From: Coptis chinensis
Lineage: Eukaryota > Streptophyta > Magnoliopsida > Ranunculales > Ranunculaceae
Direction: 5' to 3'
Length of the DNA: 64,000 nucleotides
Assembly (NCBI GenBank): GCA_015680905.1
Contig: CM027380.1
Coordinates: 54,205,001-54,269,000, forward strand
A program made the position numbers and the translations under genes. How positions within the stretch are numbered: the stretch's first letter is position 1; each line of letters opens with the position of its first letter. Below, in pieces: positions 1 through 64,000 of the stretch. Under the pieces are notes generated by a model. The model was not told where the DNA came from and made no database searches. It saw only the letters and a program-made list of their open reading frames with translations.

Positions 1-336
1 TGTTGTATCACGGTAAGCAATAGTCTATTTATCCTATCTATACATGCTTTCTTTCTTTCTTCTTGCTAACATTTGTACTCTTTTTAGCATAAAACTCACT
101 AGGTATTGAACAATCAATTTGTCTATGATATAATGGGTCCTCATACCATTCAAACTGAGACTATGGTTGTGGCTGCTGCCACTACTGCACCCACCATGGG
201 AAGTGCTTCTGGAATCTGGATTGCATTTACAGCTTCTGGATTGATGATTGCAGCTTGCACTACAGGGCATTCAATGATTACATTAATGCCAATTAGAGTG
301 ACATCTGCAAGTGCCAATTCTACCTGGTATGAATAA
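1..336 (+). other. Possible exon fragments of an unidentified gene at the window edge
   Basis: A splice-donor-like GTAAGC lies at about 13, followed by a pyrimidine-rich stretch ending TTTTTAG near 89. Downstream, an open plus-strand frame runs from about 109 to a TAA at 334-336. It is rich in Ala, Thr, Ser and Met and matches no family I know. The antisense frame over the same bases is also open, so even the strand is uncertain. It may be the last exon of a gene lying outside the window, or a non-coding repeat remnant. Confidence 0.2.
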
Positions 337-420
337 TAAACGAGTGCCAAAATGGTTGAGAAAAAGTGAAGCAGAGGACAACTAACAAAGGCTTTTGAAG
401 CAAACATCTATTGATATCTT

Positions 421-2380
421 CAATTTTCAAGTACTTCATTAAATAAAATTTTGGTTTTCTTTCTAATCTATCATATTTTTTGTTTTAATTATCAATTTTA
501 TGTTGTAGTTTTATGTCTCTCTTGATATCTCATGGTAATGAATGTTGTAGTTTTATCTTCTCTATAGGTGTGTATTACTTCTTTTTGATTTTCATTGTTT
601 TTTTTCCTTTTGGTTTGATAAGTCACTAAGTTAGAAGAATTGATCAATATTAATGAAACTATGGAAATAAACGACTAAATTCTAAATTTATATCGATTAA
701 TTAAACTTATATTTGTTAAGCATTCACTCCAAACACAATAAACTTGGGCACTGTGTTCAACCCATTGCAACTCTGAGATATTGGGTTCAAACCAGTAGAC
801 TTCCAATAAATTAAGTTCGAGGCATTATGGTGTCTTCCCCAGCAAATAGAAGTCCTTGCTACCACAAAGATGCTTTAATGGGTATGTTCACCTCCATTAA
901 ACTACTACTGTTGATGCTCAGTGAAAAAGATCAAATTGATAGCAACAAACTGATAGAATACTTGGATTTTTAGGGCTGCTTTATTTGCAGAGCAACATGT
1001 AAGTACCTAATGCACAAATGCAAATCAACCTTTGAAGGAAGCTGACTTCACCAGTGAAAAGCTTCGGGTAATGCATTTATTGTTTCATATTGAGTGAAAG
1101 TTTTATCATGAATTCTGATGCCATAACTAACTGTCATTTCAACCATTGCTTTTTAGCAAATGTCTAAACATGACCTATTTGGAGTTTTTTTCCAACTTAA
1201 ATCTGTTCATTAAAACTACTGAAGAGAGGAAGCTGCTTTTTTGTTTCCCAACTTCTTTTTTCTACATACCAACATGCATGCTACGTTGTTTTTTTCTTTT
1301 TATTTTTATTCATTTATTTTATTTATTTATTCAGACTTTAAGAATCTAAGTTCATGAAAGTGGACCCCTGTGGTTGTGGAAATAACTGATGGATTGAAAT
1401 TGAATAACATTACAATTATATGATTATATAAAGTATTAATAAAACAAACTTGGTCCATGATAAAAATTACATTGGATTACTTTCGTGCGAGTATTTCATT
1501 TTTCGTGAGCATATGTGAATTGTTGGTGGGACGTTTTTTGGGACTGTTTAGGCATGTGAAATAATTACTTGGATTACGCTGTTGATGTTTATAGAACTTT
1601 TAATCCCAAAGTTTTTTTAGTTGTTCACAAATTCTTATGCTCGGAGTACTCTTGCTTTATGTTGTCTAATTGGCAAGGCATAAGAAATTGGGGTTTGAGA
1701 TAAATCAAGACCCGAGTCTGAAAATTGAAACACACAAACACCAGATTAGGTCATCATTAACACACTGAGTCTCATATCTAGAGTGCAAGACCAACATGCT
1801 AACATTGCTCTACATGGAACTAATCAAAGTTGCAGCATTAAGACTTTTAGTTATATTAATGACCCTTCTAGATATACCATAGTGAATAAAAGGCCCAACT
1901 GAAGTTCCTCTTAAAAGGATCCCCAGGCTAACCTTTGGGGAGTCGCACAACTTTTCTAAATGAAGTCACACATTCTGTCATTACTGGACGGAAACCATGT
2001 GATGAATTCTAAGAAGTTAGGTTTTTGATAGAGAAGTCTTTCTAGGCTTTCAACACCCATTCAAAGCGGCTTTTTTTTAAAACTTATTGAAGTGTATATG
2101 AACTACATGGAAACCACTTATGTGTTGTTTACACAAAATAGACATGACTTGATATTTTTTTTTAGTAGCCTTTTAATTAATCTGAGATTTGTACGTGATG
2201 AATGTTGATATTGTTTTTTGTAAGATTCAAGAAGCTATTCAGATTTTGTTTATATACAGGGATGGTATTGTCGCTAAACAGTGATTTCAATGAGTAGCAT
2301 GTTTATCAAATCTCGAAGAACTAACCTGAATTATAGGTTAACATCGTTTTTTTTCGTACATTTGAATTTTACTGTTTGCC
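421..2380. other. A+T-rich stretch without recognisable genes
   Basis: I see no coding frame with family features, no RNA gene and no clear element ends here. Homopolymer tracts and short open frames such as that at 1146-1349 are of random type. Confidence 0.5.
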
Positions 2381-2559
2381 ATAGTATATTTTGTTAGCCG
2401 TGTTGGGTTGGTTTTAACTTTTGACTTTGTGGCTCATGGAGTTGGGGTTTTTTTATTAGGAGTTTGGTACGGTTTAAGTTTTTTGGAAAAATTTGAGTCA
2501 AAAGAGGTATGTCTTCATTCGAATTTGTTAATGATGTAAACCTTTTGATAGCTATGGAA

Positions 2560-3385
2560 CTCGAAAGTATATATTTAATTTGTCTTTTCGGTAATGGCTT
2601 TGTACAAAGTATTTGGATGATTTGGCATTAATCGAGACATTCAAGTTCTTTGATGTACTAAGTTCTAATGTTGTAGTGATCTCATTTTTTTAAACCAGTT
2701 ATTTAACTGCTCTGGCATTCGTCGAGACAGTTAAGTAGCTGGGTTAATCAATGAGAAATATATCATTTTAAATTTTCAGGTTATGATAGGTTTTATATTT
2801 ATGAAATTTTGAAAATACAAATGAGGCTCTGTTGAAATTTTTCAGAAAAGTCACGTACTTTAGGTATATAATTGTTCGAGGATTGGGGGGTTGGGCTCGA
2901 AAGTATATATTTAATATGTGTTTTCGGTAATGGCTTTGGACGAGGTGCTTGGATGATCTGGCATTAGTCGAGACATTCAAGTTCTTTGTTGTACTAAGTT
3001 CTAATGTTGCAGTGATCTCATTTTTTAAACCAGTTATTTAACTGTTCTGGCATTCGTCGAGACAGTTAAGTAGCTGGGTTAATCAATGAGAAGTATATTT
3101 GTACGAGGTGCTTGGATGATCTGGCATTAGTCGAGACATTCAAGTTCTTTGCTGTACTAAGTCTTAATGTTGCAGTGATCTCATTTTTTAAACCAGTTAT
3201 TTAACTGCTTTGGCATTCGTCAAGACGGTTAAGTAGTTAGGTTAATCAATGAGAAGTATATTGTTTTAAATTTTTAGGTTATGACAGGTTTTATATTTAT
3301 GAAATGTCCAAAATACAGAGGAGACTCTGTCAAAAAATTTCAAAAAAGTCACAAACTTTAGGTATATAATTGTATATTCGTAGTT
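2560..3385 (+). repeat. Three-copy direct repeat with an LTR-like tail
   Basis: Three diverged copies of a unit of about 165-180 bp lie at roughly 2585-2760, 2925-3095 and 3103-3265. Each runs from 'ggatgatytggcattartcgagac' type sequence to 'gttaatcaatgagaa'. Copies 1 and 3 are followed by a tail containing GGTTATGA(C/T)AGGTTTTA and then GA(G/C)ACTCTGT. That tail resembles the end of the gypsy LTR at 15325-15400, so the block is probably debris of a related LTR (inference). Confidence 0.55.
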
Positions 3386-4095
3386 TCTAATAGTTGCATG
3401 GTGTGAATCCCTTAGCATTTTGGTTTTACGGAGAATCGATAGCATATTATGTATAACATTTTGGTAATGTAGGAAGATTCAATTCACTTCAAAGGGAAGA
3501 TTGAGAAGTGTGGAGCAAGGTTGCATATTGATTTTTAGGGCAATGAATTCAATAACCATAGCTGAAGAGTGACATATATAGGGCTGCCTTTAGATATTTC
3601 TTTTTATACTATGTTGGGGTTTAATACATTTGGTTTTTCTTTAAGAACTACAGTAACTACTATCACAATACAACTCATTGCACAAAACTATGTGCACCTT
3701 TCAGTTGAAGCGTTGCAATGCAACGTTCGACAAGTGCCCATCTTCGTTAGGGCTCCATTCTTATGGGTCTATAACTTTCCAACAACTCATTTTTATACCA
3801 AAAAAATTGGTTGTCTGCAAAGTTCAAACATAAAGCCTATGTTTGTTCAAACTCTCTTAGGAAAATTCAAATTCTCAAAAGTTCAAGAGGTATATATTAT
3901 GCCTTTTTTTCATGTTGCGTAACCAAATCTCAACTCTTCTTCATCAAGTATTCATGCTTTTCATGTCTCCTATAATGTTATGCCTTTTTTTGCCTTCTTC
4001 TTTATGACTATTTTTTTTTTCTCCACAAGTACTCAATCCACTACATATAATGTTTTTTTAAAAATTTGATCTTTGCACTGTTGGGTTCCGAAGTT

Positions 4096-4142
<47 letters not shown>

Positions 4143-4465
4143 CTTGAGATGGTTGAACTGTATGCATTCCTGCTTTCGTTATGCATTACGGATTATTATA
4201 ATGAGAAATGATATATTTATCTTGCGTTTAAGTGACAGTAATAATTTGTTTTAATATAGCCAGTTAAGCTATAATAGATTTTGTAATGGCATGAGGACAT
4301 ATATTATGGAATTATTTAAAAATAATTAATATCAACGTTATCTTGCTTAAGTTTAATCTACGTACATTCTTGTGTAAGTTCTAAGTTAATAACCAATGTT
4401 ATTTGTTCGTATAGATTACTTTACTTCCGAATCTCGGGACGAGATTTTTTTGAGATGTGTATAGC
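3386..4465. other. Intergenic stretch; one unexplained open frame
   Basis: An open plus-strand frame of 117 codons (3569-3922) matches nothing I know and has no clear splice or family signals. The rest is A+T-rich sequence ending in a TA microsatellite. Confidence 0.35.
4098..4140. repeat. (TA)n microsatellite
   Basis: About 43 bp of uninterrupted TA dinucleotides. Confidence 0.95.
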
Positions 4466-5966
4466 TGTAACGCCCGTATTTAAAATATGTAATTATTTAT
4501 TAATTAATTAATTTAATTATTTATTTAAAATTCGCTGGATTGGATTTGGGATATGTGGGCCTGGTTTCTGGGCCCGAGTCTGTGTTGGGCTTGGGTTTCA
4601 AACCCAAGTATATAATCACATTGTTCTAGAGAATAGGGTTTTAAGAGAATAAAAAAATAATAAAAATGGAGGCGGAGATAAAAGCTCGTGGGCTAGAGCG
4701 CTGGAGCGCGACAATTCGGACGATGACAATTCGTCGAGCTGTTAGTAAAGGTGAGTAGCTATTTTTGCTATTTCACCGAATTTATAGTTTTTCGCGGTAC
4801 CGCGATAATTTTTAAAAAGTTTCTGCTCATATTTTCGGTTCATTATTTTGTTATTAGCATTCGTGCTGTCGTTGTTAAAATTGGTTAAACTGTATTTTGA
4901 AACTCTGTTGAGACTCGGAGATTGACATTGAACTGTCGAAGCTTCGAGAAGCTGTTAATGGCGGCACAAGCCCCACAGCAAGATGTCGGCTTGTGTTTCG
5001 TTTAAACTCTATTTGGTTGTGGTTTTGGAAACTCTGAACTTAAGCTGTTCAAGCTCTGAAGGGGCGTCAATGGTGTCGCCCAGCCAAAGGAACGGAATCG
5101 TCCTGTTCATATTTGTTTAAACTATGTTTTTTTAATTGTGATGTTAAACTGTTGTATTTTGTTATGGGATTGATTGATGATTTGGAGAGTTGGGTGGGCT
5201 GTTGGAGTTTGGAGAAAGCTTGAACCGTTGTTAATGGCGGCCAGAGAATCGCCCAGCGGATTTGATTAAATGAACTGTGGTGGTGTTGGGTTGGACGATG
5301 TTGGGTGGCTAGTGTAGTGTGTAAGGGATGCAAATGGGGGTGGTGGAAGTTTGAAACAAGCGTTAATGGCGGCATGAAGATTCCAGATCCAGTTTTGGTT
5401 GAGGATTTTAAATTTAAGAATTGAGTTTTTGGTTTTTAGTAAAGTTATAGGGTTTGTGTTTAGGAGTGATTTCGGTTGGTTGAAATGGGAGATGGTGGTG
5501 GCCGGAAATTTGGGCTGCTGGTGGTGGTAGCTAGTGAGGAAGAAGACCTGTTGGTCGGCTTGGGCTTGGGCCTTGGGCCCGGTTTTGGAATAAATTGGTT
5601 GGGCCAAAAGCCTTATTTTGTTTGGGCCTTTTCTAATTGGTTTTCTTTGGGCCAAACCAAGTTAAGTTTTGGGCCAGTTCTCTTTGTTTTGTTTTGGGCC
5701 GAAATCTAGTAGTGTGTTGGCCAGTTCCAGATTAAGTTGTGGACCAGTTTTGGTTTAGTTTGGGCCCAGTTTAGGTTAAGTTGTTTGGGCTAAAACTAAT
5801 TGATTTTCTTTGGACCAGTTTCAAGTTAGTTTTGGGGCCGGTCCATATAACTTAAAATGGATCTAATTGGGTCTTTAAATGTTCAGAATTTCGGGTTCTA
5901 AGGTTTGGGCTCGGCTAGTTGGGTCCGAACCGTTTCCTTAGTCATGAGCCCATGAGCCATGCACCT

Positions 5967-6164
5967 TTGACCTTAGCCATGAACCATGGCTATGACCCCG
6001 AACCTATCGAACATGGAAACGACAGTTTGACTTTGACAATGACAGTTTGACTTTGACCATGATGTGTTGACTTCGACCATGATGTGTTGACTTCGACCAT
6101 GATGTGTTGACTTCGACCTTGATGTGTTGACTTTGACTTTGACCGTTGACCGTGGAATGTTGAC
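5967..6164 (+). promoter_or_regulatory. Dense W-box (TTGAC) cluster inside the LTR
   Basis: Thirteen TTGAC cores lie within about 200 bp on the plus strand, twelve of them TTGACC or TTGACT, the core bound by WRKY transcription factors. Part of the cluster comes from an approximately 20-bp tandem repeat (TGATGTGTTGACTTCGACC) repeated between about 6059 and 6120. A TATA-like TATATTTAAG follows at about 6181. Binding and promoter activity are inferred. Confidence 0.6.
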
Positions 6165-6898
6165 TTTTTCCCGTTTTTCATATATTTAAGAATATGGACA
6201 AATGTAGTAATAAAATATTGTCGAAAAGGGTATAATTTGGTTGTCAGTATCTAGGAAAGATTTGACGTTGATATTGTGTATATTTTGACACGTGATGAGA
6301 TAGAAACTTTAGGAGATATTATTATTCCTAAAACACTATAAAATGTTATGCGGTATGTTTTGAGCTATTGTGACATTATGGGGTATGTTGGAATTGTTGT
6401 TCTGTTAAAGGATATCATATGATAAAATATCGATTAAATGCAATATCTTTGAGAACTTTATATAAACGCTTCATTATTATATATGTGAGATGCTACTATG
6501 AGGTAATATAGTATTGGTGAATATTTTCCCACGGGATTGTGGCTTAGTGCAATAATATATTGGCACGTGAAAGAATGAAAATGGTTATGAGATATGATTG
6601 AGATATTTCTAAATATGTTGATGTACATGTTCGGCGTTGGGAAGTGATTGTAGTAGCCAGGGAAACTAGGTAAGACATAGATATGACGTGATTTTAGGGA
6701 CACGCAACAAAAGCCTTAATTAATATAATTATGGTAATATGTTGGTTAATGATGTATCTTTAGATAGATGATTATATATGGTTTTGCAGAAGGGTGGGTC
6801 AAATTAATTACTTGGGCAGAGACGACCCACTCTGTAATTGAGCATGGAATGCGGTACGTATATAATACGTTTGGTTGGTTATTTGTTTTGTTGAACCT

Positions 6899-7068
6899 AA
6901 GGCGCCTCGATGGAGGAACTACCTGCCTTATTTATTATGTGTATACTTTTATGTGTGGTTAAGTTAAGGCACCTCAATGGAGGAACTACCTGCCTTAATT
7001 ATTGTACTTAAGGATGTTGGATTAGTCGTTGAAAGTTAAGGCGCCTCGATGGAGGAACTAACTGCCGT
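6899..7068. repeat. Three spaced 31-bp units with short inverted ends
   Basis: Units at 6899-6929, 6966-6996 and 7038-7068 share AAGGCGCCTCGATGGAGGAA followed by CTACCTGCCTT or a close variant. In the first two, AAGGC at the start pairs with GCCTT at the end, so each can form a small stem-loop. Spacing is 67 and 72 bp. Confidence 0.8.
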
Positions 7069-7567
7069 ATGGATTGTGTATATATATGTATAATTATATG
7101 TTGTATTTTAGGGCTACTCACACCAGCATTTTTATAATGCTGACCCGATTTGCATGTTTGCTTATCGAGTGTGTTCATTAAATGAACATAGTTGATAAGT
7201 CTTGACAGGTTTAGTGTTGAAGAAGGTTGGTTGCTGCTTGTGGTTGGCGTTAGCGTCACTTTTCAAGATAGGTTTTGTTTTCCCTTGAGGTGATATAGAT
7301 TTTCAGTATAAACAATGTTTTTGTATTTTCATTTGTAATTTTAATTAAAGAGTTATTGAAAGGAGAGTTGTAACCTAATCTTATTTGTGAAGTTTTGTAA
7401 TGAAGAGGACTTTGGTTTAAGATTAAAAATTTTATTGGTTTTTAATTATCAGCATATTTAAACTGTTTATGGTTTTTTGGAAGTGGAGAGTGCGTCACAC
7501 CTCGGAAATCGAAGAGTCGGGAACAAATATTGTTTTCCCGAATTCTGTCGAAATTCGGGGTGTGACA

Positions 7568-7752
7568 GCTGTGCTCACATTTCTCACTCTACATCTGATC
7601 TCGAGGTTCTTCAAGAAGGAAGCTTAACTTCAAGCTACGATTTTAAGTTTGTGTCATGTGAATGCTCATTGGAGGAGTTGAAACACTTAAAAACCGAGAA
7701 AGACAATATGGAAATGAAGTTATCAAAGATGTACTCAAAATTTAGAGCTTAG
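7568..7752 (+). pseudogene. Exon-like coding fragment next to the solo LTR, unknown gene
   Basis: Immediately after the LTR, an open frame encodes about 60 residues and ends at a TAG at 7750-7752. The last 30 residues are Lys/Glu/Leu-rich (LEELKHLKTEKDNMEMKL) and look like a coiled coil. Upstream of the LTR, a polypyrimidine tract and AG at about 4455 are followed by bases that would continue this frame through the insertion point, so the LTR may have landed in a terminal exon. I do not recognise the protein. Confidence 0.3.
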
Positions 7753-8757
7753 TGAGTGTCAGTTACACGTGGAATAAACAAACAAACACGTAAGTTCATT
7801 TTTTATGTCGATATATAAGAGGTAATTATAGTTTAATTGGACTCAAGCAGACAAAAACAAATGAACAAAAGAAAATGCCCAAATCAAAATTAATAACTCG
7901 ATCTAATAGGATTTGGGCTTTTAATTCAAAATCCAATATATATAATTATTTATTCAAGAAGATTTAGTGTTATGAATAGTGACAATTTATTGTTCAAGGA
8001 AAGACCAGTTATGACGGTACGTCAACTAACCCTATAAAATCCAAGTGCATGTCTTCTACTTGGAATTGTGCAATATGTGGTGAGGTAGTTCATAGTTGTA
8101 AGGAGCTAGGTTTCTCTATCCTTTGATTGCAACATTACTGAAAACATTGTTACCTCATTATGAGTGATGGATCTAGGGGGACTCCATTATATAGTAGTAA
8201 CAGCTAATTCAAATATTATAAGTCTATAATGAATGCTTGAATCTATAAGGATTTGTGCCCCCAAACTTAGATGCCTAGATCCGTCTTTGGTCATTAGCTT
8301 ATTTTTTTACTCTTTTTCTTTTTCAGATATAGGTACGAGAATATCATGATACAATGAAACTACAGTGTTATGTGTATTTGTACAAACAAATGCTGAAAAG
8401 ATGTAAAACTCACTCAGTAAACTTCTTAAATACTTCAATTAGTTTAATAATCTACAACGTAGCCAAATTTTCTTATTTATTTTCCATATGGATGAAAATG
8501 GATTTTATTAGATGGATATGTATTTTTTTTGTCGAATACTTTGGATATGTATGCTAATGACTCCATTGCAAATATGAGGACTTTCTTATCCAAAATATGC
8601 AATATCTGCATTGAATGATTTACCGATATCATTAATTGATGCAACATTTTATTATCTATATTATTATTATTTTCTATTGCTTATTTTTTTTATTTGATTT
8701 CAAGGTTGTATTCCAGATTTAAATGTAATTGTTGTATTCCAGATTTAAACTTCAGGG
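7753..8757. other. A+T-rich stretch without recognisable genes
   Basis: No coding or element signature was found. A 21-bp direct repeat (TTGTATTCCAGATTTAAA plus a few bases) occurs twice just before 8750, close to where recognisable retrotransposon sequence begins. Confidence 0.45.
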
Positions 8758-9225
8758 GTGGAACAGAGACCACAGGGCAAGGTGTATTATCTAGTGCCAG
8801 AGGAAGAAGTTGTGGATCCTGCATCAGTCCAAGAGGAAGCCACGGTATATAATGCTATGGGGGCAGATATCAGTGCTACCGATCAAGTGGTGGAAGGTAT
8901 GATATGTTTGTTTACTCATAAGGTGCATGTCTTGTTTGATACGGGTGCTACTCATTCCTTCATTTCTAACACTATGGTGGAAATTCTTGGGTTGGAAGTA
9001 GTTAATACCGGGAGGAACCTTATTTTATCTACTCCTCTAGGAAAGAAAACTATGTTCTTTGAAGTTTGTCACCATTGTGTGATAAAGATAGGTGATAGGG
9101 AGATGATAGTCGATCTAACGGTGATGGACCTAAAAGATTTCGATATCATCGTAGGGATGGATTTGTTAGGGAAGTATCATGCCCATGTAGATTGTTTTGC
9201 CAAAACAGTGACGCTTTTAGAGTAG
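8758..9225 (+). pseudogene. Gypsy fossil: protease region
   Basis: The frame contains the retroviral-type aspartic protease motif FDTGATHSFIS, followed by the IVGMDLLGKY segment typical of plant gypsy proteases. It is part of the element at 8758-15474. Confidence 0.85.
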
Positions 9226-9476
9226 GGACACCGAGGTTGTGTGTTTGAGGGGATTAGAAATACGGTATCTCGAAAGTGGTGAAGGCCAAGTCTGACTTCA
9301 AGTATGATAGATCTCGATTGTTAGCTGGTCTTAGTCTCAAGGGCGAAGTTGAATCTTCCGAGCTTGTTCCTATAGTTAGTGAGTTTGCTTGCGGTGTTCC
9401 CGGATGCATTGCCGGATTGCCTCCGGCGTGAGATAGATTTTGTAATAGATCTAATCGCCGAAACGCCTATATTTCG

Positions 9477-12284
9477 ATGATTCCTTATCGAATGGCTCCT
9501 CTTGAAATGAGAGAGCTCAAATCCCAATTAGATGAATTGAAAAGATTGGGGTTTATAAGGGAAAGCCAGTCACCTTGGGGAGCACCGGTGTTATTTGTGA
9601 AGAAGAAAGATGGGTCTTTTCGGCTATGTGTGGATTATCGGAAGCTGAATAATGTGACTATCAAGAACAAATATCCGTTGCCTAGGATCAATGACCTATT
9701 TGATCAGTTAAGGGGTGCCAAGTATTTCTCGAAGATAGATCTCAGAACAGGTTACCATCATATGAGAATTCGAGAAGAAGATATACAGAAGACAGTTTTC
9801 CAAACACGGCTAGGGCATTTTGAGTTTTTGGTGTTACCATTTGGATTGACCAATGCTCCAGTTGCATTTATGGATCTCATGCACCGAGTGATGTGGAAAT
9901 ACTTAGATCAATTTGTTATCGTATTCATAGATGACATCTTGATTTATTCCAAGACTAGGGCTGAACTTAAGGAACACTTGAGGATTGTTCTCCAAACCTT
10001 AGTTGATCATCAGCTTTATGCCAAGTTTAGCAAGTGTGAGTTCTGGTTGAATGAGATGAAGTTTTTAGGGCATGTTGTATCGGAGAATGGAATAACAGTT
10101 GATCGTTCAAAGATAGAGGCAGTGAATAATTGGCCGAGACCGACGTCAGCGACGGAAATCAGAAGCTTCTTGGGATTGGCAGGTTATTATCGTCATTTTG
10201 TAGAAGGATTCTCTAGCATAGCGTCGTCCTTAACTAGATTGACACAGAAGGATGTGAAGTTTGAATGGACTGAGGCATGCGAAAAAGCTTTCCAAGAGCT
10301 AAAGACGCGATTGGTAACAGCGCCAGTTTTGACTATTCCAGATCCGGAGAAGAGTTATGTGATTTATACTGATGCCTCTAACACCGGGTTAGGATGTGTC
10401 CTAATGCAAGAAGGCCAAGTGATAGCGTATGCGTCTAGACAATTGAATGCCCATGAGAAGACTTATCCTACTCATGACTTGGAGTTAGCGGCGATTATTC
10501 ATGCTTTAAATATATGGAGGCATTACGTGTATGGTGAGAAGTTTGAAATATTCTCTGATCACAAGAGTCTCAAGTACTTGTTCTCGCAGAAAGATTTGAA
10601 TATGAGGCAGAGGAGATGGGTTGAGTACATGGAAGACTATACATTCTCATTGCAATACCATCCGGGTAAAGCAAATGTAGTTACCGATGCATTGAGTAGG
10701 AAGCGAGAACATGTTTGTGCTCAGATGATGATGAAGGAGTGGCAATTGCTGGAGTCTGCTGCTTCTTATGGTTTTGAAATCACGGGAAATGGAAGTGGAG
10801 ATCCTCAGAAGTGCTGTTATTTAGCACAGATGACAGTGACGGCAGAAAACACCTTAGTCCAGGAGATTGTGAATGCCCAGAATACATCGAGGGATGGACC
10901 TAGGTACCGAGGATATGTGAATAATGCTGAGGATGTTGATTGGGAAAAATCCGGAGACGGAAGCATCAGATTCAGAGGAAGAATTTGGGTACCTTTTGAT
11001 CACTCTTTGCGGAATAGTATCTTGAAGGAGGCACATAGATCGAAGTATACCATTCATCCTGGTGGTACCAAAATGTACAGAGATCTACGTCATCAGTTTT
11101 GGTGGCCGGGCATGAAGCGACACATTGCGGAATATGTTAAGAAGTGTGCCACATGCCAACAGGTGAAAGCTGAACACCATAGACCACCTGGTCTTCTTAA
11201 ACCTCTGGAGATTCCGGAATGGAAGTGGGAGAATATAACCATGGATTTTGTATCCGGGTTACCGAGGACCAGTGAGGGAATGGATTCTATATGGGTCATT
11301 GTTGATAGACTGACCAAGTCTGCCCATTTCATACCTGTTAAGACTACTTACTCTGCTGAAAAGCTAAGTAGGATCTACGTGTCAGATGTACTGAGGTTGC
11401 ATGGGGCACCACTCTCGATAATTTCAGATAGAGGTACTCAATTTACCGGTTCGTTTTGGAGAAGTCTTCAAAGGGAATTGGGGACCAAACTGAAATTCAG
11501 CACCGCATTTCATCCGCAAACCGATGGGCAATCGGAAAGAGTCATCCAAATCATAGAGGATATGCTTCGGGCTTGCGTGCTTGATTTTGGGGGTAGTTGG
11601 AAGACTCATTTGGCATTGGCCGAGTTTGCTTACAACAACAGTTACCAATCTAGTATTGGTATGGCACCGTTTGAAGCATTGTATGGCAGACCTTGCAGAA
11701 CACCTCTCTGTTGGACTGAAACCGGAGATAGTATTATGTTGGGGCCAGAGATGGTTAGTGACACCACCGAGAAGATTAGAGTGATACGGAATCGGTTGCT
11801 CACAGCCCAGAGTCGTCAGAAAAGCTATGCGGATAGGCGTAGACGTCCCTTGGAATTTTATGAAGGTGACAGGGTATTCTTGAAAGTATCTCCGAAGAAG
11901 GGCATTCAGCGGTTCGGGATGAAAGGGAAACTTGCACCTAGATATGTGGGACCATTCCTGATTATTCAGAAGATCTCTGAGCTAGCTTATAAGCTCGAGC
12001 TACCAGAAAGGCTATCACGTGTCCATAACGTGTTCCATATCTCAATGCTGCGCAAGTATGAGCCGGATCCACTACATGTTGTCAATTTGGAATCGTTGGA
12101 GTTGGAAGAAGACATTACCTATCCGGAAGGGCCAGTTCATATTCTAGATGCGAGAGAAAAGAGATTGCGGTCAAAGGTCATTCCGTTGGTAAAGGTCTTG
12201 TGGAGAAATCACAATGTAGAGGAAGCAACATGGGAGAAAGAAGCCGATATGAGGCAACAATATCCAGAATTGTTCGAGGAATAA
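9477..12284 (+). pseudogene. Gypsy fossil: reverse transcriptase, RNase H, integrase and chromodomain region
   Basis: A 935-codon frame. In order it shows the reverse transcriptase with the FIDDILIYS active-site segment (about residues 145-155), RNase H with YTDAS (about residue 297), the integrase zinc-binding and catalytic region including [12 protein letters not shown] (about residue 610) and [11 protein letters not shown], and a C-terminal chromodomain-like segment ([12 protein letters not shown]). All are family hallmarks of chromoviruses. It is part of a broken element. Confidence 0.93.
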
Positions 12285-12331
12285 GGTATGATTTAATTTC
12301 GAGGACGAATTTTCTTTTAAGGAGGGTAGGA

Positions 12332-15300
12332 TGTAAAGTCCTGAATTATTATTAAGGGTATTTTTGTAAATTTCATATCAAATCTAGGGTCATTTATGTA
12401 AATTGGTCGTCGGGTTTATATTTCAACCGTACGTAACTTAAGGAAACTTAACTCCGACTCCTAAGCCACGTTAGATAAGCAAATATTATACGAAAATTGG
12501 ACAAAAAATATCGGTTAGAGGTTTTCTGCGTTCGAAGCTGGCACGAGTTAACAGCTTACACGCAGGAGTGGGTTATTGTTATAGCCTGCGGAGAGATAGA
12601 ATATAGGAGATTAAATTTAGCGGGATGGGCCGGAAAAATAATTACGACGCGACGTCAAATGAGTAGTGGATAGGACTCTAAGTATGACGTTAGGCCTAAT
12701 TTAGTCATGGTGGGCTTGGGCCTTAATTAAACATAGCAAATAAAGACGAAAAATCAAACAAATCGCACCAAACAAAACAACCAAAAATCGCACAGACAAA
12801 CAAAATCGCACAAACACAATTTTTTCTCCAATTTCGCCCAATCATTAAAACCCTAAGAGAGAGAGACTCAATTCTCTCAATTCCCATCGATTCAAACCAA
12901 CAATTCTTCGCACCAATCTTAAGAAACAGTGAATTCAAGTGTAGAGATTCACAAAAATTTGGAATTTTGCCGTAACACAGCGAAAGGTGAGTTTCATTTT
13001 TGTTTCAAATAATTATTTAGACTTGATTTAGATAGCTTGGGATTGTCTTGATGGAATTAATTGAGTTGGGGGTGATGTACTTCGGGCAGTGGCAGTTTGG
13101 AGGAGCTAGAGTGGAGTGAAATAGTGGTGGAGCCGAAAACTAAGGAGGGATCGGCTGACTCGGTAAGAATTTTAAATATTCAATCTATTTTAGAGCATTG
13201 ATGCTAGTTCACACTTGTTTAAGATCACGTTGAGTATCGAATGAGTGAGAAAGAACACCCACTTAGTAGTATTGGATTAAATGTGAATTGAAGAGTGGGA
13301 TTTGTTGTAGTTAGAGTTGGGAAAAATCATAATAGTTAGGGGGATTGATAGATATGATTGGCATTGACGTGCGGTCTTACAGTGGCTGTAAATGACTACA
13401 GAGCCCTGTCAGAGGAACAATGCCAGAAATGGCCTGTAGCTCTGTTAACGGTAGTTAGATGAAAATTTATCCGAAACCAAATTCTTAACGTCGAGATTTC
13501 TTCTCGGCTTACGCTAGATAATAATTCCTCGTTGTTCGATCAATTCTAACAACCGACGTATATGTATATGCTGTTATAGGAGTGAATTTGAGTTGATTCG
13601 GTTAAGCGGGCTCGATTTGGTTAAGTGGGCTTGATGAGAAGGAGCTTGCTAAGGTAGGAACCTACATACCAATATATGGTCTGCTTATTTTCATGCATGA
13701 TTTGAATTGTTTAAATAGGAAATAGATAGTTGCGTATCAACCATGCATGTATATATGATATTCATGTTTTGCACTGTATTTCCTCGATATAAACTGTATA
13801 TATAGATAGTTTTCGTGTGAAATGGTTTTTTTGGTAAAATCGGGGTAGCGGAGATTTGTTTTCTTTGTTAAAAGAGAAAAACTGGTTTTGGGAAGGGTTC
13901 GCGTCTCTTGTCTCAGTAAGGAGACAGAGAGATGGATTTTGTATGCGGGTGAGGATTACCCGGTTGTTTGTAAATATGTGTGAGGTTCTGGATTGTCCCC
14001 GGGATAGAGTTCGTTGTTATTTACGATGATTCGCCGTTTGGGAATCATCGGTTGTCATTTACTATGACTGGCCCGTTTGGGAGTCATAGGTTGTATGTGA
14101 TCGATGTGGGAAATTCAGGAACTCACACATACAGGACCAACAGTTTTAAAAGAAAATCTAAATATGTATCTATAGTATTTGGAAAACAATCGGTAATACG
14201 AGTATATATATAGATATTACTATGCTTATCACGAGGGGATTTAGAAAAGGAATTGTGAATTCCTAAAAAGAAGGAACTGTTGTCGCAATTCCGGAGACGG
14301 CAGTTCGCTCTAGGATTCCAACTGTGGTGTACACCTTTCAAGGTGGTGGGCCACCTTTAAAGGGATGCATCACTGGATGTAGTCCGGGAATTCCTTTTCT
14401 ACTTTTCTAGATAACCCATGCTTTGTATGCGTGTCCATTTGTATGGTGATTAGCTTGTGTGGGGTTACATGCTACCTCGATAAGGTTTAGACGCGATGAG
14501 TGAGAGTTTAGTCCACTCCTGGATGTGTGTCAGGATCCTGAACAGTCTGCAGTCGTCGAATGGTTGACCACCGTAAGTTAGGTGACATCCCGTATGGGGG
14601 TTATGGTCACAGGGCCCACCTGAGCCCTAAAAGCTTTGGGGATTTTGTGTGTACGAACACAACAATGGCATTTCAGCTCCCTGCCGGTAAAATCAGGAAA
14701 ACAACGGTGCATGGTTCACACTGGAAAGTACTGAACCGAGATTGTCTGTGACTGGGGCTGAGTACCAGTCGTACCCTCACCATTCTAATAGGATGCAACG
14801 GCCATAATAGTTGTATGATGATTGTGAAAAACTATATTTTGTATATCAATGAAGCATGTCGAGATGATTTCTGCTAGTTAGTGATGTATATATATAATCA
14901 CGATATTTGAATACTTTTATGGAAACCCTGCATGTTTTAAATGTTTTCTATAAGTAACTATTTATTGGCTATGTGTGTTTCTACTGGGCATAGTTGTTTG
15001 CTCACCCTACTTAACATTTCAGACGAGCCAGTTGCGGAGGAGGTTTTCCCTAACCCTAGTGATGACGGTTATGGTGATTTGGAAGGATTTCCTTATGCTT
15101 AACGAGGACAGAGTCAAGTTCATACTTTTGGTTGTATAGAGAGACTAGTTTCTTTTGTTGTATATATAGAGAGCTAGGCCATTTTGATGTAATAATCGTA
15201 TTTGGCAACAGTGCTCCCTTGTTTTGTAGATATTGTCATATCCCTGTAGTATTTAAAGTTAAGAGTAGTATATGTGGTTGTTGGATATATATATGGTTGG

Positions 15301-15474
15301 AAGAATGAATTTTGAGATGTTCAGGGGTTATGACAGGTTTTATGACAGGTTTTAGGGTTTACGAATGTCGATTAAACAAAGGAAACTCTACCGAAATTTC
15401 GTTAGAATTGGGTGTCAGCCTCGAGATTCACTCCTCATCCTCGGGATGTGTGTGTGGGGTCTCGGGGCGTGACA
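12332..15474 (+). mobile_element. 3' LTR of the gypsy fossil, 3143 bp
   Basis: It follows a purine-rich tract (AAGGAGGGTAGGA, ending at about 12331) about 50 bp after the pol stop, starts TGTAAAGTCC and ends GGCGTGACA. It contains a GGTGAGTTT donor-like site near 12988, as in the solo LTR upstream. Confidence 0.85.
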
Positions 15475-16755
15475 AAGAACATGGTTCTTTACATAAATGC
15501 AATCTCTTCCGGTACTTCATACAACTGGCAACATATTTGTTTCTTTCGCTCTTTCTTTTTTCCCCAATTCCTAAAAAAAAATTAAGTGCTAAATCTAGAA
15601 AATATAGAATACTCACCATATAGTTGATGGATCAACTAGAGACTCTCTTAATCATTATAAATAATTTGGTCTTCATGTTTTAAAAAAAAAATCATTTTCT
15701 CTAAATGATATAAATTAATCTACCATCACCTCTCTCTATATTAAAATAGAGTACATCTAACGTGGATAGTCCTCTCCTAGGTGGCATTCTCTTTGGAGAG
15801 AGTGAAGCCCATGTATATGTCTGTTTCTCATTTAGAAGTTTCATGTACCCTCTCTCAACTTCTCAAGTCTCAAACCAATCGTAATTCTATTAAAATACTC
15901 TAGCTTCTCAAGTCTCAAACCAATCGTAATTTCGTAAATATCAACTTCTAATCATTACTTTTGTTAAAATTAGTAAAAAGTTTTGAGTTAGAATACCATA
16001 CTTGCGTAACACTGCTGGTGAAAAATGTCTAATACATAACACGAAAGCCTTACGTGTGTTGGATGCCTAAGTGTTTTTAATGCATTGCTCTAGGACTTAC
16101 AATCTATGCCTAGCTGATTAACCAATCGATTTAATCTAGATATGCGTTTATATACATGTTTATGAATCATGCATATGTTTTTTGTTAACTCAACAAATTA
16201 TATTCTTCTTAAGAATATTAAGGAACACAAAAAAAAACTTTCGTTAAAACAGGTTTGGGGTCACTAATCTTAAAATATTTTCTCTAAAGTCACAGCTGAC
16301 ACCATTACCAAGACGACAACCTCCTTCATCCATTTACTCAATTTAGTTAATGAATGATATGCCTTTTTGTTTATCGGAGATTCCATTTGTGCATCCGAAT
16401 ATATTTCTTTAGTGATTTAACATGATCATAGGAATTAATTAGTCTAAAAAAATTAAAACCAATTGTAAAAGTAAGACTATTTTCAAAAGGTAGCAAGAAT
16501 GAATTCCTTATTGCATTGTATTAGAATTTGAAAGTTCATGTCCATCTGCAACTATTAATATCTTGGCGTATGAACTCTCATTATTTAATAATCTCATTGT
16601 GATTCGACGCAATGAATTCGCTAGATAATAGAGGGTGTGTATTATGCAGATGGAGAGACCATTGTGCACAATGAATATAATTCGGTTATCGCTTAAACAT
16701 ATGGTATGTTTTGAGTACGTGTTCTATTCCTTGATTGTTGCGTTATATTTTGATA
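15475..16755. other. Non-coding stretch with a possible Helitron 5' end
   Basis: No gene was seen. The motif CTCTCTATATTAAAATAG at about 15733, followed by CACGT/GTGGCA-like sequence, resembles the 5' end of a plus-strand plant Helitron, but no matching 3' end was assigned. A sequence of about 28 bp (CTTCTCAAGTCTCAAACC plus AATCGTAATT) is repeated at about 15858 and 15903. Confidence 0.35.
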
Positions 16756-17276
16756 CTAGGTATCACCCGTGCCTACGACACGATTTGTTATGAGGTGCTT
16801 ATTATGTTGTTTGAGACATTAATCTTAGTACACCCAAATATTTTCAAATGTATGGTGTATGTGGGAATTTGTAGACATTTTATTTTGAAGTGGTTGTTTA
16901 TTTTGTAGGTGTTAGTATGTGGTGGTGTCTCATACCAAAACAAATTGTGCCTTTTGATAGTGGGAGCCTTTGCCATGTATCTTACAATTAAACGTTGATT
17001 TGGTACGGTTATGCAATTTCATTTTTTTCTAAATGCATCTACTCTTTCATTTTTGGTTACAAATCTAAATTGTAATGAACTGAACATTTGATATGTGTAA
17101 AATAATTTGAGTAATGGGACATGAATGATAGTTGGGGTATGTAAATTATACCTAATCATTATTATTATAAAGTTTATATATAAATTTCTGGGGGAAAAAA
17201 TGGACAAAAACAATTGAAAGTCTATTAAGGAAAAAATTGACATGGACGTTGTCCTCTACCCATAGTTCAAGATTTC

Positions 17277-17425
17277 CGAATATCCGAAATTCTGACAAAT
17301 CCAAAAACCGGAATTCCGCCCCTTATTCCGCCATATTCCGAGTACATTCTGAAATTCCATATTTTTTTACCCTTGAACCGGAATTCCGAATTTTTTAGTA
17401 CATTCCGAGAATTCCGTCGAAATCA
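17277..17425. repeat. ATTCCG-rich repeat patch
   Basis: Six copies of ATTCCG, several within the palindromic GGAATTCC context, lie in about 150 bp. No known element was identified. Confidence 0.5.
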
Positions 17426-17785
17426 CAAACTATGTCTCTACCATGCCTTCAACACTTTTTGATGAACTTGTTCATAACTCCATATACAACCATACGAAAC
17501 ATTGTCCAGTACATCTATCGTGGAAAAAATGTTAAACAATCACCGCTTTCTCGAGCGATGGACATATAATAAATATTGATTTTCAAGACAATCTTCTAAT
17601 CTTCAAAATAAAATTACATTGAGTAGTCTGAGCACACTGTGAGCCATATTGTCAAGTAAAATGACACACTCACATAACCAAACAATAGATATGAATAAAC
17701 TACTTGATTAAGGCAAAACCTTATTAGGACTATAAAAGGAAGCTTGTTTAGTTGTTTTCAAGGCTATCATTCTGCAAGAACTATA

Positions 17786-18037
17786 GGGTCTGTTTGGAAG
17801 TTTTCCTATGGAATTGGAATTGAAAATATAATTCCAATACTTACAATGTCAAGTAGCTAAAATTCCTGAATATATGTAAATCTCAAGTTTCTGCCCCTAT
17901 AGAAACTTACAATTCTTTGATTTTGGGGATTTGAGATTTTCATTCCAGTGTAGAAAAAGTTGGCAAACAGGGTGATTCTTAATTTTCAAAAATATATTCT
18001 GAATTCTACCCTAAAATCCTAGTTGCCAAACACACCC
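17786..18037. mobile_element. Tourist/PIF-Harbinger-like MITE, 252 bp
   Basis: Terminal inverted repeats GGGTCTGTTTGGAAG and (reverse complement) GGGTGTGTTTGGCAAC are flanked on both sides by ATA, a 3-bp target duplication. Size, GGGTNTGTTTGG ends and 3-bp duplication fit PIF/Harbinger-derived MITEs. It lies inside the candidate Helitron. Confidence 0.65.
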
Positions 18038-18559
18038 ATAGAGTTACTTTTCATGATATAAAATCTAGTAATTGCAGCTTTCTCTTCATAGCCTGAACCT
18101 CATTGATATATTGAATTAGTGGGACCAGTTCTTTTCTTTGCATGTTTTCAAATATGTTTACTCAAAATAAAATACTACATGCCATAATAATGTTGCAAAC
18201 ATACAAAATACAAAGCATTCCTGAATTGACTATGGATAAAAATAATTATGAAGATTCATCTTGTCTTAACTTTCTTTGGTAATTAAGATAACAAAGCCTC
18301 TTCACCAAGCAAGTGCTTCAACAAAAATAGACTAAAACATCTAACACATGAGTTTACTTCTCAAGTCAGTTATCATGAAAAACCTTTGTTAGATATATCC
18401 ACTGAAGCTTTGACCCGGAACCCTGAAAATTCAACCCCAAAATTAATAACATTACAAAGTCATTCCACCATTATTAACAGGTTAATTATCCCCACTAAAA
18501 TGTACAACTCTTCTTTTACAGAAAAGTATGACTAAAATATTATGTAAAGTTTGTATTTC

Positions 18560-19142
18560 TTCAACACCACTGCAGATCTGGGATGATGTCCATTGGCTCA
18601 CATAGAACTGGAGCACAAGTCTCGGCTGTTACACCCTCTCTTTGATAAATGGAACATTTTCACCCAAGAAAAACTCAAAATTAAGCATCAGTAACAGATA
18701 ATATATGAAATTGAGATGGGAACACTTTCCAACATACTTACCTTTTAATATCAAGTTGTTAATTTCAAAAGTCAATTAGGAAGCCCAATGAGGTCTTGAC
18801 ACACCAAGTCCACACAGTCTTTCACAACACTCTTTGTAAGTGTCACCTGCACCTGGAGTCTGGAAATATACAAAACGACATACAACTATGTCAGAACAAA
18901 GAAAAATCAATTGAATGCATATCAACTCGAGATAGGGGGTAGGTTGGGTGTCTAGAACACCAACCTTTCTTGTTTTTCACTGAAGCACCCAACATTGCAT
19001 ATACACTCAAAAAGATATCCATGTCGGTTGGTGTTAGCTAGTACAACCTCCATTGAATTTGAAGCAGCAAAAAAACTAAACTTAGTTGTCATTTCTTCCA
19101 ATATACTCGCAAACCAAGTATATTTAACACCTTGGTGACCTG
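18560..19142 (-). pseudogene. Exon-like patches inside the candidate Helitron, unknown protein
   Basis: Three minus-strand patches look coding. One runs from about 19142 to 18950, with segments such as KYTWFASILEEM, MEVVLANTNRHGYLFE and CICNVGCFSEKQE, ending at a donor-like AAG|GTTGGT. One runs from about 18862 to 18783 after a CCAG acceptor and gives LQVQVTLTKSVVKDCVDLV...IGLPN and a stop. A third, near 18630-18560, gives TCAPVLCEPMDIIPDLQWC and a stop. The first two join in phase as consecutive exons. I cannot name the protein. They may be a captured host gene fragment or the remains of a resident gene. Confidence 0.35.
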
Positions 19143-20452
19143 TGGTTTATAGAAGTAAGATAGAGCACACATACTACATCATCAGTTCTCAATATTATAG
19201 TATTAATAGTCGAGAACACCACGAAAACAAAAAATTTACGAAAACCTTTGATTCCGATAATGGTCTTTACGAAAGATACGTAAGAAGAAAACACAAAACA
19301 ATCTGCATTAGTTTATTAGCTATCCAAGTTGAATGATGCAATCTAAAACCATTTCGCAACCTGAAATAAGGTTTACACCATTTCATTCAAACTGAAATAG
19401 CTGAATTCAAAATTAAAATACGAAATGAAAATGAAAAATTAAATTTACCAAACGTGATCGAATTCATTGAACTTGTTTAATTGTAGAAATCAGAAAATAG
19501 AAAACATGCCAAGTGAATTGGGATTGTATAATTGCATCATTAATAAAAAATTAAAATAAAAATTAAAATTAAAATGAAAGACTCTGCTGCAAGTACCAAA
19601 CTTAATTAAATACTGAAATTGGAATCAAGATTCGCCCAATAAACAATTATTGTAAAAAGTTCTAAAAAAATGACGAAGATAAGAAGACTTGGACAATTAT
19701 ATTGGCCCTACAATTAGTATGTATGCATGCATGTGAATATGGATATGATGGTGAGAATGAAGCTAAGATGTAGGCATGTAGCTAAAGTAATAAAATTTCA
19801 AGACTGCAATCTACAGAGAGATCAGTAGTATTACCTTCAAAAGCGTATGTGAGCAAAAAGAGTAGGAAATAGCCAAATAGTACGTTCCTTCTAAGTTCTA
19901 AATAAGCGATGGATTATAACCAAAAAGAAATTAGATAAATTTCAATACCAGTAATATAAATCCACAAAAGCAAATCTAATTGCATATATGAAATATCTAT
20001 CAAGTTTCAAGTTTTCCTATTATGAGTAGGAATGTAGGATATAATGATTAAAATCCATTAATCAATCTCTACAAAGTATACAAAATCATTTGCCATCAAA
20101 TGTTTATAGGGTTCAACATATTTGTATTTTTTTTTTCATTGTCATAAAACATATTTGTAAGATGCACACCAAGTCACAAGCCTATGCCATTAGATTGACC
20201 TAACAAAGATTTCCAATTTTTAGTTGCTAAAGTATATACATCCTTGAAAATGAGCTTCATGTATGTACAACCACCCTATACAGGGCTTTTGTAAACAAAC
20301 TTATAAGCTTAAAAATTCTAGTGGGAATAGGTCTGCCACAACACTGACTTGCTCTTGATGGCACTGAAATATCAATTTGCAATCTATCGCCGAAAATGAA
20401 ACAAATCTACTTGGTTGATGCTTTTGTGCCAAATTCAATACCACCTCACTTG

Positions 20453-20731
20453 TTAGTAATTGATAGATGCCATGAGCTCCTCTAGTCCTGCATCAAATAA
20501 GATGCTTCTTAATATATCATTCACAACATTAGTATTGTGATACACTTCCAAGTCAATTCCAAAAGCTCTACAAACACGTAACATAGATTGAAAAGTTTGG
20601 CATGAAACCATAGTAGAAGAAATACAACCTGCATCAATGACAATACAATGTGTAGTTGTAGTATGAATAACTAATATAGGTATCATGTCTAATTTGCATA
20701 ACATCATATCTTCTACAAATTCCATAACCAA
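20453..20731 (-). pseudogene. Open frame of 92 codons in the candidate Helitron, unknown
   Basis: The composition is protein-like (segments EFVEDMMLCKLDMIPILVIH and FGIDLEVYHNTNVVNDIL), with a stop at 20453. It is on the same strand as the other patches. No family was recognised. It could be another captured exon. Confidence 0.3.
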
Positions 20732-21879
20732 ACCTAGCTATCTATAGTTAATACTTGCAATGGAAATGAAGCAACAATTAGTTGATTGATCTAGTCAGTC
20801 TTTGACTATTGACTATTGACTATTGACACAAGTAGAAAAGGTAATCCTCAATGTGCCTAAGCAAGTCAATACAAAGGGAATGGGCCTGATTTGGTTTTTG
20901 AATGGTAAACAGTAAAATTTATCTGATCATGCAAGTAGCGTTTCTTTGAATAACCAAGTAACCAAACACAAAAGCAAGTGTGGACTATTCCACAAACATA
21001 GACCTCCTAACACTCCTAAAGGTGAAACAAATGGAATGATTGATGTGTGACTTGGTCTAGGATTGCTATTAGGAAAGTAATAGTGAAGCAGAGAAATTAC
21101 CACGGCACGTTGAAGAAACATAAACAATGCACATTTTTGGAAATATATAGAAAAGACTCAATTACTTGAACAAGACATGCTTTTAAATCTCGTTAATAAG
21201 AGCTTATCTGGTTTGATGCTTCATCCATTTTGAAATCCCAATATGTTTAAATTGTTAAAATGAGAAAACATACACTGGATCAAACATCAGCCCTTACTTG
21301 CGTCCGATAGAGGACTCAACTTGTATGCCAACGTTATGGTGGAAAAATATAATGAACTAAATGCAATTTATTAAATTCATTAATAACTTAATATTGTAAC
21401 TAAACCCCGTCGTCTCAATCAACTATACATATATTGCAAATGTAATAACTATTAACTATATAAATTAGCCAAATCACAAATTATTTAACTACTATTCATC
21501 CTATTTAACTAAACCTATCAAATTGGCTAAAAACATTTACCTAACAACATATTCCATCCATATTCAAATTAAGACAATTTGAAAAGAGTGGATGGCACAT
21601 TAGTGACTGTTATAACATCAACTTGTTAAGATGGTAGTTGTCTTCTTGTTCTTGGATTTTCCTTTTTGACTTGAGTACTAATACTATCAAAATTCAACTA
21701 ACTAAACAAAATAGAATTAGGTTATAATAAGACAAATCCATTCATCATCTTGTGCATCCCTAACTTATTTCGGAATAAAGACAATTGTAGCACTATTAAA
21801 GTTTTGACCCATCTGAACTGGCCTTTATCTTCACTAACTAATTAAAGCATATCATAACAGAAGGATAAAGCTAAGGAAT

Positions 21880-22163
21880 CTATTTTGAAAAATTAAAACA
21901 ACAACTATATAAAAATCAGATGGTTGCCCATGAAAAACAATTAAACGGGTAGAAGTGGAGATTATGGATATGGGAGGACCACCAATTTTGCCATAAAATG
22001 CATCAACAGACATAACAAAGCAATACTCGATCAGTTGAGTTATGAAAAGATCTTGGCCAATGTGGCCATCATATAGAAGACATTTATAGTCGTATATCAT
22101 TGAAATAGAAATATTGGAATGTATATATAACAAACTGAAAAGATATTGAATCAATACTGGCAA
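21880..22163 (-). pseudogene. Exon-like patch in the candidate Helitron, unknown
   Basis: The minus-strand frame contains YDGHIGQDLFITQLIEYCF and VDAFYGKIGGPPISII, which look more protein-like than the surrounding A+T-rich sequence. It is not recognised. Boundaries are approximate. Confidence 0.28.
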
Positions 22164-22637
22164 ACTTTAAAAATAGTAGTAGACTCAATAAGTTAATATC
22201 GATGTAGAGATGCTTCTTAAGACGTGCTCCTCCTTTTTTTTTAGTTTAGGAAGAATAATTTGTAAATGGAAAAGGCAAATCTAATGTGTCACAACTGAAA
22301 ATTCATAGTGAAAGGTGGAAATAGAGATTAACACTGATATAGATTAAAAAAAAATATTAATAAAAAAATTGGAAACGCAATGCAAACTAAAGTTCAGACT
22401 TGAAATTAACACGATTTTCAATGTTACCTGAAATAACCTGAGGGCTTAACTTGGTTTGGGTTCTCTAGAAATCCTGCACATTTGAAAACAATTAAAATGT
22501 TAATATCATGAAAGATGAGATTAACTGATAGGAGAGTGGGAGAGAACTTGGAGAAGATAGACGGACAAAGTGGACTGGTGAGTGAGAGAGATAAAGGTGA
22601 GGAATTAAGGAGTTAAGAGGAGAGAGATACCAGGGTG

Positions 22638-22711
22638 TTATTTGTGAATTAAAGTCTTTCCATTTTGACTTTTGTTATTTGTGAATTAAAGCCTTTCCAT
22701 TTTGACTTTTG
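22638..22711. repeat. Tandem duplication of 37 bp
   Basis: TTATTTGTGAATTAAAG(T/C)C followed by TTTCCATTTTGACTTTTG occurs twice, head to tail, with one mismatch. Confidence 0.85.
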
Positions 22712-23571
22712 CATTCCCTTCCGTTTTTTATTTATAGTGGGCAATTAAAGGTGTTTTAAACTTTTAATGCAATCTTGGTTAACCAAAAAAAAAACTTTAA
22801 TTGCAGTCTTGGCCCACGCGTGATACATGGCAGAAATAGTTATTTTCGGGCTCAAGACGGCATAAACCAAACAGATTTGATTAGAGGACTAATTAGATAA
22901 GCAAAGATAATTAATTACATCAGGTGGAAGTTTGAGAGCTTAAAATGTATTAATGGCAAGAAAACTATTGGGATTTAAAATGTAATCATTTCTTTAATTC
23001 ATTTAAAAAACATTTAATTCGTTTAAATGTTATTAAGAATTTTCATCAAAAGGGGTTTTAAAACGATCTGAGCCAGTCATCTACTTCCATCAAACGCAAA
23101 TCCTTATGAAATCTCCACCACCATTTGTCTTCCCATTTTGTTTTATTATAACTAGGGTATGGTATGCGTCTACTGCCCATGAGACTCTCGGCGCAAGGCA
23201 CCACCTCGACAACTCATCGCCTTCGCCGGCGCGCATTAACGATCTTAGGTGCAAAATATTCGCCGCAAGACCAACGAAACAACTCAATTTATAAGTCCAG
23301 CCGCAAAGCCATCCCAATTACCCATTATCTATAAGTCCAAATCAATTGGAGGCCTAACAATTTATGGACTAGCCCAACAATTTATAAGCCCAGCCGCAAT
23401 TGTTGACTTTTGGTTGATTTTTAGACAGATCTCATGGTATTGGTTACACTTAACAAAATTACACAAACTCTCCAAACACTTGGATCTGCCATGTCACAAC
23501 TTACTAAAAGACAATGACAACCACTTGATGGAGTCCCCGCGGCCCCACACCATTGATTTTTATTATATAGA

Positions 23572-23805
23572 TAGATAGTTTATATAGGTGAGTGATAAGA
23601 ATTGTTATTTAGGACAATAATTACCCAAAAATATAAATAAAACCTTTAAAAAAAATTAGAAAATCATAAACCCTTCAAACAAAAAGTATGAAATGGATCA
23701 TTAGCTATCAATATACATATATTATTTATTCAAATAGACTTTAGGCTTACGAGTCATTAGCTATCTATGTAGCAAGTCTGGCCATGGGCTCGGCCAAATG
23801 GCTAG
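23572..23805 (+). mobile_element. Helitron 3' end, plus orientation
   Basis: GGCCATGGGCTCGGCC can form a hairpin and is followed by AAATGGCTAG and a T (CTAG at 23802-23805). It closely resembles the end of the Helitron at 31357. The start given is only the boundary with the neighbouring candidate Helitron. The true 5' end is not identified. Confidence 0.4.
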
Positions 23806-25070
23806 TTAATGAACAGTAATGCTACAGTGTCATACATTAACACTACAGTCCAAAACAATATACTACAGTTCGGAATTCATAAAATTTCGTAGAAACATAT
23901 TCACGCACTTAATGCCAGCAACACAATTTATACATAGTAAAGCCAAATTAGTGCTCAAGGCAAATTTTGTTGGTTATTGAAGATTCTTATCATATCATTT
24001 AAACATTTGATTAATTCCAAGACAACAAAATCAAGCCGTTGCCCATATTAATATACCATTCACAATATCTTACATTAATTTATACATCAAATCCATATTC
24101 ATGTATTTATGTGCACAAAACAACCAACAAGGTATTTATTTCATAATGTGAATATTATATTTTTTTTTTGAAAGACATAAATATTATATTTAATACAACA
24201 CAAAATTAATAGGTACTCATTAGTACAATTTCAATTATATTATTTTCTCTTTTTTACGTTATTCAACGTTAATAACTACAACGCAATATTAAATAGATTC
24301 ATATAAATAAATATGAAATCATATTTAAAACAACTGTTTCATAACTATTATACAAACACTAATATTTAGTGTTCTAAGTACCAATATAAAATACACGCAA
24401 TATATATACATTTTTTTTCCTTTTTTTTCTAATTATTTGAACGTAATAGAAATCAACAACCAAATAATTGAAAACAACCAGTTAGTGAGGTCTACTCACC
24501 TATTATTGTTGTCATCGAAAGAACAATCATAGAAAAGAAATCCACTCCACGTAAAATTCATATCACCAAACAATAAAAATATTCTATTTCTTCTTCCTTC
24601 TTCCTTCTTCCTTCTTCCTTTGCCTTATTCTCTTTAATCTTCTTTTGTTTTATTTCTCTCATTCTTTTTTTTTCTTTCTTTTTCTCCTAAGCAAACCATA
24701 TATTTTATATCTAAGAAAACTAAATAGTATTCAATAATTACAAAATCTCTACCCCCATTTTCTTCCATATTATCTCACCATAATAAAGAAAATATTCCTT
24801 CTAGCTCAAAAAGTTTCTAAATTAATAAAATCTCTGCACCATATTTAAAAACTTAAAAAATTTCCTAATAAACCCTTTTCAAACTAAACAAACTATTTTC
24901 CCTCATTTTCAAAAAGTCAAATACAAATATTTGATACAATAATTTAATAATCAACATAAGAAATACAATCATATTATATTAAAATTTGTAAAATAAATAA
25001 TTTTGCATATTAAATAAACAGATCGAGTAACTCTCAAGGACAAAAAGGAGAAAAAATTGCTCTCAAACCC
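23806..25070. other. Very A+T-rich stretch without genes
   Basis: No coding signal was seen. A TTCTTCC/CTT microsatellite lies at about 24590-24621. Confidence 0.5.
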
Positions 25071-25911
25071 ACATTTTTTTTTTTATAATCACTCACAAGG
25101 ACTGAGTAGATTTTACAACAATTATACCATTGACACAAAATTAAAAACAGCCCAGGGTGATAAAAAGTCAAGTTTACCCCTGCCATGAAATAAAAAAACA
25201 ACCCAACCCAACCAAAAGGACCCAGCGTATGTAGTATGAATAAGAACAATCGTTGTTCATACCTCAACATGAGCTATGAACAATCCTTGTTGATACCACA
25301 ACATAATGTATGATCAATGAGAATACCTATTGGAGTAGGAACAATCATTGTTCATACCTACAATTATTGTTCATATCTCAACATGAGTTATGAACAATCA
25401 AAACACCTATTGGAGTAATGTATGATCAGTAAGAACATCTATTGGAGTATGAACAACCATTGTTATATCCATTTTGGGTATGAACAATCACTATTCATAC
25501 CTCAACATAATGTATAATTAGTAAGAACACCTATTGGAGTATAAAAAATTATTGTTCATACATATCTGGGGTATATATGAACAATCACTGTTCATACCTC
25601 AACATAATGTATGATCAGTAAGAACACCTATTGGAGTATAAACAATAATTAATGTTTATAGCTCAACATAAGTTATGAACGATCTCTGTTTATACCTCAA
25701 CATAATGTATGAGGTATGTTCACTTATTTGGGGTATGAATAAACACTATTCATACATGAGAAAAACCAAAACGATAGAAAAGGTAAAATTGGAAAACATT
25801 AATTTTAAATCCTGACTATTTTGTTCTTAAGGGTTATTTTCCCCTGAAAATTAGATTTTCGGATTATTTTCACCTGAAAATTGGGTTTGTGAGTGATTTC
25901 AAAAAAAATGT
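25071..25911. mobile_element. Non-autonomous TIR element of about 840 bp
   Basis: The inverted ends are ACATTTTTTTTTTTATAATCACTCACAA (25071-25098, given with its poly-T core) and, on the minus strand from 25911, ACAT-T8-GAAATCACTCACAA. There is no coding capacity. The centre is a tandem array of palindromic units (separate entry). The superfamily is not assigned because no target duplication is clear. Confidence 0.55.
25225..25765. repeat. Tandem array with embedded palindromes
   Basis: Roughly five diverged units of about 100 bp share CACCTATTGGAGTATGAACA, a palindrome of the form GAACAAT-N-ATTGTTC, and CCTCAACATAATGTATGATC. Each unit could fold into a hairpin. The array fills the TIR element. 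Confidence 0.75.
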
Positions 25912-26380
25912 ATCCTTAAAATCCACCTTTTTCGCTCAACGTAAAGATTTAATTTGCCCCCACTTTTGTTCATGCTCTTTGAAAGATAATCAAATAGTTT
26001 GTGTATCTTAGGTAGTAGTTAGATTCTAGGGTTAAGGGAACTGCAGTGTATCTGCATTAAATGGAGACTTTTTGATATCAGTACACTCATAGATATGGAA
26101 CTGATCCATGAAGTTCAGTTCATGCGTTCCCAAGACTAAAAGGGTGTTCAGGTGGTGGTAATGCAATTGTAGGAGTTGGTTCATGCATTCTGTTAGAGAA
26201 GGATTCAACAGATTGCCTGTTGTTGCCGCCACCAGTGTGATGTGAATGCTCGACAACAAACAAGGTAAAGCTCCAGGGTTTGGGATAATCGATATCAGCT
26301 AGAATTTTCATTAAAATGGATAAGTTCCAGTCTGAATACAATAATTTCACTTCTTAAACTAGTCAATAATTTTACTTCCA

Positions 26381-29300
26381 TCACTTGTGATTTATTCCGT
26401 GAGCTTCATCAGCAGAATCAAACATCTGTGTCAGAGACTTCTTCACCACATCGTCTGCAAAGATATACTTGATTGAATTCCTCCCTAGCTGAAACAATTC
26501 CTTCTCGCCAAGACCTTCACATTTCACATACAAATAGGCATCATCAGTTCAGTAACTAATCAGCATTCAAGACTTACAACACAGGAGACATCCCATACCA
26601 AATGCAGAAGCCGCAAGGCTGTATTCATGAGTTAGACTGGTAGAAAAAACTCCAGTGTCATCAGTGCACAAGGTTATAGGATGCTTTGAGTTGTATAGGT
26701 CAGCTGCACCGTCATTGAATATGTTTCAAATAATAAAACATCAGTTCTCAGGAAAAAAGAAAGACGCGTCAAAAAAACATTGCCAAAGACTTCTTTTCCT
26801 CCACTTGATGTGAAAAACTAACCAAAATGATGGTCTTGTATAGATGCCATACGTCCAGTGCGCACATTCGATGTCAAACATATCTCTACCTACAAAGTGG
26901 TGAAACAACATAAACTTGTAAGCAAGAACAAGGGAGAGATAGATTGTCTAACAGATTTGACAAGTTATCCTCTACAACAAAGATGGTTGCAATGCAAATG
27001 ACAAACCGGAATCTTAGATGTTTTCAACTGTTTCCACTGTTGTTCTTCAAGAAAAACAGCATGACCAATCCTCTGGGGCAGAAAGTCCAGCATTGCTTGG
27101 ACTTCCTTTCGATTTGGTACCTACATGTACTAAGTCGAAAAAATATACCAGTTAGAAAATCGGATTGCGAGTTCAGCACTGAATGTAACACAAGCAGTAT
27201 AAAAATGCCTCAGAAGATATTTAATGCTGAACAAAGCCCGACACACCTCTGCACAGTGAAGAGTTATGGGAAGACCTTGTTGCTTTGCAAATAGCAACGG
27301 CGGCAAAAATTTCTCCCTGCAATACAAAAACAAAAGAAAAAGGTGAATATCATATCAACTAACTATTAGATACAGCATAGAACACTCCAAAAATCTTGAA
27401 TGCCATGAAGTACCATTCTCCCACGACAGGATTGCCAGAAAAGTCTATGCCAACTACCCCTGAATCCCTCAATCCCAAAGCTAATTGAACCTTCCAAAAG
27501 AAAAGACAACCTTAGCTGCACCATCTTACATCTAGATTAAAAAATTGGAACTTCAACAACCATTAAGAAATGAAAAGGCTACAGCATTACAACATACAGT
27601 TTCCATTGCCGCTGCAGTAGACTCACGACGGTCAATACTGAGAAGAAGACGAACAAATATGTGTTTCCTCATGGTTTCATTGTCATTTCTAAACAATGTC
27701 TTACTGGAGGTTTTCTGGTCCAAATAAGAAGGAAGGAAACTGACATCAACAGTACTAATAGCCTTTAAGCCGTTAATAACTGCTTCCATGTAGGATCCCT
27801 TTGTCATTCCTTTTGCTTCATTTTCCTGTACAGATGAAATCATATATTTTTCCCATCATTCTGAATGTGTCATAAGTGAGTTCTGGTAAAGAATTAAATA
27901 TCGTATTTTGCACTTTTAAATGCTACCAGTAGTCATTTTTGTAAGCTTAGATGCACATGAAAGTTGCTTCTTTTAAATAGTAGAACCTCATCAGAAAATA
28001 ATAGGTATATATACAATTCAAAACTCCTACACTATATAATCCTGAAATTAAGTTATTTGATATCGTTTAACTCAAAAAAAGTGGGGGATCCAAAAGGACC
28101 ACTACAAGTATACAACACCACAAAAGGATGAAACTTAAAGAAGGCATCTAAATTAAGACATCAAAAGAAGTCTCTGTCTCCAACTCTGAATCACATTCAT
28201 TACTTTTATGTTTTAGTCCTGAAAGAGGAGTGGGAAACAAGAAAGAGGCTCTCTTGCAGCCAAGTTTTCTCCTACGACCAAGTTTGTGTAGTAGCGTCTA
28301 AACTTGCTGATCAATATATATATGTTAATGTGCACTTCTACAAGGGGAAGAAGAGCAGCATTTATGTTCTGATGCACCGAGTTCCACAGATTTGTCCTAG
28401 AGTTCTAAGCAAGTGGGTTCCTTATCGATCCTTGAAGCAAGAAAAACTAGATTACATGGTTGTTCTGTGGGCACCAAGATGCAGTCTTGTGCATATATTG
28501 ACAACTCATAATTTTAAACTCATTACATACCTTTGGAGTGGTTCTTAGCTCCAAATAAACGACATTCTCAGAAGCAAAATCCTCAATTACCTGTTTGTAC
28601 GATGAACAGCATACAAATAATTGTGACGACAGTAAATTAGTGAACCAAAAAAGAGAAAATAAAATAAATAAAAAAGTAAACATAAAAATGAGTATTGCAC
28701 TAACTTCTTTGGTGATTCTGGTAACAGTGTCGTGATTGGTAGTAATTACATGGATCAGGTCAAACAGCTTGAAACACTCATCTAGTGAACGGTCACCTGT
28801 GTTTCAAAATAAAACAAAACATTACTTCAAAGGGGTTATAAAAAAAATCTATCCTCCGCATTTTCATCTCACAACAAATGAAAGGCAAAAAGTGCAAAGC
28901 ACTAAACTTATGAAAGTCGGATTCCAACCCAATATCCAGATTCCTTAGCAACCTTCTTGGTGTCCTAATCATTTAACTCGAGATTTTCTTTCCTTTCTTA
29001 CTAACAATGGCTTTTAGAAAGGGCTAGTTTCCAAGTTGATATTGAACATTTTTTTTTTCTTCAATTCAATCTCCAATCACATTGATTTTTTTTATGCAGA
29101 TTGACAAACATTCAAGCCTCAGTGGGTCCAATTGTATCCTAAAAAGGAGACCAAATAGCAAATCCAAAAGCAAATTGGTACTCCTATTCTCAACAAAACT
29201 ATACAATTCAATTAGGGCTTTGAAAGAAAAAGAAAAAAAGTGAGTAGTAGACATACTTTTCATGATTACATGCTCAACAGCAGCAAAATCCACAACACCC

Positions 29301-29509
29301 TTTTCACCCAGCTGTTTAGCAAGTTCACTAGCAAACAATAAACAACCAAACAACACAGCTAATTAAACGCCATCAAGAACTAGAATGACAACAAGTACAT
29401 GAAATAAACAGTAAGAAGATTGTAAAGCTTACAGCAATGTGGAATGTCTGATAGAGCCATTGAGGTGGGCATGAAGTTCTATCTTGGGTTGTTTCAGGCA
29501 CCACTCCAT
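26381..29509 (-). CDS. MAPDA: N6-methyl-AMP deaminase (adenosine deaminase-like, MAPDA/ADAL)
   Basis: Family role: hydrolyses N6-methyl-AMP, released by RNA turnover, to IMP in the cytosol, so that methylated adenine is not reused. I assign eleven exons on the minus strand: 29433-29509, 29257-29327, 28705-28796, 28531-28590, 27598-27825, 27414-27490, 27247-27316, 27007-27120, 26823-26889, 26599-26703 and 26381-26514. All introns are GT-AG, and phases close to 1095 nt (364 codons plus TGA). Plant homologues are about 355 residues. Visible active-site parts: metal-binding HAHLNGSIR (His13, His15), TLHCAE (His222, catalytic Glu225), RIGHA (His245) and CTDDTG (Asp300, Asp301). HCAE replaces the more usual HCGE. 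The start ATG at 29509 fits the short plant N-terminus. No transposon disrupts an exon. The gene looks functional. Confidence 0.96.
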
Positions 29510-30899
29510 CTCTACTTGTGTATGGAAGATTGGGAGTGTTTATTTTATTTATTCATAGGCTCTAGTTAAATATTCACGTGTTGAGTACGTAGTTCAGTTG
29601 AACAAGTCATCATTTTAGTCAACACACCAGTTGTTTTCTTTCTTTCTCAGAGAGTAAATATCATTATATCAATCAGCAGCTCATCCGCTCAAGTCTTCCT
29701 TGCAAACGTTAACTTCATTTCCATTGGGAGGTCCTAGGTGGGCCCCTTAGGAACAAAGCCATGGGACCTCTTCCAGAGAGCTATAGTCATTTTCAACACT
29801 CGTACCACTCTAGCTGTGTGTGCACTATGGTTGGCATGATAGATAGCAGAATTTGTGCCATGACAAAATTTGGTTCCAAAGAAAGGCTATTAAAAGAAAA
29901 AGGAGTTGGGATATGGGTGTGGCCTAACTCCTAAATCACTGGATGTTTTGTTGTCGTTACCTCTTTAAATCATGTGGCTACGTCTTTACTTTGCATAGGT
30001 ACATGTATCAGAAAATGCAAAGCTATATAGTAAAGTCGTAGCATGTGCATAAAAAGATTTGGAATCCCTCTTGATGTGTCCTGTTTAATCTTCTTTGTCT
30101 CGCACGGGAATTAGGAAATCTGGAAACTTTAGTCAGCATCATACTCAGATCCTACTCAGCTCATTTGAAGAATATGTTTGTATTTGTGCCTCTGTGCATT
30201 AATGTGGTTGGTACCAAGGTCGAAGAAGGATCATAGCGCTCCATGTGCAAAATCTCATAAAAGTTTTTTGGTGTTTATACAAGTTGGAAGATTTTGACAA
30301 TTTAGCAGATTGAGGATATCTTCGATAATGTTGAGAATTGCATCTTATAAGTTTGTTTCTTAGTGAGGTGATTGAGTGATTGAGTCCAAACATTGATGAT
30401 ACAGTGGGTGACAGCCATCATTCCAAGTACCTCTGGATTTTCTCTCACTTTGTTAAGAGCTTTGAGTACTTTGGTCCAATGGTCCTGGCTAAATCCGGCA
30501 ACCAATTAACAATGACTTTACAGTTTATACTGTGCTTGTTTGCCTGTAAGAATTTCCATGTAATACAGCAGAGTGGTTCTGAACAAAACAAAAGATTGTT
30601 ACAAGTTACAAGTAGTTTGAATATCTATGTAACACTTGGCTAGTTTGCTGCCAATTCAAAACTGGAATTAACAATGACTTTAGGCTGTGCCAGGAAGGCA
30701 GGAAGATAACCATACATACACAAAAGCCAATCAAACATTATTTGAGCCACAACAAATGGGCAAGGGCATAACCATACATACACAAAAGCCAATCAAGAGG
30801 ATGCTTCCTAGACGTACAGAACACATGAAAGCCGTCATCAGTCGTGTTCATTACCTAGGTCGTAGTGTTGCAAATGGCTCCCAGTTTCCAAACTTTACA
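29510..30899. other. Upstream region of the deaminase gene; no further gene seen
   Basis: The first few hundred bases upstream of 29509 are the likely promoter and 5' leader. No precise TATA box or start site could be fixed. Short open frames at 30199-30643 have no family features. A stretch with CATACATACACAAAAGCCAA is repeated at about 30711 and 30772. Confidence 0.45.
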
Positions 30900-31357
30900 T
30901 CCTACCTATATTAATAACCGTTTCTCCCAAGATGCTCATAGTGAGCCACATCAGCAAAGTTTTTAAAATAGTCTCTATTTGAAAAATAATTACTTGCCTT
31001 CTTACCAAACTAACCCTGAATTTGGCCTGCTCTCTAATTTAATATAAATTAAAATTGTCCTTTCATGTGTTATGCTAAAACAAAAAACAAAGCTACGCAC
31101 AAATGTACGCATGGGATAAAAAAAAACAAATTCTAAAAAATAATGGATTAGTTAATTGATATGTATTAGTTATTGGGATATGGATATGGATATGTATTAG
31201 TTAATAGATATAGATATGTATTAGTTAATAGATATGGATATGGATTACTTATTGGATATGGATATGTTAAACTTCCAAGTGCTTCCCTTAAATATAGGCC
31301 CAGACATGATGGGTTTAAGAATAACAGGCCCGGCCACAGGTCGGGCTGCATGGCTAG
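30900..31357 (+). mobile_element. Short non-autonomous Helitron, 458 bp
   Basis: It starts TCCTACCTATATTAATAACC after an A and ends GGCCCGGCCACAGGTCGGGC (hairpin GCCCG/CGGGC), TGCATGGCTAG, then T. The A/T insertion site, TC start, hairpin and CTAG end are all present. The interior carries a GGATAT-rich minisatellite at about 31150-31265. No coding. Confidence 0.75.
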
Positions 31358-31656
31358 TTTACCAAAGGAGCTATAAATGACCATAAAATATAACATACGT
31401 TGTAGCTTAATCAATCATTGAAATGAATGCAACATCTTTTACTTAGACGGCCAACCAAATAAAACCCATGTCAAGACTTTTTTTTTGATAAAACCTTCAT
31501 ACATTATATTAAAATAGATAAAATATCCCTAGGACAGTACAAATAAAACTGTTTCGGACCATCAGAACTAGCCCACTCTGCTAGCTTTATAGCCCAATTA
31601 TTCCCTGTTACAGAAGTGTACCTAAACGAAAATTCTATCATATCCGGCCTTCATGT

Positions 31657-32330
31657 TCATCTCTTCTCTGGCCAATTCTGATCCCTATTTGAGCTCCTTG
31701 ATGGATTAGTTATGATTTTGATCACTTGTTGATCAGTTCCTTCAAAGATCGCATTCACCACTCCCTTTTGTCTGACGAGATCAACCGCAAATTCTGTGGC
31801 AAGAAGGCTAGCTTCAGTGCGAGAGAGGGACCGCATGTGTTGGGTTACAGCGGCAACACACACTCCATTCCAATCTCTTATAATTGCTGCAGAGAGAGTA
31901 GAGAGCTTAGATTTCATAAACAAACCATAGTAGTTCACTTTAAACTGACCAAAAGGAGGAGCAATCCATTCCCCCTCACTTTCAGAAAGTTCCATCTGTT
32001 GTGAAAAGATAGCCAAGGGGCTATCCACAGTAGTCCATTTCTGCCAATCAGCCAAAGCCTTGGCAAGAACTTGTTCCTGGTTAGGTCGAACAAACCTAAA
32101 CCGACAATCATTTCTATGCCACCAAAGGTGGGGTACAACAAAGCAAAAACATATAGGGAAACATTCTCAGAAGGACTATCTCGCCTTGAAAAAGTTAAAC
32201 CATCTTTGAGACATAAAAGCTCCACTCTCCACTCGAGCCCTAGCCAAGAAGAAAACCAAAGTCTTTTGCTCCAAGTGCATTCAAAGAACAAATGATCCAA
32301 ATTTTCCGGTCGATCATTGCAAAAATGCAC
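31657..32330 (-). pseudogene. LINE zinc-binding domain and RNase H remnant
   Basis: One frame (31935-32330) has HFCNDRPENLDHLFFECTW, the zf-RVT Cys/His pattern. A second, shifted frame (31657-32055) has an RNase H domain: FKVNYYGLF, IRDWNGVCVAAV, EASLLATEFAV and FEGTDQQVI. The first catalytic Asp position, normally VN(V/F)DGA, reads Tyr, so it would be inactive. Confidence 0.8.
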
Positions 32331-32373
32331 AAATTTCTACATTGATGTGATGTTCCACCAAAGCACTACCCGG

Positions 32374-33348
32374 TTAAAAATAATTTTTTGCCGTTTCCAT
32401 AAGAAAAGTTTCACTCTTCTTTGGAATTTTGAGCTTCCATATTCCCATCAAATCCTTATTTTGTGGATTAGTTGAGCATTGACCTTCCGACATGTTTAGA
32501 GAGCAAATAAAATCATAGGCAGACTTTCTTTGTAAAATTTCCATTTGGGCCGGATTCCACAACAGCTTATCATAAGAAGATGGACGAGCTTGCACACTCT
32601 TGATAGAATTAAGAACCATAGGAAGAATCAGAGAAGAGAGGCGCACACAATCCCAAGAGCCGTCAGGATTTATAAAATCATCCACTGTAAGTTCCAGGTC
32701 CACACATGGTGGAAGAGGGGTGACAAGATCCAGAAGAGCCCATGGCTTGTTCATCACCATCACCCATTGGTCAGTCCAAAATTTCACCGATGCACCATCC
32801 CTAATCCTCCAAAGTGCTCCCAATTCCACAAAAAACTTAACTTTTTTCAAACCTTGGCAAATAGGAGAAGCATCAGAAGTATCTGTAGTGAAATTATGTA
32901 GGGTAAGAGTTTTGGTATACTTAGACCTCATGAGTTCACTCCAAAGTGACTTTTCTATCATAGCTCTCCAGAAAAGTTTGCAAAGGAGTGCCAAGTTAAA
33001 AGAATGAGCATCCCTGAAACCCAAACCCCCTTCTGCTTTCGTTTTGCACAAGCTACTCCATTTACAGAGGTGAATGGCATTACTATCCGGGCTATTCCAC
33101 CAGAAATCCCGACATGCCTTGTCCATTTTATCAGTGATGGAGATGGGAATATGGAATGCAGACATAGTATAAACTAGCTTTGCTTGAGTAACAGCTTTAA
33201 TGAGAGTTGTCCGGCCTGCCTGGGAAAGAAGTTTCCCCTGCCAATTCGCCACTGCACTTCTCACTCTATCTAGCAAAAAGCGAAAGTCCTGGACTTTAGA
33301 TTTTGAAAAGATGATAGGCGAGCCAAGATACATATCAGACCCAGTCAT
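32374..33348 (-). pseudogene. LINE reverse transcriptase C-terminal part and connection region
   Basis: It is in the same frame as the core: YLGSPIIFSKSKVQDFRF, WQGKLLSQAGRTTLIKAV, FWWNSPDSNAIHLCKW and GGLGFRDAHSFNLALL are the usual thumb/connection blocks of plant L1 elements. The end WKLKIPKK marks the start of the zinc-binding domain. Confidence 0.9.
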
Positions 33349-34461
33349 CTAAGCCACCTCCAAAGTGTGCTTCACCGACTCCTGTATATCATGACTTGTT
33401 CCCTGACTGAAAAGAATAGATGATTTGTCTCTATTTATCATTTGACCAGTAGCATCACAATAGAGTCTCAGAATCTTATCGATATTGTGAGCTTCATTCG
33501 GTAAAGTCTTCCCAAATATAATCAAATCATCCGCATATAGCATATGAGAGATACTAGGAGCCTTCCTTGAGATCTTGATGCCAGAAATGGCTTGTGCAGC
33601 TTGAGCTTGTAGAAGAAGTCTGGATAAAGCTTCAGAGAGTATGATGAAAAAGTATGGAGACAGGGGGTCCCCTTGCCGAAGTCCCCTCATCGGTGTAATA
33701 ATGGTCTTCAATGGGGAGCCATTCAGCAAAACATTATACTTCACGGTAGAGATACAAAACGAACCGGTATGAATAACTCTATCGGAGAAACCCGACTTAC
33801 TCATGATAGCAAGGAGAGAAACCCATTCAACTCTGTCGTAAGCCTTTGACATGTCCATCTTTAAAGCAAAAAGACCCAGTTTGTTCTTCGCCGCTTTTTT
33901 TATTTTATGGATGACTTCATGTACTACTCCAATGTTATCTCCAATTGCACAATTGGGTGCAAAGGCACCTTGGTTGGGAGAGATAAACTTAGGCAACAAC
34001 CCTCTTAATCTATTCGCAAGGAGTTTGGAGATAACCTTGTAGGAAACATTACATAGGCTGATGGGTCTATAATGTGAAGTGTAACAAGGGTTGTCTGTCT
34101 TGGGGATGAGAGAAATGAAAGTTTGATTAAGATATTTACCAAATTTTCTTTCAGTGAAAAAATTCTGGACCATCTTAACAAGGTCAGTACCCACAATCCT
34201 CCAAAATCTTTGATAAAACATGGCTGGAAAGCCATCAGGTCCCGGTGCTTTGTGACTCCCCATGGATTTAACAACTTTTTGAATCTCTGTAATAGAAGGA
34301 CATCTGATGATAGACATGTTTTCTATATCAGTTATACAAGGTTCAAAGAGATTGACGATTGTATTCAGAGAAGCAGGAAGAGTCGGGTTAGATGGTGGTC
34401 TGAAAATATCCTCAAAAGAAGTGAGGAATTGATGGCAATAGTTTGTCCGGAAGTAAGCCAT
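33349..34461 (-). pseudogene. LINE reverse transcriptase core
   Basis: The 370-codon open frame holds the LINE reverse transcriptase blocks in order: HKAPGPDGFPAMFYQRFW, FISLIPKTD, RPISLCNVSYKVISKLLANR, SPNQGAF, KMDMSKAYDRVEW, GLRQGDPLSPYFF and the catalytic MLYADDLIIF. It ends at an in-frame TAG directly continuous with the next frame downstream (32374-33348), so a single stop separates the core from the thumb and C-terminal part. Confidence 0.95.
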
Positions 34462-34511
34462 GTGCCATCCTTTTCTCGAATTTTATCAATATCATTCCTT
34501 CTCTGCGAAAG

Positions 34512-35605
34512 CTAGCAAAGGAGTGAAAAACTTTGTATTGTTGTCCGTGATCCGGCCACGGTTTGAATGAGAGATGTGTTTCGATATAACTGCTCTTTTC
34601 GATATAGGTCCATAATATTTTTTCTCATTTCCTTGATCTCCGGAAGATTGACATCCGTAACGAGGTTAGAGATAAGTGAAGTTAACCGTTTCGATTCTTT
34701 AACGGGTAAAATGTTCCCAAACACTTCCCTATTCCATGTCCGAAGAGAGGTTCTGAGAAACTTGAACTTAGAATTCAGAATGAAAGATGGCGACCCCAAA
34801 GATAGGTGACTCCAACAGTTTTCGATCACGCCTTCACATGAAACATCTTTGCACCACATGTCATGGAATCTGAAAGGCTTTGGGCCACTATCAACCACAC
34901 CAGTCATATGAAGAACCAGAACAACATGATCAGACGAAGAAGTTGCAATATGTGAAACACATGCCATAGGGAAAATATCTAGCCATTCCACATTCGCAAT
35001 TGCTCGATCCAGTCTTTCTCTAATATTGGCTTCACCCATTCTATGATTCGACCAAGTAAAAGATGGTCCAGAGAACCCAAGATCAGTCATATCAAGATCA
35101 TTAATAAGGCTAACAAAATCATCCAAATGTCTAAGGGGTATAGTATTCCCCCCTTCCTTCTCAGCAGAGCACACCACAGCATTGAAATCACCCATAATGA
35201 GCCACGGGCCAGAAAAAACCCTTTTGTAAGCTCTGAGATAATCCCATACAGCACGCCTTTTGTGGGCTATCGGTTCCCCATATATGAAAGAAACATGCCA
35301 AGATACATTAGTTAGGTAATTGATAAAAGTGCCAGATATTGCATGTTTACAGCCATCAATCACTTGAAAGGATATGTTATCCTTATAGAGCTTCGCAATA
35401 CCACCACTCGCGCCTACCGGATCTACCGAAAAAACTTGAGGATATTTAAGCGATTTTTTACATACATAAGTTTATTATACATAAGTTTAGTTTCTACAAG
35501 AAATAAAACATCGGGATTAAACTGCTTCACAAGGCTCCTAAGGTTCAGAACTGTTTCCTTAGAGCCCATCCCCCGACAGTTCCAGGATATCATCATTGCA
35601 CCAAA
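34512..35605 (-). pseudogene. LINE endonuclease (APE-like) domain
   Basis: The minus frame begins MISWNCRGMGSKETVLNLR near 35598 and continues with VLFLVETK (catalytic Glu), then in another frame WLIMGDFNAV (Asp, Asn), FTWSNHR and SSDHVVLVL (Asp, His). These are the sequential motifs of plant L1 endonucleases, which nick target DNA for target-primed reverse transcription. A frame break separates the first 80 or so residues from the rest. Confidence 0.88.
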
Positions 35606-37492
35606 AGGTGTTGCGATGCGACAGAAGTTGCAAACCCGTTCAAAGTAACAACACCTTGTGTGGATGAGTTATGCGTGTCATCCGTCATTTGCTAAGCAGT
35701 ATCATTCACAACCACTGTCTCACTAGGTATGAAACGGTTACTCAGGTACAGTCTTAGTAGCATTGGCAATTATTGAGCAACCGAAATCTTCTCTGTGCCA
35801 ACAGCGTACACCCCTACTAACCCACTCGTCTTACATCAAGGAAAACCACCAAGACAAACTAAAATCAGCACCCATACAACTCAAAGCCTTGAACAAGAAA
35901 CCACAAAACCTAAACTGATTTAAACTCAGAAAGAATCACAACATAGGTCACACCCGACTTCTCGAAACTCAGTAGGAACAAAACTTCAATCACTTTCTTA
36001 CCACCATCCAGAAAGTTATTCTCAAATTGATTGCAACTGAAATATCAGCACTGTCTCTATCTCTGATTAATACTGCAGCAACATCATCCAAAGTTGGTGT
36101 TTCATGAACTCAGACAAAAGACCCGGAAAGAACTAACTTCGCATGACCAGAAAAAATCTCTGCTATCAATGGAAATCCCCTCACTTCATCGATTCATCCC
36201 CCACAAACAAGCAGGAAATCGATTAATTAAGGCCTCAATTCCTCTCTGCAAAGCAATTTGTATCTCGTCAGAACCCGATGTTTTTCTCCCCAAAATACCG
36301 CTGATGCCATCACACGCAAACAAAAGATACATCTCCACTGCAAACATATTCAGAAAGGAGGAGAAGCTGGAAAATCAATAGCAATAGACAAATCAGGAGA
36401 CCCTCGCGATGGTGAAAGAAAGTGATTGAGTGAACTAGCTGATCGGAGCAGAAAACATCTTCTTCTTATATAGACTAATCCGGAGTTGGCCTGAAAATGA
36501 TCAGAGTTGGCCTGGATATGATCGGAGATGGCTCTCTTAAATCCTAACTTCAATTGTGTCTTTTTATGCTAACCCACATCATCACCACCAATACTGCAAA
36601 AGAGAAGCAAAAACTGGACGACCGGAATCTTTACATAGTTGGCCTGAATCTCTCCGGAAATACCTCTGAAGGGCCGTAACTTTGGGACTCTCTACCACCT
36701 TAGGCAGGCACCGCCATCACACTGAGAAAAACGGGGAAAAAATTGCAAAGTTGTTTCCTTTCTAAAGCTCATACCTTTTTACTACAGATCTCGATCAATA
36801 AGAAAGCTGGAGGTAGCTTGCCACCCAGATCCATACAAGATTACTTCAGATCTCCATGAAGGTATCTACAAAGAAGCTTCCCCGTCATCTAGTAGCATAA
36901 GGTTACTCTCACGTACAAAGATGAGGCTAATTTATTGTAAGAGACAGATCGATCAACATTGTGCAAAGACTGGGCGAAATCTTGGTGAGCAATTTCAGGA
37001 CGATGAATAGTTTGGGTATCGTTGTTAGTCAAATGATCGAATGCTCAATATAATAAAGGTTAACATGTTATCTGAAGTAAAGGTAATTAGACAGGGTTAA
37101 CCGCATCTATCATTCATCCAAAGTAAAGACCAAATCTTCTGTAAGGATACATTTAAGCCAGTTAAATTTTAGCTTTCTTCTTCCCCTTAGAACTATATGA
37201 ACATTAGGATCAAATAATGCCATCACAACACGTCCACTTTTACGGGAGATTTCCTATCTGGTACTATAAACAGTACTGGACTATAAAAAGGTAAAATTTC
37301 CAAATTCGATGGCAACAGATTTACGTTACAGCATAACAGATCAATCAATACAATTATATATATTGGAGACAACATCTTTTTTAAAAGATGCAATGGTCAG
37401 CTTCAGATCATCAGTCGATTACTACATAGGTTACAACAGATGCAAAGTAGATACAACAAATTAATAGGGAGAAAACGAAAACCTTAACCAAT
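35606..37492. other. Stretch between the LINE and the L6 gene; possibly a decayed LINE 5' part
   Basis: No protein family was recognised. Minus-strand sequence near 36560-36400 looks like a 5' leader (repeated GGCCAACTC units, then CACTTTCTTTCACCATCGCG). It could be the 5' end of the LINE or an unrelated transcript. L6 3' UTR sequence is expected just below 37493. Confidence 0.35.
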
Positions 37493-40400
37493 TTATTTCT
37501 TCTTCCCAGCCTTCCCTTCCTTTCTTCTTACAATCTCATCAGCATATTTAACACCCTTACCTTTATATGGCTCTGGAGGTCTCCACTTCCTAACTGAGGC
37601 GGCAAACTCACCAATGGAACATTTGTCATATCCACTTACAGTAATTCTGGTGTTTTCTTCTACTTTCACTTGCAGGCCATCAGGAATTGGCATCCTAACA
37701 GGGTGAGAAAACCCAAGATTTAACACCAAGTCCCTGTTTTCCAACATCGCACGATACCCCACCCCAACTAATTGTAGTTTTTTCTCAAAACCTTTAGAGA
37801 CACCGACTACCATGTTGTCTGTCAGAGTCCTGTAACAAACCAAAATGAAGAAAGAAATAAGAATCAACAAGCATCATATTATAATGTTAAACACAAAACA
37901 TTGTGTCAAAGATGACTGCAGTACTTATTTAAGACTCAAGACATTCAGCCAAAGGCAGTTCTGAATTAAAAGCTAGCTTTGAAACAGGTTGTGGCCACTA
38001 CACTATGATCACATATACTCCATGTGATCCCATGCCAAATTTGAATGTGAAATCCCAACTCGTACATAACTTTCAACTAGCTGACACAGACACCCAGAAC
38101 AAGGCCAGTTGTAGTCGATCAGCGTTCTAAAATTGGCCTGGGTGGCCGTTGCCTGGGAGACTCCCCTAGGCCTTTAATTGTTTAGGAGTTAGGACGGCTA
38201 GGAGGATGAGAAAACCAAATATAATCGCTAGTCCCTAAATCACTTCATCATTCATTTTTCAGACCCACAACACTTCAGAGATAAATAACACTGATTGGGG
38301 AATTTTGAGAAGAGAAGAGCAGAGCCCATTTCCTACTTACTTGGGGAATGGTTTGAGCATCATCCATGCAGATAAATGTCCTAGAGCCTAGGAGAAGGTG
38401 CTCGAAATTTTGAACAAAGAATTTTTTTAACCCAGTTGACTAGTTCATATATGTGTTTGCATTTGGATTATGAGAAATGTTTGTTGCGAAATTTTGTGCA
38501 TTATTAAGAAGTAAAGTTTGACTTATTCTTTTCCTGTATGTATCAAACTATTTAGAAAAAATGACTGCCTACCAGTTAGACTGCCTAGGTGCTAGGGGCC
38601 CTCTGGCCACCCGCCTTCCGCCTAGTGCATTTAAGGACACCAAGTCTGTGGCTGTGTTGCGCGGGTACTTCAAAATGGAAGGCACGTGTCGGACACCCGA
38701 TATTTTAACTGAAAATGCAGTGTCTCTGGAGCGTCCCTGGCTTGTCTCAGCCGTACCCGTACGACACAGGTCTGTGAGTATATATATATAATATAATATA
38801 ATTCAGTAGTAGAGAAAGTGCACACTCTGGAAAAGAAGTACATTGTCCACAATCCACACAAATTCTCCTGTTACAACACTTGCATGTGCACAAGAGGAAT
38901 GCAAAGCAAAATGGAATGAACAAGTGCACAAATCTAATAGCAATAACAACCCAGAAGAACCCTTTGGTGTCAGCCCTGGTTAAAAGATAACAATACACTT
39001 ACACAAATACAGTTACCGGTTTTCCCATGAAAGTTATTCAGACATTCACCACAATCACAAAAGTGGAAGATTAACATACAGTTACACAAATTTTCAGCTA
39101 TATCAGAATTGCTGCAACGGGTTACCATTTCATGGCAGAATCTGAAATACTTATTAGAAGAGTGCAACAGCTCTTGTTTCCATCAAGTGAAAAACTCTTG
39201 CAAGTTTTTCCACATAAAAACTTGTAAATAGCTAAGGAGGTGGAAACAAATGAGATATTTTTAACCAAACTATAACTTCCAGGTTTCCTAATGAACCCAA
39301 CGGATTATTCACTGCTTAAACATGCTATGGTAACATTACCAAGTCATTTTTATTTATTTTTCTCTAAAATGCAAGAATTTTATGTTCTGGATAACTGTTA
39401 GAAGTTCAAAATCAGTTTAGAATATCTAATTAGTTATACATAATATGATATGCATATATTATATATAATACATGTCCGGTCAATTATTAGATTTTAAACA
39501 ACTCATAATTTTACCTACACCTGCTATACAAGGACGGAAGATATTATAAGTTACCCTAGCACGCTTAAAAGACATGATAAACTCTAAGGTATTGTTATCA
39601 TCACGTTTTGAATACAGAAGGGCATAATACTGCAAGAATGAGCTTAACTTTCTCAGCAATGAGAGTTCTTGCTTACCAAACATCCACAACTTTATCATCA
39701 TCAAAAATCAAAATCCAACACTCTAAATCAGTGAATTTCCCCCAACCATTATCATTGCTAGTTCTTCCAGATTGTTCTGAAGGTGCTAATATGTTCCAGA
39801 TCCTAGCGCAATTGATGAACCACTGATAACAACTTCCTCATCCTACCTTCCAGAATTTGCACTCGATCAAAACAGATAATATGAGGTAAATGGAATCATT
39901 TCCTTTAAAAATTCCAAGTAGTGCTGGTTCACCCAAGAACAACTATCCATTGGGTTTGTCCTCCAGCTATGTCGCATGGTTTGTGTCAGGACGGTGTCCT
40001 ACTATGCATGTTCTCGTCAAGGGTCATTGTTATCTTCTTTGCCACAAGGAAAACTATGCCAAAAAGACCTAGTCATAAGTCATAATGCATATTAACCGTT
40101 AACACGCATGCTCATTGCTTATATGGGCCTCTTACCAGACAACATGTCAGGTAGTCACTCAACTCTTCTACAGATCCTTGCAAGTCTACAATATTCATTT
40201 TCTGAGGAACAATAAGCTCATGTTTTGGCAAAAAGGAAAAATACATAAAATTGTTTACTAGGCCTAAAAACCAGGATATTCCAGATAGAGCAGAGATACC
40301 TCTCTCCCTCCTTCCTCACTGTATCCCATGAGCAGCAGCTATCAATACTATTAATTTACACTTATATAACTTTGCAGTAGAGAAAACAATATCATTCGAT

Positions 40401-41591
40401 CGTAAGTCATGCATTGCTTAGTTGTCTGTTCATTCTAGTATGATATTCTCTTTTGGAAGAAGAAGATGAATATAACTTGTTCATTATATTTATAGATAAA
40501 GGAAAGAACCAGTTTTCACAAACTTTAGTTCTTCGGGGATCCAACACGATATACTTATTGCAAAGCAATATGTACACGGCACAGAATAAACATCTTTCAT
40601 TTCAGCACATTTGCTCGAAAATATCTTGTTTTGAAATGTCATCAAATAAGTTTAGGAGAAACACTAAACTCATTAAACTATTGATATACCGATTGAATCA
40701 ACTAAACCAAAACCTATTACTCGTTTTCAATAAGTACTTAATATCCTTTTTCTTCTTTTGGTCTTCTTGTCGGGATACAAGACTTGAGAATATAGGCTGA
40801 ACCAATCAAGGCTCAAACTAAAAGGTGGAATTTTGCCTACGTGGGTGAACATTCAAGAATATTTCAAATTTCTTGTTCTTATAGCTCAGTTGTTGCACTA
40901 AAATGCAATAACAAAAAAAGGGAGAGCTCTAGATAACATATTTGTGGGATATTTTAGCCTATTTTCTCAAAGCGAGGGGGAGTTGCTTCAATTCCCTCTG
41001 GTGAACAGTCAAGGCCATCAAAAACCAAGGTGCTCGTCTGGGCTTGCCCAGCCTTGCTCCCTCACCTAGCCGCCTCTCTCCTCAGGCAATGATTTCCAAA
41101 GTTTGTATGACAACTCAACCAATCTCCAAATATTTCTTTAATTTGTTAAAAAATTAGTGTTCCATGACAGAGGCAAAATTTTGCATATATATATATATAT
41201 CGAGCAGGTTCTGTTTACCATACTTTTTATACCATAGTTTATACCATGCCCCATAACTTCACCTACAACGCGAATTATAACTTAGTTTTTTGTGGATGTG
41301 TTCAACTAACCATGAAGATCACCTCTATAAAATTTCAACTCATTTTATAATATTTAACTATGTCAAAAGATGATTGCAAAATCGAATAATCTAAGTTGTT
41401 AAAAAAAATTCAAAGTTGACAATGATTTTTAACTAGAATAGAGATTTTCAAATGAGATGAATTTTTGTGTAGATACTATCTATGATTAGTAGATTATATC
41501 CACAAATTATTAGCCTTTAACTCATTTTGTAGGAAGGTGTGGTATAAACTATGGTATAAAAAATGTGGTAAACGGAAATCTCTATATATAT

Positions 41592-41648
<57 letters not shown>

Positions 41649-44600
41649 TATTTTTTCTAACAGTAGAAATTGCTGAAATTTGACATTTCGAATTACGCAT
41701 AAGGAAAGTGTAATGGACACAAAAACAATAATAAATATAATAACAACAACAAACCAGAAATAGTTAGAGAACAATAACAATCCACTGGTCAAACTTTTCC
41801 TCCATGATTGCATAATTGGATGTTGCTTTCTTCTAGAAACAAAAACATTCCCTTGAAATATTTATTTGATCAACCTTCTCTGGAAAAGGTGGGAATTGTG
41901 CACTGTAACTAGCACAATATAATTGATACCGTACACTAATTTTTTTATGATGAATGTTGGATGTGAACTGTTAAGCAACGTACCAAGCTGGCTGTTCAAG
42001 GTGTTGGCATGGTAGGCCTTTACAAAGCCAATCAACGTACCGGGCCGGGTATTGGATTTGCTTAAAGGTTGGAGTCATGGTCCTTTCTTTTCTTTTGGAA
42101 ATCGCATGTGGAGCTTATTACCTTTTGCGATCATGTGGGGCATTTGGCTAGAGCGAAACCATCGTCACTTTGATGGCATCTCTATTTCGTGTAAGACAAT
42201 TCTCTCGATAAAAGCTTTGTTATTTCGATGGTCTAAAGTCTTCAAAGAGTTTAGAGGATGCTTCTTTGAGTATTTTGTTGCTAGATGGGCCCGTCTTATG
42301 TTTTTAGACATGGGGTGACGGTGCATGTCAGGGGTTTTTTGTTTTTTTCTTCTTATGTTTTGTTTCATCGCTTGTAAATATTTATTTTTCGGTTGTTCTC
42401 TTGTAATGTAGGCCTTTTCAGCCTACTTTTCTTTTATTAATAGAATATCACTTTTACCAAGCAAAAAAAAAAAAAAAAAAAAAACTTACCATTTAAGTGT
42501 TAATGCATTTTTTGACATGTACCACGTGATGAGCTCAAAGGCATTATAGTCTGTAGGTAATGGAATTAGAACGATTGGTTATGTTAGTTCATATGAGGAA
42601 TATTCGATCCTATCTAAATCTAAAGTGGGTGAAGTCGGGTGCTCCACTTATACGACTATAATGCATATGGTTGTCAAATGAAGAGGTGATGACTGATGAT
42701 ATCTCAATCACTTAATGTAGTTGGCTTTAAGACCATACATTGGTGTAGTCAAATATCTGACACTAGAGTGATCAGACTGACTATACAGTGAGTTATCATA
42801 TTGAACGTACATTGGAAACTCATTGTTAACGACAATGTGCAAAATTCGCTTTACCAAATATTCCTTTGACTTGAGAAATTGTGACAAATCAATTTTTTTG
42901 AATCTTATGCTTTTAGACATTATACAATGATGTCATATACGACTTTATCCTAGAAGTTTTAAGTGACAAATGTATAGACAATTGATATCACGTATTTTGA
43001 ATCTTGCATTAGCTTTAATGGTGGCTACTAAAGGGTGATTTTTAGGCCATAGGGGTATTTTCGTAACTGTCCTTTAAGTTATGGAAAAACATAAAAAAAT
43101 CACAAGATTTTAGGGTTTTTGAGGCCGTAAACCCTTGCACTCCAACTAGGGTTAGTGAAGAAGAAGACGATTCATCTGATGAGGATGAGATAGAGATTAG
43201 AGAGGGAGGTGAGGTTGAAATTTGGGCAAGGATCTGTGGAACAATTCAAAAGATATCTTCTTGGAAAGGCAACTAGAGCTGTCCAAAACGCAACAAACCC
43301 TAGCCTCCAAATCGTTACTGTTCATGGATGCTCAAAACAGATCGCCCATGAAGGAAACTCTACATTAGAGTTAGATACTTCTCTTCCTATCCGCATCAAA
43401 CAAGATCAAGAAGGTATTCTGGAAGTGGTTTCGGGTCTACAAAAGGAAGGTAATCAAGAAGGTATTCTTCATAGCGCATCTATGGATTTGGATACTAGAA
43501 AGGATGGAAATCAGGTAGATTATATTCAGAATAAACTCATGGATGTCTTTGGAGTGGGCAACAATGAAGATACACCCAAGGGGTTTACAAACAACAAAAC
43601 TGAAGAAGAACTGATCCAAGAGGCAAAGGATTTGCTGGCGTCTGTTGGCTACAACCTTGAAGCTACACAAGTTCAAGTTCAAGATGAAAGTTTTACTACT
43701 CATGGAGACTCAAAACAGATTCTACGCTGTTCTGAAGGTTATGAGAAGAAGAATTTAGAGGCAGCAGTGGCAGACGGGAAAGTTTCATCCTTTGCAAAGA
43801 TGCCAGCAGCCATGAAGACCACTGAAGAAGGCATGGAAGATTCAGGAAGCCATGATACGCTTATCAAACTACAACAAGATGTAGAGAAATACTACACAAG
43901 AGCTAGGGCACCGGAAGTGGAAGGTATCTCTTCCTCAAGAAATTCCGGAATAATAGGATCATTCAAAGAAACGCTAGCAGAAGGAAAAAGTCCCAACAGT
44001 AGGAAGGATGATGATCCTGAAACCAAGAAATCATCGGAAACGAGAAGAACATGGGATGAGATGATTGGTAAGAAGTCAGTTGGTGACGAGGAACTCACAT
44101 ATATTCCCCCTGCCACTGTTAACGGTAAGGCCGTAGTTCATGTCAACAGTTCCCAATTCTCAGAACTTAACAAAAAATTTCAGAACCTTATTGTAGGCTC
44201 TTTTGTTGGGAAAAGGCTTAACTTTAACTATGTAAAAGATATAGTAAGCCGTACATGGAAAACTAAGAATTTTGTTATGAAACCTTATGGAGAAACCATG
44301 TTCACGTTCAAGTTTCAGAATGAGGATGAGAGGAAGGCAGTCCTAGATACTGGATCATTTCACATAGCTAGTCAGCTGTTTGTAGTGAGACCGTGGAAGC
44401 TGTTTGTGGAAGCAGAAACCCGAGAACTTAAAACCATTCCAATCTGGGTTGTTGTTAAAGGGTTGCCAATGGAAATGTGGAATAAGTAAGGTTTCAGCCA
44501 AGTAGGGAGTGCTATCGGAGTACCAATGTTCAGTGATCGGTTAACAGAGAATATGTCAAGAACAGCCTATGCAAGAATGTGTGTAGAGATTGACACAAAG

Positions 44601-47600
44601 TGCCCGTACCCAGAACATATACCAGTAATCTTGGACCAAAGGAGAGTGTACAAAGTCTCCTTTGAATATAACTGGAAGCCTCCGAGGTGTGTATGCTGTG
44701 AAGTGTTTGGTCACACTGACCAAAGTTGTCTAAAGAAGGGTAAGGTGGAGAGTGACAGTGAGAACAAAGTCTGGATACAGAAAACCACAAATAAAAGCAC
44801 TGATATAGATGTCAAGCAAAAAGAAGTACAGCAGAGTAAGGGGAAGGTAACGGCAAATGAGATTTATGAAGTTCACAATATTGAGGTGGACTGTGCGCGA
44901 AAGGATACTGGAATGGCTATGAAGGAGGGGCGCACGCCCTTACATCAAGGCTTAATTATAGGCACGCGCCCACTCGAAGCCACTGAAGAAGAAGATAACA
45001 AAGCTGCAGAGATGAGTAATCCTCCGACTGACGAACCAGTTCAAGAGAAAGGCTATGATGGAGGTACGGGTAAAGACAGTGAAGGATGGCAGTCACCTAC
45101 ACAGAGACACATGGTGAGAGCGAGACCTGAACACAAGATTTCGAATGTGGAAGGCGCGCAAAAGAACAATCAGGAATGCACAAGTCGGGTACTAGAAGCA
45201 ACAAAAGAAAAATCGAAAGACAACGACACTATGAACATGACAGCACGAGAGGGTGAACTGGTGCAGAAAGACAAACAAGGGGAAGACTTTGAATATACAA
45301 AGTTGCATTCTAAAGGGCAACGGAGGAATAGTGTAGGAACTAAGCATAAACCAGGGAGATCCACAGATATTCAACCTTACACTAGAGCAGAAACTACTAG
45401 GAAAGGTACTACACAAGAAGGGGCTCGGTTTGGACCTTTATTATCTCTCAATCTTTCGTAATGATAAGGTTAGGGTGCTGGGATATTAGAGGACTTAATA
45501 AAGAAGTTCAGCACTATGAAGGTACAAAGTTAATTAGGAAGAATGAGATTAGTAGAATTGGCTTGGTGGAAACAAAGGTGAAGATAGAGCATAACTATGG
45601 CTATAATAAGAATGGAAGAATTGTGTGCTGCTGGAACTCAAAGAACTGCAGAATGACCTTCGTTCAGAATGATGATGCTAAGGAGGGAGTGAGAGGCATA
45701 AGGCAGCAAGTTCAGTGGCACAACTCAGTGTGGTTTCAAAATAGAATTTCCCGCCATTCCTGCTGGATGGCGATGAATGATGGTCATCAAACTGAAGAAA
45801 CTACAAGAATGGAAGTTAGGAGTAAATGATCGATGTGTGTTCTGTGGGAATGAAACGAGAACACCATTTTCATGCACGCAATGTTCCGAAGGCAGAATGG
45901 AGTACGCGTCAGCAGAGAATAGAGCTCTGGGTCTTTTGTGGCAAGACAAGATACACTGGATGGGCACTGATACAATGGGCAAAGGGAGTACACAAGATGG
46001 CCCACGACTGGTATGGAATGGATCCATGTACTGGGCAATGAATATCACAATGGCTCAAAGGCCCGAAGCAAAACAGTTCAGAGAACTTGGAAATTAGAGG
46101 ATCAGTTTAAGCAGAAGGAAATAAAGGTCAGTAAGTGGGAAAAGAGAGAAATGGGGGTTCAAAATCTAAACACTAATGGGACGTTACAAGGATCAGTGGG
46201 GGGATGGGCTGCAGCACTACGCAATGACGCAGGTAAGGTTATAGCAGCCAACAATGGCTCGTCAGTTGAACTGCGAGCAGTGGCACATGGTATGGGCATG
46301 GCATTGAGACATGGCAACAAGGAAATTATAGTACAAACTGATTCCTTGACAGTAGATGCACTCAACACAAAGAAGAGCAAGCATTCTTGGCAAGCAGAGA
46401 AGATAATAAGGAGTATTAAGCACAGGAAGGAAGCATTTCAGTCTTTTAATATTATTCATGTGTATAGGGAAACTTTTAAACTAGCCAAGGCTTTAGCTAG
46501 TAATATCCCTACTGCTAGTTATATAGAGTTAATCCCGAGCTCATTTTCTGAAGATGTAAAGAAAATCATTTATGATGTTGCTAGGGGTAAACTATATGCG
46601 AGAATGTAACAAGAATTTTATTTATTAATAAAAAGGGGTAGGGGATCTCTCTAAAAACCTCGCTTACCGACCAAAAAAAAAATATCACGTATTCCAACAA
46701 AGAATCCACCAACTTATAGAGTTGAACATTAGCCACACGATAATCAGCCACGAGACATTACCACAGATCCAACGTTTACACTGTAATGTTGATCCTTGAT
46801 CCATATCTGGTCTACATATCAGTTGTAATGCTGATCCATATCTAGTTTATATATCGAGGTTTTAAGTTTTAATCCCCGTTACTAATATGTTACTAATAGG
46901 TATGTAAGCTTTGGCCCGTTTCAATTAAATGTTGGGGTTCGGTCCATTGACCATGAGCAAAACGCATGATTGTAAGTTTACTTCCACTTCAAGGTTTCCC
47001 TTTTCTAAAAATTCATAGTACCCTTGCCTGTGCTACTCACATGACCCTCTTAAATTTATTTAAAAAATAAAACAAAGCAATGGACACGTGTTATCATCAA
47101 GGAAGTCCATATAACAACAATCCAAAATGTAAGATTTAATCTACATAAATAACATGACGTGGTTGTAAGTGGTATGTTTATTTTTGGCCTAAACCAACAC
47201 ATGTTTATTATTTAGTTTAAATATTATTCTTTGGATTGTTGTTATATGGACCTTCTTGATTATGAGATGTGTCTATTGTTTTCTTTTTCTTTTGTTTTGT
47301 TTTAATAATAAACTCAAGTGAGTCATGTGGGTTGCACATGCAAAGAAAATATAGCCTTTTGTAAAAAATTAATCTTGAACCGGAGGTCAACTGATGGTTA
47401 ATGCCTAACAATCAAGGGACTAAACCCTAATATTTTATTTAGAAAGGGCCAAAAGCCTAAATATGTATTAGTAACTGTTAGCAAAACCTAAAAACCTCTA
47501 AATTTGCTAGATGGTAATGGAGATTAGAGAAAGAGTGATAACTTATGAGTAAAGATAGACGGTTGGATACTTAAAGTTCCTCAAAGTCAGTTTAGAGAGG

Positions 47601-50600
47601 TTCAAACATTATTTGCATTGAAGATTTGCAGTTTTTCACCAATAAGAAGGTATGGAGATTCTTTTATTTTCTTTTGAACGAATTAGTTACATATGGATGA
47701 CCTTACATAAAGTATGGTTTTATTTTTTGTCAAAATAACATTAATTTACATATAAAATATGATTTTATTTTGTCAAAACAAATTAATCTAGAAATTTTGC
47801 TACAAAATCATAATTTGTGCAAGATCAAACATATCTCATTTTTTATAAAAATAAATGAAATAATAGATTTTTCATCTCTTGTTGGTGCGAATCCGCAGTG
47901 CAAAGAAGGCTTAACCGAATCCACAAGACTTTGAATATTTAGCCTTCTATCTTTACTCACAAACTATTCCTCTTTTAATGTTTCCAATCGCCACACAATT
48001 TGAATTTAGGAAAGAATGATTGTCTCCCATTAACCTATAGCATACATATAGAGTAGATATGAACCAACATTAGAGTCTAGAATGTGGATCAAATAGGACA
48101 TCAATCCTTATCAACAAAGACTCCTATTCTTGTCAAACAAGAATTAGACTCCTAATCTAATTGGAATTTTATATATGTCTCTTTAAATACAAAAATGCCC
48201 TTTAACAAGTCTAATTTTATATAATTGGTCTTATACTATATGGGGCAATATGGCTATTTAAATTATAACAAATAGGAAAAATTCTCAAGCAGGTACCAAT
48301 AATGCCACATTGTTCCCAACCCGGTACAACTCTCCAATTTTGACATATTCAACGGAAATTATACACTTTTGGCCCTTTATGTGAAAGCAAAACACTCACT
48401 CTTCTTACACATTCTCTCACCAAGTACACTCTCTCATCCTTACACTCTTGCTTTTGTCTCGTTGATTTAATTGTAACATGTTGGCTTTTTTAAAAATCCC
48501 ACGACTTATCTAGAGTTAAGTAGGAAATGATGTGAACCTTCAAATCCTCAATATTTAACCCTTTAGTAAGATCATGAAATTAATAATGACATCGTCAATA
48601 GATAATTATGACATCATCAAGACTGTCACTTTGTTCATATTAGATTTCTAAGGGACATCTCTTGAAGGGCTAGAGAGAGAGTAATGATTAGGGTTCTAGA
48701 TTATCTTATACTAAACTCGAGGTAAGTCGTGGGATTTTAAAAAAGACATGTCACAATCAAAGAGACAAAACAGAGTGTAAGGATAAGAGAGAGTGTACTT
48801 GGAGAGGGAGTGTGTAAGAAGAGAGAAAGTGCTTTGTTTTCACATGGAGGAGCAAAAAAGCACAATTTGCGTTGAACTAGTCAAAATTAGAGCTAGTCTT
48901 GTTTGGGAACAAAATGGCATTAGTGAATCCTATTTGAGAAATTACCCTAATAAAATAAATAGACAAAAGTCCAAATAAGGACTTCTACTACTAGGGGTGT
49001 CAATGGGCTGGCTAAAGTTGAAGTGAATCCGATCTGATAACATATAACATGGGACTTAAAACTTAAGTTTTAGAGTCCATTAAAGATACCAAGTCCCTAC
49101 TAGTTTCATGGGCTAATTCTAATTCTGGCCAGACCCCAGACCATACCAATAATGACCTGACCCAAAAGAAATATGAAAAATGGTATTCATTTTGGTTTAT
49201 TTTTACTGAAACGGTTATAACTAATTTGTGAATAAACTCCTAACACAAGATTGGTTGTGGTATGGTGGTCTACTTCAAAGTTTCAACAAATGCAATATAG
49301 GCTCGATTCTCACTAGTGTTATTATTTTCTAGAGAATTAAATTAAACTTCCTTAACATCAACCGGTCTTCGGCAAGGCCAGGACAGTCTTAAGGCCAAAG
49401 GGACCTAGGCCCGGCTACCCTAAGGCCATAACGTATTTGGGATAGGGTTGGGCCTACCTCACCAACAATTGGGTTGGGCCTGGACAGTGGACACACATAA
49501 GTTTAGTGCTAAGTTACATTGACACGGACACATGTGTCCATATCCAACACGGATACGGAGTCTCTGACACGGCGAAATATCAAAAACTAAGGTATATCAC
49601 ACACAATACGCGTCCGCGTGTGTCCGATACGGACACGTGGATACGCATCCGACACAGATTATTTTTGAAATATGGTGTGTCCATGTAACATAGGTTTAGT
49701 GCGATAGGAGCCCTATTTATTACATCACTTCAAAGAGTCGAATACTCAAGCGATTGAGATGTCATCACCTTATCATATGACAGCCATTTACATCACAATC
49801 ATATAAATGAAGCGCACAACTTCGACCTAATTGTTACCATCATAGGTAATAGATATGGTCTAATCTCCTGCATAAGACTCTTCACATACTCAATCATTCT
49901 AATTCCATTACCTATAGTACCTTTGAGTTCATCTCATGATAATAATTTTAAAGACATGCATTAATTATAAAATGCATGTCCTAACTAAAACTCAAAATGT
50001 AATTAAGAATTATGTTAATTGGCTTTGTAAAGGCAAACTGTCTCTTCTCAACACAAGCACCTAGTACCAATTTGTGCTTTGATGTATTCCATCACTTTGG
50101 TAGATGCCCAAGTGTTAAGGGGTCACCAAATTACCAAAAATAAGTTATCATAATAGAACACTAGTCTTCAATCTCTTCACATTTTGGAGAGCACGTTTCC
50201 AAGTATGGAACTAAGGTTTTCAGAGTATGAACCAACATGGTTGACATAACTCACCCAAAAATTGAAACCTAAGTTCAAGGGAGGTCCATAAAAAACTAAA
50301 AACATCCATGCTGAGATATAAAGTTGTAGCAACTTATGATATAACGTAAGATTGAAAGCTGGAACAATCCCTATCACAATTAATACACTTTCTTTTAGCA
50401 ATAAATAATCGTGAAATGGTGTAGTAGTGTATACCTGAAAAGCCCATGCATCTGGTTCGCTCTTCTAGTATCCATTGCCTTACTGACCTTTATCTGCCCA
50501 GACTCAAGCCTCTCAAGCTTCACTTCACGGGGGTAAGACCTCGAGAGCTCTCCCAGTGGACCCTTAACATTCAAAGATTGGCCTTCTAGTGTAAGTGTAA

Positions 50601-51508
50601 CGGTGGTTGGAACTTCAATTGGATGTTTCCCTATTCTTGATTCTTTGCACTCCACAATCTTCCTTGAAAAGCCAACATGTGTTATGGGAACAGAAGCCAC
50701 ACGTATCCGGTTCCTCTTACCCAAAAAATCAGATCTCAAATTGCTAACATGTTAAAAACAGAAAAGAAAAATGGACACCCATCAGAACATTATTCTTAAA
50801 TACCAATTCATATACAGAAAAAACAGTGACACAAAAACAAACAAAGAAAAGAGAAAAATAGGGAGTATTAGAGATATCTATTCATATTCTTCTCCATATA
50901 CACATCTTTCACTACACCATTCTCACTATACATACATCCTATAAAAAGAATTAACTAAGAGTTCTCATGCTCAGCCTATATGTTTATATTAGTTAGAAAC
51001 AATGTCAAATGGCTAATAAACGGTAGCCCCAGTTCCAGTTTTACATAGTAAAACCAATATTAGAACCTAACTGTTCAGCCACAACAATACTATTTAGAAC
51101 ACAATGGCATGTGCCAAATTGCAATTGTCATTGTTCCATCAACATCCGAAAAAACAAAACAATAGCTTTCTTTAGTTTAATTGGCATATGCAATGTATAA
51201 TGTAATGCTTTATATTACATGGTTGGGTCACTTGTATAAACTGCAAATTCATTTGAGCTTCAGAACAAATAGTCTACTTCTCAAACAAACTCAATTACCA
51301 ATACACATTTATAAAACTACAAAAAAAAAAAAAAAAAAAAAAACTAATCTTTTAAAGCAAATAAAAAAAGCTTGTAGAACCGAATAAGAGATTCTCAGTT
51401 TCTACACCAAAAAAAAAAGAAAAAAAAGTGAACCCAAAGACAAGAATAGAAACATTACAGAAAATGTGAGTAGAAGACTAACCAAGAAGAAGTGAGCGAG
51501 GAAGCCAT
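37493..51508 (-). CDS. RPL6: Chloroplast ribosomal protein L6 (uL6c), nuclear gene with a 12.6-kb intron
   Basis: Family role: component of the 50S plastid ribosome, imported by an N-terminal transit peptide. Exons on minus: 51483-51508 (MASSLTSS), 50435-50743 and 37493-37829. Coding length is 672 nt, 223 codons plus TAA, the length I recall for Arabidopsis. Introns are GT-AG: intron 1 about 739 bp, intron 2 about 12,605 bp. The transit peptide is about residues 1-40. The mature protein has [34 protein letters not shown] (spanning the exon 2/3 junction) and the L6 signature [10 protein letters not shown], ending KAGKKK. An upstream in-frame ATG at 51547 would add 13 residues. I prefer 51508 because it matches the family start. 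Intron 2 hosts many transposon insertions, yet all exons look intact. Confidence 0.97.
38128..38640. repeat. Possible inverted-repeat element with CCTAGG-rich ends (L6 intron 2)
   Basis: GGCCTGGGTGGCCGTTGCC...CCCCTAGGCC near 38135-38190 and its imperfect inverse (GCACTAGGCGGAAGGCGGG...CCCCTAGC on minus) near 38570-38630 could be the arms of a MITE. Divergence is high. Boundaries are approximate. Confidence 0.3.
41201..41583. mobile_element. MITE of about 380 bp inserted in a TA repeat (L6 intron 2)
   Basis: Arms of about 45 bp share GTTTACCA, then TTTTTATACCATAGTTTATA on both the plus left end and the minus right end. The element is flanked by TA repeats, compatible with a TA target duplication as in Tc1/mariner-type MITEs (inference). 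No coding. Confidence 0.6.
41595..41644. repeat. (AT)n microsatellite
   Basis: About 50 bp of alternating AT next to the MITE, within intron 2 of L6. Confidence 0.95.
42035..42484 (+). mobile_element. 5'-truncated LINE tail with poly(A) (L6 intron 2)
   Basis: The plus frame 42052-42318 encodes the C-terminal end of a plant LINE ORF2 ([25 protein letters not shown]). A 3' UTR follows and ends in about 21 A residues at 42462-42484. Plant LINEs are commonly 5' truncated in this way. It has no RNase H domain, so it is a different family from both other LINEs in the window. The 5' edge is approximate and no target duplication is clear. Confidence 0.8.
43209..45461 (+). pseudogene. LINE ORF1: DUF4283-like and CCHC zinc-knuckle gag protein
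   Basis: One frame runs through 751 codon positions with a single in-frame TAA at 44487-44489. The N-terminal 300 residues are charged and low in complexity. Residues about 310-480 carry the DUF4283-like core ([43 protein letters not shown], then YARMCVEID after the stop). The zinc knuckle is [14 protein letters not shown]. The tail is Lys/Glu/Thr-rich. In this family ORF1 binds the element RNA. Its stop TAA at 45459-45461 overlaps the ATG of ORF2 by one base. Confidence 0.85.
45461..45829 (+). pseudogene. LINE ORF2 remnant: endonuclease start fused in frame to the zinc-binding domain
   Basis: The first 70 or so residues ([23 protein letters not shown]) are the opening of an APE-like endonuclease. 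From about 45710 the same open frame reads [20 protein letters not shown], the start of the zf-RVT domain normally hundreds of residues later. The deletion junction lies around 45680-45710 and keeps the frame. The frame then ends at 45829. The zinc-domain Cys motif continues shifted ([14 protein letters not shown]) from about 45830. Confidence 0.8.
46013..46609 (+). pseudogene. LINE RNase H domain and C-terminus
   Basis: Plant LINE RNase H with [26 protein letters not shown] (Glu) and [12 protein letters not shown] (Asp). The first catalytic Asp, usually in NTDG, reads Asn in LNTNGTL. It is followed by [17 protein letters not shown] and TAA, then a short 3' UTR (AATAAAAAGGGG) and poly(A). Confidence 0.85.
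47023..47345. mobile_element. Long inverted-repeat MITE (L6 intron 2)
   Basis: Left arm about 47023-47135 and right arm about 47215-47345 are imperfect inverses, sharing GTCCATATAACAACAATCCA and the outer TTGC(C/A)TGTGC(T/A)AC. The arms are separated by about 80 bp, so a transcript would fold into a hairpin. No coding. The superfamily is unresolved, possibly Mutator-like from the arm length. Confidence 0.65.
48272..48960. mobile_element. Non-autonomous element with arms of about 250 bp (L6 intron 2)
   Basis: Left arm about 48272-48525 matches the inverse of about 48700-48955: shared blocks include AAAATCCCACGACTTA, CCAAGTACACTCTCTC, CTTCTTACACA and TTCTCAA near the tips. The loop is about 175 bp with no coding. 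Such long arms suit Mutator-like elements. The target duplication is unclear (AACAAATAG/AATAAATAG are possible). Confidence 0.7.
49510..49693. mobile_element. Mutator-type MITE with a 9-bp target duplication (L6 intron 2)
   Basis: GTTTAGTGC flanks the unit exactly at 49501-49509 and 49694-49702, a 9-bp duplication as made by Mutator-like transposases. The ends are inverted: AAGTTACATTGACACGGACA and, on minus, ATGTTACATGGACACACC. The interior is rich in CGTGTCCG-type palindromes. Confidence 0.8.
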
Positions 51509-51547
51509 GGCTGTTCTCAAAGCCACACTTGTGTTAACCACTTCCAT

Positions 51548-52600
51548 TTTTCTGTTCGTTTGGCCTATTTTATCCACAAAGCATGCACTTTCTTGAAAGA
51601 CTGAATTACCCTTTGCTGACGTTTATTTGGGCTTTTGGCTTAAGCCCACGTTCAACGTTCACTTTTTTTAAATTTATTAATGGTGTGTTTGTTTAGTGGC
51701 AAATCTCTAGCGGAAAGTTTGTTTGCAAAAAATTTGGTCAACATTTGCTAGTTTTGCGATTGTTTGTTTACACGACAAATAATATTCCAACTTTTTGGAT
51801 TTGTTTTTTTCAAACTCAATAAAATATTAAAATAAAAAATAAAACCAAAAAAAAAAAAAAAATACAAAATAAATAAAAGTAGAGACAACTCCACGTTAAT
51901 ACTACCCATACTATGTATTAACAAACAACCCTAAAATAAAATTAAAGTGCAGTAGACCACAACAACCATTGTTACCAACATAACACATATAATATCACAT
52001 TGATCATATAATATAACATAACGAGTGGATAAGTGGAATGGTCAATGGATATTCTCATGATCTTGCTCACACAAAGTTAAAGGAGTTAGATATAGATAGT
52101 CTCCTAGAGATTTTGGCCAAGTGCCTATTTCAATTAAAGTAAAAGATGTGATATATCGAAAAAATAAATAATAAACATATTAGAAAATATCACATTAATA
52201 GAAAAGATTATCCAATTAATAAAAATAAATATAGATTGTATGTAATTAATCTACCTAGGGGGGGCTCATTATTAACTTCTATTTGTTTTTCCTCACAAAG
52301 TATGGTTTGTGGGCCTAAAACAACATTTACATTACTACTATTTCATGTACATGGCTCCACCACTGCTCGCCGGTAGTTATGATCCTATGTTCTTTAGAAC
52401 CCCATTCAAACCCCTACCTCGTAGTTACTTCATACATAGTGCGTGATATCACTCGTAAAATCTTCATTTGCTGAGTTACATTAGCAATAGTTAAGTTGAG
52501 ATCAAATGTGTTTTGGGGTGTTTCCTTTGCACGCTCTTTTGATATTTGAAGAAATCATTTCTCATTCATATGACTTAGAAGTGCTTCACTATGTGTAGTA
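51548..52600. other. L6 promoter side and A+T-rich flank
   Basis: Sequence immediately above 51547 is the likely L6 5' leader and promoter, though no TATA box could be placed with confidence. Beyond about 51650 only A+T-rich sequence is seen, with GTGTGTTTGTTTAGTGG resembling a MITE end. Confidence 0.4.
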
Positions 52601-53602
52601 GCCATATGTATGACTAGTGACATCACATATATAAGAGCCCCAAAGCATAACACTTGCATGAGATAGAAGCATAAGAGCTTAACTCAAAAGGGGTAGAGAG
52701 AGACAAGTGGGTAATTTTGGACCATGAGATGGGAAAGAAAGATCAAGGACTAAGAGAAGACTTAAAGAAAAGTATAAAACCTATAAGAAATAGGGTTTTA
52801 GTGAGAAAAAATGAGGTTTCTCTAGAAAGAGGCAGCTCATAAGAGAGCGAGGAAAAGGGAGAGGGGTGAGGAGAAAATAGTGAACTACGGCGGCTTGATC
52901 CCGAAATGGGTACGCAGGCAACCTAAAATATTAGTACAACCGATAAAAAAAATAGCTCTAATGTAGATTAGGTTGTTTGATGGATAAAATATGAGAGGGG
53001 CAAACTTGTACATCTCTACACATATATAAGTATAGAGATGCCCACGAAATAAGGGGTATAGTTAATTAATAGCTAGACTCTAGTAGGAGTAGGAGATCAT
53101 AATTAGTTAATTGTTTTCATTTAGTTTTATTATTATTGTTTTCCATTTTCATTGTTTTAAAGCTTCAAACTTTATTAAATCAAGTTAGTTTTCTTATATT
53201 CAAAGTGTTTAATCTTGTTTTTCATCAAAATAATTCTTCAAAACATCTTCTTATTCATTCATTCAACACACCAGAGTTAGTTATACTTATTTTAATCAAT
53301 CAAATAAGTATAACTTAGATTCAAATAAATATAACTTACTAGCCAAGCTATCTTACATATCAAGATCTACATGTTTTGCTCTTAACCAAACAAAGTCTTC
53401 ATGTTTTAATCCTCAAAACCCTTAATAGGTAGTTGTTGTCTACATCTTCATACACCAAAAGTTCACTAAGAACAAATGAAAAGTTAAGAAAATGTGAAGT
53501 TTTTTTCCATCATACTTCATCTCTTCAAAGATCTAAGATGAAAAACTTCAAAACCCAATACACAACCACTATAAACACTTCAAATGGCGCCGCCGTCATG
53601 GA
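52601..53602 (+). mobile_element. LTR-retrotransposon fossil: LTR end with a weak primer-binding site
   Basis: CGGCTTGATCCCGAAATGGG followed by TACGCAGGCAACC (about 52890-52925) is the R/U5 landmark of Tat/Ogre- and Athila-type gypsy LTRs. An A+T-rich U5 follows. TGGCGCCG at 53585, just after the presumed LTR end, matches the first eight bases of the usual tRNA-Asp primer-binding site. The element is broken and incompletely bounded. The Mutator-like element at 54611 may be nested in it. Old. Confidence 0.35.
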
Positions 53603-53981
53603 TCTGATGATATGAGAAGAAAGGTGAATCAAAAGGGTAGTACCTTCCTCTTTTCTTAATACTTTTCAACTTGTTTTTCTTATTTTCAAGTTTATTTCTA
53701 TTTGAATCTTACTGATCCAGTTTCGTGATGATTTTAGGTATCACTCTGGGTTAAAGACAACTTCGTGAAACCACATAAGGAAGCTGGTCAAAAGCTGCTG
53801 GAACCAGGAGGGCGATCGCCCCTTGCTCGACCCGCTCGAGTTGCGCCACCTGGAAAACCCTTGGCTCAGATTGAAGCTCTTGTTCAATAGATCACTTTCT
53901 TTAGCCCCTTTTTATTAAATTGTTAGTGTTTTGAAACTAGTTAGCTTTTCAATTTTTAGTGTTCTTCAAAATTTTGAAAAA

Positions 53982-53983
<2 letters not shown>

Positions 53984-54012
<29 letters not shown>
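53984..54012. repeat. (AT)n microsatellite
   Basis: About 29 bp of alternating AT. Confidence 0.95.
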
Positions 54013-54016
<4 letters not shown>

Positions 54017-54451
54017 TTTGTCTAGGGTGCCACTCTTATAGTGACACCCTTATCTCACTCTTCTCTAGAGCCGTCAGATCCGCCCTCAAGATCTAAAGAT
54101 CTCAATGAGGGTAAAAGTGTATTTTCCTCATCATCTTCTCAAAAAAAGAAAAAAAAAAAACCGATCTAACAAAAAAAAAAAAACCGAAATTGGGTTCTCT
54201 CTCTCTACGGCTCTCTCGGCTTCTTCTTCTCATCATTTGGCAATTCGGTTTCTTCATTTGGTTTCTTCTTCTCTGACAGGTATCATTTGGCACTTCAACT
54301 ATAGTGCACTTTTGGTTATGGTGCTTGCCTATTGGAACGTTTTAATTGACACTTGGATTGTCATTATACCATAAAAACTTGAATTTTGATTTAATTTAGG
54401 TTGTTATGATTATAGTTATGATTAATACCCTCGTTTAAAGACGGCGACAAT

Positions 54452-54595
54452 TTCGGTGAACTCTGTCGTATTCTTCATGCCGTATTCTGTCAGAGTTTTG
54501 AACTCTGTCAGAGTTCGGTGAACTAGCATATTCGGTGAACTCTGTCGTATTCTTCATGCCGTATTCTGTCAGAGTTCGGTGAACTCTGTCGTATA
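54452..54595. repeat. Spaced direct duplication beside the Mutator-like element
   Basis: A unit of about 46 bp (TTCGGTGAACTCTGTCGTAT, then TCTTCATGCCGTATTCTG and TCAGAGTT) occurs at about 54452 and again at 54531, with partial copies between and after. Confidence 0.8.
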
Positions 54596-54610
54596 TTGTA
54601 CAAACAAATG

Positions 54611-54918
54611 ACAAAATTACTGAGATATGCAATGTACTTTTCCACATCTAAACTTTAGTACATTGTACTTTTTTAGTGACAAGAACATGCAACTTACTTT
54701 TACAAATTGTATAATGACTACAACAAGTACTATTCCATCCAAAATTTTTCACCGGATTCAGGCGAAGTGTGACATGGCATACGATGTGGACTGCAACTAA
54801 TTGCAACGTGTGAAATAATAACTAATTAAAACAAAAACTCGTACACATCAGCTAATTAAAAACACGCAACTCTCTTTCCCTCTCTTTTTTCCTCACGTGA
54901 CCTATTTTCCCTCCCCCC
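54611..54918 (+). repeat. Left terminal inverted repeat of the MULE
   Basis: It pairs with 59242-59546 in inverse orientation with only scattered mismatches. It contains the palindromic G-box TCACGTGA near its inner end, a bZIP/bHLH-type site that could serve the promoter of the transposase (inference). Confidence 0.9.
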
Positions 54919-55152
54919 AAATTGTTTATCAAATTGTTTATCTCCAATTAGTTTACCCTAGTTTTTTTTCCCGCTAACCTATCAAAAATTTGAAAATTGA
55001 AGTGGAATTTAGTGTTAATTTGAAGATCTAACTGGAATTTGGTGTTTGCTTCGTGACTCAAGTATGTTTACAATTAAAATATCATTTTGTTTTTCTTGTC
55101 TTCTTTCAAAATTTAAAGTTGTTTATTGACATGTCTTGTTTAATTATTAACA

Positions 55153-57787
55153 ATGGTAGATGAAAACATTTCTTTTGAGGTGCATCATGGGGAGAGTTTA
55201 AGAATACGCCTTTATTACATTACAATGGGAAGTTTGATTATGTTTATGATGTGGATCGTGACAAAATATCTTACTTTGAAATAGTTGGTATTGTTAAGTC
55301 ATTTGGATATGAGAGTTTCAATAAATTGTATTACTGCTACCCTTGGAAGTCATTAAACTCGGGGCTTACATTACTTTCAAATGATGAAGCAAGACACTAA
55401 TAAAACGGTGACTGAACTGGAAAGATTGAGAAGAGGTTATACACAAATAGCAATTTATGTTGATTGGTGTGTTGAGGAAAATGCAGTTGACAGTGGTCAT
55501 GATAGTAGAGAAGGTAGATAAGGTGGTGATGATTCTTCTAGTGAATTGTCTGAGTCTGAAGATGATGATGTGTCTGAATGTGCTAGCTTGGACCATGTTA
55601 CTGATGAGGATGAAGAGTTGATTGAAGCTAAGACCCAAACACATAGGCATGATTCACGAGTTGATGATTTTATAGTAATAAATGATCCTAGGGTTGTAGA
55701 AGAAAGGATCCCAGTACCAAAGGGTCCTCCACTCAATCCTTTAAATATGTTTGTGGAAGTAGAGGGGGATAATAGTGATAATGAGAGTGAAATGCCCCGT
55801 CTGATGGGTATGACAGTCCTGAGGAGAGTAGTCAGGAAGAGGAAGAGGATTTTGTGGTTAGAAAGCCTAAGTTTCCCTTTTAACCCTAACACTGATACTT
55901 CTAAGGTTCAACCTATCCTTGGCATGAGGTTTGCAGATTGTCATCAGCTCAAGGATTTTCTGGTAGATTATGTTGTTGCTGGTGGATTCAATCTAAAATT
56001 TGAAAGGAATGCAAGTACCTATTTAGAAGCTATATGTGTGGAAGGATGCGAATGGATGTTATGGGCCACTTATATGCAAAATGAGAGAAGCTTCCAAATC
56101 AAGACTTAAAGGGCTGAGCGCCAATGTAATAGATCTTATGTGATTAAACTTGCAAATTCTAAATAGTTATGTAGGAAGTATATGAACAGGATATGATACT
56201 AGGAAATCCTTGTTGGAAAAACATTGACTTTAAAGAAGAGGTGATGAATACTTTCAAATTTTATGTTACTGAAGAGCAATGTAGAAGGACAAAATAGAGA
56301 GCATTTAATCAGGTTGAAAATTCTTTGGTTGCACACTATAATAAATTGAAGGATTATGCACACTTCTTAACAAGAGTCCTTGAAGCACAGTGGTAATTGA
56401 CACAGAAAGGCTAGGAGGTAGCAATGACCCAACACAACCATTATTTTTTAAAAGAATGTATGTGTGCTTGGATGCTTTGAAAAAGGGTTGGAAAGAATCA
56501 TGCAGGCCTGTCATTGGGTTAGATGGGGCTTTCTTGAAAGGTTTTTGCAAGGGTCAGTTGTTATCTACAATTGGGAGAGATGCAAACAACCATATGTACC
56601 CAATAGCCTGGGCTGTTATTACAGTGGAAGACACAAAGAATTGGGTGTGGTTCTTAGAGTTTTTAGTAAAAGACATTGGGATGAATAACACCACTGTCTT
56701 CACTATGATATCTGATATGCAAAAGGGATTGTTGGCAACAGTTTGTGATTTGTTTCCTAATTATGAGAAAAGGTATTGTGCTAGGCATATATATATGCAA
56801 ACTTTAGGAAGAAGTTTACTGGTACACAGCTGAAGAATCTGTTTTGGGAAGCTAGTAGAAGTTCTACTCTAGCTAGCACAGTTTGAAGAGGTGATGAATC
56901 AAGTTAAAGTTGTGTGTTCTGAAGCTGCTGAGGAAATGAATAGGCATCATCCAAGCTTATGGTGTAAGGCTTTCTTCTCTTTGGAAACCTGTTGTGATAA
57001 TGTGGAGAATAATATGTCTGAGGGCATCAATAGGACAATCAGATCAGCTAGAGCAAAGCCAATTTTTTTTTTTTTTTTTTTTTTGACTGGGAAAAAAAAA
57101 TAAAAACAATTATTTACATGTTATAGGAAATAAATAAGAAAGAAGTGCATTAAAAGAAACAACAAGAAAGTATATGAAATGAAGAAATGGAATGACATGA
57201 TTTGTCCTATAGTTAGACAGAAGCTAGAAAAGAATAGAGAATCACACAGATACTGGGAAGCAGAATACTGTGGTCAAGACAAGTATGAAGTCTCACATGG
57301 GAAATAACAATATGCAGTTTATTTGAAAGATGGTTTTTGTGCATGTAGGTAGTGGTCTTTAAGTGGGATACCATGTTGTCATGCAATTGCTGTAATGTTC
57401 TATGCCAAAGTGAACCCTGATGATTATGTTACACATTGGTTGAAGAAAGATATGAACATGAAAGCTTACTCATATTTCCTACAACCAATTAATGGAGATA
57501 AGGAGTGGCCTAAGACAAAGAATGAAAAGTTTTTAGTTCCCCCTAATAGAAGAATGCCTGGGAAGCCAAAGAAGAACTGAATACAAGAGGTGAATGAGGA
57601 ACCAAAGACAAGTACAACTGAAATTAGAAAGAGAGGAAGGGTGATGACATGTTTAATATGCAAGCAACTGAACTCTAAAGTAACTGAACTTGCTCCAGTC
57701 TCTCAAGTTGAACTTACTGAAGTCTCTCGCCTTAAACCTGGTGATCCAGCTAAAATACATGAGCCAGAAAGGAAGGCCTGGCATTAG
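55153..57787 (+). pseudogene. MURA-like transposase of the MULE, interrupted
   Basis: In family terms it cuts and reinserts the element at its TIRs. From ATG at 55153: an N-terminal domain (VHHGE, then shifted HYNGKFDYVYDVDRD), an acidic linker (frame 55546-56109), the Mutator DNA-binding block (MRFADCHQLKDFLVDYVV...GCEWMLWATYM), the MULE catalytic domain (frame 56390-56833: VIGLDGAFLKG with first Asp, FTMISDMQKGL with second Asp, CARHI) and a SWIM zinc finger (CAC...GIPCCHAIAVMFYAK, about 57337-57405). Several stops and frameshifts break it (around 55200, 55520, 56110-56390, 56834-56890). A poly-T tract with about 65 bp of unrelated sequence lies at 57062-57125. Confidence 0.9.
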
Positions 57788-58221
57788 TCAGTCACACTGG
57801 AACCGATTTTGGTCTTATTTTGTGGTACATTGTTCATTTTTGGCTTTATGTTGTGTGGTCAGACACATTGTGCATTGTTCATTTTTGGGGTATAGTGTGT
57901 CAGTTTGTGGCCACTTACATTGTTCATTTTTTGGTGTCTTCTGGTATGTAATCTTTAGGTCAGACATTGTAATCTTTACTTCATGATTAGACAATGGTTT
58001 AATGTATTGGTGGGAATGGTTCAATGTACTGGAATGAATTATGTTTGTCTTATATGAATTTATCTATGAATTATGAATGTATTAGAACAAGACAATTCAA
58101 TGAATTTGAATGAATGTAGTGGTGGGAATGGTTGCTCACATTGTAAATTGGTGTAAACCGGTTCCAAAACATATTACAGATTCCAACAATTAACCACTAA
58201 CCCAGTCTAACCCCAAGCAGC

Positions 58222-58229
58222 TATATAAA
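58222..58229 (+). promoter_or_regulatory. TATA box of the small MULE ORF
   Basis: TATATAAA lies 72 bp before the ATG at 58301, with a pyrimidine-rich leader between, as in compact plant promoters. Confidence 0.55.
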
Positions 58230-58300
58230 CACCCAAGATGTAGCTTATTTCTTCATACTTCAACAATTATCTTCTTCCATTACAATCCTCATTGATCACC

Positions 58301-58528
58301 ATGTCCTCAATCTTCAACAATACCGATGTCAAGGCCTTACTAAGGCATGGGAATAGCAATTTCAACAACTATGAGAAGCATATCCTCAAGCAGTATTTGG
58401 ACAACAAGGATGGAGAACATGTGATAATTGGAATGGCATTACACCATCTCAAGGAAACAAAAAAAGCATATAATAGCAAGGAAAATGCAGATAATAACAA
58501 AAGGGGAGGTTCTAAGACTAAAGAGTAG
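58301..58528 (+). CDS. Small 75-residue protein encoded within the MULE, unknown function
   Basis: An uninterrupted ORF from ATG (context ACCATGTCC) to TAG. The product is hydrophilic: it starts MSSIFNNTDVKALLRHGN, has a helical middle (EKHILKQYLDNKDGEHVIIG, then MALHHLKETKK) and a basic Lys/Asn-rich end. It has its own upstream TATA box and lies between the transposase end and the right TIR, on the transposase strand. It is more intact than the transposase. I recognise no family. It could be a Mutator accessory protein, a captured fragment or a chance ORF, though the promoter and start context favour a gene. Confidence 0.55.
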   Translation: MSSIFNNTDVKALLRHGNSNFNNYEKHILKQYLDNKDGEHVIIGMALHHLKETKKAYNSKENADNNKRGGSKTKE

Positions 58529-58762
58529 TAACACTATCTTGTTTAGGACTATGTTCTTGTCTTCTGTTTATTTTCTGCAAGCTGTGCTCTATGTTTTTTC
58601 TTCTTTTCTGCAAGTTGTGTCCTCTTGTGTTTTGTGTCAGTGTTTAATATAATATATAATCAATTAGACATTATCTAAAAAATGCATCAATCAAAACAAC
58701 TTCATTCATTCAGACAAACAACTTCATTCATTCATGAAGGACAATATCCAACTTCTACATAA

Positions 58763-59178
58763 CTACATAGAAACGTAACCAAGTCGATACATCAAGTAAC
58801 AAAAAATAAAAAACAAAAGCCATTTCTTTTGCTTTAGAACACTGTCTAACTTCATCTTCATAACTAACACCTTCTCTTCTTCTATTTTAAGCTTATTCTA
58901 CAACTTATCGTTGTCTTTAATAGCTTTTCAACCATTTGCACGAGTTGGGTGTTCTCCTCAACCAACTCATTTGAAGGTGGATCGATCCAACGGAAAAAAT
59001 GACAATAACAACTATTTCTATAATTAACACACCCAAAAAACCTTCTACCTTGATTTTTTTATGTTCCAGACACTACGATAGGTGTTAGAACACGACAACC
59101 ACCCAAAGGTTTCGCATTGATAGACAAAAGTTGTGAATTGTTTGAGTTTCGTGACATATTGACCGAGTTTGATGACAT
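58763..59178 (-). pseudogene. GRF-type zinc finger, coiled coil and membrane-segment gene inside the MULE
   Basis: Minus strand from ATG at 59178. The GRF zinc-finger core NQGRRFFGC, then SCYCHFFRWIDPP, is clear. A Cys lies earlier (PLGGCRVLTP). A coiled coil follows (NELVEENTQLVQMVEKL, then EEEKVLVMKMKLDSVLKQ), ending in a hydrophobic segment (WLLFFIFCYLMY). This is the layout of the small plant proteins often annotated as At4g04775-like. Defects: an in-frame TAA before NQGRR and a stop/frameshift near 58895-58910. Full length would be about 138 residues. It is convergent with the plus-strand genes and inside the right TIR, so it belongs to the element. Confidence 0.8.
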
Positions 59179-59241
59179 ATTTCTTTGGGGGTCGTTGTTT
59201 CACTCAAAAACGCTAACCCATAGGCGAGTTATCACGTGAGG

Positions 59242-59546
59242 AAAAAAGAGGGGGAAAATAGGTCACGTGAGGAAAAAAAGAGAGGGAAAAAAAGTTGCAT
59301 GCTTTTAATTAGCTGATGTGTATGAGTTTTTTGTTTTAATTGGTTATTATTTCACACGTTGCAATTAGTTGCAATCCACATCGTATGCCATGTCACCCTT
59401 CGCCTAAATCCGGTGAAAAACATTGGACATAATAGTACTCAGTGTACAAATTGTAAAAGTATGTTGCATGTTATTGTCACTAAAAAGGTACAATGTACTC
59501 AAGTTTAGATGTAGAAAAGTACATTGCATAATCCCGATAATTTTAC
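59242..59546 (-). repeat. Right terminal inverted repeat of the MULE
   Basis: It is the inverse of 54611-54918. The inner part has a short duplication, giving two TCACGTGAGGAAAA copies at about 59231 and 59262, where the left repeat has one. Confidence 0.9.
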
Positions 59547-61090
59547 AAAAAAAACAAAATAAAAAGAAAAACAACTTAGTTTATTATCATTATTAAATAA
59601 ATGTTAGTTTTTTTTTATATATAATATCATATTTTGCTTTTATCATTATTAATTATGGTTAATTCGAAAAGTTAGGATAATAGGCCAACTTGCTTAAAGA
59701 TAAGGTTTAGGATAATATCAAGCTTATGCTTAAAATATGAAACAATTGTCTTTTGGTTAAAGTTTGACAAACTTACCAAGTGTTGCATATTTGATCACCT
59801 TGGGACATTTGAATGCGCGAGGTGAGTAGTATAACAAAATGCTCGCGCATTACAAATCAACTTGAGGATTAAAGATTCAATCTTTGACAATTCTTGTTAT
59901 CCTTTCATAATCACATAGTTAATAGTTTCATCATCATTAGTTAAGAAGTTTAACTTAGTTACTTTTTACTTTACATTTTTGTTAATTGAGCTCTCGAAGA
60001 CAAATTTATAAACCTATTGGTTTTGCCACCATTCCAACCCAAAATGTGGGTTTAGTTTAGAAATTTTGTAACCGAAAAAACGTAAAACTCGAATGGTGGG
60101 TTTGATGTATGAAGACACCAATAAACACTTGGTCAAACCCCACCACGCCATCTCCATCCCCATGTACGCACACTTGGGAGGTAAGCTTTTAACCTCCTCG
60201 CAATTCCCATTCAGAGGATACTTGGTTGTTTACAAACGCATGCTTGCGTGACTCCGTGTTAAACTTTCATATTATATTTACTTTATGCGCTTATAAGGCT
60301 AAACCCGAGCCATAACAAAACAACAAGTGGGATTAAACCCCACTTTAGTTAACGGACGTTGCGTGATTCAAATGCTATATTGACTAAACAAAAAACTATA
60401 AATCAACTAAGCAGAGCTAATCTAGTCACGTCCACATGACAAACACTTAGCACGAAGATTGAGAGTGGAAAACTACCAAATTCCAGTGGACCAACTACCT
60501 TCCTTACTCTCCTTCCTCATTTTATTGCAAGTGAGATTCTTGGTAGCACCCCACGCGGTGAAGTAGTGATCTTCCCTTTTGAAGCGTGTAGAGCCCCAAA
60601 ACCTAGTTTTCCAAAATTCCAAAGCGCACGAACGTATTTTGATTGATTGAATATCCAACTCATTGATTGCGCATATAGTTAGATTTTACTAGTCTTGCAA
60701 ACGTGCATGAGACTACGCTTAGGCAATCAAAAACTTAGCGCAACTAAAACAAATTCACGTAGGAGAGCACGTCGGTCTCGACAAACTCCTATCTCTCGTC
60801 CCCCACTTTCTAAGATGGCGAACGAAGTTGAAGAGCCTCTCTCTAACTTCTACACACTGTTACAAGATGGTCCTCCATCTTGTATATGACTCACACTGCT
60901 CACAAGCGATTTCCGTATCCCACCAAACGTGTTCAATCTCTTACCCGTCTTCCACAGTTTTGAACACGAGTTACCATACGAACACCTACGTCAGATATAT
61001 GAGGTATGCAATACTTTCAATCATCCGGGCGTTTCTAATGATCAAGTTAAACTATGAGTGTTTCCTTTCACTCTAGCTGGCAAGAGCCAC
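59547..61090. other. Stretch without recognisable genes
   Basis: Only short open frames without family features were seen on either strand. It may be decayed retrotransposon sequence, since fossil gag follows. Confidence 0.4.
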
Positions 61091-61960
61091 GCATGACTTC
61101 TGACTCAGAAGCCCGATTCTTTCGATATACATGGGAAAATGTAGTGTTTTCCTTCATGGTGAAGAAGTACTTTCCACTAAAGAAAACATAAGAGATAGTA
61201 AGCAAGATACAATTCTTCAGATATAGTCCGAGTGAGACATTCCACGAAGCATGGGATAGATTCTCTGACCTGCTCCATTCATGTCCTCAGCATAAACTAT
61301 AAAAATCCACTATCGTCCAATGTTTTTTCAAAGGTCTTATCCAAGAACATAAGATAACACTCAATATTATGAGTAATGACAATTTTTTGGATAGAGGTGC
61401 AACTGAAGCTTTAACATTTCTTGAAAACCAAGCATAAAAGAGTACTCATTGGGTGACAATAACAACTCTAGAACATCCTAGCCCAGTACATCTAAAGTCA
61501 ATAGTATTTTTGAAGTAAAATCCAATTCGGAGATCAAGACATTAATTGAATCCCTCACAAGAAAGAAAGATGTCCTCAAAACCAAACATAATAACAATTC
61601 TCCTAATCCGATCATGAACGTAAATACCTCACCATGCAATTTTTGTCTCAACTTAAATCTACATAGATACCAATTGTCCCTTGCTCAACAACATCTCATC
61701 ACTTCAACCAGAAGAAGTCTGTGCTTTCAATGTACCAAATGCACCATGGAGGCAACACCCAAATTATACATGGAGTACTAATCCACAAACCCAACCACCT
61801 CCAGGGTTCACTGATCATGTCAAACCACCAAATACATTCAATCAGTTCAGACAAGGATAAGGTACCTACAACAATCAGAACAGAGCAATGGTTCCATCCC
61901 ATTTTAATCAGAACTACCAAAATCTACCAATCAACAACCAAATAGACCTAGTTCCAGTTA
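61091..61960 (+). mobile_element. LTR-retrotransposon fossil: gag fragment, gypsy (Athila/Tat-like)
   Basis: Segments such as SETFHEAWDRFSDLLHSCPQ and TEALTFLEN match the gag capsid region of plant gypsy elements. It is heavily broken (several breaks) and old. It may belong to the same insertion as the LTR end at 53.6 kb, now separated by the MULE. Confidence 0.55.
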
Positions 61961-62029
61961 CACTACTTACTAGTCACCTAAAGGAATAGGGAAAATCTAT
62001 AAATGTAAAAGTAGGGGTATATAAACAAA

Positions 62030-62560
62030 AAATGTAGAGAGAAATCATTATACAGTGCTTGGCTTGACAAACTAAGGATTGAGATCATTTACTCATGCTT
62101 TTTTAGATAGATTTATTTTATTTCAAGTATTTTTATTTCTTGTTTTGTTATTTTTCATTGTTCAAACTCATTGATTTCTTTACTTTAAAGTCTTTCCTTG
62201 CATTTAAATACTTGTCTTTCAATTTTGTTATCAATCAACTTGTTTTCTACATTTTCATCTTGTCATTTCAATCAATAGAAGCAAGTTACACACATTTGAA
62301 TCAATCAAATGTGTGTGGCTTGTTAACCAATTTTCTTCTATTTTCATTTCAAGTTTTTTAATCCAAAACAACAAACTTTCAATGTTTTCATCTACCTAGC
62401 ATTTTAGACAACTTGTTTTCAACCATTTTAGAATAATAAACATGAATAGGAAAAGTTAGAGAAGTTCTTGTTTGTAGCCATCAAACCATCCATTCCAACA
62501 TAAGATTTAGAACGAACTTCAACCCACTATTTATTCAAACCACAAACTATCAAACTTCAG
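62030..62560 (+). mobile_element. LTR-like A+T-rich fossil segment
   Basis: Runs such as TTTTTCATTGTT...AAAGTCTTTCCTTGC and TTCAATTTTGTTATCAATC resemble the U5-like stretch at 53110-53340. No ends are identified. Confidence 0.25.
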
Positions 62561-62575
62561 CCATTAATTGACTTT

Positions 62576-62703
62576 GACAAACCAAAAACACCACCAAGTT
62601 TGAGTCACACATTTGGACCTGAGGCACATGAGTACATGGTCAACTTGCGTGACCAAATTGCAAAACAATTGTGTGGAGTGGAAACATTTGATCAGGTTTA
62701 AAA
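62576..62703 (+). other. Short coding-like patch, unknown
   Basis: A frame reading DKPKTPPSLSHTFGPEA and EYMVNLRDQIAKQLCG, then a stop, looks protein-like. It is too short to place. Confidence 0.25.
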
Positions 62704-62797
62704 TAATTGCATTTTGAAGTTATTTGTAATGTAATTTAAATTGGAATTGAAATGGGATATGGATATGATGAACTTTTGGTTGTAAAACTATTTATGT

Positions 62798-63200
62798 TTG
62801 TCAGTACCCTCCACTCTCAACCACTCGTGGCAGACCACGTGTCCAGACTACGAATAAGTCGTGCATACGACCTAAGGTCAAGTCGTCCAAATGACCTAGG
62901 AAACGTAACCACTGCAAGTTGGTTAACAACATTATTAATGACAGATCATTACTTCGTAACGGAAGGAGTAAAACCAATCATCAAGACAGCACAAAAGGGG
63001 GATATACGCCTATAAAAGGAAGCGTCTTCTCCATTCTCAGAGGGAGGCTGACATTGTCTCCATCTCCCACTCAATTACTCAACATGAACTACGTCTGACT
63101 TGATTCCAGTTCATCAAAGAACTGGATACGTAGGCAACTCAGAGCACCGACCTGAGTTCAGTCAAACATCTTATACAAACCCTATTCTCCGAGATTGTAA
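62798..63200 (+). mobile_element. LTR-like fossil with promoter (Tat/Ogre-type landmark)
   Basis: It starts TGTCAGTACCC. A TATA box (CTATAAAAGG, about 63010) and the landmark GAACTACGTCTGACTTGATT...GGATACGTAGGCAAC (about 63084-63140) follow in the order expected for U3-R-U5. No paired LTR or coding region adjoins. Broken or solo. Confidence 0.45.
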
Positions 63201-63402
63201 GGTCATGCCTAAACTGTACCTCCACAATGTTTGTCATTTTAGTCATCTTTTTATCCTATATTATTATATGCAATGTTTGAGGTGTCATACAAATGCCTCA
63301 AAATGTTGATCAATAAACAAATGAAATATGTCAAAATTTTCAAGAGATCCTTCGTTTTAATAAACAATCAACTACTATTTATATATTTTTTATTGAGTAA
63401 AG

Positions 63403-63537
63403 CTAGTGTGCGTAGGAGAGAGAGTGATGTATTGAATCTAAGCCACTCATCAGGCAGGAGTGAGGGTGTATTGCACCAACAAGTATTGTAATCCATGTCT
63501 CTCATGCCTGCGTACAAGTGCACCCTGCGCATACTAG
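63403..63537. mobile_element. Possible 135-bp MITE
   Basis: CTAGTGTGCGTAGG at the left and its near inverse CTAGTATGCGCAGG at the right bound a short non-coding segment. No target duplication is evident. Confidence 0.4.
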
Positions 63538-63633
63538 ACGTCTGCTTTTTTATTATGTTGTAATGTGATATTGAATTAGTTTATGCAATGCATTATGAAA
63601 TGTATGCAATGATTATGAATGTTTTTGTTATAT

Positions 63634-64000
63634 CACTACAAGAAAATGGACTTTTTCCCACAGTTACCCGGTATTTTTTCCCACGGCCATAAACCTTTGC
63701 ATATTCTCCCACAAATTTTGACCATAGCATACTTTTACCCACGGTTTAAATGTTTACTAGGACCGTGGTGCAGCCACGAAGAGAAACCGTTGGTACCCTT
63801 TTTAAGATCATGGATGGACGTTCGATGCATTTTGACCGTAGGGATAGGGGCTACAAAATAATTCCAGTAGTACACAGAAATTAAGTTCCCCCACTTAGCT
63901 TCTCCCCACCACCACTTACCTTTTCGCCTTACTTTGATGGCTTTCTTTTCTTCTTTGTTCTTTTTCTCTAATTGTGTTGTTGACGTGCAGATTTGAAAAG
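63634..64000. mobile_element. CACTA (En/Spm) transposon terminus, continuing past the window
   Basis: CACTACAAGAAAA is the canonical terminal sequence of plant CACTA elements. Subterminal repeats of the CCCAC(G/A)G type (at about 63659, 63681, 63709 and 63739) with an inverse copy (ACCGTGG near 63752) follow, as expected for transposase-binding sites. The flanking triplet is TAT. The rest of the element lies beyond the window. Confidence 0.8.

Follow-up and report, generated by a model that had tools for sequence, protein, structure and literature searches.

Maize MuDR has long terminal inverted repeats (TIRs) and two oppositely directed genes, mudrA and mudrB, and the product of the second, MURB, is reportedly required for insertion (PMC9168764, PMC6446971). 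In Abermu, known from barley and other plants, type I elements are described as carrying ORF1, a co-oriented ORF2 and a reverse ORFR, and type II elements as carrying ORFR between ORF1 and the 3' TIR; ORFR is said to evolve faster than the transposase (PMC9168764). A further plant system, Hiun/VANDAL, is reported to possess two accessory genes, VANB and VANC, besides its transposase (PMC6446971). The combination of a transposase with a convergent second gene is thus already known from MuDR and Abermu, and the view taken in an earlier note on the present DNA, that such a gene is unknown beyond the close relatives of MuDR, no longer holds, since Abermu has an unrelated convergent ORFR (PMC9168764). 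The account of Abermu, as far as its main text goes, names no domain for ORFR or ORF2 and does not contain the word GRF (PMC9168764), and our literature search found no paper connecting GRF proteins with Mutator-like elements (MULEs).

The stretch of DNA analysed here (the window) comprises 64,000 nucleotides of the Coptis chinensis genome. Within it, positions 54610-59546 are a decayed Mutator-like transposon copy in which a GRF zinc-finger gene converges on a MULE transposase and a small ORF. TIR comparison and Pfam searches confirmed the arrangement originally read from the letters, with one TIR pair around a MURA-type transposase and a 75-codon ORF on the plus strand and a GRF gene on the minus strand. 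The features are as follows; C1, C2, C6 and C9 are other copies in the host genome.

54610..54911, plus strand: left TIR, 87.7% identical to the right arm
54894..54899, no strand assigned: CACGTG, a G-box-like motif close to the inward-facing end of the left TIR, with right-side copies at 59233 and 59264
55153..57787, plus strand: MURA-type transposase pseudogene, ten frame segments, seven in-frame stops
56510..56797, plus strand: MULE (DDE) transposase domain PF10551, 60.1 bits (cut-off 27.6)
57338..57382, plus strand: SWIM zinc-finger motif CxC...CxH with one internal stop, 30.5 bits by read-through (cut-off 19.6)
58221..58229, plus strand: TATA box CTATATAAA, 80 bp upstream of the small ORF
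58301..58528, plus strand: small ORF of 75 codons, with matches in copies C1, C2, C9 and C6
58763..59178, minus strand: GRF zinc-finger pseudogene, its start codon (ATG) 74 bp inward from the right TIR
58766..58825, minus strand: hydrophobic C-terminal tail, a predicted membrane segment (Kyte-Doolittle)
58987..59103, minus strand: GRF finger with an internal TAA and the first Cys changed to Gly (PF06839, read-through)
59252..59546, minus strand: right TIR, 87.7% identical to the left arm

The two TIR arms, each of about 300 bp, align from 54613-54911 to 59544-59252 in inverted orientation, and do not differ over the last 27 nt at the inner edge. The span of the element, approximately 54610-59546, was set by comparison with sibling copies, the ends of which read GACAAAATTAC. 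A search for target-site duplications of the window copy, using the 8-11 bp expected of MULEs, gave at best 9/10 or 8/9 matching positions in A-rich flanks. The CACGTG motif is kept in the right arms of C9 and C1, altered in C2 and missing on the GRF side of the divergent element L029; it is a putative promoter element. Databases of viral contigs and genome contigs held no match to the two TIR patterns and the single transposase query used.

The transposase of the window copy is broken, with its seven in-frame stops counted over ten hand-picked frame segments (859 codons). The MuDR DNA-binding domain (PF03108, cut-off 25) reaches 14.7-16.8 bits in the window and 32.5 bits in the divergent element L030. 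The GRF gene is damaged as well, by the TAA within the finger, a second stop, a frameshift and the loss of the first cysteine. When read through, with X at the stops and two frames joined, it reaches 29.0 bits for PF06839, where the cut-off is 25.9, and a PDB search pairs it with the GRF of NEIL3 (E 1.5e-5); a 45-residue GRF stretch returned no candidate from the protein database. The glycine in place of the first cysteine removes the first zinc-ligand pair (CxC), which reads CGCG in sibling C9, and the window gene is therefore a decayed pseudogene of its family. A stretch that by eye resembles a coiled coil lies C-terminal of the finger, and the tail reaches a Kyte-Doolittle maximum of 1.6 (17-residue window).

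The length of the small ORF is unremarkable by itself (75 codons or more in 591 of 2000 shuffles), and a search of the protein database gave no candidate, both of which favoured a chance origin. That origin is ruled out by a homologue in L029, with 63% identity over 52 amino acids (E 8e-23), which shows the small ORF to be a gene. Eight further stretches (L030, L033, L035, L037, L039, L040, L041 and L018) yielded no homologue, the best E value being 0.22. The TATA box that the earlier note had assigned to this ORF, TATATAAAC, is exact in three of four siblings (C1, C2 and C9) and altered in C6. A single-sequence fold prediction gave three helices with low confidence (pLDDT 61), and the sole match among solved structures was not significant (E 0.28). 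By sequence comparison, the small ORF is a third gene, seen only in the window family and in L029.

In the 936 Mb of the host genome, the left TIR has 31 matches, the window's own two arms among them. Right-hand ends were counted where the TIR match extends to the inner edge, and in all five of those outside the window (C9, C1, C2, C5 and C6) the position of the GRF gene is that seen in the window. The expectation that a GRF gene would recur convergent to the transposase in TIR-homologous copies was thereby borne out, and it extends to other MULE families. Perfect 9-bp target-site duplications flank C9, whose ends are 37 kb apart, and C2 (27 kb); for C6, none was found within 25 bp of the ends. 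Among 20 stretches around TIR matches, six contained a GRF match at E 1e-4 and three were left-hand ends, and the other 11, with short or diverged TIRs, matched none of the three queries at E 1e-4. One of these 11, C3:15280182, retains a TIR that is 91% identical over the outer 200 bp, and is therefore a short derivative without genes. Another C3 copy, L018, holds a GRF fragment and TIR pieces with no transposase match, and looks like a deletion derivative.

The same pairing occurs in divergent MULEs. L029 and L030 each have TIRs, a MULE transposase and perfect flanking 9-bp target-site duplications, together with a convergent, intact GRF gene above the PF06839 cut-off (33.4 and 39.3 bits); sibling and related copies as a whole score 32.7-39.3 bits. 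GRF proteins of divergent MULEs are 37-39% identical in the pairs compared. All six aligned proteins share the motifs CxCG, (F/Y/I)GC and Cx(F/Y)FxW, and four (C9, L029, L030 and L037) end in the hydrophobic tail, the other two readings stopping early at 67 and 70 residues. A search of the host genome for GRF genes gave at least 149 PF06839 matches and 608 candidates. Nine loci were drawn at random: six, representing four families, face a MULE transposase in convergent orientation, three follow a PIF/Harbinger-type transposase at a distance of 203-229 bp on its downstream side, and none lacks a neighbouring transposase. With a chance expectation of about 0.012 per locus, six of nine corresponds to p ~2e-10 if the loci are independent, which same-family copies are not. 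Such linkage in all nine would explain the abundance of GRF genes in this genome. The earlier suggestion that GRF accessory factors acquired by MULEs account for this abundance is supported in this genome, with the limit that three of the nine loci belong with PIF/Harbinger-type transposases. From the transposase side, when the 150 MULE domains with the highest scores were set against the 188 listed GRF loci, only one had a GRF locus no more than 15 kb away; among the matches listed, high-scoring MULE or FAR1-like genes are therefore mostly without a known GRF partner.

Between families, substitution patterns show purifying selection on both the GRF gene and the small ORF. For GRF, the comparison of C9 with L029 gave pS 0.61, pN 0.36 and dN/dS 0.40 (Fisher test with approximate site counts, p 1e-4), close to the dN/dS of 0.39 for the DDE domain, and the range over the two between-family pairs compared was 0.22-0.40; for the small ORF, pS was 0.79 and pN 0.22. 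Within the family, maximum-likelihood (ML) omega was 0.74 for GRF (p 0.28) and 1.2 for the small ORF; in the L030 family, GRF omega was 0.84, not significant, with the free fit slightly below the null. The C6 and C3 GRF copies were excluded from these within-family tests because of their many indels. Pairwise NG86 ratios were 0.28-0.76 for GRF (below 1 in all 10 pairs of five copies), 0.39-1.00 for the small ORF (10 pairs) and 0.33-1.17 for three transposase stretches; since the ML test was not significant, ratios below 1 were not counted as within-family purifying selection. Purifying selection on GRF, proposed as a check at the outset, is thus seen between families and does not reach significance within one. 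GRF and transposase distances over six families were not correlated (Mantel r -0.04, p 0.58), and therefore lend no support to a single ancient acquisition of GRF.

We consider that GRF is very probably a resident gene of the element, and the reading we favour, with better than even confidence, is that of a decayed MULE whose resident convergent second gene is a likely transposition accessory factor. GRF might instead be a captured host gene, carried in the manner of a Pack-MULE passenger with no role in transposition. Capture of host genes by MULEs is documented (PMC9168764, PMC6446971), and the within-family omega, not significantly below 1, would suit a passenger. However, the position and strand of GRF are constant across several diverged MULE families, its frame stays intact at 37-39% identity under the between-family ratios given above (two pairs), and no sampled GRF locus stands apart from a transposase, which makes a passenger unlikely. 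The window element, having a transposase, falls outside the definition of Pack-MULEs as carriers of host gene fragments without one. Equally unlikely is an anti-silencing role, comparable to that of VANC in Arabidopsis Hiun, in which GRF would keep the TIR promoters active. A plant MULE with an anti-silencing accessory protein is on record (PMC6446971) and recognition of the element's DNA would be within the scope of a zinc finger, but a membrane tail fits chromatin work poorly. A later insertion of GRF into the MULE as a mobile element in its own right, as the great number of GRF genes might suggest, is highly improbable and was rejected: among the 25 longest of 62 inverted pairs, only the TIR arms exceed 36 nt, and the position of GRF is constant in the five sibling ends and in other families. 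Chance resemblance in AT-rich transposon debris, for which the broken window GRF and the length of the small ORF could be adduced, is contradicted by the PF06839 scores of sibling and related copies and by the L029 homologue, and its probability is negligible.

GRF fingers are known for binding single-stranded or branched DNA. As an accessory factor encoded by the element, the GRF protein may work as follows. Each TIR would serve as a promoter, as in MuDR, the left arm driving the transposase and the right arm the GRF gene. The finger could bind single-stranded or branched DNA exposed where the element ends are cut, the coiled coil could dimerise the protein, and the hydrophobic tail could tether it to a membrane, for example the nuclear envelope. 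A protein so tethered might aid re-insertion, by analogy with MuDR, whose insertion reportedly requires MURB; we put such a part in re-insertion at somewhat less than an even chance. Somewhat nearer to an even chance, we think, is the wider proposal that plant GRF zinc-finger proteins are mainly transposon accessory proteins, the single-finger, membrane-tailed form as the convergent second gene of MULEs and the double-finger form as the second gene of PIF/Harbinger elements. If so, two superfamilies of DNA transposons would have enlisted one DNA-binding module, the single-finger form would be the functional counterpart of mudrB in many MULEs, and many plant 'GRF genes' would need re-annotation from host to transposon genes. 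The proposal bears on the reason for the second protein of MuDR and on possible counterparts of it in other MULEs. Should MULEs and Harbinger elements carry GRF helpers, a domain of known DNA-binding biochemistry would offer a handle on second-gene function.

Among known systems, Hiun/VANDAL as described is, like the window element, a MULE of plants whose transposase is accompanied by two accessory genes; we know of no domain shared by VANB or VANC and the window proteins. The At4g04775-like GRF proteins of plants have a finger near the N terminus, a coiled coil and a hydrophobic C-terminus, as does the window gene with its PF06839 finger. Genes of that kind are usually annotated as host genes, whereas all nine sampled Coptis chinensis GRF loci adjoin a transposase. 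The likeness to Abermu, on its published description, is one of layout, with ORF1 and ORF2 on the same strand and ORFR reversed, an order shared by the window element and L029. MuDR matches the window in its long TIRs, its transposase and a second gene that lies next to the opposite TIR and converges on the first, but the second gene of the window element encodes a GRF finger, a coiled coil and a hydrophobic tail, and a third gene accompanies it.

The window, which corresponds to positions 54205001-54269000 of contig 4 in a host genome (G000) of 936 Mb, contains an element in which one pair of long terminal inverted repeats (TIRs) encloses a MURA-type transposase, a small ORF and a convergent GRF zinc-finger gene, all of them present as the earlier note had described. 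The element and the other features of the window are as follows.

54610-59546: Mutator-like element (MULE) bounded by two facing inverted arms of ~300 bp, 87.7% identical
57064-57085: run of ~22 T inside the transposase pseudogene directly after the KPI motif, followed by ~100 bp that is unmatched
54452-54576: perfect direct repeat of 46 bp (TTCGGTGAACTCTGTCG...) shortly before the left TIR, its two copies beginning 79 bp from each other
8857-12284: Ty3/gypsy-type polyprotein with aspartyl protease, reverse transcriptase, RNase H, integrase zinc-binding domain and a weak chromodomain
32374-35195 and 43482-46609: LINE-like reverse transcriptase (RVT_1) on the minus strand, weakly matching an endonuclease as well; DUF4283 and RNase H-like (RVT_3) ORFs on the plus strand

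The transposase lies on the plus strand between the arms, and both its MULE DDE domain (60.1 bits) and, by read-through, its SWIM finger (30.5 bits) score above the Pfam cut-offs. It is decayed, with ten frame segments and seven in-frame stops. The 75-codon ORF comes next on the same strand, its ATG preceded at 80 bp by a TATA box. The GRF gene runs on the minus strand from a start 74 bp inside the right arm, convergent to the two others, and encodes in order the GRF finger, a stretch resembling a coiled coil and a hydrophobic tail. Its finger reaches 29.0 bits by read-through (cut-off 25.9) and matches the NEIL3 GRF in the PDB (1.5e-5). A TAA within the finger, a second stop further on and a frameshift disrupt the gene, and the first cysteine is substituted.

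A search of the host genome with the left arm returned 31 matches, including the window's own two arms, and 20 stretches around the others were retrieved for reading. Eight other matches reach the TIR inner edge, three at left-hand ends (contigs C9, C2, C6) and five at right-hand ends (C9, C1, C2, C5, C6). At each of the five right-hand ends the GRF gene sits in the position and orientation seen in the window. This answers the refuting condition set in the earlier note, since none of the other full ends is without the gene. The small ORF is present in the C1, C2, C9 and C6 copies; the C5 match begins inside it. The C9 sibling retains the GRF frame and an intact CxC pair, with one stop near the end. 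The ends of the C9 and C2 copies are 37 kb and 27 kb apart, presumably owing to later insertions. Perfect 9-bp duplications flank both, indicating that the GRF gene was inside the mobilised unit; as the search took the best match up to 25 bp from each end, a chance 9-mer could occur, though precisely at the ends this is improbable. The same search found no target-site duplication for the C6 copy. Shorter TIR derivatives devoid of any gene also occur; L017 (G000:C3:15279900-15280800), L021 and L022 are short inverted pairs of a few hundred bp, probably non-autonomous (MITE-like) derivatives of this family.

At4g04775-like genes are numerous in plants. Genome-wide, PF06839 gave at least 149 rows above the cut-off, 150 of the 608 first-look candidates having been scored, and the read-through of the window GRF gave at least 106 matches. 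Three chosen loci were examined first. L029, a MULE of 5 kb, has TIRs, a perfect 9-bp duplication and an intact GRF gene (33.4 bits); an ORF between GRF and transposase shares 63% identity over 52 residues with the window small ORF (E 8e-23), and a TATA-like box stands about as far from it as in the window. L030, a MULE of 6.6 kb, likewise has TIRs and is flanked by a perfect duplication of 9 bp or more; its convergent GRF gene is intact (39.3 bits). At L031 (G000:C8:67172800-67181000, 424-2426), a double-GRF ORF of 163 aa (81.9 bits in all) lies 218 bp 3' of, and on the same strand as, a PIF/Harbinger-type transposase (DDE_Tnp_4, 44.5 bits).

The 149 rows represent 132 loci, or 127 after exclusion of two family copies and these three loci. 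From these, 24 were drawn at random and the first nine read in drawn order, the last three as shorter stretches. Six (L033, L035, L037, L039, L040, L041) have a MULE transposase 3' of the GRF gene on the opposite strand, and none of the nine lacks a transposase. The remaining three (L034, L036, and L032 with L038, its added upstream part) have a Harbinger-type transposase followed after 203-229 bp by a double GRF, the L032/L038 copy being split by ~4 kb; this same-strand spacing is found at all four such loci, L031 included. As L035, L039 and L040 belong to the L030 family, the six convergent loci represent four families. A further ORF (NHPRGVEVVCNRFRFEK...) is common to that family, between transposase and GRF gene:

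L030, 5274-5546 (+)
L035, 2543-3025 (-)
L039, 3191-3541 (+)
L040, 1237-1695 (-)

With the MULE background estimated from 4347 PF10551 first-look candidates, the probability that a locus has a convergent MULE within 5 kb by chance is ~0.012. Six of nine then gives p ~2e-10 with loci treated as independent, a rough value because the density is an estimate and family copies occur among the six. Of the 150 best-scoring MULE domains, just one has a neighbour within 15 kb among the 188 GRF loci listed from the PF06839 and read-through searches, which counts against a wider claim; the GRF gene accompanies a subset of MULEs.

Purifying selection on the GRF gene shows clearly between families, while the within-family estimates do not reach significance. 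Maximum-likelihood omega in the window family is 0.74 for GRF (p 0.28), 1.2 for the small ORF (p 0.56) and 0.62 for the transposase C-terminus (p 0.08); in the L030 family GRF stands at 0.84, which is not significant, and the transposase at 0.65 (p 0.11). Between families, dN/dS is 0.40 for GRF (C9-L029; Fisher p 1e-4) and 0.39 for DDE (window-L029; p 8e-5), and the small ORF has pS 0.79 versus pN 0.22 (p 4e-8), the Fisher tests using approximate site counts. GRF between L029 and L030 gives 0.22, with dS near saturation. GRF identity is 39% where the DDE domain retains 64%. The between-family signal thus marks the GRF gene as protein-coding and conserved over long periods, its sequence changing faster than the DDE domain. 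GRF and transposase distances over six families show no correlation, and this pattern does not separate one ancient gain from several.

The data show the gene order and orientation, the GRF start near the TIR, the residence in mobile units and the long-term constraint. In the most likely working, both TIRs would serve as promoters; each window arm has CACGTG close to its inner edge, as do the right arms of C9 and C1, whereas the motif is altered in C2 and does not occur on the GRF side of L029. GRF fingers have DNA-binding activity, and this one would bind exposed DNA at cut element ends, with the coiled coil mediating dimerisation and the hydrophobic tail membrane tethering. By analogy with MURB, the net effect would fall on re-insertion. 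The main functional rival is that the protein is an anti-silencing factor, as VANC is, and the main null is that the gene is a passenger, an account to be set against the between-family constraint and alongside the non-significant within-family values.

Our literature search, in which subscription journals were mostly outside coverage, found no paper linking GRF fingers to MULE, Mutator or Harbinger elements, and the link may already be described somewhere. Papers listed for GRF zinc fingers together with plant transposons are on expression, breeding or mapping, and at least two papers name At4g04775. The term GRF does not occur in the main text of the two papers (PMC9168764, PMC6446971) that concern MuDR and Abermu, the elements by which a convergent second gene was already established. 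Abermu type I even has a three-gene layout (PMC9168764), as has the window element.
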